Positions 1-64,000 of a DNA stretch of 64,000 bases are shown here, one piece after another; within the stretch, counting starts at the first letter, position 1; each line of letters opens with the position of its first letter. A program made the position numbers and the translations under genes. Origin of the DNA: Lasiosphaeris hirsuta (lineage: Eukaryota; Ascomycota; Sordariomycetes; Sordariales; Lasiosphaeriaceae); assembly GCA_030549175.1 (NCBI GenBank), contig JAUKUA010000004.1, forward strand, positions 4,588,001 to 4,652,000, given 5' to 3'. Under the pieces are notes generated by a model. It did not search any database. It worked only from the letters and a program-made list of their open reading frames with translations, and was not told the DNA's origin.

Positions 1-232
1 ATGGTTTAATAACCAGTCGCCCATGCCCAATCCGCGACGGAACCCGTTATCTACAAGCATTTTTTATTATGGGAAAAATATGGAAATAATACGCATCTGT
101 GGACTAGGCTAATAAACACATAATCTGCGAGGGAAAGTGATAAGCTTCGGCTAAGAACGACGGAGAAGCTACCTAGGCCGTCATGACTGAAAACTACCGC
201 GGCTCTAAGAAACAAGGGCTAGAATGAATTCG
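1..232. other. intergenic, no gene seen
   Basis: No coding stretch, repeat or RNA gene could be recognised at the left edge of the window. Confidence 0.4.
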
Positions 233-889
233 CTAAACGAGAACTTGACATGAAACATAGCGAAGTATAGTATCTAGAGCAAGGTCCTCGCCTTTGAAAC
301 CACGAATCTTAATATCGTTCAGGAGACGGATGAGCCGGGTGCCTAGCTCCTCTTTAGTCTCACTACTGCGAGGCTGCTTGTCGCTCAGCTCCTCCAATTC
401 TGCCGCATATATGACCGCCACCTTCTCTTTCTCGACAGATGTAGGGGCCGCGGCCTTCAATATCCTTATTTGCAGTTTGGCAAGAACTAGATGTAGTCGG
501 GCCTTGGATAGCGGCTGGCGTTGCTTGCCCTGTTTCTCCCATTTGTCAATTTCGGCTTGCGCGGTATCCTGTATCGCAATCCAATACGCTAAGCCATTCC
601 TCCTCAGGGCTTCCAAGTCCCTCGCTGGATTATTCACCCTCCACTCTTCGTCGCAATTCGAGCAAGGTCCCGGAGTACCTGGGACATCGTACGGAGACCT
701 GAAATGCTCATACAGCTCAAACGCCGACAGCCTTTTCATGTCGTTGACATCCATCATCTCTCTAATAAACGCAAGGACACCAATCATAGCTTTCCCCGAC
801 TCTGCTTCCGCCGTGGAAGCATAGGTTCTTGCATTGTCGGTTTCGATCAGCTCCACACAGTAGTTAGGTAGGCCAGGAAAAGGAAGCAC
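233..889 (-). CDS. hypothetical protein, 3' part
   Basis: An open frame of 218 codons on the minus strand. I do not recognise a family. The encoded protein is hydrophilic, has a Cys-x-x-Cys pair (PCSNC) near residue 78, and is helical and charged in its C-terminal half. The open frame begins with GTG, not ATG, so the true start is either the internal ATG near residue 35 or lies in an upstream exon. The DNA just upstream on the same strand can encode a hydrophobic stretch in another frame, so an N-terminal membrane exon is possible. It is divergent from the broken protease at 919. Low confidence. Confidence 0.35.
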   Translation of the reverse strand: MLPFPGLPNYCVELIETDNARTYASTAEAESGKAMIGVLAFIREMMDVNDMKRLSAFELYEHFRSPYDVPGTPGPCSNCDEEWRVNNPARDLEALRRNGLAYWIAIQDTAQAEIDKWEKQGKQRQPLSKARLHLVLAKLQIRILKAAAPTSVEKEKVAVIYAAELEELSDKQPRSSETKEELGTRLIRLLNDIKIRGFKGEDLALDTILRYVSCQVLV

Positions 890-918
890 CCAACAGCAAC
901 ACCGATTGACTGGACAAG

Positions 919-2117
919 ATGCGGAATGCGCTCTACAATGCTGTCATCGAGAAGCTGGAGCAAATTGCAACCAAATCCCGAACCTAAGCAAGCCTCTCGG
1001 GAGACATAACCTCCACCTCGAGAGGCGTGTCACCAGCTCCAGCCCGTCGTACACCAAAACGACCCTGCCACAGGCACCCGCACGCAAAATTTTGACCGAA
1101 GAAGCTATTTTCTTCGACGGGGAAGCCTTGTGGGACGATGACGGGTACGTGTTCCCTTGTCGACACCAACAACACTAACACCCATTACAGGCGCGTCGGT
1201 CGTGCTGCTGCGTTCTTCGATTCAATGTCACAATTTCACAACCGCTGCATAAAGCCCAAGATCAACAATAATGAACACCAGATCGCCATTCTGGACACAG
1301 GCATCTAGACTGACAACAACGATATACATGGGCTCTGTGACGACATGCGGGAAACACGAAGGCGCGGCGGCTGCCGCTTGTGGAGGACAGGCCCTATCCG
1401 TCCCGTGCAGTCCTTTACCGGCGACCCTGACGATACAGGCGAGGACTCGACAGGGCATGGGACACATGTCGCGTGGCTGGCGCTCAAGACTGCGCCAGAT
1501 GCAGATATTGACATAGCCAAGATCTCTCATGATATGCATTTCAGCGACAACACGGCGGTTATAAGAGTGAGATAAAGGTCGCCCTCCTTTGTCCATTGGC
1601 CTTTCTGACAGTCTCTAGGCAATTGACTGGGCACTGAAGCTAAACGTTGATATTATCAACTTGTCATTCGGCTCCGCCTACATCGACTCGGGTATCGCGG
1701 AAGCTATCGACCGGGCCGCAGTCACCAGACCACATCCGACTCTTGTTTTTGCAGCGGCGTCAAACTCCAGGCGGAACAGCTGGTCTACCTTCCCCGCCAC
1801 ACATCACAGCGTCATCGATATTCATAGCCTTGACGGCAAAGGCAACGACAACGGCGGCCTAAATCCTTCACGCCCCCCCCGGTGTCGACAGCTTTGGCAC
1901 CTTGGGTGTTGCAATCGAAATGCTTTGGAACCAGCGAATGGAGGCCAAGTCCGGGAGTTCATACGCTACCCCGATCGCGACTGAAATTGCTGCTAACAGT
2001 CTGGTCTGGCTGGCACATGCAAAAGAGAAGGCTCTTCTCGGCAAGGAGCAGTATGCGTGGCTGAGGACCACGGAAGGAATGCGATACATGTTCAGGAGGC
2101 AGTCTATTTGCCTTTGA
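919..2117 (+). pseudogene. subtilisin-like serine protease (S8), broken
   Basis: All four landmarks of a peptidase S8 domain can be read: the Asp motif (AILDTGI, about 1285-1305), the His motif (STGHGTHVA, about 1449-1475), an oxyanion Asn region (LVFAAASN, about 1741-1764) and the Ser motif (GSSYATPIA, about 1954-1980). Two normal introns fit, 1145-1190 and 1567-1618, and both keep the frame. Two breaks are seen. A TAG stop at 1306-1308 follows directly after the Asp motif. A run of eight C at 1873-1880 shifts the frame by one base between the Asn and Ser motifs. The N-terminus is also unclear: an ATG at 919 runs into a stop after 22 codons. The gene lies just upstream of a gasdermin-like gene in the same orientation. 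In fungi such proteases are known or inferred to activate gasdermins by cleavage. The C8 run could be an assembly error, but the TAG is harder to explain that way. Confidence 0.8.
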
Positions 2118-2265
2118 AAGTCGGACCTACTATTTGTTGCGCCTTAGGTTCTGTGGAGAGACGACGGTACTAACACGAACCCAGATATCACCGTCTGCGC
2201 GGTGATACGGCATGGGCTGCCACCATTTCTGCCTGCTGGGTGATTTTAGTCCGAGCTTGGAGGTG

Positions 2266-3128
2266 ATGAACCCGATCTCGCCGAATATCCCGATGTCATT
2301 CACCCGAGCAGCACGATGTGGTGGGATGTAAATTGATGATAATTCTTCTATATCTGCACCTCGCCCGGTGTTGCGAGTCTATTTGCGCGCGTTAAAACTT
2401 GAGCTGATTCCCCTCGACCGAAAATGCAGGCACCTCATCGACGAAGCCGACATCCTCCCTGTTAGCAACTTGGCGGGGTTCTCGTCGACGCGGCAAACAC
2501 TCCTCAGTGGGCGTTTTGGCCTATGGACGACATTCCTTGCTGTCCTGGGCCTACCTGCCGGCATCGATCTCGGCCTCTTTCTCGAGCGGAACTTTAATGA
2601 TGTTATCAAAGCCGGGGATCTCGAGACGCACGACTTCGTCGCTACCGACGACTATGTGAGCCAGGTCCTGGAGAAGCCCGACGTCAAGGCTTACCTCGGA
2701 GGCCGCAAGTACCGAGTTTCCGTCTCTATGGTGACGGGCCTGAAGATTGCCAAGGGCGCGTCAGTCAGTCTTGAGCAGGGCAACCAGGCTGATGTCAGTG
2801 CCAGTATTACGGGGCCCGAGGGTGTGGTCGACGCAAAGCCACTCATCCAGTTCGTCTACAACAGAACGGGTGGCATTTCGTTCGACTCGTCAACGGACTT
2901 TGTCTTGGTTTTCCGCGTGCGGCGCATCACCTTTTCTGGGTCTGAGAAGTATCCCAAACACAAGTTGCTGCTTCGAGGCACGAGCATGATATATCTACGG
3001 AACAAGCGAGAGAGGAGGCGGAGAAGGAGGGAGTTGAGGTGGAAGTAGGCAACGAAGAGGACTCGACGTGTCAGTGGATCGTGACGAGCGGTGCGTATGA
3101 TGAAGGGTTAGGGTTCTCTGGCATGTAA
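2266..3128 (+). pseudogene. gasdermin-like pore-forming cell-death protein, disrupted
   Basis: The open frame 2332-3048 shows features I associate with fungal gasdermin-like proteins (RCD-1/HET-Q1 family). There is an N-terminal segment ending in ILPVSNLAG, a hydrophobic stretch (FLAVLGLPAGIDLGLFLE), a beta-strand signature (SMVTGLKIAKGA) and a late strand FVLVFRVRRITF. The last two match the layout of the end of the gasdermin N-domain. Family proteins bind acidic membrane lipids and oligomerise into pores after a protease removes a short C-terminal tail. Breaks seen: no in-frame ATG precedes the conserved part unless one reads through a TAA at 2329-2331 from the ATG at 2266. In addition, one base appears to be missing near 2979, because the acidic tail continues in the next frame to a TAA at 3126-3128. 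The tail ends in DEGLGFSGM. The assignment rests on remembered family features and on the adjacent subtilase, not on a search. Confidence 0.62.
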
Positions 3129-3194
3129 CTCTGATTGACTGTTAAGACCATCGTGTAATCCTTCTATGGGTCCTTAGCCGTCGTCCCGGGGCTC

Positions 3195-3600
3195 TAACCA
3201 CGATGCTGGTGTTATATGGCTTTTCCATGATAAATCTGAAGTCTAGTGACGATGCCTGGCGCGGGCTGGTCCACTGTGTGGTTATCCCTTACCAATATGT
3301 GGTTCTAGGGCCCCCGACGTGACCCGGAGGAGATGCCTGCGGCCCTGGTGCCCTATGAATGGCGTTGAGTGCACTGCTGCCTCACGTGCTGACTTGGATC
3401 GGGTCCTTTTAGAGCCTTCCCAGATTATGACCGTGGCCGTGATTGTAAATCACACCCATGGTTATAATCTTGGTGTATGCGTGTGTGTCTCGTGTCCACT
3501 ATAGGCCCGGGTCATGGAGATGATGCACCCTGTTGACCCTGAGGTGAGCCTAGCAGTGAGACACGTGCTCGCTGCGCCTCACCCTCTACTTGAGCTCTAC
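3195..3600 (+). repeat. dispersed repeat family R1, copy 1
   Basis: This stretch aligns by eye with 26840-27180 and, in part, with 6630-6860. Shared blocks include an AAATCTGAAGTCT segment, a GGAGATGCCTGCGG-like segment and a block with CACCCTGTTGA. The copies differ by many substitutions and small indels. Its class is unknown. On the minus strand copy 3 holds a short open frame, so the family could be the end of a retroelement. Boundaries are approximate. Confidence 0.5.
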
Positions 3601-4638
3601 AGCTAACCCGGACGTAGTAAGAATATATTGTAGGGGTTGAATATAGAGGTAGTCGCTCCCTTTAAAAAATCGAGTCTGATCCGCAAATGGTTAACCCTAA
3701 AATCAGGCTGGCAGTCTCGATAGGTTGCAGCTGCTCAGCTAGACGCCTATATAAGAGGGTGAGCAGTTGTTCAATAACCCGCTGACGGCGCAGTGCGTGG
3801 TGGGAACCGTGGATGGTGAGAAGTGCTCTAGGTGTGGGCAAAACAGAGCATATGGTATGTGTTGATGGATTTCTTTGGTGGTTGCGGGCCAGGAATTCCC
3901 TGGTCTGTAGCGGCCATATTTTTTGTTGTATCACCTCTGTATGGTCTCGGTCCGTTTGTAAATGCAAAAAGGTCGGGTCCCCTATAACTATATTAACTAT
4001 CATTAACCTTCGGAGATTAATTTGGCCTTATCGCTATGAATTGGTTCAGCTCCCTAAATAAGGTGCTCTCGTTGTATATGTTGCCGCCTACAAATCATAT
4101 TAAAAACCCGGCTGTGAAGTAAATATAAATCAATTTGCCACATTCCCCATAGGCTCTCAAAAGAAGCTGAGAATTTCTGAATGAGCTTTTATTAAAGAAA
4201 GGAATTGTCCAATAAAATGCTTTGAAAACTGGTACATACGGTCAGCGTGTCAGCATGTCAGCATGTCAGTATGTCAGCATGCCGCCAGCCCTACAGCCCT
4301 ACACCGGGGTCGTGTAGCACACCTAGCTACCAGTAGTGACCCAGGAGCTGAAGAGCCAACGATTATGTACTGCAGAGCATCATTTAGAAAATCAAACATG
4401 CGGATAGAACAATTGCTTTACATGTAGTTCTTGGGTACGTATGTACATAACACCAACCTGATTTGTTTCACTTCAAATAGGTACTTAAAGCCACCCTCTT
4501 TGCCCGAGACCTCTCTTTCTTTTTCTCAGGATAGCATGGGTGGTTCGAGCAACAGAAAAACTAGTCAATGCTCCTTGCTGCCAAGTTCCTGAAACTTTGA
4601 CATCTTTTCGCCCCAGTACGCCATCTTCTCATCAAATA
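3601..4638. other. intergenic, short GTCAGCAT repeat
   Basis: No gene is supported. A 113-codon minus-strand open frame at 3662-4003 has no recognisable domain. At about 4243-4282 an 8-bp unit, GTCAGCAT with variants, is repeated about five times. The last 150 bp lead into the glucanase gene and are pyrimidine-rich, as is common upstream of fungal start codons. Confidence 0.5.
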
Positions 4639-5556
4639 ATGATCCGCCAATTCGCTAGCCTGTGTCTTCTGTTCGGGACGGCATGGACAACTATCCCTCA
4701 ACACAACGGATACAACGTCGTCTTTTCTGATGACTTCAATGGCGATCAAGGAAGTGCGGTGGATGGCTCAAAGTGGGATCACCACGTGCCAAACAAGAAT
4801 AACAATGACGAGGTCCAACATTACACCTACGGCACCGACAATGCACATCTCTCGGGTGATGGCCAATTGTACATTATTCCCAAAAAGAAGGGTAACGACT
4901 GGTATTCTGCGAAGCTGCTGAGCGTCGGTAAATGGTACTACCTATATTCCTGTCAGAGATAGTTAGTATGAAGATGAGAGCACGGTTAATCGATCCATAG
5001 GACCCCTGGCGCCGGTAAAGCTCTTCTCTTCGAAGCCGAGATCTGGGTCCCCAATTTCACCGGCAGTCCAGACAAGTTTGCTGGCCTATGGCCAGCCTTC
5101 TGGGCCAAGGGCAACTCGGACCGGATCAGCAACCCGGTCAAATGGCCCAAGAACGGTGAGTGGGACATCCTTGAAGTGACCAACAAGATGAGCAACCAAA
5201 ACCAAGCTACACTGCACTTTATCGACGCCTCTGGCCAGCACAACGGTGCCTTCAACGGCCGTGTCACATACACTGGTGGGAAATATCACACCTGGGCCGT
5301 AAAAGTCGACAGGCGAAAGGATGACTGGAAGGCGCAAACGCTAACGTGGTACTTGGATGGGAATCAGTTTTACCAAGTGACGGGTGCCATGATAGGGACA
5401 TTGGACCAGTGGAAGGAGCTGGCATGGAGTCCATTCTACATCGTTCTTAACGTGGCTCTTGGTGGAGGTTATGCTGGAAATCCGACCGAAAATACAATCA
5501 GTGGTTATGATGCGTCAATGAGGGTGAGGTATGTTGGGGTCTACGAGACAGTTTGA
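4639..5556 (+). CDS. secreted GH16 beta-glucanase-like glycoside hydrolase
   Basis: Two exons, 4639-4934 and 5001-5556, joined by a 66-nt intron (GTACTA...CATAG) that completes a Trp codon, giving 283 residues. The start ATG at 4639 opens a signal peptide (IRQFASLCLLFGTAWT). The GH16 catalytic motif GEWDILE is present with E152, D154 and E157: the nucleophile, the helper aspartate and the acid/base of this family. Other family features are the N-terminal FSDDFNG strand and the late NVALGGGYAGNP segment. Members hydrolyse beta-1,3 or mixed beta-1,3/1,4 glucans or related wall polymers outside the cell. The exact substrate cannot be told from the sequence. An earlier in-frame start at 4540 would bury the signal peptide and is rejected. 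Confidence 0.92.
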
Positions 5557-6037
5557 ACACGACCATTGTCACACATACAGTACAGTCTCGGATCATCATG
5601 TTTACACAAGAGCTTTAGCAAGTGCAGTAATTATCCCTAGACTTTCTTACTCTTTAAGAATAGGTGGAAGAGACTTATGCGGCTAATCAAGGGGTGGCCT
5701 AAATTCATTCTTGGAAATTTAAGCCAATGGAAGCCCCCTCTCATAAGACGTTACTGTTGGCCCAGCACGCGCACCCCTGAGCCATTGCCATAGCGCAACC
5801 ACGCAAACACCAAGACCAAACCTCGCGATGATCGCGCACGCAAGTACAACCAAGGTGCAATATTACGATACTCATCAATTAACGTCCACACTGTTAAGCA
5901 TTATGCTACTAGCTTGACTAATCCCTATCGCCCATTACGTAGTCGTGTAATATGCTCCACTCGCTGAGCAGGAAATCGTCAAACTCCGTGGTCGCCGCTG
6001 TGTATATATATATCCCGTTCTTCCCCCAGCCCCATTG
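5557..6037. other. intergenic, no gene seen
   Basis: Contains the 3' flank of the glucanase gene and a short TATATATATA run near 6003. No coding or RNA feature was recognised. Confidence 0.5.
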
Positions 6038-6625
6038 CTAATCCTGCAGCCCACTCTCTAATCCACTGAGGAGCTTGTCTGTAGCCACTTCAGCTTCCCC
6101 ATCACATCCGCGAGAATCTTCAGGACAGCTTACTCCGAACTGACTGGCCGAATCAATTATCACGGTATCGGTTATGCCATCCGAAAACCCTTCCTCCCAG
6201 CTATACTTGGTTTTCCAATGCTGCTTCAAGGCCATGATCGCCGCGGCGTGTTTCGCTCTAACAGAGCACTCATCTGACTCGGTCCAGCTGCCATATAACT
6301 TAAGAAGCGCCGCCGTGGCTTCAGGACCTTCGAGCTTGGCGACTCTAACAGCTGCTGGTCTATCAGGATTGGCTCCTTCGCTCAGCAGAAGGTCGACCAA
6401 GCCTATGTGGCCAAGTGGTGTAGCCGATTCCAAAGCCGTCGAACCACAAACGGACTGGACATTCACATTCGCCCCGGCCTGCAGGAGCATCTTGACGAGC
6501 CAGGAGTACGATCCGGAGAATCCGAATACTGTCACGACGTGCCGCGTAAATAAGGGCCAAGATAATAGACTCTCTAGACTCTGGGTCTCTCTCAGCGGCT
6601 CGTAGAAGCTCTGTGAGTTGGACAT
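6038..6625 (-). pseudogene. ankyrin-repeat protein remnant
   Basis: The minus strand encodes an ankyrin repeat pattern: LVKMLLQAGANVNVQ, then TALESATPLGHIGLVDLLL and SEGANPD. An acidic C-terminal region follows, ending at a stop at 6038. Upstream, another frame encodes a helical segment (ELLRAAERDPESRESIILAL) and then another ankyrin-like start (IYAARRDSIRILRI). The two frames switch at about 6505-6540, so the reading frame is broken. The 5' end abuts dispersed repeat R1 copy 2, and the open frame's apparent start lies inside that repeat. The gene therefore seems truncated by the repeat. Ankyrin proteins are common partners in fungal NLR and HET loci, but only about two repeats are left here. 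Confidence 0.6.
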
Positions 6626-6629
6626 ACAG

Positions 6630-6860
6630 GATCCACTGTATGGTTCTTCCTGCCCTGTATTGGCACGGAGCTCCGTGATAATCCAAAGGGTATGCCTGTG
6701 GTTCCGTGCTTTTTTGAGTGTTGTGTGTTCCGTGTCCACTGTGGGCTTAGGTCAAGGAGGTGATATACCCTGTTGACCTTGGATGAGCTCGGCAGTGTGA
6801 CAATATAGAGGTTTGTATACTACGAAAGGCTAATAAGGGGCTTAGTAAGCGACGGAGAGG
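6630..6860 (+). repeat. dispersed repeat family R1, copy 2 (partial)
   Basis: A shorter, diverged copy of the family at 3195-3600 and 26840-27180. It is best matched around the GGTCAAGGAGGTGAT...CCCTGTTGACCTT block near 6752-6780. It directly joins the broken 5' end of the ankyrin remnant. Confidence 0.5.
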
Positions 6861-8103
6861 TAAAAAAAAACGTGTATAGCTTAGACGGTCACTGGCTGTA
6901 TAAGAGGTATAGGATTTACTGGATTAGAAGGATGTGGGTGAGTAGGTAGGTCGTCACAATTATCTACTTAGATCCTCCGTCAGGAGTCATTAGTCTGCGC
7001 TCCACCACACAGTCAGATCCGTGCTTATTTTATGGCGAGTCTTAAACACAAAGGCCTTAAACCGGAACTAGGATATAAGTGGGTGTTAAGATTCATTTAA
7101 CGCCGCCCAGAACTGAAAGCCAAGGTTAGGAGATGCTAAAAGGCAAACAGATTCGATGTATTCACACCTTAAGCAGTACGGTTAGATTAAGCCTGAAAAT
7201 ATTGTTAATTTCTCCCGCTTATTACTCGCATGGCTTCTAACCACTTTATAATGGGGTTTAATGACACCCTTGATAATGGGGTTTAATGAGAATGATATTC
7301 TTAATGATATAACCCCACAGCCCTCTCCAAACTTTTACGGTAATATTTTCATCATACTAGCCGTTCTCCAAGAAAACCACGCGACTAGCAGCTTCATCAA
7401 TAGCACTCTTCGCTGCGGAACTAGCAGTAGCAATACTGGTCGGCGACACCTCTGATTAATACTCTATTTCTTTTCAAATGTCTTTTAATAGATATTAGCT
7501 TTACTCTAGCCGCCACTCTTTACCCTACAGTTTTGCTCGATTACAAAGTGGTGTGAACATTAAACCTAATTCAAATGCTAAAAGGAAATCTTGCCCCCAT
7601 CCCAGTTAAGAAATGTCCCATTATCCCTGGGCGTGACCCCCTTGAACAATTTCATCATCCCTACAATACACGTATCCATATCGTCCTCCCCATCCCAGTC
7701 TAGTTCAATTGACTACGATTGAGTGCGATTGAGTGCAACAGTAACAGTAGTGTGGCCCAAAGGCGGTGAGTGGAAATGAAAGTACATAGTGGAAAGTAGC
7801 AATCTACATAGTGCACCGTTACTTTCTCTTCTCAAGACCGCCGTTTTTTTCTTTCCCCCGGGGGATTGGGGAGAGAAACGGGCCACCGCCATCTGGCCGA
7901 TTTCTGGTTGCGACGCGGCGATCGCTATAATAATGGAGTTCCCTGGCCTCTTCCTAGAAGAGGCTAGGATTTAATGCTACTCCCTACCATAGTTACCCCT
8001 AAGATCCCCCGCCTTTTGATCAATGCTTTCTTGTAATAACCTACCCCCTTCGGCGCTTCCGTAACGCTCCCGCGATTTCCGCTGGCCGATAACATATTGT
8101 CGA
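6861..8103. other. AT-rich intergenic, no gene seen
   Basis: AT-rich, with only short random open frames. A short direct repeat (about 18 bp, ATAATGGGGTTTAATGA type) occurs twice near 7249-7288. Nothing else could be supported. Confidence 0.5.
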
Positions 8104-10794
8104 TTAAATAAGAAACACCAACTCCCACCTTCGGTTTGATAACCGATTCCAGTCGTCCTCCCAGATAGCTACCTCTCCTTCCCTTGACAGCCCACCAGAT
8201 GAATGCCTCTTAACAATTAATACACTAAGCTGACCACGCTCTCTGCTTCTCTCCAAGCTATCACGCCCGATGACAATACATTCCACTCGGCGTTTCCAAT
8301 AGCTTTCATCTTCTTGTTGCTCATGCTCGTTGAAAGGCGGTGGATGCTGATCCCACATGACATCCAACTTCAAACCGTCATCTGTTCGCAAGACATAACT
8401 CTTTTCCTCGTCCTTGTCCCTCTCGTCTTTGCCCCTGGGCTCGTTCACATTGAGTTCGAGAACAAGTTCAGCAAGGCTTGTCCACACAATCAGCAATGAG
8501 AATCGTGTCTCTGGGACCAGTAGCGCTGTAGGGATATCAGAAATGCTGACGGTGGCGTGCGTGTTTTGTCTCCACAGCGGGTTTGTCCCCTTGAATGGCT
8601 TTCCATAATCGTTTCGGTAATGCCTAAACGTCTGGTTCTGCGGGATGTGCTGGATAACCAAGCTGTCGCGGCCGTCTTCGTCGCTTGCCGCTCTCATATC
8701 GTTTCTTGCAATGTGATAGAACTCTAGGCTCGCGTGCTCGCTATCGAGGTGGCCGAACACCTCGTGGAAGTACACTTGCCCCACCCAACCCACCCACGCC
8801 CAGCTAGGGAAGCAGGCTTCCACTGTCTTACTTTGGCTTCCGCCATTGCTGCCGCCGTCTTCACCATCCCTTCTCAAGACCGGGACGTCGATCTGACACC
8901 GCTCCGCCCGTCGGCGCGGCCTCACGCGGCAGCACGGCCACGTTAGCGCAACCCCAAGAAATATCTTTGGCAGACCCCACAAAAATTCGAAGCCCGTCGC
9001 CTGCGTCATGGCGCGCAGAACGCCGCTGAAGGCATAGAGGCCATCGCTCTCGCGCGTAAGGCACCGCTTGACGTAGCTGTGCACGAGACATTGATACGTC
9101 TCGTCGAAACTCTGCACCGTTGACAGGTCCCAGAGGTTTTGGAAGGCGCCCTCATAGAACGCTGGCTCGTAGATGATCGTCTGGCCTTTTTGGTGCCAAA
9201 GGGGCAACTCCCAGCATGCGTCCTCACGCCACGTCGCTTGGCGGCACTCCCAGTAGACTTGCTCAGGCGTAAAGATGAGCCAGCGCCGTGACAGAATTGC
9301 CTCCTGGAAGGTCCAGCCGCGCGTGAACCAGCGTGAGTCGCCGATTATCTCAATGTTCGTTCTCAGGGGCTCGTACGTCTGTACGAGCCACATGCGCCTA
9401 TCACCGTCAGAACCGACACCACCGTCGGCGCCGATCTCGCCTTTGGTGGTCGTGGTGTTATTGCTGCTCCCGTGACCTGCTCCGATGGCGAACGGCTCCT
9501 CTTGCTGAAAGCGTGTCCCCGGTCGAACACCGGGCAACCCGCTGAGGGCGCTATCGCCCGCCGCATTGATGATGGTGAGCACTGCGCGGCCGTAGATGGC
9601 GTCCATTCGCGGCACGAAGCGCATCTTATCGACGTCTGAGTCCTGGACGATGCACAGGCTGTCGGCCCAGAGGTACCTCTCCCCGATGCCCCTCGTGACC
9701 GTAATTGCGTCGGCGATGGTGGCCGGAATCCAGGGCGCCCCTAGTGCTCCCTCCTGCTTGAGTTCTTCGAGCGTGGCGCTCGTCAGGACGCGGAACGGTG
9801 CAGTGCCCCAGACGTAGCTCAGCGCGACCCACAAGACGTCCTCAACATGTTCCGTTTCGACCAGACACATGCTCTCGACATCGACGAGACGGATGGATTC
9901 CAAGGGGCGCGACCCGATGGGGAGCCGCCCAGGCCGACAGCCATCGTCGTGCGCGGCATCGCACAGGGCTTTCCACTTTCGAAATAGGCGCGGATCTGCC
10001 GTGAGCGGCCGTCGCCTGGCCGTGTACGGCTCGGCTTCGGGCCACGTCAGCGGGTCGTCGTCTGCGGCGTTTGCGCCTTCGAAAATGTCGGCCACCCTCG
10101 ATGGCTGCTCGCAGCTCCTCTGCAGCGTCACGCTGGGTCCGATCCAGCGCCGCGGGACAGTGGGGTCGCGCACCGTAATGTTGATCTGGATGAAGCAGAG
10201 CCTGCCGTGGATGCCGTCATCAGTGTAACCGGTGTAATCATCGACGCTCTCCCCTTCCTCGGGCAGACGCTTTGGCCACAGGCCTGCCATCTCAACGCGC
10301 GATGTCGAGAGGTCCAGGCGGCCCGGTGAACCGAAATTTTGCGTTGCCCACTGCACAAACGCAGACCATATCTTGGCGCATAGAAAGCAGGCGCTGGCGT
10401 CTTCTTGGACATCAGTCAGTCGGCGATGCGGTAGATCATCCAGCAAGGCCTCGGCGTGTTTAGACTGGTCACTGGGGCTCCGCGTTTGGGTCTCGCCGTC
10501 GTCTTGGGTAGCGAAAACCAAGTCGGGAGGAAGCTTCGCAGCACCACTTTCATCTTCAGACAATAAATTGCCATCGCCATGACCTGGCTCGCCATTTTTT
10601 TGCCTTTCAAGCAGGTCTCTGAACTCTTGTAGCCAGGCGTCCTGTCGACGAGACCGGAACTTCGCATCGGAATTTGGCTCAAGATATCCGACCCCTTGTA
10701 TGCCGCCATTAGCTTCCCACTCGTCACACCACGAGCAGAAGCTCCATCTCGTGGCCACATCAAACTCTACCTCCGGTGGTGGCATTTGCACCAC
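8104..10794 (-). CDS. HET-domain (heterokaryon incompatibility) protein
   Basis: A single-exon open frame of 896 codons with ATG at 10794. The HET domain lies at about residues 315-500 and shows the family's blocks in order: ALSYVWG, then IADAITVTRGIGERYLWADS with LCIVQD, then DAIYGRAVLTIINAAGD, and finally RGWTFQEAILSRRWLIFT. The N-terminus carries a small Cys motif (FCSWCDEW) often seen in such proteins, and the C-terminal 400 residues have no domain I recognise. HET proteins trigger cell death when incompatible fungal cells fuse, or act in NLR-like immunity. The domain is probably a TIR-like fold. No frame break is seen, so this is the one intact HET gene of the window. The GC-rich codon use differs from the AT-rich flanks. 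Confidence 0.95.
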   Translation of the reverse strand: MVQMPPPEVEFDVATRWSFCSWCDEWEANGGIQGVGYLEPNSDAKFRSRRQDAWLQEFRDLLERQKNGEPGHGDGNLLSEDESGAAKLPPDLVFATQDDGETQTRSPSDQSKHAEALLDDLPHRRLTDVQEDASACFLCAKIWSAFVQWATQNFGSPGRLDLSTSRVEMAGLWPKRLPEEGESVDDYTGYTDDGIHGRLCFIQINITVRDPTVPRRWIGPSVTLQRSCEQPSRVADIFEGANAADDDPLTWPEAEPYTARRRPLTADPRLFRKWKALCDAAHDDGCRPGRLPIGSRPLESIRLVDVESMCLVETEHVEDVLWVALSYVWGTAPFRVLTSATLEELKQEGALGAPWIPATIADAITVTRGIGERYLWADSLCIVQDSDVDKMRFVPRMDAIYGRAVLTIINAAGDSALSGLPGVRPGTRFQQEEPFAIGAGHGSSNNTTTTKGEIGADGGVGSDGDRRMWLVQTYEPLRTNIEIIGDSRWFTRGWTFQEAILSRRWLIFTPEQVYWECRQATWREDACWELPLWHQKGQTIIYEPAFYEGAFQNLWDLSTVQSFDETYQCLVHSYVKRCLTRESDGLYAFSGVLRAMTQATGFEFLWGLPKIFLGVALTWPCCRVRPRRRAERCQIDVPVLRRDGEDGGSNGGSQSKTVEACFPSWAWVGWVGQVYFHEVFGHLDSEHASLEFYHIARNDMRAASDEDGRDSLVIQHIPQNQTFRHYRNDYGKPFKGTNPLWRQNTHATVSISDIPTALLVPETRFSLLIVWTSLAELVLELNVNEPRGKDERDKDEEKSYVLRTDDGLKLDVMWDQHPPPFNEHEQQEDESYWKRRVECIVIGRDSLERSRERGQLSVLIVKRHSSGGLSREGEVAIWEDDWNRLSNRRWELVFLI

Positions 10795-12600
10795 TGATAG
10801 TCGGCTTCTCTAGGATCAGTTCGGAATGTTTGAAGATCAGACCGTTCGGAACGCCCGACGAGATGAGGATGCCATGTAGCCATGCAGAACAGGCGAAGGC
10901 CCCTCATTGCTATAAATAACGCAATATCACGTGTTTCGTCCACCCTCCCTTCCACAGCTTAACATCGCCAAATTTCAGCATCAATGAAGAGTATTCACTA
11001 GTTTTTCCTTTCCCGAATTTCTTGTCAGACAGGAAAGGGCTGTGAGACGTCTTAACCGGGTCGAGGGGATAAAATTCCATAGCTTTAGGGATCCCTAGCT
11101 TTATCATACCTCATAGGCGAATACATCATATAGGCGAAAAGCACTCGCTCCCTTAGCAAACTGAGTGGAGGCCGCATATAAATACATGATAAAGTCGGGT
11201 AATGACCTGTTCTCCTTTACCCTGTCTCTCAACCTCTGATCCCCAGTCCACAACCCCCCCGCCGCGGCGTAAGAGGTTGCAATAGCGCGCAGAGTATCCC
11301 GCCCTCCTTCACCTCCTTCTTATCGACCCCATGTTCGTCCTGACACGTGTACCCGCTAAAGGCACGCCATCACACCACAAGCCCCTAAACCAGGAAGACA
11401 CTTTGAACACCGTTGGAAGGAGAGGAGGTGCTCAGGATGTGGATGGTGATAGACACCTGCTTTTCTCCCCCCCCCCTCCCCTAGATCTGCAAGCTAACTG
11501 GATATAGGGCATTTGCTCCTGAAAAAGCTGTCAGATATAACAGCAATTACCACCGCATAGAAGTATTTAATGTTCCGTGCTTTTAGTGTAGTGGTAATTA
11601 GTGACCTAAGCGCTCGGACGGAGGATCTCGGTCAACCCCAACTTCGCAGATAAACCAAGGAAAACCGGCAATCTGAAGACTAATATCGCACGAACCAGCC
11701 CACCGGAACTGACAACGGCTTGGATACATTTGCCGTTATCACAGAGAACCGTTTTGCCACTCCCTTTATTTTTCTCACTTCTTAGCACTAAATGCAGCTC
11801 ACGGGTATCTTTACTCCGGGCTGGCATTCCTCGTAGTATCCCCTTGGCATTGTATGGACTTCATAATTTCCTAGGAAAAAGAGGGTAGCATGTTACTTTG
11901 TAGTTATCAACTAGTAGACTAATAGCACTTGGGGTTCTTTTTACTAAATAAACTCTTAAAACCGCCTCCCCGTAACACACTCTAGTCTGTTGATGTCAAA
12001 AAGAAAGGGGCTCTGGCAAGGGGCCAGAACTGTCAGAATCTCTGCACACTAGATTCGGTAGAATTGATGGGGTTGCAGCAGGCTCCTGAGGCGAAATGCG
12101 GTTTTGCGAGCGCGTTCCCTACCAGTTCCTGCTGAATAGTGTCTGCTGAGATTATTACATACAATCCAAAGTCTTAGTTTAAGCGCTTTCAGCATATGGT
12201 TTAATGAATGCTAGAATGCAGTACTATTTTTTCCATGTGTTCCTAAAGCCTTCTTATGTCCTAGTATTTATTACTGTATAGTACTCGGGGCGAGTCAGGA
12301 AAACAAGTCAGGACATGTCATGTTTGTATATATCGAATTAATACTTCCTGTGGTCTTTCGGGATGTCACCTTTGTAAGTGCTTGTTTGTGAAGGTTTAGC
12401 GCTCGAATTATCCTTTCAGCATAGAATGTCCCTTTCGATTACTTGCTTTGTCTGTTCCCCTTTATATATAGAGAGATTATTTAGCAACGCCGACGTGCGG
12501 TGTTGTTGTGGAGATAGAAGGCTGCGACCCTCCTGCCAGCCCCGGGTGAAGAAAACTTGTCAGGAGAACGCCGGCCCTCTCCCCATTAGAAGCCCTTCGG
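10795..12600. other. long intergenic, no gene seen
   Basis: Upstream of the HET gene. It holds poly-C runs (for example near 11467-11476) and AT-rich stretches. Short open frames on both strands have neither coding character nor domains. The HET promoter should lie in the first few hundred bases, but no specific element can be named. Confidence 0.5.
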
Positions 12601-12984
12601 GAGCGGAACCTTGGCCTCTGAGTTGACGAATCCAAACATGCCGTCGACAAACGACTCATCGACACGGGAGGTGATGGGGGTGGCAGCGGTATCGCCACGT
12701 TCCAAGAACAATAGCAAGAGCTTATTTCCCGCTTTAAAGATCTTGGCAGGCAGGTCTGGCTGCAGCACGCCGAGATGAAAGCTAGAAGGCCCGTGCAGAG
12801 AAGTTTGCCACCGCCTGCCGTCTCGAGCTCGAAACTCTTCGCTATCTGAAGGAGGATATGGTTCTCTTGTTGGGGAGGGTGACACATGAGGAGGTGGGGG
12901 TGGGAGACGCGGCGACGCGTGTGCTCAATGTGGTCGAGACGTTGATTAAGAGTATCGAGGAGAAATTCCTGTGATATCGACACT
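12600..12984 (+). pseudogene. coiled-coil protein fragment, broken
   Basis: On the plus strand three consecutive helical, Glu/Lys/Leu-rich pieces can be read in nearly one frame: QELISRFKDLGRQVWLQ, then KARAEKFATACRLELETLRY, then LKEDMVLLLGRVTHEEVGVG and VLNVVETLIKSIEEKFL before a TGA. They are separated by an in-frame TAG near 12713 and a one-base shift near 12782. Third-position bias supports plus-strand coding. On the minus strand an open frame (12586-12885) is also present, so the call is weak. No family is recognised. Confidence 0.33.
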
Positions 12985-13096
12985 CGTCTCGGTGGGACGT
13001 AAACAATACCGCTGACGTACCATGCTTTGTCAATCTTGTAGTCTCTCCTCCCTTCCCCCCCTAAATGCCAAACACGGTAAGTATGACCAACCCTGT

Positions 13097-14160
13097 CTAC
13101 CCGTCCAGCAGTGGCTCTTCTGCACCGCCACGACCAAAATCTATACCAACAAGCCCATCTGCTCCAAATTCGCCCCGGAGTCTGCTACGAACTCTCGCTC
13201 CGACCTCATCCAGCCTCAAGCACTTCCTCCTTCCCTTCTCATCGACAGACACATCAAGGCAGCCCCCCTCGTCCACAGCTGCTGCTCTTCCGTGCTCGAG
13301 GGAATATTCGTGCCACCTCATGTGAGACGTCATCTCTTCTTCCGCAAATCCGCCTTCTCGCCGCCTTCTCGCCGACTCTTGCTTGTCCGTCAGCAGCTGG
13401 TACGTCTTTTTCATACCCTAGAAGAGCGTCTCGACGGACGGCACAAAGTATGCCATGATAACCGGGGTGGCAGCCGCTCTGATGGGGGAAGTCTGTGTCT
13501 CACTATCGCATCCGCAGTCTGCCCTCCATCCCGGGGCTGCCCACGCCCCGTCCAAGCCCGAAGCGCCCACGGCCGCTCGGCCTCGTTTCGGCTTCTTCAC
13601 CTGCGCCAACGTGGTGACTTTCTGGTCCAACATGTCCAAGGAAGATTCGATAGCGCCGGCACGCCGTACGCTCTCCGTCACGTCAGCATGGAATGCCTTT
13701 ACGACATCATGCAGTCGGGCCACCTCCTCGGCCGCACGTCCCGTCGCGGCGGAGCCGTATCCGCTAGCCGTCTCGTCGCCGCTCCACCAGCTGTAAAAGT
13801 CGAAGCTCTTCCATTGTTTCGTAAAGGACCCGTCTGACGTTCCTTCTCGGTGGTGTCCCGCTTGCGCTGCCGTTGTCTCTGAGAGCAAGCAAGTCGGCGA
13901 CTCCCAAAGAAATGCTGACAAACGACACCGCGGCAGCGATGATGATCAACCAGGCACACCAGGTCTCCCTAGATCGTTTCGTCGCCTCCTCTCTAGCGAT
14001 GTATGGGGGATACACCTGAATGGTACCTGCGCCGCGGACTGCAAAGTTCCCAGAGTGGTCTCGGCCATGTAAAGGGTACTGGCGTAGATAGCTACCACGA
14101 AACGCAGAGACACCGTCACTGCTTATGTGGAGCGAGATGGCGTCTGGGGTGGGAGACCAA
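13097..14160 (-). pseudogene. possible membrane protein, several exons or breaks
   Basis: The minus strand encodes, in order, a hydrophobic segment (VVAIYASTLYMAETTLGT, about 14045-14100), a second one (WCAWLIIIAAAVSFVSIS, about 13900-13960), an amphipathic helical region (about 13560-13760) and a charged tail (13097-13414). The two hydrophobic pieces can be joined by a GTACCA...TCTAG intron, but the later parts lie in different frames and I could not find convincing introns for all joins. The plus strand also has a 271-codon open frame here. I regard the minus strand as more likely because of the hydrophobic segments and the helix pattern. Family unknown. Confidence 0.33.
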
Positions 14161-14180
14161 GAAGAGTGGAAAACGAGCTC

Positions 14181-15049
14181 ATGTGGATGAACCTCACCAC
14201 CCTGAAGGCAGACGTGACGAAGCCGCAGCCAGACGAGCTGCAAGGAGCCCCGGGTACGCTGAGTCTCGAAAAGCTCAGTGTAGAGTCGCTTGCCTTCTTC
14301 ATGCACCCCTGGCATCTTAAGTTATCAGAGCGTGAAGTTTGCAACAGCTCCTTCGCCGAGCTGGCCTCGCTGCCGCTCCACGACACATGGATTCCGCTTG
14401 CCGAGTTCTACACCTCGCTGGCGCGTATCGAGAAGTATATGGCTACTGACGACATCATCGAGAGAGGACACATGGTGTTGAGGAACCGCTGGCCGCTGGT
14501 CATTCCGCTCTTGATGGCCACTGGATCCGCAGAGGTATGTTTTTTTTCTCTTCTTCTTTCTTCGTCTACCTTGCCACCAATGCTAATCACGTATACTATC
14601 AGTCCATGTACACCGTGTCGTCCCCCTTTCCGGCCCAAGCCTTCGAAGAGGCCACGTCGGAGATGAATTCGTTCAACCTGCCGCTGCGTACCCGCCGCCC
14701 CGACCCCATCCTGTACGGCGAGTACACGGCCGTGTTCCTGCGGGAGCCCGACCTCGGCCGCCTGCGCTACGGGATGGTTACGCGCAACGCCAAGGGGCAG
14801 TTGGAGGTGTACGACCCTGCCGACGTCGCCGATGCGGTCGACGACGCGGCGGCCCAGCTTGCCTGGCGTCACGGCATCGGCGCGCTGCCGCTGTGGGTTG
14901 AGGGGGAGGAAAGAGAGGGGCCAGACAAGGCCAAGAGGAAAGGAATGAAAACGGCCAAGGGAAGCGGAATGAAAAAGGCCAACGAGAAGGGGCGATCATC
15001 CAAGTGCCGGCATATGGACCAGAGCCCGAAATCCTACCAATACGTATAA
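14181..15049 (+). CDS. hypothetical protein with Lys-rich tail
   Basis: Two exons, 14181-14534 and 14603-15049. The 68-nt intron (GTATGT...TATCAG, pyrimidine-rich) is in phase 0, and the product is 266 residues. Codon third positions are strongly G/C, as in other genes of the window. The protein has a helical N-terminal half (SLARIEKYMATDDIIERGHM), a mixed middle and a basic, Lys-rich C-terminus starting near residue 215. No domain is recognised. The open frame extends upstream of 14181 to about 14088 without an ATG, so an earlier exon cannot be excluded. It appears divergent from the putative membrane protein on the other strand. Confidence 0.6.
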
Positions 15050-16218
15050 TCTAAGCTGTATGTCTATGTTTGTATAAGTGTATTCATAGTGGCAAACTTC
15101 TTCGGGCCCCTCATGTACTTGAAGATTCAAGAATGGGCGCCATGAGTTCACCCAAGCCGGGATGACTTACAAATCCCCCGTAGATGCAGAGGCGGGTGTC
15201 CCCCTTAGCGCTTATAGCATGGCATTTGCATCCCGTTCATATGGAATTTAATAGGGTTATCTGGTGACCCTGGCTCAGATCACGTAAACACTAGCAATTG
15301 TGCTGTATTCCGAAGTAGAGTAAATTGGGTGACGAAGAGGATGAGTTTAGGATTTAGGATCCTGGCCCTGCGCAAGATGGTCACTTGCTTGCTGCAGGAA
15401 GTCATTCACTGCCCATCCATCCTCTTATCTATCTACTTATCTACTTATCTAATCCATCGATACTGTACCCGTATCAGAATTGCTCGACAATTTTACAGAT
15501 TCTGGGCCAGGTATATATATCGCCTTGGCCAACGAGGTGCGGTGGTGTAGTTACATCCCGAGGATCAATTAGCACAATGTCAGAATGGCAAGAAGAGTGG
15601 ATGATCCGTAATCGTACCAACGGATAAAATTCCTGCTGGTTCTTTACTGATTATTACGCAGTTTTTTCACCAAGTTGCATCTCGTATTCGATACGGTAAG
15701 GATAACAAAGAGCTCCGACTTCTCTTCGGGCACGAGGTCATCCACTGCAGCATGAACCTTCTGTTCAATCGGTATGCTTGGCACGTCGAGTCCCCACAGT
15801 CGATCACAAGACCGCAGAGATCGCTGCAGAACCAAAAAAAAAAAAAAAAAGAAGACTGAAGCCAAGGGCGGAGAAGAGAGTCAAAGAGGAAGATAGAGGA
15901 AGATGAGTATATACTACGGGTATAATACGGAAGAAGCCTCGACCCAGCTCCCCCAAGCACAGGGAAATATTGAAGGATTGAGTGTTGTGAACATTATGGT
16001 TGCCAAGATTAGGGGGGGGGGCGGGGAGGGTGCAGATCATGTCCGGTTTGGGACGAAAGACCTGGTTGGTGAGTCACACACACATGCTACCTAACAGACC
16101 CTGACCAAATCTTCAACGACGCCTAATGTCCCCAGTCAATGCACAACAGATACCCTCTCGCGAAAACCAAGCATCAACAATCAGCTTTAAGTTGCTTAAT
16201 TCTTCACAAGATTACAAA
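15050..16218. other. intergenic with poly-A and poly-G runs
   Basis: Holds a CTATCTACTTAT microsatellite near 15425-15450, a run of 17 A at 15834-15850 and a run of nine G near 16012-16020. No gene is supported. Confidence 0.5.
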
Positions 16219-18068
16219 ATGGAGGGTATCATGTTTGAGAAACATGTCAGTCAGTGCAAGAGCGTGCACGAGTCAACAGGCTACGCAGAAATCTTCTCAT
16301 ATACGGTACGTTCCGCCTCTTGCTATGGATGGCGAAGGGACCGTGACCACCAACACGTAGATAGGACCAGAATTACAACAGTTCGGTGTGTGGCGACAAG
16401 CAGCCTCTTGCAGCGAGGGAATTTTCCGACTTTCTTGACCGTCAGGTAATTTTGTACCGCTCTGCTACACCTAAGTGCCTGGTAATTATAAAATCTTACT
16501 CGGGACATAGGGTAGATTCGCACCCGCAAAGCTTCCAGAAGGAGTCAAATTGGTCAGCGGAATCCGATTGCTGTATGTCGAAAGGAACCTACCTCTCAGG
16601 GGTGATGGAGCTCTAATCTGGAATTCGCTGCCAGGCTTCAGCTCAACGCTCACAATTCCGACACCTTTGCGCCGAATGTTATCTCTCTGAGCCGGAGCGA
16701 ATACACGTCAATGGTTAGGAAATGGCATCTCCCAACGCGCGCGGTCGAGGCAACGAGTGTCGTGGGCCCTTTCTTTTGGTATGGGCACAATCGAGACAGC
16801 GATGATCCGCGTTTCCGTACGTTAGTCAACTAGGTAGTATGCATAGAAAAATGCTTTGGGTGCACACGGCTGACCGGTAGAATAGAAATGATGTTTCGAA
16901 AGTCGGACGTGAAGAAGAAAGGCATGACACGCGGTTGGGAGCTGTTGCTCTCGTACTCGATCCGGGAGGGTATGACATTGGGATTCCTGAAGGGAACCCC
17001 CTCTTCAGACGTCGCAGAGGTGGTGCGCCACGTCCAATCCTGCACGGCCGAGATCGGTCACCCCCTACTGGTTCCCATCATTACGCTATCTTACCAGCTA
17101 TCACCTAGACAAGAAGAGCGCCAGCGCGAAGCGCGAAGCTGGGTGCGGAGGCTTGAAAACGCTCTCAGTATGCGATCCGAGATAGATGATCCGTACTTCA
17201 ACAACTCGGCATTGGACATTGATATGATCAGTCGTGACCTAGCTGAATGCCAATGCCAAATCCTGTGGATGCAACCGGCGGCATGGCAAAAGATCCTCCT
17301 TCGCTTTCAGGAAGCTATGGCGGCCTTCTGGGCTGCTTGCGCGGATCAGAAGAAAGATAAGCCGCTGGAGAGAAGCCACAGCATGATGCAAGATCGCCTC
17401 CGCTTTTACCAAGACAAGCTGGACGGCACCCAATACTACATAGATGCGACCTTAGCACGGCTCGAGATCCAGCGCAACTCGGTAAGCTTCCTCCCTTTTC
17501 TCTGGCATCTCGTAGAACGGGGCTCGTGAGCCGAGTGCTGACCTAGAACGTGGTCTGTAGCTGTTCACCGTTCTGTCCCAGAAGAACGGCGAGGTCAACC
17601 TCGAAGTGGCCAGCCAACAGCGACGACTAGCGCATTATAGTATGCGGGACAGCTCATCCATGAAGACGCTCTCCTTGCTCGGTGCTGCCTTCCTTCCGGG
17701 CACCTTTCTAGCTGCTATATTCAGTATGACTTTTTTCAACTTCCAGAGTGAGTTTCTTCCCTTGTTCCCCCTGCCCTCCCCCCTCTCTCGCATCAACCGT
17801 TGGATCGATACTCTAGGCTTACGCGTGAGACTGCTGTCTAGACCTCGACTCTGTCGTCTCACCTCGGCTATGGATCTACTTTGTGGTCATGATACCCTTC
17901 ACTATTGCCGTAGTCGGCGCTTGGATTATCTGGGATCGGAGGCAAACTCAACAGGCCGAGCGCGAAAGCCAGGATCAAGAGCAAAATCTGGGGGCCCGGA
18001 TGGGATTGATGAGGCGGGGGAAAATGGTGCCCGCTGGGGAATCTCCCTGGCAGCGTCTTGCTTTATGA
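16219..18068 (+). CDS. CorA-like fungal membrane protein, one frame break
   Basis: Six exons can be laid out: 16219-16305, 16365-16445, 16511-16816, 16886-17481, 17561-17747 and 17842-18068, all with GT...AG introns of 59-94 nt and matching phases. The product would be about 493 residues. Its C-terminus carries the CorA-type arrangement: a helical stretch (MKTLSLLGAAFLPGTFLAAI), a first membrane segment, then a second one (IYFVVMIPFTIAVVGAWIIW). The linker FSMTFF lacks the classical Gly-Met-Asn motif, as in many fungal CorA-like proteins. The one defect is in exon 3: in the TCTCTCTG run at 16682-16689 the frame slips by two bases. Both sides of the slip read as good protein. It is either a real mutation or an assembly error. 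Function may be cation transport or, as suggested for this fungal group, a role in stress or allorecognition; neither is shown here. Confidence 0.82.
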
Positions 18069-18159
18069 TTCCTAGTTCCCAGTTCATACAAACGCAGATT
18101 TCTTTGCCCGGTTGACTGCATTAGGATCCAGCCGTAAATGCTTGATCATCATTTGCCAT

Positions 18160-18310
18160 TTACCTAAATACGTTGGACAGCATGTCAAAGGTGTTGACGT
18201 TGTTACTAGTGGCGTCAAAGATTCTCTTGCCCATTCGGATGTAGTCGCTTTCAAGGTCCGAAACGAGGCTTATGCCCTGGACCATCAAGAGGATTGCAAC
18301 TGCGTTTGTT
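18160..18310 (-). other. possible coding fragment
   Basis: A minus-strand stretch of about 48 codons reads as plausible protein (ILLMVQGISLVSDLESDYIR, then RIFDATSNNVNTFDMLSNVF) and ends at a TAA at 18160-18162. Upstream it meets a TGA in the same frame, and another frame opens a Cys-rich stretch. It may be the last exon of an unrecognised gene or a remnant. Confidence 0.25.
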
Positions 18311-18603
18311 CAAACAGTCGTCGGTATTCTGGCAGAAAAAGGACGACAAGGATGAGCTATGGCATGGGTATTCCCCGTCAGATCCGTCGCCACGCTTGCC
18401 AAGGCAACGAAACACCTCGTGCGGTGTAGCTAGCATACCCATGACAACCGTGAGATCATCCTCCTAGGTAGGCATCTATTAAGACTAATTGAGGCACTCC
18501 ACTAATCCCCCGTCATGAGAAGTGAGCTCGGGCTCACGCCCTGTCTGTGTTCTGCTGCTCTCTCTCCCGGCATATCCCCCCTGCGCCTACATCAAATCTT
18601 CCA

Positions 18604-18924
18604 TCAAGCCGCCCTGCTCAAATCCAACTCCTCATCGCCAAGAAAAGTAAAGGCGTCCAGGAAGTCAAGGTTAATGTTACCAAGACCGAAGAAGCCATCC
18701 TGTCCCGAAGGCCCCTGGTCTAGAGTATTCGACAAAACGTCCAAACCAGTCCGGCTCGATGCTTATGTGCTAACGCTCAGTATCGACTCAGATCCCCGGG
18801 GTTCGGTCGTGAAAGCAGAAGCTGAAAACGAGGGCAGTTCAAGTTGCAAATCTTCAACCGTCCCACTGTTGGAGAGCCGGGATTGCCAATACGCCGGCGA
18901 AAAAATATCGACCTTTATTGGTTT
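18604..18924 (-). pseudogene. unrecognised gene fragment with in-frame stop
   Basis: A minus-strand frame of 107 codons from a plausible acceptor (TTTAG at 18925-18929) to a TGA at 18604-18606. It reads well (VDIFSPAYWQSRLSN early; GFFGLGNINLDFLDAF and GDEELDLSRAA late) but holds a TAA at 18763-18765. No family is recognised. The first exon or exons could not be found. The plus-strand open frame over the same bases (18515-18928) is low-complexity and less convincing. Confidence 0.35.
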
Positions 18925-19501
18925 CTAAACGACACTGCAATCCTACCCGCCCATCCGTGTTCTTTTTTTTGGTTGGTCTTTGGGAGTGCAGCAGCGAACG
19001 CAGACACTATAGAAAGGGTTCGGATGAGTAGTCCAGTGAGAAGCTAGAAGCTATATGTCCTGCTGGAGGGTATGGAGGAGGAAGCTGTCGTTATTTTGGG
19101 AGTCGACAATATGAGAGGCCACGTTTTGAGGTTGGCTACAGTAATAGATGTATACTCCCATGGATCCTTCCAAGGGCGGCATAACCTGCAACCTGCAAGA
19201 CGGCCAGACTTCAGAGCCGGCCCTGGCTTACAAGACTTAGCCTAGAGTCATAGTTACGCGAGAGAAGAACAAGGTTGGGAGCAAAATAAATTGCGGGGAG
19301 TGAAGGGCTGGGAAGCCTTCAAGGATCTAGATGTCTAGGGACTCGAGAAAGAAGAAGAGAAAGAAGCCCACCACCATCCGTCGTGTACGTTCCCGTCCCC
19401 ATCCACCGACGTCGCCGCCACCACCACCACCCCCACCACTTTCACCGAGTCTGCCAAAGGTTTATGTTGGAGATGTTGTGTCTGAGATGGACTCGGCAGA
19501 C

Positions 19502-19941
19502 TTAAAAGCACTGCGCATAGACGGTCGGCGGCGTGTCTTTGTTGCCGTTGGAGTTCTTGCATCCCGTCTGCTTGCAGCTGACGCCCGGAATACCCGGAAA
19601 GCCGTCCGAGCCCGTGGGGTAGATGTCGGTGTTGATCTCGTCGCCGGGGGGCGTGAGGCGCGCGAGCTGGGCGCGAGTCACGCCTGTGTTTTGTCAGTGA
19701 CTGTTTTTTCCTCTTCTTTGGGGGGGGGGGGGGAGGGGGTTAAATTTTTGTTTCTTGGGGGACCCAGGGGGCAATGGGAGGGGTAGGCGAAAGTGAGAGG
19801 GTAGTGAGGCAGTATATGAGACTCACACTGGTAGACATCGAGCAGCTCGGAGCCGCAGAAGAGGCCGTTGGGAGGGCATGCAGCCTGGACGCCGGCGATG
19901 AGGGCCACGGCGGCGAGGAGGATGGTGCTGAACTTGGCCAT
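19502..19941 (-). CDS. small secreted cysteine-rich protein (effector-like)
   Basis: Two exons on the minus strand, 19941-19827 and 19683-19502. A 143-nt intron (GTGAGT...ACACAG) splits a Cys codon. The product is 98 residues with a clear signal peptide (KFSTILLAAVALIAGVQA) and six cysteines in the mature part, compatible with three disulfide bridges. The intron is unusually long for this window and holds a C14 run on the minus strand. Such proteins in plant- or insect-associated fungi are often effectors or surface-active proteins. No known family is recognised, and the spacing does not fit hydrophobins (no CC pairs). Confidence 0.8.
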
Positions 19942-21929
19942 TTTGAAGGTGGGAGCTGTTATTTCAAAGTGGTTGAGTATGGTTTTTGAAGTGAGAGCTA
20001 ATTATCTTGATGCTGGTAGTCACGAGAAAAAAGAGATGGAGTGAGAGGAGGAGAGGCCTTCTTATACATCTTGAATGTCTCTGCCATTGCGCCCGCCCAT
20101 CGTTGCTACGAGCTCGATAGGGCAATGAATGGCCCTCGATGCCCTCCCCCTCCCCCCGCTTTCATCCATCGACCTAGTCTCGGTGAGGAAATGATTCGCC
20201 TTCTCTGTGCGAGGCGCTCTATACAGCCCGTCAGTTGTCCACACGGCTCTCGCATGAACGTCAGCCTCCCTACTCACCATCAGCATGTACACAAACTAGG
20301 CGTGGAATGGTGTCGACAGTGCGGAACAAGAGGCACATGTAAGGCTGACATGTTTGCCATTGGTTTCCGCGGCTCTTGGTTCAATGCTCGATACGCAGCT
20401 CGAGATGGATGTTGCTCCTAGTCGACGAGCCTCGGGGGCGTGTAATTGGAGCATATGTGCCTCTTCCTGTGCGCAACCCTTTGGACGCGTGCATACATGT
20501 CATGAGAGACTCGCCTCCCTGAATGGACATATCAGTTGTCGTCCTGTGCCGTGTGTATCTGTGGAGGTTGCTACCAGTGGTCCCTCTCAATGTTAAGGTC
20601 GCAACTGGTTCTGCTGGTCAAAGCTAACACTCCCACTGGTCAACAATTGACTCCGGCACCTTCATCCTGAAGTATGTGGGGGACACACACAACGTATGGA
20701 TCTTTGCTTCTAGGACTGACACCCAGAGAAACCGTTAGGGCCGCGTGGGCAGTGGATCCACTGGCCAGTCTTACCCGGTTTCTGGGATGCGAGGCGGGTT
20801 GTCGTTCGGATTGGGCTGATTAAGCAGTCAGATGACGGACTTGGGGCTTGCTTGTGCCGTTTGGTTGTACCAGCTCACGAGTCCCAGTATTTTTGTGCCG
20901 TGGTCGGACCAATGAGCACCGCCGAAACGTGCCGGTGAGGAGGCAGAATAGGGTTTGGTTCGCTGTTGCTTGCTGCGCTCTTGCATGCTTCTGGAAGCGC
21001 CGCCGCTTGTACAACCCTCGCATGACAGGCGCAATCTCGTATTTTTTTTCATCTGTAAAGCAGAGTTGAGTTTAGGAATGCGTAAAACCGTTTGAGTTGG
21101 CTGCTGCCACCTTGTTTCGCCCGAGTCCCGGACAGATATTCTAAGGCCCTTGGCCCAGAGTTCCTGCTAATTTCCGAGTAGCGAACCCTAGCGGTCCGCA
21201 ACCAGGCGTCGCAGTTCCGAGGAGTCCGATTGTCGTTGGGGGTTGTTGCTAACCTACATTAGGTATCTAGGTCACTGTCTCGTCCCGCGACGTAGTATGG
21301 CAACTCTCGACTCCATTTCTGTTTTAGAACTTTGGCCAGCACCAATACGCTCTACGCAGCCCCTTTCTTGTGGGACCCGAGGGTGTCTGCAAGGGCCAGA
21401 TTTCTCTGTGAGCTTGTGCCGCACCCCTGCCTGGGCTTAGTCTTTATTCCCGCCCAATGCAGTGCAACACATCGGCCAACCTCTGACAACGGCGGGCATG
21501 CGGAAAAGCGCGGCGACGAAGTCTACCTGGCCATCTTATACGAGAGCCTTGGCATGTCATACATCGGGACCCAGCGCTTCGACGAGACTAAGGCAGCGCT
21601 GCAGGTGTATCAGGAATTTGAGGATCACACTGGCGATCTCGGGCATATCCATCACTACACCCTCGCAGCCACACCGGCCCATTTTGGGTCACGGTAACTA
21701 TAGCCGAGCTAAACTCCTTACTAGGAAGTGGCAAATCGGTCCTAGCTGAAACTATTTACGCTAAAATTTAGAGACATATCTCGGGACCCTATGTGACACT
21801 GGCACAAGGTGTGGGAGTGGCAATTACAAGGTGAAGGATCAAATAGACGATAATGAACACGATGCGTCGCATTTGCAACTTCAATAGAGAAAAGGGAGGG
21901 TCCCATATGCCAAGGTTAATTACCCCTCA
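19942..21929. other. intergenic; possible TPR-like scrap
   Basis: No complete gene. At about 21500-21630 the plus strand encodes a TPR-like pattern (VYLAILYESLGMSYIGTQRF, then DETKAALQVYQEF), flanked by other frames. It may be a remnant of a tetratricopeptide protein. The rest has only random short open frames. Confidence 0.4.
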
Positions 21930-22290
21930 ACTTCACTGAAGATCAGCTGATAATCTTGGTAGGGTCTGTTTCCAAAAAGGACTGGGTAGCTTCTTCCTCT
22001 CGAGGATCTGTCGTAGCATACCCGTCTCTTTTAGACAGCCCTCTTTTATATAGGAAGCTATGTATAATATATAAGGATGCTAAATACCTAAGGATTCTCC
22101 TAGCCGCCCGTCGGCCGCGAAATCCTCTTGCCACCCGTCTCTCACGTCCTGTAATTCCGTGGTTATAAGCCAGGTGAAGCTAATTATCTCCCGTTAGTCT
22201 ATAGCCAGTATCAGTACTTACTTTTATAGCTTAAGCGGCACGGTTTTATATTCCTGTATCTATTATAATAACACATTTCAAGAGCACCAG
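21930..22290 (+). repeat. dispersed repeat family R2, copy A
   Basis: Begins with a CTTCACTGAAGATCAGCTGA block and aligns over about 350 bp with the reverse complement of 28280-28595. It also shares its end with 26515-26650. It is rich in TATA-like and RIP-like TpA positions. The family could be a solo LTR, but clear TG...CA ends were not found. Confidence 0.55.
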
Positions 22291-22518
22291 GCCCGTACAA
22301 TATCACATCATTACTGCTACTAGTAATCCTTCCGATATCGATATGGCAATGGGATTACCACATACAGTTGTCTGGCCAGTTTCACTTGTAGCAGTTCTGG
22401 GGACGACAAAGGGAGATGGTATTCTAGCAACCCTGGAGAGGCCTTGGAGCATGAAAATCGGCATTTCTGCCTTCAGAGTGGGCGGCGTGGCTCTCTCAAT
22501 GCTAGGTCGTGTTTATTT

Positions 22519-24733
22519 TTAAATCCAAAAAAAAATGCCCATCGCCGTTGCGTGTTTCAGTCCCTGGTCCACTTCCCTCCCAAACAACCTCCCCACCCCA
22601 ACCCGCTCATAGTATCCATCCCTCGTGTTCTGAGCCCTGCGCACGAACAAGACGTTGTAAACATGATGGGTCCACCACATATAACCCAATGGAAACCCGC
22701 CCGGCACATGCCACACGGTTGAAATATGCAACGCATACACGGCGTCATGGGAACCTACGGGGTCCCCGTGGGGGTCATGTTCGTCGATTTGGATCTCGGG
22801 ATGTTCGATGGACGCCCACCCAGCCATATGGTCCGAGTCTAAAGGCGATGCCACCATCCGCCAGTTGTCCATATCCACCCTTGGCCGCCTCCATGCCAGG
22901 TCGCTGACAATCTACTTTTTCTTCCTTGCTGCTGAAATATTGCCCGAGGACCACGCGCTGCAATTTTGTATAAAGGCATAACACCATCAGGTGCGCATGG
23001 AATGCGGCGTGGTCGGTGGGGTTGGCTATCGCTGTCCATGACGGAGAGAGCTGCCGGTCACAGGGGAGCCCACCTCGGCCCAGGTTTGGTTGAGGAAGGT
23101 GGCCTTGTCGATATCAGTGGTGACAGGGCCTGAACAGGCGAATGGGAAGTGGCGTCGCCGAGGTTGTTGGACAACTTTCCACCCACCTGACTTGGGCATA
23201 TAGTGATGCCCAGGACCATTTAGGAAATGTCTTGATCTGCTCCTGGACTCCCTTTCTGACCTGCTCCGACAGAAGGCCCCTGTATTCTAATTGACGTGGT
23301 GAAGCCAGAGACCGGCAATGTAAACGCTCTCTGCCACAGTTTTGTGGCCCGGTAAATCCCCATGATTGGACTTCTCCAACACGTGGCGAAACTCGTCGAC
23401 AACACCATTCAGTGCGACCAGACGGTCCTGGTCGATCGTAGGCCCGAGTAAGCCTCGATAACTTCCTCCCAGGCTTTTTGACTGTCCTTCTCTTTATCAT
23501 ACAAGCCCGGGACGGTAAACTTGAGCGAGAAATCAAGGTTTGAGATCCCTGGTATGGCTGGCCCGTAAACAGCCTCTCCCAGCTGGGTTCGAGGGAGATC
23601 CTCCTGGCACAGAAATAAAAGGTTGGACGGTGTGTAGCACACTATGCGACAACTGAGTGTCCATTCCTGGAAAACCCAGCCCCGGGAGAGCAAGTCGCCC
23701 ACTGTAACATCCTTCCGATACCGATTGCGCATTGCTTTTTCCGACTGGAAGAGGTAGAAGTACCCTCGCTGTTGCCCAGACAGGTCGTGGTACGGCAAGT
23801 GCATCAAAGGTATACGTGAGCCTTCAGCTGGCGCAGCCCTGTCAATAGGCCGGTGCCGCTGCCAGCACCAGGGCATGCCACGGTGAACACGGAGCGTTGG
23901 TAGTAGTCAGCCATCCGACACGATTCCGTCTTTCATTCGTCCATATCCGACTGGACAATTCAAAGAGAATCAATCCACGCGTAAGGGATGTCCAGTTGGG
24001 AAGCCAGAGTAAAAGCATCGGTGAATAGCAAAGGCAATGTACTAAGCCCCTCTCTCTGCAGCCGCCGAGATAGGTTACCGCGTGTTGTTGAGCTCTTGTT
24101 TGTATCATCATTCCATCGGTGACTGACTGTCATGTAGCGGCCGGTCTCACCTGAGGTGTCCCGAAGGGTAAACTGGAGGGACTATCCGTCTTCGGCTTGC
24201 AGCCGTGGATACATCGTGTTGGGAAGGGCGAGTTTTGTAAGTCGATTTGCTGGCTGCCCGAAAAGGTGCGTGAGCATTTGGCATGGCCAGAACATGATTT
24301 CAGCCACGCCTGCACACTCTTGGAGAACTCGCCCGAGGGAGCGGGTTCCCCCCCCGTATATCGTCCCGCGATATCTCCAGACGTGGTAACTGGATCCTCT
24401 AAGCAGCACGAGTCAATAAGTATATCAAGGTAAGGCACCCTGGTCAACAGCCTGGACTCGGATTGTTTGTACATAGGCGCCCCCGACTAAGAGCCGGCAG
24501 TCCTTTCGCAGCCGTAACTTACGCTCGTCTGCAGCGACATGGAAAAGTTCCCTCCGAACCCCAGTCTTGTCAGAGGGTGTATATCTTGCCTCAATTCCAC
24601 AGACGCCCAGGCCCGTCATCCGCGAACGTCCTGTCTCCCTGTCGTTTGCTGCCCACGAAGACGTCCACCACCAGGTTCTCAAAGCGCGGAAATGAATCCA
24701 ACCCGCATCAGCACTGAATCTCGATATGAGCAC
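22519..24733 (-). pseudogene. HET-domain protein, heavily broken
   Basis: HET protein pieces appear in the right order in shifting frames on the minus strand. They are a Cys/His block (WLKSCSGHAKCSRTF, about 24260-24310), the domain start YMTVSHRW (about 24110), the strand LPLLFTDAFTLASQLDIPYA, and WIDSL followed by TGA (23960-23962) where the family has Cys. Further pieces are DYYQRSVFTVACPG (about 23890), RGWVFQEWTLSCRIVCYTP (about 23630-23690), PKWSWASLYAQVRW (about 23170-23215) and a C-terminal end YERVGVGRLFGRE (about 22560-22600). At least one stop and several frame shifts separate them, so no HET protein can be made. One intron (GTAAGT...TTAG near 24488-24523) is still readable. This is clearly a different HET gene from the one at 8.1 kb. 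Confidence 0.85.
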
Positions 24734-24920
24734 TCAGGAACAAGCTAGGTAGGTTCTGTCCGTTGTCTTGCTTGCCCTGTGTCAGAGTGTTTCGACAAGT
24801 GCCTTACAGAAGTCGCAGCCGTCTTCAGCCAATCTTTGCACGCGTTGCACGCAATATCCCCTCCAAGGGAATATACTCTGCATGAAAGCTGACATTGTTC
24901 ACACACTGTCGCTATTTTAT

Positions 24921-24923
<3 letters not shown>

Positions 24924-24952
<29 letters not shown>

Positions 24953-24970
24953 GAAATAGCAATTTTTATT
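24924..24970 (-). other. poly-A tract with upstream AATAAA (minus strand)
   Basis: A run of 29 T at 24924-24952 on the plus strand is a 29-A run on the minus strand. An AATAAA hexamer (TTTATT at 24965-24970) lies 12 bases upstream of it on the minus strand. This order (signal, short spacer, poly-A) is what a retroposed transcript or LINE 3' end leaves. No target-site duplication was found by eye. Confidence 0.5.
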
Positions 24971-25732
24971 GTCATGGCGAAATACGCGGGTCGGTGGATA
25001 AGTACCTTGGATAAGTACCTGCATTATCCTCCCAAGTCAAATTAATTGTGGCATTCTTTATCAAAGTACAGAATGACTGCGTAAGTCTGCCTTACCTTCC
25101 CCTAAATGCCTCTGCATTGCCTCTCTGTCGAAATGGTATCGCTTTGATAAATTCCGGACGAGGCTGCGCGCCTTGACCGAACACCTTACTCTGCAAAAGA
25201 CCTGCCAAGTAAGCGGGGCAAGGCTTTGAGGGCATACTGAGCAGTACCTATTAGCTGTTGGTGTATGTGAAGCCGTTGCAGACAGCCCATTAGTACCGGG
25301 TCGGGTTGCAGCAAGGTTCCCTGATACTTTGGGTCGGATGTAACCCCCCTCCCCCCCCTGCTTCTTGCATGGCGTTGTGGGGCTTCCTGACCGAGCAGCC
25401 TGGTGGTTGTCATCAGTTTTTGTGGTGGCGGAGCATGCACCAAATCTTCGCGGCCGTTGATAAGGGTGCTCCCGTCGGGCTGGTGATTGGCCCCCACTAT
25501 AGATAGACCTTGCGCAGGGGGGACGTTAGCAAGCCCACAAGTGAGCTTCTCCAAGTGAGCTTCTCCAAGTGATCCAGTGATTCAGTGCCAGGAGTCGTTG
25601 CGCGTCTTCCATTCAAAATGCGAAGATGTCACACCAGGGCCCCTGATGGGATTCCTCGGATATCTTGCTGTTCTGTATCGAGTCTATCGACGAACCTACA
25701 GAATTTAAATTTCTCGCACTAAAGCTCGAGTC
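24971..25732. other. intergenic, one unsupported open frame
   Basis: A 122-codon minus-strand open frame (25186-25554) has no recognisable domain and weak coding character. A short tandem repeat (GTGAGCTTCTCCAA, twice) occurs at about 25541-25570. Confidence 0.4.
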
Positions 25733-26040
25733 ATGGAAAGTGCGGCAAGTGCCCAGACGGCTGGTGGCGAGACCGTTGCTCCGCCAGTCGGAAATGACAA
25801 CCACGACCCAACAGAAACCGCTTCCAGCACCCCGCGAACCCCATCACGAGATGGCCCAACGCGCCTACTCGGCATTCTTCTGGGTGCTTGCGGACCAGCT
25901 TGTTGGTCGTTTGGCTGGTTCAAGGAGACAGTACCGGGGAAACCGGATCCTAGGTACTTTGGTGTAATCCGTTCCCCGATCCAGCAAAACTCTCTTCTCG
26001 GGTCACCTGATCTTTCCGTATTCTTCGATTACAGATTAAA
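25733..26040 (+). pseudogene. possible N-terminal remnant of an MCT-type MFS transporter
   Basis: The open frame from ATG 25733 encodes an N-terminus resembling fungal monocarboxylate-type (MCT) transporters: a Thr/Pro-rich leader, then RDGPTRLLGILLGACGP and SFGWFKE, where the family has DGG.RAW...LGA and SFGW. After about 100 codons the similarity fades, and no further membrane segments follow. I infer a truncated, decayed gene start. The resemblance is from memory and short. Confidence 0.35.
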
Positions 26041-26514
26041 GCGAGAAAGCGCTGTTGGGGCCGCCGAATCTGGCTGGCGCGTGCCGCCATTTATAGCGGC
26101 CTTGACAGTGAGGGGCGCGGTCCCTCAAAAGTACTCTGTACAAACTTTGGTCGTGCAACAACAACCCACTGTACTACTATCCTAGTCCATTTTTGACCGC
26201 CGCGTTCCGTGGGCCATAATCTAGGTTCTTGGTCACTCAAAAGTCAGCGAGCTGAAATGGAGCCATTCCTACCCGCCGCCGCCCTCTGTTCATGCTGGAC
26301 TCTCTTCACACCATCATTTCCCTTCTTATGCCCTCCTACCTAACATGACTTCTAACTATAGATATAGCTAGAACAAAAGAACCGCACCCCCTGTATCTCA
26401 AGGAAGGTACGGATACGAGACACACTATGCCGATTTTATCGATCGCTTCCCCGAGCAAGAGGCAAGAGACCAGACAGTAAAGAAGAACCGACTTGTGCCC
26501 CTTACCGCGGAACA
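26041..26514. other. intergenic, no gene seen
   Basis: No coding stretch or repeat recognised. It lies between the transporter remnant and repeat R2 copy B. Confidence 0.4.
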
Positions 26515-26650
26515 GTCTATCCTCTATTTGGTCTACGGCTTTTATTAGTACTTACTTTCATAACTCAAGCGGGCAGTTAGTCCATCGCTGTAGAGTTTCC
26601 CTTAGGTCCTTAGTACTTACATTGGCCACAGCTCTGTTAGATAGGCTTGT
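26515..26650 (+). repeat. dispersed repeat family R2, copy B (partial)
   Basis: Shares the block CCTTAGGTCCTTAGTACTTA at about 26602-26621 and flanking bases with the reverse complement of about 28285-28335. The AGTACTTACTTTCATAACTC part also resembles copy A near 22215. It is only the distal part of the family. Confidence 0.5.
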
Positions 26651-26839
26651 CGTAGCAGCGTTTCCTTTCATAACTCGTAGATGCCCAAAGGCCCGGTCGC
26701 GGCTACTTATTACTACTGAAGCTAGACTCCGGAGAATACCGGTCTCAGGTCTTCCAACAAGATTACTGCGATATCAAGGAGGTCCTTGATTGAAAGACTA
26801 TCGTGCGCTCCTTTCTGCGTATCCTTAGCTGCTCTGCAG

Positions 26840-27180
26840 ACTAGACTACGATGCTGAGGTCGTATAGCTTGTCCATGGCAAATCTGAAGTCTGATGACCA
26901 TGCCCGACGCGGGATGATCCACTGTGTAGCTTTCCCTTGTCCCCGTATAGCTCTAGAGCTCCCGTTGCAATCCGAAGAGGATGCCTGCGGTTCCGTTGGC
27001 CCTGTGAGTGTCTCAACGAGTTGCTGTAGGTCCATGATCATGTGCAGAGCCCCTTTTGTGTTCCAGTGTCCGGGGTGGCTCGGTCAAGGAGGTGATTCAC
27101 CCTGTTGATCTTAGTTGAGCTTCACCCGTGTGACAGTTTCGGTCTACCGAGTGGTTATAAAGGGCTTGAATGCTAAACTC
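26840..27180 (+). repeat. dispersed repeat family R1, copy 3
   Basis: The best-preserved relative of the copies at 3195 and 6630. A minus-strand open frame at 26841-27041 (66 codons, beginning MIMDLQQLVETLTG) suggests the family may include the start of a coding region. Its class is not known. Confidence 0.5.
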
Positions 27181-28279
27181 GTTTTCGACCTCGAATACCC
27201 TAACCTAGTCCATTGTCTCTGAAAGACTTTAGATTGAGGGTATAGCTGCTGCTATTAGGATAACGGGGGCAACATTGCTAAGACTTGACTTTGGGACCTT
27301 AGTAAGTATGAGCAAAAACTTAAACGGAAGCTAAGTGAGAGATAAAGTGGGAAGTAAATAAGAGAAATGGCATTGGGAAGTTAGAAGGCAATATATCCGT
27401 AGCAAAGGAGTAAGTTCAATGCTAATATTTAGTATAGCTAATGATGTGCATAGTAGAGGAGATAGCCTTGTCTAGGTAACGTAAGTAGCAGTGGTGCTAT
27501 ATTAGCCATTTGTCTACTCCCAGCTAATTGTATGAAACCCACGTAATAGCTGTAGAATAACACATTCCCTAGGGATCTATAGCTTTTAGGCACTGCTTAG
27601 AGGATAATAGTTGTAAGCATATTAAGTTACACGTTATAGGCAGCCTCCCTCTTTCTACGGTTAAATAAACCCAGAGCAGAAAACACCCCCGCCGTAACCT
27701 CTGTTCTTCCTCTTTTTCTTTGACTGTGGTATTTGCTACCCTCCAAGATGAGCTGTACTTTCGAAGTGCCCATTCCCACGTTTGTAGCAACGTACGATAA
27801 ACTAATCAATCTTCCGTAGGGCTGATGATGCTGAGAGCATTTCGTTTGGTTCAATTGGTGCCTTGCCGACCTACTACGGACAAAAGCTTCATAAACATGC
27901 CCAAGCTAACGTCTAAGGCCTATGCATTAAACCCATTTATTAGTATCTTAGATATACCGGTTAATAATATCTCTATGCATCGTTTTAGTATGGAGCTTAA
28001 CTCAGACATTGTCATGGAGTGGTGATAATGATTTATGGAAATGGCTAATAATGTTACTTGGGAAAACTAGTTAACTTAGATAATTGCCGTTTCCATAACC
28101 TTAATAAGGAGATAGATAAGCAAACTCTGCTTATAGGTATAAAGTAAACTAATTTCACAAGCACTAAACCCCACGTTTATTTAAAAGTTTGATCTTTTCA
28201 TTTCTTCTCTATATTAGAATTGCATGATTTAGCTACATCTTCATATTGTACAAGATTATGATACCTGATATATACTTAA
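27181..28279. other. AT-rich block, no gene seen
   Basis: Strongly AT-rich with many TpA steps and stop codons in all frames, as expected for DNA altered by repeat-induced point mutation (RIP). No intact frame or recognisable protein was found. Confidence 0.5.
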
Positions 28280-28595
28280 CCTGTGGCTAGTGTAAGTACT
28301 AAGGACCTAAGGGAACCTCCATAGCGATGGACCAACGGTCCGCAGACCAAATGGAGGATAGTCGGCTTTACTGAACCATGGAATGGCAAGGCGCGTAAGA
28401 CGGGCGGTTAAGGAACCTCGGGACTGACGGGTAGTTAGGACGGATCTCTTGGGTATCTCGGTATCATTGTATATTGTACATAGCTCTCCATATATGGCTG
28501 CTTGTAGCGACGGACTTTCAAGAGGGAGAAGCGCAGCAGTCCTTTTTGGAAACAGATCTTAGAAAGATTATCAGCTGATCTTCAGTGAAGCTTGG
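28280..28595 (-). repeat. dispersed repeat family R2, copy C (inverted)
   Basis: The reverse complement starts with the same TTCACTGAAGATCAGCTGAT block as copy A (21930) and ends with the CCTTAGGTCCTTAGTACTTA block of copy B. It therefore covers the family from end to end. Copies A and C are about 6 kb apart in opposite orientation and enclose the HET pseudogene. Confidence 0.55.
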
Positions 28596-28990
28596 GGGAA
28601 TTCACCCTTGTGGAACCTTTGTTGCTTTCTCCATCTGATCTTCTGAGATCACGGCCTCGTTGACTTGCTCTCGTACAACGTACTTGGTGATCCTGTCCCT
28701 GACTGTGGCGAGTAGCTCTCTTTTGGGTGAACGACAGGCTACACACCCACCTTATCTACACTGTGCCTGTGTCACAATTAAGACCTATCACTTTGATCTC
28801 GGGCCCGACATATATGTTTCGGATAGTAGTTCTATAAGAACAAGGTTGTTGGGGTTCATATCTTCTATCATTGCTCTAGAACGCGCTAACAATAATCCGC
28901 TGTCAGGGTTTACACGTTCCATTAACCTTCCACGATTCTGTCCAAGGAACTTCTCTCAAAGTTAGCTTATGAGGGACGTTAGAGTGGATA
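28596..28990. other. left flank of hAT element, weak open frame
   Basis: A 101-codon plus-strand open frame (28660-28965) has no ATG-supported domain. I cannot say whether the element at 28999 interrupted a gene. Confidence 0.35.
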
Positions 28991-28998
28991 TGCAATAC

Positions 28999-29670
28999 TA
29001 GGGCTAAGAATTACCCATGGGTACCCAGGGCCCACGGACCCAAATGGACCCATGGGTCAATGGGTGGGTACCCATTGCTTGGCACCGGTCCGACCCATTA
29101 CCCAAAAAACCCAATGGGTCCATTTGGGTACCCATCGGTTCTGTATATCAACAGACACCAAAAATATAAAATATAAGGTTATTTATACGATGGCAAGACG
29201 CTGTATTGAGGCCTATTCTGGCTGATCTAGTAAATAAGAGGCCATGGATGTGCCTATCCCTGTACTAATCCTAACACTTTGGGGTTACCAAGTAGTAAGG
29301 CCCAGGATGCGGTAATCACTGTGCTAATCCATTGATTCGTAGCCAACCTCTTACCAACCGGAGTTCAAATGCATTCAATTCATTATATCGTCAAGTTGGC
29401 GGGGCGGTTAAAAATTGATTAGCACATAGATTACCACATTACCACATATGTTCATTAGCCCCAATTTAGTCTAATCCAACAGGCGATACTCTTACTAAAA
29501 CCTATCTCTTTATACCATGCTTATATCATGTTCACTACTATTATTCAAAAAAAAAAAAAATTGATGTAGGATAACCTTAACTCCTACATATGCACTTGGA
29601 CCCATTTAACCCATGGGTAAATGGGTCCAACCCACGCCAAGATTTGGGTACCCATGGATTCTTAGCCCTA
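28999..29670. mobile_element. non-autonomous hAT-like element (672 bp)
   Basis: The ends form perfect 13-bp inverted repeats: TAGGGCTAAGAAT at 28999-29011, with its reverse complement at 29658-29670. The element is flanked by perfect 8-bp direct repeats TGCAATAC (28991-28998 and 29671-29678), the target duplication length of the hAT superfamily. TA-GG at the tip also fits hAT ends. Subterminal regions are packed with CCCATGGGTACCCA-type motifs in both orientations, about 140 bp at the left and 70 bp at the right. These are likely transposase binding sites. No transposase frame lies inside, so it would need a helper element. Perfect ends and duplications suggest a fairly recent insertion. Confidence 0.8.
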
Positions 29671-29678
29671 TGCAATAC

Positions 29679-31318
29679 TGTCCACCTTCAGGGAGAGATT
29701 GCCTACTTAAATACCGAATACACCGGCTACATTTTCCGATAAGGCGTGGCCGTCGTAAGCACGCTAGTAGGACCTATAAAAGGCTATAAGGCAATTCTCA
29801 CCTACAACGGCGAAAGGGCAGTAGGCACTGTTACCAGTGTGTCTATCTACGGACTCGCTGTCGTGCTGAGGAGCTTAAGGACGCGGTACCCCCACGGATC
29901 TATAACGTATACCCAGGATAGTTAATATGGGAAAATCGGGCCAAGGTAGATGGATAGTGCCCTATGTGGGCTCCTCGTTCTCGTGATATAGTTGAAACCG
30001 ATGTCAGGTCCGGATCCTCTGAACGTCTACTTGCTAATGTCGTTAACTTGGACCTTACTCAGGGACCCATTATGTAAGCGAACGCTACTCACATAAGTGT
30101 TATTATAGTCATAATCGATAGTGCTACTATCTCTGCGGCAGATATCGAAACATATCTCGACCCTAGGTCATAATTACTCCCCGTAATTTTCGATACCGTT
30201 TCATCATCCGACGCTAGTCCCTTAGTGGATTGGAAGAAAAAAGGACGCTTCGGTATTGGCACATATCTAAAGGTCAAAGCTGCAAAGGCAAGCTACGGCA
30301 TACAGAAGAGTTATACCGTGGTCACAGCTGATGAAAGCCAGTTCCAACTTCCCTTTCATTCGAGTTCAGCATTGTTTCTGTTACGGGCGTTCGTGATAGA
30401 AAGTTAGAGAAAATCAACATAGAAACAATACCGCAGTCGAAGTTTGAACGCCTCTAGTCAGTCTCATGGAGTGGTTTAATACTTCAGCCGGTACCCTTTA
30501 AGCGAAGCATCTTAATGGTAGTACTGAGGGGACTTGATATCATGGCGTCCAAACTAGTTCGCCAGCTGCCTCCTAGGGCATCACTGCCCCAAGCTACCTA
30601 TTCAGTATCAACAAGCGGGAGGTACCGGACGAGGGGCGGCTTCTTAAACTAATTCACGGGCTCGATAAGGTACAGATGGTGAGTAATTCCCTTCCGTATG
30701 AATGAGAAATATGCTAACCCCTTTAGTTAAGCTGATATTTTAATATTCTGATGGGCGGAGATCTACAAACTCTCGCTGGCTTCCACCGTCGATGACAGAA
30801 CTCGGGCGACGGCATACGGTGGAGTCATGTCCTTAGAGACGAGTAGCGAGGGACGACAGAGTTATGTAGAGAGGGTCTTCTGTAAAGTATCTCGTCACTG
30901 TTAGGCTTTCTGTTTTCAACAAACGGAGCGTGGATTAGGGGTAAAATTCTCGGTGGTATTTATGTGTGCTCGGTTGGACGTATCTCTGACTATGTTATAT
31001 CTTCTCTCCCATCCTGATTGCCCTCTCGCCGTGAATCCCCGCTTGAACCTAGCTACACGCTTCTAGTTGAGAGTGACACCAGGTGGCCTAGTTTGGTGCG
31101 AGGATGTTCCTGGCTCTTTTCGGTCGGTCGAATACTAGGCCCGCGTACGCGGCTTAGACATTTATGAGCAGTAACCATTCGGCTACTTTCGACCTTCCGA
31201 CCCAGGTGATGGCATACTACGCCCTAGGGGCATAGCCCCCTCTTCTTGAAGGCAGAGACACGGAGTGGAGGGCCTCGAGCGGGGGAAACGAGCGGGGGTT
31301 GAAGAGGGCGATCAAATC
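29679..31318. other. degenerate stretch without recognised gene
   Basis: Plus-strand pieces such as ERAVGTVTSVSIYGLAVVLR (about 29813-29870) and a 60-codon frame at 30225-30407 read like eroded coding sequence. Stops are frequent and no family could be named. It may be a decayed gene whose 5' side was split by the hAT element. Nothing firmer can be supported. Confidence 0.35.
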
Positions 31319-31549
31319 ATGTCGGTGAAGCGGCGCGGTCGAAGGCCAAGTCTAGTACGAAAACAAGTGTACCATCCCCGCTTGGCGGAGATAGTCAAGC
31401 TCCTCCGAGAGATGAGCGATCTCCAGCGCCGCAACCTCCTTGGTCGTCCGGTATATGTCACTGCCGGGCTGTCCCCTGGGGAAAACGTCCGCTTGACGTA
31501 CCAAGACAAGCTCCGCGCTACGGAAGACGTATTTCTTCAGGGTAGATGA
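31319..31549 (+). CDS. short hypothetical protein
   Basis: An ATG at 31319 opens 76 codons with good third-position bias. The N-terminus is basic (SVKRRGRRPSLVRK) and a helix follows (RLAEIVKLLREMSDLQRRNL). The frame stays open for 18 codons upstream without an ATG, so it could be the last exon of a longer gene. No family recognised. Confidence 0.27.
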   Translation: MSVKRRGRRPSLVRKQVYHPRLAEIVKLLREMSDLQRRNLLGRPVYVTAGLSPGENVRLTYQDKLRATEDVFLQGR

Positions 31550-32039
31550 CGAGATTGATGGCTTCGCTAAGGGACTAATAAACTCTGACCGTGTAAATGG
31601 CCGGAGGGTCGACTTGGATATATGAGGGGGGAATGGAGATATATTTCATTCATCAGATGGAGTATGAAGCAACCCAGCTGCGAAAGCATTCAAAGCCAGG
31701 CTACAGGAGCTGTGGTTAGACTGGCCAGGCAATTTCGGCATGTGACGGGCTATGAGTGAAAGGATAGGCGGCGGGACTGGGAGGTGATGCTTAGGCTGCT
31801 GTGGGCGAATGCTGCTGTAGATGTAAGCAAGGTTGCATTTGTTCACATGGAGAGTTGCGGAATTAAGATGCTGCCGAGTTTAGTTGTCAGACCAGTTTGC
31901 AGCCCAGCCAGCCGCACCCATTCTCAGCCCATCCACTGTCCTTTGTTCTCTGATTCCTGGCTTTCTCTCACTCTCTGAATGCTTCCCAAACGCTGGCCTC
32001 TCCAGAGAAAAAGCCTTTGATCTCCAGGCTGGTTGTCTG
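31550..32039. other. intergenic, no gene seen
   Basis: Short frames only. It precedes the pyrimidine-rich repeat and may hold the promoter or first exon of the gene remnant that follows. Confidence 0.4.
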
Positions 32040-32260
32040 CAGTTCGGTTTTTGTCTTGAAACAAAGACAGACTCCTTTCTCTCCTCACCTCATTGTCTTC
32101 TTTCCCCACTGTTTCACCATGGCCATTCATGCTCAATTCTCATTGTCTCCTTTCCATTTCACATGCTCAATTCCCATCGTCTCTTTCCTTCCGTTTCACC
32201 ATCGCCATTTCTCACTCATTCTCATCGTATTGTTCCTTCCGTTTCCGCTGTTTCACCAAG
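32040..32260 (+). repeat. imperfect pyrimidine-rich tandem repeat
   Basis: About four imperfect units of roughly 50 bp built on CTCATTGTCTTCTTTCC and TTTCACCATGGCCATTC elements. It ends at CACCAAG next to the coding remnant at 32261. The strand bias (C+T on plus) is strong. It may be an expanded intron or 5' leader. Confidence 0.6.
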
Positions 32261-32931
32261 GTCAGGAGTACTGCTACAGAATATCCCGCTCCCACAACGA
32301 GGTCGAAACATCCCGTCTCATCCAGTCCAAGTTCATGATCGACTACGAAGACAGAAACAGACATTATGGCAGATTGAACGGCCGAGCCATCACCCAGATT
32401 CCCCAGCAAGACTTTAACAGGGGCCTCTCTAACCCTCTCCCCGATGTCCTGGAAGGCCTCGTCACTGACACTCTCCCAACTTCCCTACATGGCCAGAGTC
32501 TTCACGGTAATACACGCTCTTCCAGCTCTCTTGCTCTCTACCACTTTGCGACGGAATTCAAGCGGACAGATGGTAATCTTCGCCAAGCCGTCTACTAGGC
32601 TGCCTATGACGGTGCCACCTTGGTCAACGCACGGAACCGGGCGCTTACTGAGGCCAAAGTCCACGCAGCAAGTGTTCAAGGTCTTGGTGTCGTGGTTGAT
32701 AAAGCTGCCAAGGAAACCGCCGTGCTCACCAGCGTGAACGACGGCAAGGTAGTCAGGGTATATGCCCACCATTTCCAGGATGGAGAGTACCACCAGAACC
32801 TTGTGGCTCGCGAGAGCCTGCTTCTTTATCCCAACCGAGGCCGCGAGCTGATCCGCAACACCCAAGACTTTGCCCGGAGAAAGTCGTACCAGCTTGAGGC
32901 CCTGTTTGTTGCTGACATGGAGGAGGAATAA
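32261..32931 (+). pseudogene. hypothetical fungal protein with premature stop
   Basis: One frame runs from about 32261 to the TAA at 32929-32931, interrupted by one TAG at 32596-32598. Both sides read as good protein: before it, IPQQDFNRGLSNPLPDVLE and FATEFKRTDGNLRQAV; after it, AAYDGATLVNARN, VNDGKVVRVYAHHF and YPNRGRELIRNTQDFARR. I recall this C-terminal pattern from unnamed proteins of Sordariomycetes with no assigned function. The TAG could derive from CAG by a C-to-T change as in RIP. The 5' end is not clear because the repeat at 32040-32260 lies immediately upstream. Confidence 0.6.
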
Positions 32932-33503
32932 AGCAAGGGAGCAGGAGGGTAATCATGTATAATCATTCAACAATCACGTACAATCGTTATTAACAATACT
33001 TATCTTTATTAGCTTATCATAGAGTCATCAGCCTGCCTTAATACCATTCTTTCTATGGAAAGAGCCTTAATATAACTTATTTAGGCATGAATAAATTCCC
33101 TAGGCGTCCTAACTTCAAACTTGTTAAGGATATAGTCTAGCAATCTACTGAAGATATATTGGCTGTTTTGACATGCTGGGAGAACTATAAGCTGATTATC
33201 TCCTCTCGGAATAGGCTGATGCCAACCATCTTTATGAATATATATCATTTATCTTTTAATGGAATAAGTCTAATATATATAATATCCATCAGCTAGATTA
33301 AATATTAATACTAACTAAGCTAGTTAGCCTAAATGGGGGAGTAGAAGTCTAAGAGTGTTAGAGTGCTATAATTGCTTAATGATATGTTTTCTTTTCTAGA
33401 TCATCAAAATCAAGAAGAGTAGATAAGATACCTGCCATATATATAACATTCTCTTTAGCTATGGAAGATATTAGATAATAAGACGGTAATATTAGGTCTT
33501 CTA
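32932..33503. other. AT-rich block, no gene seen
   Basis: AT-rich with TpA-dense, stop-filled frames, probably RIP-affected. It leads into the Fot1/Pogo element. Confidence 0.45.
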
Positions 33504-33513
33504 TAACGTGTCT

Positions 33514-33600
33514 GTATAGCGTGCGCCCACTCATAGCGTGTGCCCACTCATAGCGTGTGCCCACTCATAGCGTGTGCCCACTCATAGCGTGTGCCCACTT
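33514..33600 (+). repeat. 17-bp tandem repeat inside left transposon end
   Basis: Five copies of a 17-bp unit (TAGCGTGTGCCCACTCA) in a row. The right end of the same element has only two units. The left terminal repeat has therefore expanded, or the right one has contracted. Confidence 0.9.
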
Positions 33601-33689
33601 TTCCCACCCCAATTGAACTTTCGTACGACATTACAGTACCATAAAGGAAATGATAAATTGAAACTACTTAGAATCCGATTCTCTATCCA

Positions 33690-35312
33690 TTTATACATCC
33701 TCTTAGCACGTACGAGAATTATGTCCGGTTTTACCGTAGTTGCCACAGTGTCGTATACCTCCTACGTGCCTCGTACGACTACCCTCCGCCCGCATTTATT
33801 CCTCTTGCTCTACCTATGCATCCTTTTCCGCCAAAAGATTACTGGCATCCTACATAGTTAGTGGTCCTTCTGCCCTGACATGTCTTTTTTTAGCCCTCCG
33901 GCTTTTACTTAGTGCTTCATTCGACTCCTCAAGCTCTCGGATGCGATCCTTCATTAATACTATCTCGTGTATAACTTTCATCGTACCTTTTACAATTTGG
34001 TTAAGAGCTCTAAGAATTGGTGTCGGAGAGTTACCTTGATACCTGGTAATACGATCTTTGATGTGTGTTGATTGAAATGAGGCCTCAGTTACATTTGTGG
34101 CGTCTTAGAGACCTAAGTGTCGTGTGAGATCTCAGAGGTAGCTGGGGGTGTTAGTGTACGAAGCCTCATATCTAGCTAGGGAATTACCTTCTCTAGGTTA
34201 AATGGTACAAGCCCTACCCCTCGGAATCCTCCTTGTACGTTTTTAGGTAGAAAAGTTACGTGAAATGTGTTATAAAAGGCGAGAAAGAAGTCTGGTTTCG
34301 CGATATGGTAGATATGGTAACGTATAAGTTATTCGATTTCCTTACTGTACGACTACTTTAACACGCCGAAATATCTAACATCGAGCGGCTGGAGTAGGTA
34401 AGATAAGTACGGAGGCATGTAAAGTGTGATAATGTTATTAAACCTATAATAATCCTTAAACTCAAGTAAGTAGTAGCTCTCATGTCCATCTAGGATTAGA
34501 AGACGCTTTCTACCTATCGTATGAAGGCGAAAGTACTCGTCGAAATACTTGATCTAATCGATACTAATCTAGTTATTAGTCTAGCCCGTGTTGAAAAGAT
34601 CAGTCGTCCAATTGGATAGAAAAGGGCTATTACGATACTAGCTTTCGAGGTACACTTTCCTTACAACTACGTACGGAGGAATGGCATGGCCGCTCGACTA
34701 TACAGCTTAGATCAATATAATCTATTCCCGATTACTAGGCTAGACCTTCTTCGCCCTCCCGCGACCATCAGATAAGGTAATGACGAGGGTAGGTAAGATC
34801 TAGCCCATCAAAAACCTAATCTCGTCGAAATTCCAGATATCCGACTTTTAGATTCCATACTTCGTGATTATGTTACGAACAAGGTTAAACCACGCACCAA
34901 TTATCTTTGGATCTTCGCATTTGGCCCTTTAGTAGTCGTACGGACACGACCAACGCGTCCGAAGCTCTGGTTATCGTCGTACGAAGTTAGAAGCCCAGCG
35001 TAGTCCGACGCGTGACATACCACGCGTCGTACGTAGTAAGTTAGCCATATCTTCTACCAGGTCGTATCCTAGCAAAAATCCTTACTCGTACAGGTCGAGG
35101 ATCCTTCGCACAATGACCTCCTCTTCAAGGGAATCTAAATTCCTATTGCTAAGGATCACATCTACTCGCGGAAGTATTCCGTTCCGTCGTCGCTTCAGTG
35201 TTCTTCGGTCGATCGAATACCGTTTTGCAGCGGTTCCAAGGCGAAGTTTCTTGTTGCGTTCCATAGCTTGAACGGCAAGCTGCACTTGTGCTTCATTTCG
35301 TGCGGCGGGCAT
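33690..35312 (-). pseudogene. Fot1/Pogo DDE transposase remnant
   Basis: Starts at ATG 35312 with a helix-turn-helix region (RLGTAAKRYSIDRRTLKRR), open only to a TAG at 35082-35084. Further conserved pieces follow in the same direction with many stops: the catalytic-aspartate block WNFDEIRFLMG (about 34800-34835), TLHASVLILP-like pieces near 34400 and the C-terminal zinc-knuckle remnant GKTGHNSRTC (about 33710-33740), where a knuckle Cys appears as Tyr. Most stops are TAG or TAA, consistent with C-to-T or G-to-A changes from RIP. It cannot make an active transposase. Confidence 0.82.
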
Positions 35313-35412
35313 GTTTTGTTGTGGAGGAATTTGCGATGTCGCGCGAAAGTTCAATTGGGGTGGGAAAAGTGGGCGCACGCTATGAGTGGGCACACGCTAT
35401 GCAGACACGTTA

Positions 35413-36440
35413 TAAGAGTGGGTAAGAGCTTTTATGATTTAGGGAATATAAGGAGGCCAAGTAGATATATTGGCAGGCTCTATAGCAAAATATTAAGGTA
35501 TTGACCAAAGAGCATTCCTCAATGCTTGATAGCATAAACAATCTTACTACCTATCTCAGAGTAAGGAGGACAAAGGATAGTTCTGATTCCTAGCTAAAGG
35601 AACATTTGTCTACTGCTTCACTTACTCTCTTATCCACCCCATCTCACAAGGAATTCTATGCTACCGTTATCCAGCTGTCTTGAGTTATAGATTTTCTCCA
35701 TCTCCCACTCTTCCTTACTAGCATCACCAACTACTGGAGGCGTTAGAAGGTGATCAGACAGATATAGAGCCTTGCCTTAAGAGGGGTTGGTTATCTTAAA
35801 CCTGGTATGATACCTTACCTTAATGGCTCTAGGAGTATGTCCTAGGAAGTGGTTGGTGATCATGGGCCAAGACAGTCCTTATTCCATTAGCCAGCAAATC
35901 TTTATATTATTCTCTAGCATGTATTTTACCCTTCTCAAAGTTTATCCTTACCTTGGAGTTGGCTGTGGTACCCTTGTCCTTTACATATCTTATACTCCCC
36001 TGTTTCACTAGGCAGTATCTCTCTTAGCTGTAGAAACCAAGCTTTGATTCTCCATTCCATACTGGCCCATGCCATATTTTACACATGGGTCATGTATGAA
36101 ACTGCACTATAAGAGTAGGCAGCGAGCAGTTTATCATAATACGCTTGAGGATGGCGTTCCCTAAGTGCCATTCCTTAAACTTCGTGACAGGGCTCTATGC
36201 GTCTTACATTCCCTTTCCAAGGCAGACCTTGGTGACGATGGTAGGTTAGACAAAGTTACGTCTTAGGTGCTAAGCCGATCTCTAGGCCTCTCCTAAAGAA
36301 GGGCTGCTGCCACAGTATAAATATGTCTGCTACTAAGAGGCTATTTTACTGGTTGCAAGAGTCATATCATTAACCCTGTGGCATTTACGTCGCAGCTACC
36401 AAATAGTATCATCAATATCCTTGCTCTGCTTAGCATTACT
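35413..36440. other. AT-rich block, no gene seen
   Basis: Right flank of the transposon. Short frames only, such as 35823-36011. TpA-rich and probably RIP-affected. Confidence 0.45.
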
Positions 36441-36703
36441 GCCTATAATAGGTCCTTACCATTATCAGTATTATGATGTCGACGACGACTAAGGTCGTGC
36501 CATGGCTCAACGCCGTCTTGGCCAGTGGATGGCTGTATGGGTGGCCCAACAGTGGCCGGCTTAGATTTGCCAATGTCCTTATTCTGCTTCCCTCTGTCGT
36601 TTGAAACCAGAGGATGATGGTGTTCTGGATCGCTTGTTAGATCGCTGTTGTTGCGATCATCATGGTGCAAGAGAGGTGCCGGGTATCAGACCCCTGCTGT
36701 GTT
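36441..36703. other. intergenic, short His/Asp-rich frame
   Basis: A 75-codon minus-strand frame (36443-36670) is polar and low-complexity. It is not supported as a gene. Confidence 0.3.
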
Positions 36704-37129
36704 TCAAACCCCAAGGCTGGAAGCGAAGCGGCGCCGTGTGGACTCTGGGGCCGTACGGCGCGAGGCTAGGACAGGCTTCGGCTGATCTAGTTCTCTAGCA
36801 ACACGTGCGATCTCCGGCGCATCGCCGCGGTCACTTGCACTGGGGGGGCAGCGTCGACATCGTCGTCTGCTCAGACGTGTCAGTGCCATAGTCTACTCGG
36901 GGGTGAGGGATTCCAGGCCCATACCGGCACCGGCATCATTGCCAGGTTCAGACTCTAATGGGCAGTCGTCCAGGCTATCGTCATCAGACTCGTCATCACT
37001 AGAGATCTTGACTATATCGACCTGGGTCATTTTGGTACTATCAAGCCATGCATCGCCTATAACCTCCGCCAGCGGCCAGAGGTGGTGGATGGAAACGAGT
37101 TCTAGGGACGGTTGAAGAGGGGGCTGCAT
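36704..37129 (-). CDS. possible acidic hypothetical protein
   Basis: Minus-strand ATG at 37129 opens 78 codons with a very acidic stretch (KISSDDESDDDSLDDC). A neighbouring frame (36704-36889) continues as an Arg/Ala-rich helix. A short intron between them is possible but not clear. No family recognised. Confidence 0.25.
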
Positions 37130-38189
37130 TCCGAGCTAGAAGACAGCGGCTTATAGGCTTTAGATTCGCCGCCGCAGGGGTATTGTAGAAGGTTTGGCGG
37201 TCAAGGCAGATGGATGTCATGGTAATTGGCGGTGATGCAACGCTGATGGGCGGCAGAGGATGTCCAACTGTGTGGGAGGAAAAAAATCCCGAGAGTATTT
37301 GGCGTGCAAGCTGGCCATCTTCGCATTCCTGGATATGGGGAAACCGGCGAGATACATGTGCGTGCGTTTAAAAGGCGTGCTTGACAGCAGAGCTGCAAAG
37401 CGTTGGTCCCTCGCCTTTAGCTCCCCATCTGTTCTGCCAATCCCAATGGATGGCCAGGAACATGCTCAGTCCTGAAAATGTCTCGTCGTATTCGGCCTCG
37501 GGACAAGAGAGATTAACTGACAAGTCCCTCGTATCTACGCCATTGACGCAACTGACGAGACTGAGAGGAGAGGGCCGGAAAGGCGGTTATCGCGGGTCGC
37601 TGCGTTGCTGAAATCACCATCCTTGGCAGCCTAGCCGTTGAGATGCGGGCGCGCCATCTCGGCTTCCTCGGCGCCGTTGCATAGAACAGCCCCTCTACCT
37701 CATCCCGTTCTCAGAGCCGCCAACAGTAAGGCGGTACCTGACCGAGCACCAAGCCGCCCTCCTCTTGCTTGTCGACATCAATGTCTGCTGCACCTGAATC
37801 ATGGCGTGACTCAGAGACAGACCGCCGTCACGTCGGCACCTGCCTCTCTCTCGGCCAGTCCCCTCCATGGCTTGCTACAGCTGCGCTGTTAGTCGGTCCG
37901 ACTGTGACTAACAAGTCGTCAAGTCTGAGATGACGAGTAGTGCGAAGAGCAGCGCGCCGGAAAGAGCTGCAGCAAGCGTGTGCGCTGCGCTGTGATGTGA
38001 CGGTTCGACTAGAAAAGAGGGGGAGATAAGGGGTGGACAATAGGCTGGCGAAATGGGCGTCGGATAATGAGCATCGGAGCGCGGGCGTCGCAATTGAGGA
38101 GATGGGGGATGAATGAGATGCGAGCGAAGAGAGGAAGGAGGGAGGGAGGATGTCGAGAGTACAAGACATCGGAGACGAGGGGCTCTATC
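37130..38189. other. intergenic, no clear gene
   Basis: Open frames exist on both strands (for example 37828-38169 minus, Ser-rich) but none shows a domain or clear codon bias. The 5' part of the membrane-protein remnant at 38190 probably lay here. Confidence 0.35.
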
Positions 38190-38837
38190 TATGCTGCGGA
38201 CGCTGTGGGCCGTGCGAGCGGGGCAGTCTGACGCGACGCCATGCCCGATCGGGTGGGGCGCTAAACCCGGTGGGTGCGACAGCGACTTTCTCGATTACAA
38301 CGAAAAGCAAGGGGCGTGCCAAATTCCATACGCAAACCTGTTGGCACAGAGACAGCAAGACGTCAACCTCGCCAAGAGCAGGATCCTGGGTGATCTTATC
38401 GAGGAGCTTAGTTTTAACATTACCCATGAGCTTCATGCATAACGACCTTCTTACGTATGTCCCTAATGTGGATTCATGTCTTATCTGGGCTCGAAATCAT
38501 GGTAACTGCTAACCAGATATCTCGATTATTTCTAACTCAATCTAGAAACACAACCGAACTATTTGTCACCACTCTAGAAGACGTCAACCGCTACACATAT
38601 GGAATCTGGATTCCGTATGGGCTCGCCTGCTTTTTTACGCTCATCACTGTTGTGATCGGCATCGTAACGTTTCTTAGGCATGGGGCCATGCCAAGCAACA
38701 AATTCCAGGACATTCTAGCGGCCGCTGACATGAACGTCATCCGCATTGCTCGGGCTGAAGATTCCAGGAGTCGGTCGATAACAGCCGAGTTTGAGGGAGG
38801 TAGACCAACGATTCAATCTCCGAAATCGATGGTGTGA
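38190..38837 (+). pseudogene. fungal membrane protein, C-terminal part
   Basis: Plus-strand protein pieces: a luminal loop with cysteines (GGCDSDFLDYNEKQGACQIP), a helical segment (NLAKSRILGDLIEELSFNIT), then after a 94-nt intron (GTATGT...ATCTAG, 38453-38546) NTTELFVTTLEDVNRYTYG and a membrane helix (WIPYGLACFFTLITVVIGIV). The tail ends at a TGA at 38835-38837. I recall this layout from a family of unnamed ascomycete multi-pass membrane proteins. Just before the intron (about 38420) one extra base shifts the frame. The N-terminal membrane segments of the family are not found upstream, so the gene looks truncated as well as frameshifted. Confidence 0.58.
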
Positions 38838-39454
38838 TGATTGTGTGCGTTGAAAAGTCTTGTAATATACAAAAGCGTGATTTTTGTTGAGATACCAATC
38901 TATTATTCCCACAGCGGCATCCGGGGGTTGATGAGTGGGATTCACATTCGCGCAGCTGAAGAGATCCTATCTCAAGTCAGATCACCATGATACCCTACAT
39001 ACTAGTAAAACTTGCTGAAATGACCTAGCACCTAGACTAGCCCAAGGGACTCTAGTGCTTGCCGTTGCTTCTTTCTTCCCGTCGAGCGATGCCGCGGAGG
39101 TTTGATGCGGTACCTGCCTAAACTCCCAATGTGGCTAATCTCCCCAGATTCAATCTCGAGTCCGAACGACAGCATCATCAATCTAACAGCCGCGCCACTC
39201 ATTTTCAAGCAACACACTGTCAACCCCGCCTAAAATCAAGGACCAATGTCGAGTTAGCCAATCCACAACGTATTGAAACCTAATTAAAACTATAGCGGGA
39301 TGCTCAGAGCTCCGGGCTCCCACGGCCCTGGACTTGACTGGAAATCGTTTTTAAGACCCGTTGATTCTCCACATCTTCTCAAAGCTCCCGAGTCCCCTAA
39401 GCCCTAGCTCTTGGCAGGCAAAATCCTCACAGGCGCGTCGAAAAGAATTGCAAA
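38838..39454. other. intergenic, promoter side of the secreted-protein gene
   Basis: No gene. The last 150 bp are CT-rich and include CTCAAAGCTCCC and CCTAAGCCC blocks before the ATG at 39455. Confidence 0.5.
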
Positions 39455-40267
39455 ATGGCCCGATCTAGCACTATCACAGGTAGAGTCCTGGCAGTCGCGG
39501 CCCTATTCGCAAGCGGGATCGCCACCGTCTCGGCCGAATGCACGCGCGAAGGGCTCATCGCGTCAGCCAACACATTCCTCAAGGCCGTCGCAGCAGGCAG
39601 CACCTCGGGCCTCAGCCTCTCGGCCACCAACTTCACGTACAGGGAGAACAACCACGCGGCGGACATCAAGAAGAGCTACCTCAGCGCGCCGCTCAAGGTC
39701 GACCTAAGCCGCATCACGGCCGACACGGTGGAATGCGCCAGCTACACCATGTTCATCTCGGCGGGCGGCACCAAGCCGTACGTGGTATCGACGCAGATCC
39801 GGCACCCCCCGGGCGGCGACACGACGCAGATTGCCCTGATCGACTCGATCGTGGCCTCGACCGGCGCCCTCTTCTTCAACGCCAAGAAGACGCTCGACCT
39901 CGTCTCCAAGGAGACCTGGACGCCGCTGGCGGCGGCCAACCAGACCAGCCGCGAGACGCTCAAGAAGTTTGGAGATGGCTATCTCGACATGTGGACCGAC
40001 GCCAAGGCTGCTGATAGCATTGCCTGGGGAACCGATTGTGAGCGAGTCGAGGGATCGCAGCTCACGCGGCCGTGCGGTGCCTCGCTCCCGCGCGGGGGCA
40101 GCACCAAGAACAACGGGAACAGGAGATATGTCATTGATGAGGTCATGGGATCGGTCGATGTCCTCTGCTCGTTCGACTCGCTGGGGAATTACGCCGATTC
40201 CCACGAGATAAGGGCCGAAAGTGGAAAGGTGAAATATGTTCATACCGTGACTATCTTGCTCAAGTAG
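39455..40267 (+). CDS. secreted protein, DUF8021-like
   Basis: A single exon of 270 residues with a signal peptide (GRVLAVAALFASGIATVSA, cleavage near residue 27) and cysteines at the mature start (ECTREGL). The body matches what I recall of the fungal DUF8021 family: CTRE.L at the start, a NFTYRENN segment, a repeated HP..D..QIALIDSIV strand and a late CSFDSLG. Several N-glycosylation sites are present (NFT, NQT). Function in the family is unknown; extracellular location is clear. GC-rich codons support the frame over the antisense open frames. Confidence 0.83.
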   Translation: MARSSTITGRVLAVAALFASGIATVSAECTREGLIASANTFLKAVAAGSTSGLSLSATNFTYRENNHAADIKKSYLSAPLKVDLSRITADTVECASYTMFISAGGTKPYVVSTQIRHPPGGDTTQIALIDSIVASTGALFFNAKKTLDLVSKETWTPLAAANQTSRETLKKFGDGYLDMWTDAKAADSIAWGTDCERVEGSQLTRPCGASLPRGGSTKNNGNRRYVIDEVMGSVDVLCSFDSLGNYADSHEIRAESGKVKYVHTVTILLK

Positions 40268-41594
40268 TTGGGGAGGGTACAATCTTGGAAATGCTTGTTT
40301 AGCAGATTGGATCAAAACAGGGAGAAACTCATGCAAGCGTGGTTATTACCGGCGTCTTCTGACTGGGTAAAGAGCTACCCGGCCCCTATCGATTTCCCCC
40401 GAGGTGTGGAAGCTCTCCGGCCTCGTGTATGTGCAGCACAACTTCCATGTCCACCGTTAGAGCTATGAGTGGGTCGGTCTGCTCGTCCAGTGTGCTGCCC
40501 TCTCGACATTGCTGCCTTCTCGACATTGCTTTTCGGGCTCTCCATCTCGCGAATATCCTTGTTGGTGGGCTCACCAGAGACGAAGCCACATGGCAGCGGG
40601 CAGCAAGGACGAGTTCCTCATCCGGCAGCCAGCAACACATAGGGATTTGTATGCGCTGGTCGTGCTGGTGGACGACTGGAGCCACAAGAGGCTTTTCTGG
40701 ATTGGCAAGGGGGAGTATGAACACGCCGGGAAGTCACATGGCTGGTTTGATGCCGGACGTGGTGTATTGTACAAGTATATACAATTGATGGTTATTTTCA
40801 CTCAGAAAAAAAAAGGCTACCTTGGCTTTGAGCAAGTCACGGATTTCAGCAACCAATCCCCTGACAAGCTTGGCGTCCAATGAGAACCCGGGGGCCGGAA
40901 GACTGTGGGGCGTCTGCTTGCCCGGGCCAAGTAAGCACATCAGGCTGGTGCCTGATTTATTGACATCACGTGGATCGCTTCGTGTGGTTGGACTGCGCAA
41001 GTTTCAGCTCGGGTCAATCCTTCTCGAAGTCCTTAATATTCTGGCTCAATCCAGCAACAACTCAATTGCCATGCCTCATAGTGCCCCATGCAGCTGTCAT
41101 GGTGGTGCGCATTTTGGGTACCCATGGGTGTCTTTCTTCACGCTTAGATTTGACTAAATTAGCGATTATTTATTACTTGTGCCGTACTCGTTCTTCACTT
41201 GGTAAAGTCAAAAACTCGCTGCAGTTGTCAGCCGGCGGGAAGTTGGCCAATTACTGGCATTGTGGCTGTTCGCAAGAGGTTAATCAGACGCTTTGGGAGG
41301 TGCGTGCGAACATTGCCCTTGTCATTTAACCGCCTGGCCGGAGGAGCCCCAGGCACCCAGCGTAGCAATGTAATTTTGTAAGTGAGTCAGGCCGGCAAAG
41401 GCACAGTCCCATCCAGCGCTAATCACGGCACGATGAAACGGGAAGGTCCCCAAAACTCAAATCTGAGATAGGGAAGTGCTATTTTACCGATTGGTCCGCC
41501 CGAGGGTTACAGCGCTCCAACTTCCCAATGAAAACTACCCCAAATCCCCGAAGAATCATATTCTTTCTCAACTCCATAAGGGAGAAAAAGAAGA
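40268..41594. other. intergenic, small duplications, one weak frame
   Basis: No supported gene. An 18-bp unit (CTCGACATTGCTGCCTT type) is duplicated at about 40501-40536. A plus-strand stretch at 40600-40760 reads plausibly (RDLYALVVLVDDWSHKRL, then FWIGKGEYEHAGKSHGWFDA), but it has no clear start and no family. A run of ten A lies at 40806-40815. Confidence 0.4.
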
Positions 41595-44500
41595 ATGCTG
41601 CGGGACGTCTTCCTCCTCGCTGTCGTGGTGGCGCTCGCCATCAGCGCGCTCGCGACCATCCCCGCGATCGTCACGTATGTCGCCCGGTTGCAAAGTGCGA
41701 AGCCCGCAATCTCAAAATATAAAGACGAGGATGGAGAAGCTACGCCAGAGACCATGGCGGAATTCTCGACAAAACGTCAGCAGGCGCACATCCTCGTGTG
41801 GGCAGCCGCCGGTCTCGGCTCCCAAATCGCATTCTCGGTGATTCTTGATGCGCCACAATCGTCCCCTCGAATCCCTCCTGATGAGCGCTTTTCTCTACAA
41901 AACTGGCTGCTCACGGCTGCTTGGGTATGCGTTCGCTCTGTGGGGTATGGTTTTGCATGCTTGATTGTTTGAGCTGATCAAGCTTCACACTCCAGGGTCT
42001 TCTCGGCGTCCAGGCCATTGCCATCGCCGCAAGCCGCGACTCGGTAAGCGCCTACTACCAGGGTCTTCGTCTGGCTGGGTCGAGCTTGATCGTTGGAAGC
42101 ATATTGCTGGCCCGCCTCAACGTCGCGCAGACATGGTACGATGCCGCGGGCCAGACCGGCCTGATCCTCTGCGTGGTCTCGAGCATCGCGGCCGCTGGTC
42201 TCGTGCTCGCAAGTCTCCTGCTGCCGCGGCGGCCCGATGTTTTTTCAAAGGGCCGTATTGTGGATCGCATGTTCACCACAAGCGCCTGGAGTCGGCTGAC
42301 CTTTGTCTGGGCCACTCCCCTCATGCTCCTGGCTACCGAGAAGGGAGACCTCGATCTCGTCGATCTGCCACGACCGAGCCACTATTTACGCCCAGACTAC
42401 CAGTCCGCAGAGTGGAAGGATCGAAAGACCAAGGACACGTTTTTCAAGTCCATGATGAGAATATACGGCTGGGGTGTCGTCAAGCAGTGGATGACGGCCG
42501 CTCTGAATAGTTCTGTTTCGTACCTGCCGTGGTGGATAACGCTGCGACTTCTAGAGTCGCTCGAGTCGCGGAGACCCGGCGAGACGGCTGGGTCACGTAT
42601 TTGGCTCTTCTTGGTCTGGCTGGGCCTCGCAAAAATTGCAAACTCGGTGAGATGTCCCCCTTCGGCTCTGGGGTCTCGAGTGATGGATAATAGTGCTGAA
42701 ATTTTGCCGTCCTAGCTCATCGAGTCCTGGCTGTTCTGGTCGCAGATCAATGACTTGTATGTACCCATACGGAGCCACCTGGCGGCTATTGTCTTTGAGA
42801 AAGCTATGCGGCGCAAAAACGTCAAAGGGGCAAATATGGCCAGTGGCAATGATACGGACGCCGTGGAACAAGGAAAGGACGATGGCGACAAGAGCAAGGA
42901 TGAGGAGGGTGCCAGCGACGATGTGACTGGCCAAAAGTCTCGACAAGCAGTCATCAACCTCGTCGGCATTGACGCCAAGCGCGTCTCGGACTTTTCTCTC
43001 TACATGTTCATGTTCCCCACGAGCATTATCCAGCTGATCATTTCCGTCTGGTTTCTCATCTCCCTGCTCGGCTGGCTCCCCCTCGTCCTCGGCGTCCTGT
43101 CGGTAGCCGCCACGCTCCCGATCAACTTTATATTCTCCAAATGGACCTTGTCAGCGGATCAGAAGCTGATGAAGATACGCGATGAGAAGCTCGAGCTTGT
43201 AAGCGAAGCTTTGAACGGTATTCGCCAAGTCAAGTTCTCGGCACTGGAATCGGGATGGGAAAAGCGCATCCTCAAAGTTCGAGAGAAGGAATTAGCCACC
43301 ATATGGCAACTCTTCAAGTACAACCTTGTTGTCGACAGCTGCTGGAACATCATCCCTTCGGCCTTGGCTCTGACGGCCTTGGGATCGTACGCCTGGATTC
43401 ACGGCGAGCTCACCGCCTCGGTCGCCTTTGTTAGTATCGGCATCCTCGGCACTCTGGATTTCGCCATTGCCGCTCTGCCGGGCATGATACGTTACGGAAT
43501 CGACGCCTGGGTATCACTCAAGCGTATCGAGAAGTTCCTCGATGGCCCCGAGATCCAGTCCATCAGAACCTTCTCTAGCGAGAGGCCAGACGTTGGGTTC
43601 AAGGATGCTTCTTTGAGCTGGCCCGTCGACGGCGAGGAAGCCAAGGCTGATGAGCCCAACCAATTTATCCTTCGAAATGTCAATCTCAGCTTTCCGCCCG
43701 GGGAGCTTTCCGTCATATCTGGGAAAACCGGTTCGGGGAAGAGCCTGATGCTTGCGGCCATCCTAGGCGAAGCCGAGCTCCTCTCCGGGTCCATCCATGT
43801 GCCGCAGCCGCCGTCGATCGACGAGCGTCAAGACCACAAGGCCAACCCGGGGAACTGGGTCTTGCCATCGAGTATGGCCTACGTTGGTCAACAGCCGTGG
43901 ATCGAGAACGCGACAGTTCGTGACAACATCCTGTTTGGAATGCCTTTTGATGAAGAGCGGTATGAGCAGACGCTTGCCGCATGTGCCTTGAAGAAGGACA
44001 TTGGGACTCTGACTGATGGCGATAAGACCGAGCTCGGCATCAACGGAGTCAATCTGAGCGGCGGCCAGAAGTGGCGAGTTACTGTTGCGCGCGCCATCTA
44101 TTCCAGGGCAGGCATCCTTATCCTCGACGACATATTCAGTGCCGTGGACGCCCATGTCAGCCGTCACATTCTCGAGCAGTGCCTTGGCGGTAGTATCTGC
44201 AAGGGACGAACTGTCATTCTTGTTACACACCACGTTGGCTTGGTAGAAAAACACGCTCGGTTTATTGTCGAGCTGGCTGACGGTGGTGTCCAATATTCGG
44301 GACTCACGGAGCAGCTTCGAGAAGAAAGGATCCTAGACGAGATCAAGAGCTCTGAGCCGCCGGTGCTCGAGGAGAGTGCCGCGAGCAGCGACACGGAGGA
44401 GGGGGGGCGGATGGTGCGCCACTCAAGAAGCAAGCCTCCAAGGTCCCCACAAAGTTTGTCGAGGACGAAATCCGTCAAAAGGGAGCCGTCAAGACTCGTA

Positions 44501-46573
44501 TTTACAAGATCTACTTGGAGAGGAGCGGTGGATTTCTTTACTGGACCTATTTGCTGCTCATCTTTCTGACATACCAAGCCTCACAACTCGGTGGGTTTCC
44601 CTTCCTCCGGTCTAGTGTTTTTTTAACGAGCAGGTCGCTTACAAGTCCCGCAGCACAGCCGTGGGTCATCAGACTCTGGACGGGCAGAGTCGACGAGTCG
44701 GACTTGCCTGCCCTATTTCAGCAGACTCTCGCACCCAGCACACATTATCACCATTACATGCTTGGAAACCAGCCTTCAGACGCCCAGCAGGATCAAAGTA
44801 TCAAATTTTGGCTGTCTATTTACGCCGGAACCTGCTTGGTCAGCGTCGTTTTTGGAATTGCCAGATACGGCTTCACCTTCATTGCCGGCTACTGGGCGAG
44901 TAGGGCCATGTTTGAAAGAATTCTCTTTTCCGTGCTTCGAGCGCCGCTTCGATGGGCCGATACGGTCCCGGTTGGGCGGATCCTCAACCGTCTTACGGCC
45001 GACTTCAACTCGATCGACAGCGACCTTGTGCAGATGGGGGAGTGGTTCCTCGCAAACTGGCTTCAGGTGATGGGCATCTGCGCCGCGTCGCTGTTTGTGT
45101 CGCCTTTTATCGCGCCCATCGCCGCACTCTGCCTCGGGGTGTGCATCTGGCTCGCCAAGGTATACCTCACCGCAGCGAGACCGGCGAAACGACTGGATAG
45201 CACGTTGAAGTCACCGATCTTTGACCTTTTCGGCTCGGCTCTGACTGGCCTGACAACTATCCGCGCCTTTGATCGAGTAGGACCCTACATCGAAGCGATG
45301 CATACGAAAGTTGAGGAGTACAGCATGGGCTCGCTTACCCTGTACCTCTTCAACCGGTGGCTTGCCTGGAACATGAGCCTGGCCGGTATTACTTTTACCG
45401 TTGTGGTGACCATTTTTGTGCTGGCGCGACCTGGCCTGGACCCTGCCCTGGCCGGCTTTGTTCTCAGCTTCACGCTCCAGTTCTCCCACGCCGTGTTGAT
45501 GTCGGTACGGGCGTCTTCGATGCTCGAGCTCGAGATGAACGCAGTGGAGCGCGTCATTGAGTACAGCGAGATTGAGACGGAGAGCTTGGGCGGCGAGAAA
45601 CCTCCGGCCGCGTGGCCGACCCAAGGGCGTATCGAAGTCAACGACTTGGTTGTGGCTTACGCACCGCATCTGCCGCCCGTTCTCAAGAGTCTGTCGTTCC
45701 AGATCAACCCCGCGGAAAGGATTGGAGTGGTCGGTCGCACAGGGGCGGGTAAATCGTCATTGACGCTGGCCCTTTTCCGATTCATCGAGCCCCGGTCTGG
45801 AAGTATTTACATTGACGGATTAGACATCTCCAAGGTCACGCTGTCGGATCTCCGCTCCCGGCTCGCCATCATCCCACAGGTACGCTTCCACGTCTCCACA
45901 AAATACCTTGACACGCGCTAGAACTTGGCTGCTAACCGTGATCATCAAGGACCCTGTCCTCTTCTCCGGGACCATCCGGTCCAATCTCGACCCATTCGAC
46001 AACTACACCGACGCAGAGCTCCGCGACTCCCTCCAGAGAGTACATCTCGTTACAGACTCGGAATCAGACAGTAATAACAGCACCGCACCTGTCAACGAAG
46101 CCTCATCCTCATCCTCAGGAGATACGGCCGCCAACGCTCCGACCGCCAATGGCCCCAAGAATGTCAACATATTCCTCGACCTCACCTCGCCAATCTCCGA
46201 AGGTGGCCAAAATCTATCTCAAGGCCAGCGCCAACTACTTTGCCTCGCCCGAGCCATTGTCTCACGGCCCAAAATCATGGTCCTTGACGAAGCCACCTCG
46301 GCCGTCGACATGGCCACCGACGCCCTCATCCAACGCTCGATCCGCGAGGAGTTTGGAGGGTCGACGCTTCTTGTCATTGCTCACCGCCTAAGCACGATTG
46401 CCGACTTTGATCGCATTCTTGTGCTGAGCGACGGGGAGGTGGTGGAGTTTGGCACGCCCAAAGAGCTGTGGGAGGATGGTGGTGTTTTTTGGAGCATGTG
46501 CAATGAGAGCGGAGAGAAGGATAAGTTGAGGGTCACCATCTCGAGAGAGGGACCTTCGGGGGGTAAAGAGTGA
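41595..46573 (+). CDS. ABCC-type (MRP-like) ABC transporter, one frame break
   Basis: Five exons: 41595-41924, 41996-42646, 42716-44590, 44654-45879 and 45950-46573, about 1,570 residues. The order is a hydrophobic N-terminus, TMD1, NBD1 with Walker A GKTGSGKS, signature LSGGQKWR and Walker [16 protein letters not shown], then TMD2 and NBD2 with Walker [10 protein letters not shown], signature LSQGQRQ and Walker [13 protein letters not shown]. This is the full ABCC layout; such pumps export drugs, conjugates or metabolites from the cell or into the vacuole. NBD1 has Asp where a catalytic Glu would stand (LDD), the usual degenerate site of ABCC proteins. The linker after NBD1 loses frame at a run of seven G (44401-44407): adding one base there would make every downstream exon phase fit. 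Everything else is intact, so an assembly error is a good explanation. The substrate is unknown. Confidence 0.94.
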
Positions 46574-46810
46574 ATGGTAGAAAATGTGTTGTTGTGTTCT
46601 CGTCCCTCTGTGTCGCCCTTAGACTTTCTAGTTTCTGCTTTTCAGTTGAACGTTTTGATACAAAGGGTAGGTAGGGCTCGAAATTAGCTATCGTGAGTGC
46701 GGGGAAGCTTTTGTAGTCTTGGGTGGCCTTGGCTAGAACTATGCAACCTCCAGAAGTGTCTTTACACATTTATAGTATTGTTCTAGGTTGTCATGTTTGA
46801 TGAGGGGGTT

Positions 46811-47278
46811 TCACCCTCGCACGCTAGCCTGTTGAAGCCCAATCCGCATAACAAACTCGACCGGACCCTTCCCCGCGACGTTTACCAGCGTCTTCACTCT
46901 GTTGATCGTAATCTCCACGGCCTGCCGCACCGTGAAATATGAAACACCCATCAGCTTATCGAAAACCTCATACTTTAGAATGAATGCCGTTGCATGTAGT
47001 ATCTCATCTTGGAACCCCGCCTCTGCATTCCACTCATAACAAAAACTCGCCTGGTTGCTGGTGACGGTGTTGAGGATCATCTCATCGCATAGCAAATCGC
47101 CATTAGCGCTTGTTGTTGGACCGCGCGTATAACTGCAATGGACGGTAGTGTCTGGCTTGCCAGAGTATATGCTGAAGATGTCATGCCAGACGTATCCTGA
47201 TGTCGAGGAGCCCTCGGATAAAGTCAGGTCGTCCCCTTCAACAATTCGGGGAAGTGCTTCTGGTAGACGCTCGCGCTT
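46811..47278 (-). pseudogene. hypothetical protein, 5' end unclear
   Basis: A minus-strand frame of 156 codons ending at 46811, from just after a TGA at 47279-47281. It reads well throughout (GYVWHDIFSIYSGKPDTT, CDEMILNTVTSNQASFCYEW, VAGKGPVEFVMRIG). The frame continues upstream of the TGA as a short helix, so the stop may be a mutation, or an intron may end near it. No family recognised. The gene lies tail-to-tail with the ABC transporter. Confidence 0.42.
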
Positions 47279-47422
47279 TCAGTACAGCAAGGCTTTCGCT
47301 TCGGCATGGTGCCCTTCCTTCGCGCCAAACTAGTACCTACACAGTCAATTCCTTAAAGATGGCGAATAAAGGATATAAGCGTCGAAATGGGGGTTGTGCT
47401 GCGCGTTGGAGAAAATCTGACA
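47279..47422. other. short spacer, no feature
   Basis: Holds nothing recognisable between two minus-strand remnants. Confidence 0.4.
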
Positions 47423-47873
47423 TCAGATCACGAAGGAGCCAGCAGGAGGCAGGCAAAACAGCTTATCCGTTGGCATCGCCTTAACCAACTGCCCAAATTG
47501 CCTGGCCTGCTCCCTATATTCCGTAGATTTCCTCGGGGTTGACCAAACCACCTCCGTATCGCTAGGCTTGTGGTACGTATGAACATCGGATTCGCGGCTG
47601 GTGAACTTTGGGATAGCGGTTTGGTTGGAATTCTTCAAAAGGAGCTCACTCATTAGCGGCTTGGCAACGTTGAGAGGCCATAGGCCGGTTGCCTTCCACC
47701 CAGCCTTGATGTTAGATTCCGTAAGTGCCTCAGATCTGGCCAGACGATAATATTCAAGAAAAGCTCGCTTGCCGGAAACAGAAGAATTGCAACAAGCGTT
47801 AGCAAGTAGCTTTTCGAGGCGTGTGCGGTAGGCCCTTTTCAGGACACTAAAGCACGAAAGATCAAGAGGCTGG
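47423..47873 (-). pseudogene. Pogo-like DDE transposase, 3' fragment
   Basis: An uninterrupted 150-codon frame on the minus strand matches the end of a Pogo/Fot1-type transposase: QPLDLSCFSVLKRAYRTRL (third catalytic-acid region), a helical segment, then ESNIKAGWKATGLWPLN and a polar C-terminus. It starts abruptly at about 47873 inside other DNA, so the N-terminal two thirds are gone. It has no in-frame stops, unlike the RIP-damaged element at 33.5 kb, and belongs to a different subfamily. Inverted ends were not found. Confidence 0.72.
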
Positions 47874-47936
47874 ACTCTACCCTCCCAATCCTGACCCCCT
47901 TTACCCCTACCACCAGAACTCCACTTCGAAACAACC

Positions 47937-48768
47937 CCCCACCTCTACTCCCCCCTCTACCGCCTCTACCACGAACAAAACTCCCACGGCCACCGCTCCT
48001 CAACCCTCTCCTTCCTCTCCCCCGACGGCCGCGCCCGACACCTCCGGCAGATATGCATCCAGCTTGGCCTCGTCCGGTCCGCGCGGGACGAATGGTCGAG
48101 CTCTGTCCTCTCGGCACTCGCGCACAACGAGCGACAGCTGGAAAAACTCGAGATCATGATTCGCTATTCACCCCGCTTCTCCGCCAAGGGTATTTATTCA
48201 TGGTTTGCCCATCAGACCGGAGTCACGGTACTCGTGGGTTGATCCGCCGCTGGAGATACCATCGGCGGTGGTTATGCCTGCGGTTTGCATGTCGGGATCA
48301 GAGTTTGGGTCAGAATCTGGATCTGAATACCCGAGTACAACTGCGGGAAGGGACCCATTCCTGCCGATACTATAGTTTCTTGCGCCAGGGAATGAGACAC
48401 TACAAGAGAGGATCATGGCGAGGATAGAGGAAAGTGCTGCTAGTGCTCGGAGACCGTGGAGGGATAATTCCCCGGTGGGCTTTTGGAAGGATCTGGAGGC
48501 ACGACTATGGAGTTTGGAGGAGGAAAAGGGCTTCTGGGGACGGACGGCTATGGAGATTTTCAAGGAATTTAGTTCGACGTTGAGGGAATTCAATTTCGTG
48601 GGGAGGGTCGATAAGAAGTGGATGGAAGTTGTGGCGGATGTGATGGGTGCTGGGGCAAGGGCGAAGAAGTATCTGAAGGATGGGGAGTGGGTTGTTGCTG
48701 AGCCAGGGGGTGAGGGGAGGGGTGTTGATGGGTTGAATATGCGGTCAATATGGGTTGAACCCCTCTGA
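47937..48768 (+). pseudogene. F-box-like family paralog, frameshifted
   Basis: Plus-strand pieces match the intact neighbour on the other strand (48887-49964): GFWKDLEARLWSLEEEKGFW against SFWNMMRHELRQLTEQQLFW, STLREFNFVGRVDKKWMEVV against PTLRTLDWVGVVDRKWMAAL, and SWVDPP against SWIDPP. The frame changes at about 48225 and again before 48380, and the 5' end is cut at the transposase fragment, which adjoins it at about 47873. The protein's start is therefore missing and it cannot be expressed intact. Confidence 0.62.
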
Positions 48769-48886
48769 CAAGGTCAACAAAAATTGATACCAGAGCTTAA
48801 CCATGTCGCATTCTACTTTATTATCTGACAGACAGGCCCCAGTACAAGTGGTAGATCTTGACGGCCAAGCCAACATGGTAGACCTA

Positions 48887-49964
48887 TTATTCCGTACTGG
48901 CAAGAGAAGACGGTTCAACAGTGACCCAATTGTCAGAGTTTCTGGTCAGTCGTCCACGAACTGTGACGTTCATCACGTCGGCCAGAGCTGCCATCCACTT
49001 CCTGTCTACAACACCCACCCAGTCTAGCGTCCGCAGCGTGGGACTCATATCTTCGAAAACCGATATCATCTGCTGCCAGAACAGCTGTTGCTCTGTCAAT
49101 TGCCGGAGTTCATGCCGCATCATGTTCCAGAAGCTTGGAGACTCGTCGGGCCTGAAGGGATAGCCTATCAACCCCCTCATGAGAACTTGCTTGCCGTCGT
49201 CTCCGGGGGCCAGATGCTCCAACATAGCAACCAGCTGCTCCTCGGTGGGGTATCGTGGGATTTCTCCTGCGGACAGCCCGGTGAGACGGATTGGGGGATC
49301 TATCCATGAGAATTCAGAGAACTCAACAGCGACGCCCCACCGCTTGAAGACATAGCCTCTGGGTATGTAAGGGTGTTGATGCTTGGCGCAGGTCTGGATC
49401 TCTAGATGCTCAAGCCTACGGGCCTTCTCGGCGATAGCCCTCAAAAGGCGCCCTTCGTAAGGCAAATCACCAATGGGCTCCCACACATCGAGGGGCCAGT
49501 GGGCCGCCGGCAGCCTCGACTCCCGGAACTGCACAGCTACCGATCGAAGGTGCCGACCGGGGCCGTGAAGCAGGAAATAAATATTCGAGGCCATAGCGAG
49601 CGGGCTCAGCGTGAATCTTCCCTGGTGGTACAGAAACGCGGAAACCTCCCGGTACAGCGCTACGCGTCACGGAGGAAACGTGTCAGTAAGTGTAACGGCA
49701 AGAGAAACGATGATGGCTCCTACACCGGCAGGTTCGCATCAACGCCAGCAAGCCGCTGTAGTTAATGCCGCCCAGCCTCCGCTTGTGATTAAAGACTCGC
49801 GATGTGTCGCAAAGCTCGTTTTCGTGCCAGTCTCCAACCTCCCGGGCCGGCTCCCCGAACAGATCGCCGTATATCTGGTTTCTCGTCTCGCCCGGAAGAT
49901 GGAGAAAGTAAAAGGGGCTTCGCCCGGTTGGACGCCCGGCGATTAAGCGGCGGGCACGGGGCAT
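48887..49964 (-). CDS. F-box-like hypothetical protein
   Basis: Two exons, 49964-49724 and 49659-48887, with a 64-nt intron (GTAGGA...GCGTAG) splitting a Ser codon; 337 residues. The N-terminus reads SPFYFLHLPGETRNQIYGDL, followed by LMRTCR, the pattern of many fungal proteins with an F-box-like or cyclin-F-like start. The rest has WIDPP and WVGVVDRKWM motifs shared with the broken paralog on the opposite strand. Start at 49964 is preferred; an earlier in-frame ATG at 50018 is possible. Function unknown; F-box-like proteins may recruit targets to ubiquitin ligases. Confidence 0.72.
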
Positions 49965-51179
49965 GATGCGAAGAGGATGCTGAAGTTCCTTTGTTTGAGT
50001 GAAATTTTTTGTGGGCACGCCTGCCTAATAAATACTATTGGGGTCGTGCTGGCCTGAGGCGCGGAATGCGCAGGTGGTAGCACATTCAGGCAGCAGCCCA
50101 AGATTGCCACGACTCCCAGTTCGAGGCCGCAACCCCGGCCGAGATGCAGTCTCATCAATCCAATCTGTGGGTGATTCAATTACCAGTATCATTGATGACA
50201 AATCACGTGTCTCTCAATGGCAGCTATGCCTTCGGCGGGGGACGCGACTTTATCCGACGCCCGTCGGGACAAGTTCTCGCAGCAGCAGCAGCAGCATTGA
50301 CGCGCTGCAAGCGTTCGAATACAACTCATTTTTTTTAATTCGAAATGATCGACGAATTGATGCCACAAGCCGGCAAGAGCACCGCGCGATAGATTGACGA
50401 GAGGCACATCAAAGGTAAGGAGCGGTTGAAGCAATCTCTCGCCTCTCCATACAAAAAGCATCCTTCCTTTGACCTCTAGACCTCTCCGAGCGCCCTATCG
50501 CTCCTTGGCATAATGGCCAAGGCTCTCGTAGATGGCGATTACCATATTTATCATTCCAAGGGCTAGTACAGCATGTGAGAGAGCCTTTAGCCTACCCAAG
50601 TTGACAATAGGGTCATCAAGACACTCTTTACTAGATTCAACAATATCCAAGCTGCAGTGCCTGTGAAATTGGGGAAAGCAAGTGGATTCTGGATGGCGGA
50701 TATTTCATCTTTCAGGGGGTGTTCGGGGTGGAAAATCGTAATGTTCCAGGCTTGGCAGTAGGCTTTGGACTGATTCAAGCCAAGTCAAATCGCTATTTTG
50801 ACAAGCCAAGCCGCTTTTGATACGGGTGCTCAGAAGCCGGCCTTGAGAACGTCTTTGCCCTCACACTTGTAATGAACAATCGCTTTCTCGCGGAAAATAG
50901 ATCAGCCTAAGGCTATCCTGAGATCACCGACCCAACCGACACTCTCGGGGCTATAATAGAAAACACTGAGAATCTTGGAGAGGTCGGGCCGCTTCGTGCT
51001 TGGAAAGCCGCCATGGACTGTTTCATGTGGCAAATATGAACTGCAACATCGGGCTGAACGCTCGCTATCACGGAAACGGGGTACATTGGGCTTGCTCCGG
51101 CAATCACTGCTCCGAGAGATGTTGTCTGCATGATTCCGGGCTCAACTGTTCCGCAAATCCTCAGAAGGATTAGATCAGC
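49965..51179. other. intergenic, decayed coding suspected
   Basis: No intact gene. A CAG-type repeat (AGCAGCAGCAGCAGC) lies at about 50281-50296. The part from about 50890 to 51180 may be an eroded upstream portion of the HET-type remnant that follows. Confidence 0.35.
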
Positions 51180-51319
51180 CAGGCAAAGAGACAATTCTCA
51201 TACTAAAAATACCCCCCGCACGATTCGAGCTCGTAGGGGACGCATATATCCATGGGCTGATGTACGGTGAGGCTCTTGAGAGGTCTGACTTCAAATTGAA
51301 GGACATCCTGCTCGTTTGA
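51180..51319 (+). pseudogene. C-terminal remnant of a HET-type protein
   Basis: A frame ending at TGA 51317-51319 encodes ARFELVGDAYIHGLMYGEAL followed by a short tail (FKLKDILLV). The motif G-D-x-Y-x-H-G-x-x-x-G-E-A is the one I know from the very end of many HET-domain proteins. No HET domain remains upstream, so only the tail has survived. Short and from memory, hence moderate confidence. Confidence 0.42.
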
Positions 51320-51847
51320 GCAATATCAAGTATCCAGTACTAAAACACCAACCATTCGGAAAACTGCCGAATAGACAGGCGTCCATCACTTGCTGTCTCT
51401 CAGGATTTGCGCTCTATACAGGGCAACATGAAGTGATACTTGCTTGGATCTTACCAACACTCTTAGAAAGGAAGTCGATATGCCGGAACATGAACAGCCA
51501 CAGCAATAGCAACTCAGATATGCCGGAGCCGTCTGGCCCAAGTTGAGCTTGCACACCTGGATCCTCAATTATACATTACTATGTCGGTAACAGCCGAACT
51601 GCTACGATTGGAACGCTTGACACAGGGGTGTGTCAAGTAATATTCCACTGTCAACCTACTTACAGCCAACAGCAGCCCGATCCATCAACTGGGAAAATTA
51701 GGCTGATTGCCCTACGGCGTCCCATCCTCGGCAGCTCTTCCGTTTCGATGCCACCCGGGAAACTAGATAACGCCAACCAGGGCTTCCGTGCTGCGTCTAG
51801 AGCACGCGCCCCTCTCTTTCCTTAGCAAGGGCCGACCAGCATTCAAG
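51320..51847. other. intergenic, promoter side of the DUF1996 gene
   Basis: No gene. The last 40 bp before ATG 51848 can be read in frame as an N-terminal extension, but the signal peptide argues for the later start. Confidence 0.5.
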
Positions 51848-52909
51848 ATGAAGACATCGTTCGCCAAGCGCCTCGTGCTCCTCCTCCAAGCCGGCGGGAT
51901 TGCCAGTGCCGCACTTCGATTCGCCTGCTCCACCATCTCGATCCAGCGCCTCGACCCCATTGTCGAGCCCGGGCGCATCCCCTCCGGCCACGTGCACCAG
52001 ATCGTCGGCGGGAATGCCTTCAACGCAACCATGGAAGGTGACATCGGCGAGCGAGGTACCTGCACCACCTGTGCCTACACTGAGGACTTCTCCAACTACT
52101 GGACAGCCGTCATGTACTTCCGGCACGAGAACGGCTCCTACAAGCGCGTACCGCAATACCCCAACGCCCAGCTGGGCAGCGACGGCAGCGACGCCCCGGA
52201 CATCAAGGGCGGCATGACTGTCTACTACACCTCCAAGGATTTCAACTCCAACGGCAACCAATTCATCCGCGCCTTCCCGCCCGGTTTCCGCATGACCGTC
52301 GGCTCCCCCACCGCAAACACCGTCGACTACGCCCGCGGCCATCCCGGCCTGCGCTACACCTGCCTCCAGACGGTGCTCACCCGCGGCTCCGAGACAACCG
52401 AATTCCCCACGAAGCCCTGCCCCGCAGGGATCATGGCTATCCACCACTTCCCTGCCTGCTGGGACGGTAAAAATCTCGACAGCCCAAATCATCAGGACCA
52501 CATGTACACCACCACCAAGGGCGGCTTCGCCGAGGCCGGCGCGTGTCCTACTTCCCATCCTGTGCGCGTTGCGCAGGTGGCGTATGAGACCATGTGGGAC
52601 ACGTCTGTCTTTAAGGACATGTGGCCCAAGAACGGGAAGCAGCCGTTCGTGTGGTCGTTTGAAGGGAATGGATACGGTACGCATGCGGACTATCTGTTTG
52701 GCTGGAAGGGGGATAGCTTGCAGCGGGCGCTCAACTCAACGTGTATGTTCCATCGGTGTGGGAGTCCGGGCGTTCAGGGGGTGTTGAAGACGCAGACTGC
52801 AGAGGAGATGAATAAGTGCGCGGTTAGGAATTTGGTGGTGGAACAGACGGATGGGTGGTTGGTTGAGTTGCCGGGGCAGAAGATGGTGCCGATGCGGTTT
52901 AGGGGGTAG
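51848..52909 (+). CDS. secreted DUF1996 protein
   Basis: A single exon of 353 residues. ATG 51848 is chosen because a signal peptide follows at once (KRLVLLLQAGGIASA). The DUF1996 hallmarks are present: QRLDPIVEPGRIPSGHVHQI, GERGTCTTCAYTEDFSNYWT, KPCPAGIMAIHHFPACWDG and GKQPFVWSFEGNGYGTHADY. Conserved His and Cys residues suggest a metal-binding or disulfide-stabilised extracellular fold. The family is widespread in filamentous fungi and its function is not established. No frame defect. Confidence 0.94.
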   Translation: MKTSFAKRLVLLLQAGGIASAALRFACSTISIQRLDPIVEPGRIPSGHVHQIVGGNAFNATMEGDIGERGTCTTCAYTEDFSNYWTAVMYFRHENGSYKRVPQYPNAQLGSDGSDAPDIKGGMTVYYTSKDFNSNGNQFIRAFPPGFRMTVGSPTANTVDYARGHPGLRYTCLQTVLTRGSETTEFPTKPCPAGIMAIHHFPACWDGKNLDSPNHQDHMYTTTKGGFAEAGACPTSHPVRVAQVAYETMWDTSVFKDMWPKNGKQPFVWSFEGNGYGTHADYLFGWKGDSLQRALNSTCMFHRCGSPGVQGVLKTQTAEEMNKCAVRNLVVEQTDGWLVELPGQKMVPMRFRG

Positions 52910-53648
52910 ACGGTTGGTATGTGGTGCTTCGCTTGGTGGGCTTTGCTTGGTGGAAGTTGGGTGGGATATTCTCGCCTCTGTCTCGGGGGTTGGCTTGAAG
53001 ACACCGCCATGGGAAGAACCGCCTTCACTATGAACACCACGTCCTTCAGCCAGCCCAAGAGGCAAGTAGCCAGAGAGACAAAAAAGATGAGAAAAGAATC
53101 CAGCTACCCAGCTCTGGACCAGATGTGATAAGTTGGATTTCACAAGTCTACCGTAATCTAGATAGGTTACGGGGGTGTGGTGTTTGTGCTACCAACCCGT
53201 AAACTGGCCGATTAGCTGATATATCAGGCGACTCTTTTCTCGGGTAATAACTGGCATGGGATACATAAGTCGTGGTTAGCGACCCAACTCCCGACGCCTT
53301 AGATAGCCCAAAGATTTTTTCCCAGACGCCATGTCTCCATTCTCAGGCTGTGGTAACTTCATCCGCGGCAAGTCCAGCAGGAAGTAAGCAGAACATGGGC
53401 CCTTATCAGCGATGGCTTGTCAGCCGGACACGGGGATAGCGCAATCGGGATCGGGCCAACCGCCCCGCCAACATGTTGACGCAGTGTTGTGTTCATTCTC
53501 TGTCTGCGGTACCATTCACATTGTATTACCAACGTCAACATCATTTGAGATCAGATCCGCCTCGACTCATCCTCCCACCTCCATCTCCATGACCAGTCAA
53601 CATGAAACCGCAAGCAAAACGGCCTCCCAGGTTGTCAACCTCAGGTCC
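52910..53648. other. intergenic between convergent genes
   Basis: Lies between the 3' ends of the DUF1996 gene and the tyrosinase gene. Nothing recognisable; expected to hold both polyadenylation regions. Confidence 0.5.
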
Positions 53649-55226
53649 TCACAGATCGTCGACGACGGGTCTTCCCCTCTTTAAGGCGGGGTCGATACTC
53701 GTATCAAAGCTGTCGTGCGTGTGGATCTCGACTGAATATTCAACCTGGTCTTGCGCGTCTCTAAACAGCGCTCCGAGCATACCTTTGTAAATGGGGACCA
53801 GAGACTGCACATCCAGCTTGTCCTGACAATTCGCGCAGTCCGCGATGTTTCGACGGCTCAGCACGGCTTCGTGCCCGATCTCAGTCTTGTTGCTAGGGTT
53901 GGTCTGGACAAAGGTGCGGATGACGAAAGAGCCCGAGTAGTCAGCGCGGTTGATATTGTGCACGCGCTTGAACCCGACAATCTCCTTCTCGATTTCGGGC
54001 AGGCGGATGCTCGGCGACCAGACGAGGGGATCCAAGGATCCAGGTTCGTAGTCGTATCCGAGCTCGCGGATGTCGGTGACGTCCTGGGAGGAGTAGTACT
54101 TCTGATCCGGCTTGCGGAACGGATACAGCGACGTGTCCATGTTCAGCTCCGTTCCGGGCGGGAGAAAGGGCACGCCCCCCCTCTCGGGGACGACGGTACC
54201 AGCGTAACCCCTGATGACGTTTAAGCTGCCCCGCGCGGTGCTGTCGTTGAGCTCCTGCCACTTCCAGAAGGCGTAGTCGATGAAGCAGTGGTGGAAAAAG
54301 AAGATGGGATCGAAACTGGCCGTTTCATTGGCTCCCATGTCGCCGTTCGCCCCGATAATCGGGCTGGCATTGTATTTGCCTCTCTGGTAGAAGCCGCCGA
54401 CGGCGAGATGGATTGCATTGTGGGGGGACTCCAGAGAGACGACGTAATGCCTACCCCCCGGGTTGTTGTCTTCGATCCACTGATTCTGGGAGCGGGTATT
54501 AGAAAAGACGGTGTAATTGGGCGCTTCGAGGCAGAGTTTGTACCGAGAGAGAACCGAATAGGTGTCGGGAATCCTGGCTCCGGAGCCATCGTCGGGGATC
54601 TCAACCGTTCCCGTCAGCCAAGCGGTCACATTTTTCCTCAAGATGGTGACGTTCTGGTCTGCGTCCGCATAAATTTCATTGTGGTTTGCCGTATTCGCCC
54701 TATCGGCTTCAGTGCCGACAAGGCCGGAGAGCGGGTAGCGAACCGTCTGATATCCACGGTGTTTCGTGTAACGGTTATCATTGGCGTGATTTACGAGCGC
54801 TTCCTGCAATGCGTACGAGTAGAGCGGGTTGGGGTCGCCGCCGACGAGAGGAAACGTGGGCGACGTGAAAATGGCGGGAATGGGATTCTCAGTATCCAGC
54901 GTCTCATCCCAATATGGAAGCCTGACATCCTCGCAGCCATCGATGGACCTCAGGGCGTTCTCAAGGCGCAGAAGATACGCACGGTGCCAGGTCGGGAACA
55001 GGACGTTGGCGTGGTTGCAATAACCCCCCCACCAGTCGGGATTGGTGACCCCCGGACCGCGGAAGGGTTCACCGTGGAAGCCACCAATGCAGAAGAAGGA
55101 GTTGGGGTGGTAGGGAGGCAAGGCCATAATCCCTCGCCAGGCCTTTACGAGGCTTTCGAGAGGGGCGCGGTTCCCATCGTCGTAGTCCTTTTGGAGACTC
55201 TGGATAGAGCGGCGTACAGCAGCCAT
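53649..55226 (-). CDS. tyrosinase (type-3 copper oxidase)
   Basis: A single exon of 525 residues. CuA site: H51 in GFHGEPF, H72 in YCNHANVLF and H81 in FPTWHRAYLLRLENAL. CuB site: H269 and H273 in SPHNAIHLAVGG and H312 in DPIFFFHHCFIDYAF. All six copper ligands are in place. The enzyme oxidises phenols or catechols to quinones, as in melanin or pigment formation. There is no signal peptide, so it is probably intracellular or activated by processing. C-terminal of the core, from about residue 400, lies the usual lid-like domain. An unusual Tyr-Ala in place of the Asp-Arg often following the last His (FIDYAFWKW) is noted. Single ATG at 55226. Confidence 0.95.
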   Translation of the reverse strand: MAAVRRSIQSLQKDYDDGNRAPLESLVKAWRGIMALPPYHPNSFFCIGGFHGEPFRGPGVTNPDWWGGYCNHANVLFPTWHRAYLLRLENALRSIDGCEDVRLPYWDETLDTENPIPAIFTSPTFPLVGGDPNPLYSYALQEALVNHANDNRYTKHRGYQTVRYPLSGLVGTEADRANTANHNEIYADADQNVTILRKNVTAWLTGTVEIPDDGSGARIPDTYSVLSRYKLCLEAPNYTVFSNTRSQNQWIEDNNPGGRHYVVSLESPHNAIHLAVGGFYQRGKYNASPIIGANGDMGANETASFDPIFFFHHCFIDYAFWKWQELNDSTARGSLNVIRGYAGTVVPERGGVPFLPPGTELNMDTSLYPFRKPDQKYYSSQDVTDIRELGYDYEPGSLDPLVWSPSIRLPEIEKEIVGFKRVHNINRADYSGSFVIRTFVQTNPSNKTEIGHEAVLSRRNIADCANCQDKLDVQSLVPIYKGMLGALFRDAQDQVEYSVEIHTHDSFDTSIDPALKRGRPVVDDL

Positions 55227-55230
55227 TGCG

Positions 55231-55352
55231 GCAGTGTTGAGTTGGAGAGATGAGCGGAGAGGGTATTTTGTGCAGGGGATTGGTGATTGCAGCAGTGTTG
55301 AGTTGGAGGGATGAGCGCAGAGGGGATGTTATGCAGGGGATTGGTGACTGCA
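55231..55352 (-). repeat. 61-bp tandem duplication directly upstream of tyrosinase
   Basis: Two near-identical 61-bp units, 55231-55291 and 55292-55352, both starting GCAGTGTTGAGTTGGAG. They differ at only a few bases. The first unit begins five bases upstream of the tyrosinase ATG, so the duplication makes up the 5' leader or core promoter. Confidence 0.9.
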
Positions 55353-55493
55353 AAGGAGGTGATCAAAGGAGGCTTGTATCGCTGTGATTCAACCGGGAGA
55401 CCTCCTTTAATACAGAGGGGTCTAATACTTGTGGGCAGATCTTGATTCTCTTGCACCTGGAGATGCAGCAGAAGTCTGACAGACGATGAAGGT

Positions 55494-55728
55494 CTGCCAG
55501 TTGGGTTGGCGATGGGTCGCGGCCCGTGTAACCACACTTTAAGAACTCTGTTCGATCCCGAGACCCCATTAGAAGTCTCGCACAGGTTGCACCTACTGCG
55601 GGGAAGTAGTATAACGAGGCTAGAGATTTTGATTTACCGCGCTTACCGATAAATAGTTGAGTTTGAAAATAGAATCGGAGGGCCCTGCCAGCAGGGTCGG
55701 CGATGTGTCGCGGCCCGTGTAACCACAC
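55494..55728. repeat. 45-bp direct repeat pair upstream of tyrosinase
   Basis: Copies at 55494-55537 and 55684-55728 share GTCGCGGCCCGTGTAACCAC and neighbours, 190 bp apart in the same orientation. On the minus strand each opens a short frame beginning MWLHGPR. Not part of the 61-bp duplication. Confidence 0.8.
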
Positions 55729-55739
55729 CTACCCCAGAA

Positions 55740-57589
55740 TCTTATGAACTACTTGCTAACATTGCCTTAGACACTGCCCACATACGGAGGAATGTTGAGC
55801 TTTCCCTTTCCCCCGGTTGACCACCCCGAACTATCGCAATAGCCACCTGATGATGCGAGAAGCGGCATTAAGGAGCTAGCCGAGGGCCGCTATTGCTACA
55901 CTCACTAAATTCCTTAGCTCCTGAGGGCAGTGGCTTTTCTCGCTCGGTATCCAACCCTTCGTGGAACGAGTCGAGCTGGCTGATACAGTGCATGCAAGCC
56001 ATGCCCATTTTTCTAAAACCTTCTAATGCGTCGTCAGGCAGCGATGCAGGGTCGGGATGTCTCCTACGCTGGCGGCGCGCTCTGCGCGATTTTCTCGGGC
56101 ATAGATCCACTATGGCTTTCTCCCCTCTTCTCCTGCGGAGAGCTAAAGGCCCGCATATTGACTAGTCATAGAACTGCCAGACCGGCCAGGTTAGAAATCT
56201 GGGAATACGTATGTTGCTAATCCAGAGATAGCCCCAGCTCTCTGCCTCTTGAGGACGATGTCCGAGTGAAATGTCGACAGATCCCGGAACAGAACAGCCA
56301 ATCGAACCGTCGCTATTCCTGGTGGCGGGCCTCCGCTTCCTGGCAGCTTCGACTAGCTACTCCGCTTTCTTATGCTGTGAGACCAATGCTACACTGAGCT
56401 CGTGCGTGGGCAGTAGGACTGTAACCTCTACTTTTCTGGGAGCGAGGGGGGAGAGACGTGTCCCAGGATGCTTTCGAAACAGGACTTTGCGGCTGAGAAG
56501 ATGCAGGTTTGTCCTTTATGCGGGGTAAGACTTGAGTTTGGCATTAGCCGCGCCCGCCGACAGCGCCCATGAGGCAAGCGTAGCGGCCGTTACTGGTCTT
56601 TCTGTCAGAGATTTCTCTCGCATGGGAATGTTCGCAGCATCGAACTTCCAGTGGCTTGCTTGACGAGGTCCTGGTCTGTGAGAGGGACTGGCAGGAACGT
56701 AAGTCATGCAGCCCCGCTTAGCTGTGCTTGCTTGCTTGAATGAATGAATGAATGAATGAACAGAATTCCAAGAAAGTTCACCCGCTTACACGAAAATACC
56801 CTGTCAAGGAGGGAGGAGCCCCCCTTGGAGTCTAACTACAGTAAGAAACCTCTAAGCCCCTATACTCGTAGGCCGTTAAACCTCTACGAGAGGGGAAGGT
56901 ACCTACCATATTCCTCTATATGACTCGCTTTATGTTATTTTTAATTTACTGACATTCTTCATCTTAATATACCAACATACCTTAAATATTATGTTCGTAT
57001 GATAATTTATACCTAGTTCTACCACTATATATACTCTAGCCTTTTTAATAATCTTATAATATAGTATATATAACTTGGTATTTACTCTGTCATGCTTTCC
57101 GTATAAAGTATACTATTCATTAAGAATCTGAACTACTTATAGTACTCTGTAAGGTTACTGTAACCTAACGCACTAGCTAGTAGTACTTTAAGCTCTCTCT
57201 TGAGTAGCTATAGTTCAGCCATCTTTCTCTTCTACTCTGTTACAACCTATGCACTTATTACCGGGGTACTTTGTGTGAAATAGTAGATTGGAAGGGATGA
57301 AGTAGAATGTAATTACTTAGGTAACAAATAGAAATCTTTATTTAATATAGTATTTGATACAATAGTCATACTATTTAAGTTAAAGGGGAATAACAGGTAA
57401 CTTATTTCTCACTTAGTTACTTTCTGTTAAAATGTACAGAGTAATAGAGTACCCTGCTGCTACGGTCAGAAAGACCGCTTAGATAAGCGTTAGTTTGGTG
57501 GTCCTTCACATAAACACTGACATGACATATTTGTATGGTAGTGTGATAATATTGTAAAGGATGGCCCGTTGGCAATCAGTCGGGAAAGC
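55740..57589. other. intergenic; GC part then AT-rich block, no gene
   Basis: 55740-56700 holds only weak open frames. An (AATG)n microsatellite lies at about 56738-56760. From about 56870 the DNA is AT-rich, TpA-dense and stop-filled, probably RIP-affected. Near its left edge a GC-richer block with CTCTACGAGAGGGG may be the end of an inverted-repeat element whose partner I could not find. Confidence 0.45.
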
Positions 57590-57612
57590 GCGCTGCCATT
57601 ATATGGCAGCGC
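57590..57612. repeat. perfect 10-bp inverted repeat
   Basis: Arms GCGCTGCCAT (57590-57599) and ATGGCAGCGC (57603-57612) around a 3-bp TAT spacer. It is GC-rich within AT-rich DNA and could form a hairpin. No T-run follows in a way that would mark a terminator. Confidence 0.85.
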
Positions 57613-59868
57613 TCCTTTTATCTGTTTTCCTTCTAGTACGTACTACATATCTCCTACTATTATAGAATAAAATGGAGCCTATTTATTCTTTGAAAAGGTG
57701 TTCCATAGACAGCTGTACTCTCAAAGGTCCTTAGTCTTAAGTGGCTGTTTATGTCTAGAGTAGACGAAAGCGTCTAACTATTACGCAATAGACTATGGTA
57801 ACAAATACAACCAAGTCATTTTCAATAGCAATCCTATTGGCAAAAGTGGTTTAAGTAGTATACTTTTACATAGAATCCAAATCTTCAATTAGAATACGGA
57901 TATTGCTAAAGCTCATGAAGTTATACTACTTTCTCAATCGTGCGGGTGGCGAAACTTGAAATACCAGCTTCTAGAGCCAGACCTTGCCAGGTCAAGGCCC
58001 GTGCTTGGAAGCCGGACTGCTAAAGAAAGCGGTCCATTTTCTGCAAATTGGCACGTTGTAGAAGCTTTGGACGGCCACACGTCTCGTGTTCAAGGTGCTG
58101 GCGATCGCGGCCATAGTAAAGATCTTCCACCCTTGTGTTTTGCCTACCTAGTGCTGGAAAGCACGTGCTACCTTTAGAGTTCGTTTTATTTTGTCAACCG
58201 CTTGCCCGGTAATCAGTTCATTTATTCATTCATTCAATAGCCCAACGGATCTCAAGTGACTAGATATCTTTAACTGAGGTGCGCGCCTCGCCGTTCTGGA
58301 GCGTAGGTCTCCCCGTAGTGTAGCTCGCACCAGCTCGGGTCAGTGTTGAGTGTAAGAATGAGGCAACAACGACTTCCAATCCCAAATACATGACAGTTTG
58401 TTGCTTAATCTAAAACTAGCCGAAAGAACGACAGGACCGCGAAAGGCCTGGTCCTCGCCTCTGGGGACTAATCTAAGGCGGCTAGGGCGGGAAATCTCAT
58501 GCTAGAGCACAAGGCGGTGCCAATACCCCTCTCACGTGACAGCAGCCCGTACATGCACGCAGTCGCTGCCAAAATCATGAAATTGAAGGTTTGAGAGGTT
58601 CAAACGTAACGCCTACCACGCCGTGTAACCAGCCCATAGCATTCCAAGCTCAGCACACAATCCGATTAGGTTAGATTCGCCATGCGTTGACAATCCACGG
58701 GCGAGCGATGGTGGAGAACCTGTACGCATTCACTCACAGTGTTGACTGCGGGTGGGCTCAGCCAGCGTCGGCTCTGCGGGGAAGATGATTCAGTTCCATG
58801 GCTTGCTGATCCCGAATGACATATCATCTTTGGACTTCGTTTGTGCATGTTGGGCAGTAAGCTGCGCTGGATGGATTTGTTTTATCTTGCGGGGTAGAAG
58901 GCGTCGGGCTTTTTCGGCCCAATTTGAAGGCTGAGGTGCTTCCGCGCTTTGCAGTCTCAAACGAAGAACGAACTCTCTTTTTGAGGGAGTGATGACTGGA
59001 GATGAGGGACTCGGCCAAGCCTGGAACCTTCTCCCTCTTCGCCCCACCCTCTTTCTAATCCCACATTTTCTGCATCAGCACCCGACATCAGTACAGCACG
59101 AGTTGCCGCCTTAAAGGAGTATTGGCGTGTAAATGGCGCAAGCTGAGGTTATGTTGCATCTCAACTCGAAATTCCCCCATGGCAGTTGGCCTCGTCCATC
59201 TACTAGCCTTGTTGAAATGTCCTGACCACTTCTTTGTCAACACCCTTTCATGATTGAGTGAGGGGTTGGTGTAGGGGTATGGTTGCTAATTTAAATATCC
59301 GTGACTGCTAAGCAGGGTATTGGCTTGCCCGAGAGGGCCTTTTGTGATCCGAATGTAATCACGCATTCACATAATATTGTTTAGATATACACGCCCATAA
59401 AATGTGTGGCGCTTGACGTGGCGTTCTACGCCAAGAACCTTTTCGCTTTTCTATTAGAGTTAGCACATCCAATCTCGCCGGCTCAGATTGATAATCAAGA
59501 GTGGGGGAGAGAGTATACCGTACTAATTTTCCATAATAAAATGAATGGGCTTGTATGTAACTAGACTTGCCCCTCTTGGGCTGATTAGGTATGGCTAGCG
59601 TCATAATTCAACATGGTAACTTTTGATAGCCGGTAGAAGTGGACAAAGTCATTGTGCCGCAAATCTGCTAGGTACGTCGTTTCTGATCTGAGTATGTCAT
59701 CAATTCATCGGCTATATAAAGGGGGTGCATGACCACCAGTCCGCTCACCTAATTTTAATATCAACTGCTGCTATCGACATATGATCAGAAATTCGCCTGT
59801 TGCTTTGCCCGAGAAAACGACGACAAAACCCGCATTCCTCGATATTTCTTCCTCAGGTCCCGCACGTC
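57613..59868. other. intergenic, no supported gene
   Basis: Short frames only (for example 57956-58177 plus; 58790-59047 minus). An (ATTC)n run lies near 58218-58236. A TATATAAA box at about 59713-59720 with CAAC further on precedes the oxidase pseudogene. Confidence 0.4.
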
Positions 59869-61006
59869 ATGAACATGTCGACCAACACGTCCGAGCAGAT
59901 AAAGGTTATGAATGGGGTCTTTAGGTTTCGGGAGCTTGAAGGCCGGGTGTTCATGCCTGGAACAAAGGAGTATGAAGACTCAGTCGCAACTCCCACGGGT
60001 GAAGCCTGACTTGGTGGCTGGGAAGTTTACATGGGCCACCAAGCTGGACGACGCGCTCGTCACAACCATGAACAAATTCTACCTCCACAACTGGCCAAAC
60101 GAAGCCACACTTGATAGCACCTGGCTGTGCGATATCAAGCCGACCGACAAGAAAACTGATAGTAGCATTGCAATTCGGTTTACTGTCGTTTATAACGGTG
60201 ACATGAAGGCCTTTAGCGATCTGATCGAGGGCTTTAGTGTCGGGCCCTCGGACCTGAGCGAAGAGACCAAAAGACTGCAGGAACTAGCTGACAAGTTGAA
60301 GCGGCGGTCACGCCCTGAGCCATCCACGCTCTTTCTCCACGAATCCCTCGTGGATCAGTGATCCGAAGAAACCTTGAGGGCCCGTTCCTCCAACAAGTCT
60401 TTTAGTATATTCTCCTCCTTTGTCTTTGAGACACCCGGAAACATCGAAGAGATCACTAAGGAAATCAGGAAAAGGATGGGAAAATTCCGATCTCGCTTTG
60501 TGGGGGAAAGTGCAGGGCTCCATGTCATGTGGATTCATTCGGAGGGAGAGGTAGAAGACGGAAGCGAGAAAACAGCAATCCCCTGGCGTAAAGGCACTTA
60601 CTTTACATACATCACAATTGAATGGCAAGACAAATGGCTAGCGGAGGAAGCGGAGGCATTTTTGGGAGCACTCAAGACTGATTTGAGGAAGTATTCCATG
60701 AAGGGGCGGGCAGCTTATGTCAACTGCCCCGACAGGAAGCTGAGTAAGTTCGGACCAGCATACTAAGGAAACCAGGAGAAGTACGAGGGGCTGCAGAAGA
60801 TCAAGGCATACTGGGATCGGAACGATTTGTTTCACTCGCCTCAAGGTGTTCGACCCCCGCGCTCTGGAGGCTGGGACATTGGAGAAGAGAGGATGGATCT
60901 GGCAGGCCAAGCGCAAAAGTTGTGGAGTGCCCCTGAGTCGGTGCCACCACCATGCAATGAGAACTTTGTCGGAAGCGTTTGGGACTTGAATGACCTGGGG
61001 GTTTGA
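59869..61006 (+). pseudogene. berberine-bridge-type FAD oxidase, deleted and stopped
   Basis: The start (ATG 59869; FRELEGRVFMPGTKEYEDSV) is the usual N-terminus of a secondary-metabolism BBE-like oxidase. It then jumps, with a change of frame at about 60000, to the C-terminal half (VKPDLVAGKFTWATKLDDAL). The FAD-binding domain with its His/Cys flavin attachment, about 180 residues, is missing. The C-terminal half stays in one frame to 61006, ending with the typical YEGLQKIKAYWDRNDLF segment and a tail, but carries a TGA at 60359-60361 (where Trp fits) and a TAA at 60764-60766 (where Tyr fits). The enzyme is dead. BBE-like oxidases usually sit in biosynthetic clusters, but no partner genes are seen here. 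Confidence 0.77.
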
Positions 61007-61917
61007 ATGAGGAATGGAGGGGGCGAAGTTGTCTTGTTCGGCAATGGGAGGGGGCCCGCGCGTTGTCAGGGTTACGTATGGGGACTACGGTAGGTTGTGA
61101 CATTCTCTACGGTACGGCCCCTAGGTCAAGGTAAACAAGCAAGCTCCTAAGTCCAATGAACCATCGCAATCCCTGACGACGGTGATTCTCGTGATGCCTG
61201 CTTGGTGTTAGCTCACAACCTCAACAGATGACAAGGGGGACTGTGAGCATGTCATACCCGCTGATCCAACACACTCCGAGTTCCGAGGAATCAATAATCT
61301 GATGCACGAACTGTTGGTAGCCATGATCCTCTTGGGGCTGTTGCGGGTACGACCAAGGAACCGGTTCGAGGTTGTTCCTGTCAACGTCTTTGCTGGAAGC
61401 ATCACCCACTGGCTCCGCATCGACAAAACAGTGCAGTACTGCTGACACCTAGGCTACTAGCCAGCTGGGTAGGTAGATAAAAAATGCAACCAGCTCAGCA
61501 GGGAGGAGACCACCTCCAACCATTATTAACTCATGCTCGGCAGAGGTGGCACAACTCTCTGATCGGTCGGCAGAGCCCCGGCGACCACGGAAATTTGAAG
61601 ATGAGATCAAGGGAGCGACGCAGGAGAAGTTGGCTCGGGAAAAGAGGGTGCCATATCTAAGATCCAGCTTTCATATATCTATCCCTCAGGTCAAGCTGGT
61701 GCTTTTACCCCCGCTTAAGCATCTCGCTGCCAATCACAAAGGCTATTACTCTCCGACACGTCCGTTGCAACACTCTGGGGGGCTGCGATGCCCTAGACAA
61801 CTTGGAACCACCGCTAGGCACTCGCGTGCCGCCAGCCGTCGTCTTCTTCCTAGGGTGAAGGTGACGATTGTTACCTACGACGGATGCGTTAGCCTACCAT
61901 CTCTAGCCAAGCACATG
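61007..61917. other. intergenic with one coding-like stretch
   Basis: At about 61216-61443 the plus strand stays open and reads plausibly (INNLMHELLVAMILLGLL, then RVRPRNRFEVVPVNVFAG and a late THWLRIDKTVQYC before TGA). It lacks a start and a known family. It could be a last exon of an unrecognised gene. The rest shows nothing. Confidence 0.35.
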
Positions 61918-62200
61918 TTAAGGTAGGGAGAAGCACTCACCTTGACGGGGCCCGGCTTCTCGTCGAGTTCCCAATATGTGAGCTTGGGGTTTCGGCATAA
62001 GACAGGGTGCCCGCTCTCCCAGATCGGCTTGTTCATCTGACGGCGTAAGTGGGTGATGCAGGCCAGCAGTTCGGAGCGGAAAAGATGGTCGTCTGCGTTT
62101 TGACGAGTCGACGAGCTCGGTCCTGTCGGAGAGGATGCATCCCCAGTGACCAGGGGCATACGCGAACACGGCCTCGCCGGCCCAGACGGGGAGCCCGTGC
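61918..62200 (-). other. possible coding fragment
   Basis: Part of a 206-codon minus-strand frame (61875-62495). Only the C-terminal part reads convincingly (HLFRSELLACITHLRRQMNK, then a WESGHPV piece). I recall a similar helix in unnamed fungal proteins, but the assignment is weak. A GC-rich antisense frame competes. Confidence 0.27.
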
Positions 62201-62770
62201 CCGGGTGGTGGAGAGCCGTGCTCGTCGCCAATCCAAGTCCGTCGTATCGCCGAGGTGGATATGGCTTTCGTGCGAGTCGGCGTGGGGCGCGTCGTCCAGT
62301 CCTCTCGGTGTTGCCGGTGCGGGTTACGCCTCGTCTCTGCGGTAGCAGACTTGAATGTACTTGAGCTGCAGGTGACAGGGCAGCACCGAGTCCCACGAGA
62401 GCCGCCGTATGGTGCGGTAGAGGAAGAGCAATCTCGGTCAAAATCCTCGGGGGCGAATTCATGATCAGGCCCGATCTAGTCAATCTGCATAACACAGCCT
62501 GGAAGGGTGCGGCGCGCCATGGTTACGTTGGTTGTTACGCGGGGAAATGCTTTTTGTTTTGGACGAAACCAGCGCGAGCGGGTATACGAGCCACAAGGCA
62601 GCCACAAGATAGCGACAAGTCAGTCGCCAAACATTTTTCAGCCAGGCCAGCTCTTCATCTTCTTTTTCTTCCTTTTCTTAAGAATCGACCAATCAAAACG
62701 CAGGACTTGCTATCCTAAAAAACACCAAAACCGATATCACCGCCTCGTTCGCCTCCGGGCACTCCTACGC
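62201..62770. other. intergenic, no supported gene
   Basis: GC-rich then AT-rich DNA with competing open frames on both strands and no recognisable protein. Confidence 0.35.
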
Positions 62771-63297
62771 ATGACGGAGGAACTCAACGCCAAGGCCATG
62801 CAAAATATGGAAGACCAAGCTCGCAAGGAACTGGAGCTAGCAAAGCTCCGCGGATGGGTCACGCGGGAAGAGCAAGAAGAGAGCACCATTTGGCAGAGCA
62901 GCACGCGACAAAGATGCAAGAGACACAGATCAACGAGCAGAAGAGACTGGGAGCTGTAGAAACGGCTAATATGAAGGAGCAGCTAGGACTCGAGGCCACT
63001 CATGCGAAAGTTATAAAGTCGAAGCGACTCTAAGAGCTGTCCAAGAAAGAGGTATTTGCAATAAGGGGAGCGAGGGCGAGGGCGTCCTTGGAGGGGGAGC
63101 ATCATTATTAAATGGCGAGAAAGCAGCTTAAACAGGAGGAGGGAAGATTGGCAAACCTCACTACGCAGAGATGGATGGCGATTGAGGTTAAGAACCAGCG
63201 GGAGATGCTAGAAACCTAAATGGGCGTAATGAGACCCGGATCAATGGCGTTGATGGAGATTGAGGCACGCACTACGTTTAATGAGAGTGTTAACTGA
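62771..63297 (+). pseudogene. coiled-coil protein remnant
   Basis: Plus-strand Glu/Gln/Lys-rich heptad-like segments: MTEELNAKAMQNMEDQARKE, then in the next frame LAEQHATKMQETQINEQKRL, then KQEEGRLANLTTQRW. They are separated by a frame change near 62880 and several stops (for example at 63031-63033). This is probably the coiled coil of a fungal protein that has decayed. No family named. Confidence 0.38.
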
Positions 63298-63354
63298 TTC
63301 GTAGGGATATTTTGCCATCAGGTTATCTCCCAGTTACTACTGATCCAACCCTTA

Positions 63355-64000
63355 CTACTCCGCATATTTACTCTTTTCCCTCAACTTTTTCCCGTAAAGT
63401 CTGAAGAGCAGTGGGGCCGGGGCCAGTATGCTGGCAATGCAACCCAGCCATGTCATGGTCCAATGCACCCCAATGCCCTCATACATTGGCCGCGCTGCCA
63501 TAACCATACCGCCTGCCACGATATACCGAACGAATGTTATGCTCGAGAGGGCGGTTGCAGCGTGGTCGCCATAGCTATCAATAATGTACTCGTAGCTGCT
63601 AATGTAGATGGAGACCAAAACCATGCCAAAGACGAAACAGGCTGCGAGCCCTGACCAGATAGATATGCTGCTGTAGTTGGTCCATCCAAGCCAGAACAAG
63701 GCTATCGGCAGCAGTGGTGCAGCAATGATGCCCGGCCACAGTCGGAATTCTGGCTTGACCGAGGCGCCCTGTATGTGCTCGGTCTTGTGGCGGGTCCAAC
63801 TGAAAAGGGCGGGGGCGCATAGGGTCACGACGGTGGTGCCAGTAGCAATAGCGCCAAAACAAGACCCCACGAAGCCCATGGGTAGCCCGTATGTGTCTTT
63901 GAAGATGTAGTCGAAGCCGGAGAGGAAGGAGAACAGGAGCACGTACAGAAGCACAAGGTAGAGGCCCAGCACACCCACTACCGGCTCCGTGACAAAGAAG
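63355..64000 (-). CDS. MFS transporter, C-terminal half (runs off window)
   Basis: The minus-strand frame is open to the right edge and ends at 63355. The visible 215 residues hold six membrane segments, beginning FFVTEPVVGVLGLYLVLLY and including the loop GLPMGFVGSCFG, PLLPIALFWLGW, and FVRYIVAGGMVMAARPMYEG, typical of fungal drug:H+ antiporter (DHA1, polyamine/TPO-like) carriers. The N-terminal six helices lie beyond the window. The tail (LYGKKLREKSKYAE) is also typical. The substrate is unknown. Confidence 0.92.
   Translation of the reverse strand, partial: FFVTEPVVGVLGLYLVLLYVLLFSFLSGFDYIFKDTYGLPMGFVGSCFGAIATGTTVVTLCAPALFSWTRHKTEHIQGASVKPEFRLWPGIIAAPLLPIALFWLGWTNYSSISIWSGLAACFVFGMVLVSIYISSYEYIIDSYGDHAATALSSITFVRYIVAGGMVMAARPMYEGIGVHWTMTWLGCIASILAPAPLLFRLYGKKLREKSKYAE

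Follow-up and report, generated by a model that had tools for sequence, protein, structure and literature searches.

S8 serine proteases and gasdermins form a known class of gene pairs in fungi. Two-gene clusters consisting of a HET-Q2-like (Q2L) S8 protease gene and a fungal gasdermin (fGSDM) gene were described by Clave et al. (2022), as reported in two reviews (PMC10197012, PMC12881547). Section 15 of PMC10197012 states that about 80% of fGSDM genes are clustered with protease genes, ~63% with S8 genes, and that 19% lie near CHAT genes; it also attributes birth-and-death evolution to fGSDM genes. The reviews further describe short inhibitory tails in microbial gasdermins and, for Podospora anserina, the trimming of ~5 kDa off the C-terminus of HET-Q1 (278 aa) by HET-Q2 (388 aa). 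The genes het-Q1 and het-Q2 are presented there as idiomorphs that occupy one locus in different strains. RCD-1 of Neurospora crassa is described as being activated by the meeting of two antagonistic alleles and not by protease cleavage. Our comparisons draw on parts of PMC12881547, PMC10989679, PMC9262711, PMC11138114, and PMC10197012.

Here, we analyzed a window, that is, a whole stretch of 64,000 nucleotides from Lasiosphaeris hirsuta (C9:4588001-4652000), within an assembly of 44.4 Mb and 14 contigs. The identity of two genes at 919..3128, their order, introns, and catalytic motifs, and several breaks in each of them were established. We conclude, with a probability of about 0.93, that this region is what remains, as pseudogenes, of a two-gene death cluster of fungi, in which a Q2L S8 serine protease gene is closely followed by an fGSDM gene on the same strand. 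The locus is thus a decayed member of the class, with both halves broken. A DNA-level search of the genome found no second copy of 919-3128. The features are as follows.

919..1144, + strand: subtilase exon 1, decayed; frame 1 runs from ATG 919 only to TAA 985-987, and frame 3 carries the 3' part, which ends in FFDGEALWDDD
1145..1190, + strand: intron 1, GT-AG, 46 bases, downstream of which frame 1 replaces frame 3
1191..1566, + strand: subtilase exon 2 with DTG (Asp) and GHGTH (His), broken by TAG 1306-1308
1567..1618, + strand: intron 2, GT-AG, 52 bases
1619..2243, + strand: subtilase exon 3 with AAASN and GSSYATP (Ser); frame change at ~1868-1880, TGA 2115-2117, TAG 2145-2147, end at TGA 2241-2243
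2326..2376, + strand: degraded gasdermin start; ATG 2326 is followed immediately by TAA 2329-2331, and the relatives' T-Y-I-V-A-P-N-F stretch is unreadable
2377..2997, + strand: gasdermin pore-domain part, frame 1, with homology to relatives; open frame 2332-3045, stop TAG 3046-3048
2982..3128, + strand: gasdermin acidic C-terminal tail, frame 3, stop 3126-3128; frame change and shortened linker at ~2976-2997

The Q2L and fGSDM clusters are a better comparison for this locus than either HET-Q1/HET-Q2 or RCD-1. As in these clusters, an S8 subtilase gene adjoins a short-tailed gasdermin gene, and two pairs of relatives appear to share contigs (see below). Unlike them, the window pair is broken in both genes, and the window subtilase pieces gave no Pfam match to ANK, TPR, or WD40. 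The Podospora proteins are similar in size, with 266-298 aa in 15 of the 17 relatives of the window gasdermin (P0016 has 245 aa and P0018 159 aa) and ~400 codons in the window subtilase (919-2243 minus introns, by arithmetic). In contrast to the idiomorphs, however, the two genes here are neighbors in a single genome, and the gasdermin family profile ranks RCD-1 above HET-Q1. RCD-1 is the best match in sequence and fold among solved structures, the fold being taken from low-pLDDT models, but its mode of activation differs. A first-pass annotation of this DNA had drawn on both systems. Its statement that fungal gasdermin genes often adjoin protease genes agrees with the frequencies given in PMC10197012, and HET-Q2 does act on the HET-Q1 C-terminus according to the reviews; the two Podospora genes are not neighbors, however, and RCD-1 is, as described there, not activated by a protease.

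The upstream gene is, by homology and motifs, a subtilase of peptidase family S8, as the first-pass annotation had proposed. Three pieces of it are collinear with the open relative P0021 (319 aa), in the order 1225-1566 (residues 1-117, E 4.3e-24), 1619-1879 (residues 118-204, E 3.4e-36), and 1878-2228 (residues 204-318, E 1.3e-29). Intron 2 falls exactly at the junction of residues 117 and 118. The passage of the reading from frame 3 into frame 1 over intron 1 fits, by eye, a phase-2 intron. The collinear pieces contain DTG, GHGTH, and GSSYATP in this order, which we take to be the Asp, His, and Ser catalytic sites of subtilases. Weak matches to Pfam PF00082, all below the curated cut-off, were obtained for three of five tested pieces (E 0.049, 2.3e-4, and 1.9e-3). 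Exon 1 aligns weakly with P0031 (26% over 76 columns, 906-1127, frame 3). On the opposite strand, a 236-aa frame without Pfam match (236-943) overlaps the subtilase start region. At the 3' end, the gene reaches beyond its first description, because homology passes both TGA 2115-2117 and TAG 2145-2147 and ends only at about 2228-2234, with the frame closing at TGA 2241-2243. The intergenic gap therefore shrinks from the ~200 bp given initially to ~80 bases (stop 2241-2243 to ATG 2326).

Homologs and matches to solved structures identify the frame at 2332-3048 as a fungal gasdermin, which bears out the gasdermin N-domain features ascribed to it earlier. Besides the window frame itself, 17 homologs were found, with E-values of 2.2e-67 to 3.4e-19 and identities of 35-59%. 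Twelve of them come from named fungi (Fusarium, Xylaria, Nemania, Ustulina, Ilyonectria, and Gaeumannomyces) and five from unnamed sequence sets. Against the profile of its relatives, the window frame scored E 1.5e-87. This family profile was built from 15 of the 17 relatives, leaving out the window as well as P0001, P0016, and P0018. Among 1766 frames of at least 40 aa from the window and six loci, eight had a profile match with E no higher than 10; all eight belong to gasdermin loci, and seven had E below 1e-5. Five of the six loci had been chosen through a gasdermin match.

RCD-1 was the best solved-structure match by single sequence, by family profile, and by fold. A search of 177,635 PDB sequences with the single sequence placed Neurospora RCD-1-2 (E 0.014) and RCD-1-1 (E 0.021) at the top; the family profile returned the same two chains at 7.9e-9 and 9.3e-9, and a HET-Q1 pore chain at 0.01. 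When the AlphaFold model of the window frame (mean pLDDT 44.7) was submitted to Foldseek, the first 17 ranks and rank 19 went to chains of RCD-1 or bacterial gasdermins, and rank 18 to a chain of a GSDMB complex. With the model of relative P0003 (mean pLDDT 41.2), ranks 1-18 were gasdermins. Since both models are poor and all listed TM-scores were below 0.5, the fold evidence serves as support and not as a stand-alone argument. Pfam-A holds no family that matches the window gasdermin frame.

The short acidic tail noted after the pore domain is present, matching profile positions 231-279 at 2946-3125 with E 4.1e-7 (49% over 37 columns against P0004, E 0.14 on its own). It is not in line with the core, however, since it lies in frame 3. 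Read onward, frame 1 yields a run of basic residues in place of the acidic tail, and the variable linker between core and tail is, by eye, shorter than in the relatives.

Breaks were found in both partners, as the first-pass annotation had stated, and its central proposal of a decayed subtilase adjoining a decayed gasdermin-family gene is supported by the homology of both genes and the lesions in both. The outcome that it had named as refuting it, a frame lacking any gasdermin profile or fold match, did not occur. The subtilase carries TAG 1306-1308 inside the homologous region, the frame change at ~1868-1880, and TGA 2115-2117 and TAG 2145-2147 near the 3' end. With three in-frame stops and a frame change, it has no continuous open frame after splicing and is, on this reading, a pseudogene, a non-working member of the subtilase family. 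A second frame change is perhaps present in exon 1 (ATG 919, TAA 985-987); it is the least certain of the lesions. The gasdermin gene, as assembled, is broken by a TAA right behind its ATG and by a frame change where the acidic tail follows, and its N-terminus is degraded. Its relatives begin with a stretch like M-x-x-T-K-T-Y-I-V-A-P-N-F; behind ATG 2326 and the TAA, the following 15 codons resemble them only faintly, and core homology spans 2377 to 2991. As assembled, neither gene can yield a whole product by ordinary decoding, and the locus is therefore very probably inactive.

A sequencing error could account for the frame change at 1868-1880, where eight C follow one another, and one may ask whether the living fungus has an intact pair that was broken only by the assembly. 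We consider this extremely improbable. The stops at 1306, 2115, and 2145 and the TAA behind ATG 2326 are not easily produced by single-base indels, and neither are the degraded N-terminus and the shortened linker. Moreover, a general assembly error is disfavored because other window genes have long open frames (a 901-aa HET frame, a 559-aa tyrosinase, and a 380-aa DUF1996 protein).

Part of the gasdermin gene has nevertheless stayed open. Positions 2332-3045 form a single frame of 238 codons, and the GC content by codon position in the core (0.585/0.400/0.698 at 2377-2991) is a strong signal that resembles that of other window genes. Rows P0001, P0016, and P0018 were dropped before invariant columns were counted and a 16-row tree was built. 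The window gasdermin keeps 26 of the 32 columns invariant in the 15 other rows, and three of the six lost columns are located at the broken ends; of the relatives, 14 of 15 lost 0-3 such columns and the divergent P0017 lost seven. The open frame, its codon-position signal, and the retained columns would be compatible with a frame still used for a shortened protein with a new role, made from an alternative start or a spliced message. Such use is nonetheless very unlikely. The only in-frame ATGs, at 2728 and 2986, lie past more than half of the core, the N-terminal part and the tail are lost, and a tail-less, free pore domain would presumably damage the cell.

The same combination of genes seems to be linked in other genomes as well, because the contigs of two gasdermin relatives match those of two subtilase relatives exactly in size. 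P0002 and P0023 each come from one contig of 10,933 bases, and P0004 and P0025 each come from one of 7,502 bases. In the P0021 search, in which P0021 itself came first, P0023 and P0025 ranked second and fourth. P0002 is the sister of the window gasdermin in the 16-row tree (support 0.83), and P0023 matches the window subtilase pieces at 58-60%. For the other 15 of the 17 gasdermin relatives, including all 12 named ones, no subtilase partner on a same-sized contig was found among the best 120 of 153 matches, in searches covering proteins of 0.55-1.75 times the query length.

Within the genome, P0003 as query found six gasdermin-like places at E up to 1, including the window; four had E-values below 0.001, and the others 0.002 and 0.2. 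The family profile backs all six, the window contributing two of the seven frames below 1e-5. At L017:4562-6924, an open gasdermin-like frame lies tail-to-tail with an open 460-aa S8 frame (E 1.9e-7), and this pair is apparently intact. The open gasdermin-like frame at L018:4379-5326 is arranged head-to-head with a large frame that ends in a CHAT domain (E 2.1e-33; L018:1-4296 / L019:5571-9899). Comparison with P0021 and P0022 found no S8 gene in the ~10 kb around L003, L015, and L016, and the Pfam-scanned frames at L015 and L016 contained no CHAT domain. The genome holds 32 S8 stretches over the cut-off; that of L017 is among them, and the window's broken one is not. About 0.09 S8 neighbors within 10 kb of the six gasdermin loci would be expected by chance, as calculated by hand. 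Pfam gave no match for the four paralogous gasdermin frames scanned, and three paralogs searched singly against the PDB had none at E up to 1. The paralogs are therefore named on the strength of the family profile and, in two cases, also of protease neighbors. L003:3823-4513 is a second gasdermin remnant, which stops before the last conserved core block and has a cut Arf-type GTPase piece nearby.

Other genes of death-related families occur around the pair. The 901-aa frame with a HET domain (E 1.9e-29) is located ~5 kb away at 8107-10809 on the minus strand, and a HeLo domain (E 8.6e-26) with DUF7580 lies ~5 kb upstream of the subtilase (L014:3954-5702, C9:4581954-4583702). Several subtilase relatives among the matches listed combine DUF7580 and S8 (PF24476,PF00082). 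The genome has at least 150 HET stretches. We considered a "death-gene island" and rejected it: two of the six gasdermin loci have a HET stretch within 10 kb versus ~0.4 expected by hand arithmetic, which is not significant (P about 0.06; based on the 150 listed HET stretches, with 150 of 380 candidates scored). Internal stops, some of which may be introns, are found in 13 of the 150 listed HET stretches and 7 of 25 HeLo stretches; other death-gene families may also be decaying.

Because the base composition is still coding-like and identity to the relatives persists in most invariant columns, we infer that the decay is fairly recent, and it looks neutral. Repeat-induced point mutation (RIP) is not supported as its cause. 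TA/AT is 0.62 at 919-2240 and 0.72 at 2332-3128, compared with 0.83 for the window, and the second RIP index is 1.25 and 1.00, respectively, compared with 1.17; only the value of 1.00 leans toward RIP. Faster evolution of the core was likewise dismissed as a mark of decay: despite the six lost columns, the window gasdermin has an ordinary branch of 0.256 in the tree, which indicates at most a slight relaxation. The expectation of the first-pass annotation that a toxic pore-former and its activator are lost together for a reason is not shown here, as ordinary decay of both halves explains the breaks equally well.

A special case of the pseudogene reading, and not its opposite, is that the locus represents a null allele of a living allorecognition polymorphism. 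Other strains would then keep a working pair, and the broken haplotype would be held because it escapes the death reaction. Precedents are described in parts of the literature cited above, with intact and pseudogenized het-Vb copies segregating in Neurospora and presence/absence alleles at hetB and hetE of Aspergillus fumigatus. The coding-like GC pattern and the mostly kept core residues also suggest a recent loss. Several separate lesions in both genes, however, look like drift after loss rather than one selected null, and we regard such a polymorphism as unlikely. Still more speculative is the idea that the broken pair is a death-module null haplotype, one side of a standing polymorphism, that rises by disarming gasdermin-based rejection, with protease and pore-former lost in an order that never endangered the cell and at no time left a tail-less gasdermin with an intact start. 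If it were true, the order of breaks across strains would reveal how fungi disarm such switches.

For the pseudogene remnant, the working of the ancestral pair can be outlined by analogy with relatives and published systems, from which tail cleavage, pore formation, and biological role are inferred. A triggered protease most likely cut the gasdermin between the pore domain and the short acidic tail. The freed pore domain would have inserted into the plasma membrane and killed the compartment, for instance upon fusion with a non-self or infected strain.

The 12 named relatives, each annotated just as "hypothetical protein," can be proposed as gasdermins. The locus itself captures the birth-and-death turnover of fungal gasdermins at the stage of death, in a genome where an S8 pair and a CHAT pair are still open and available for comparison.
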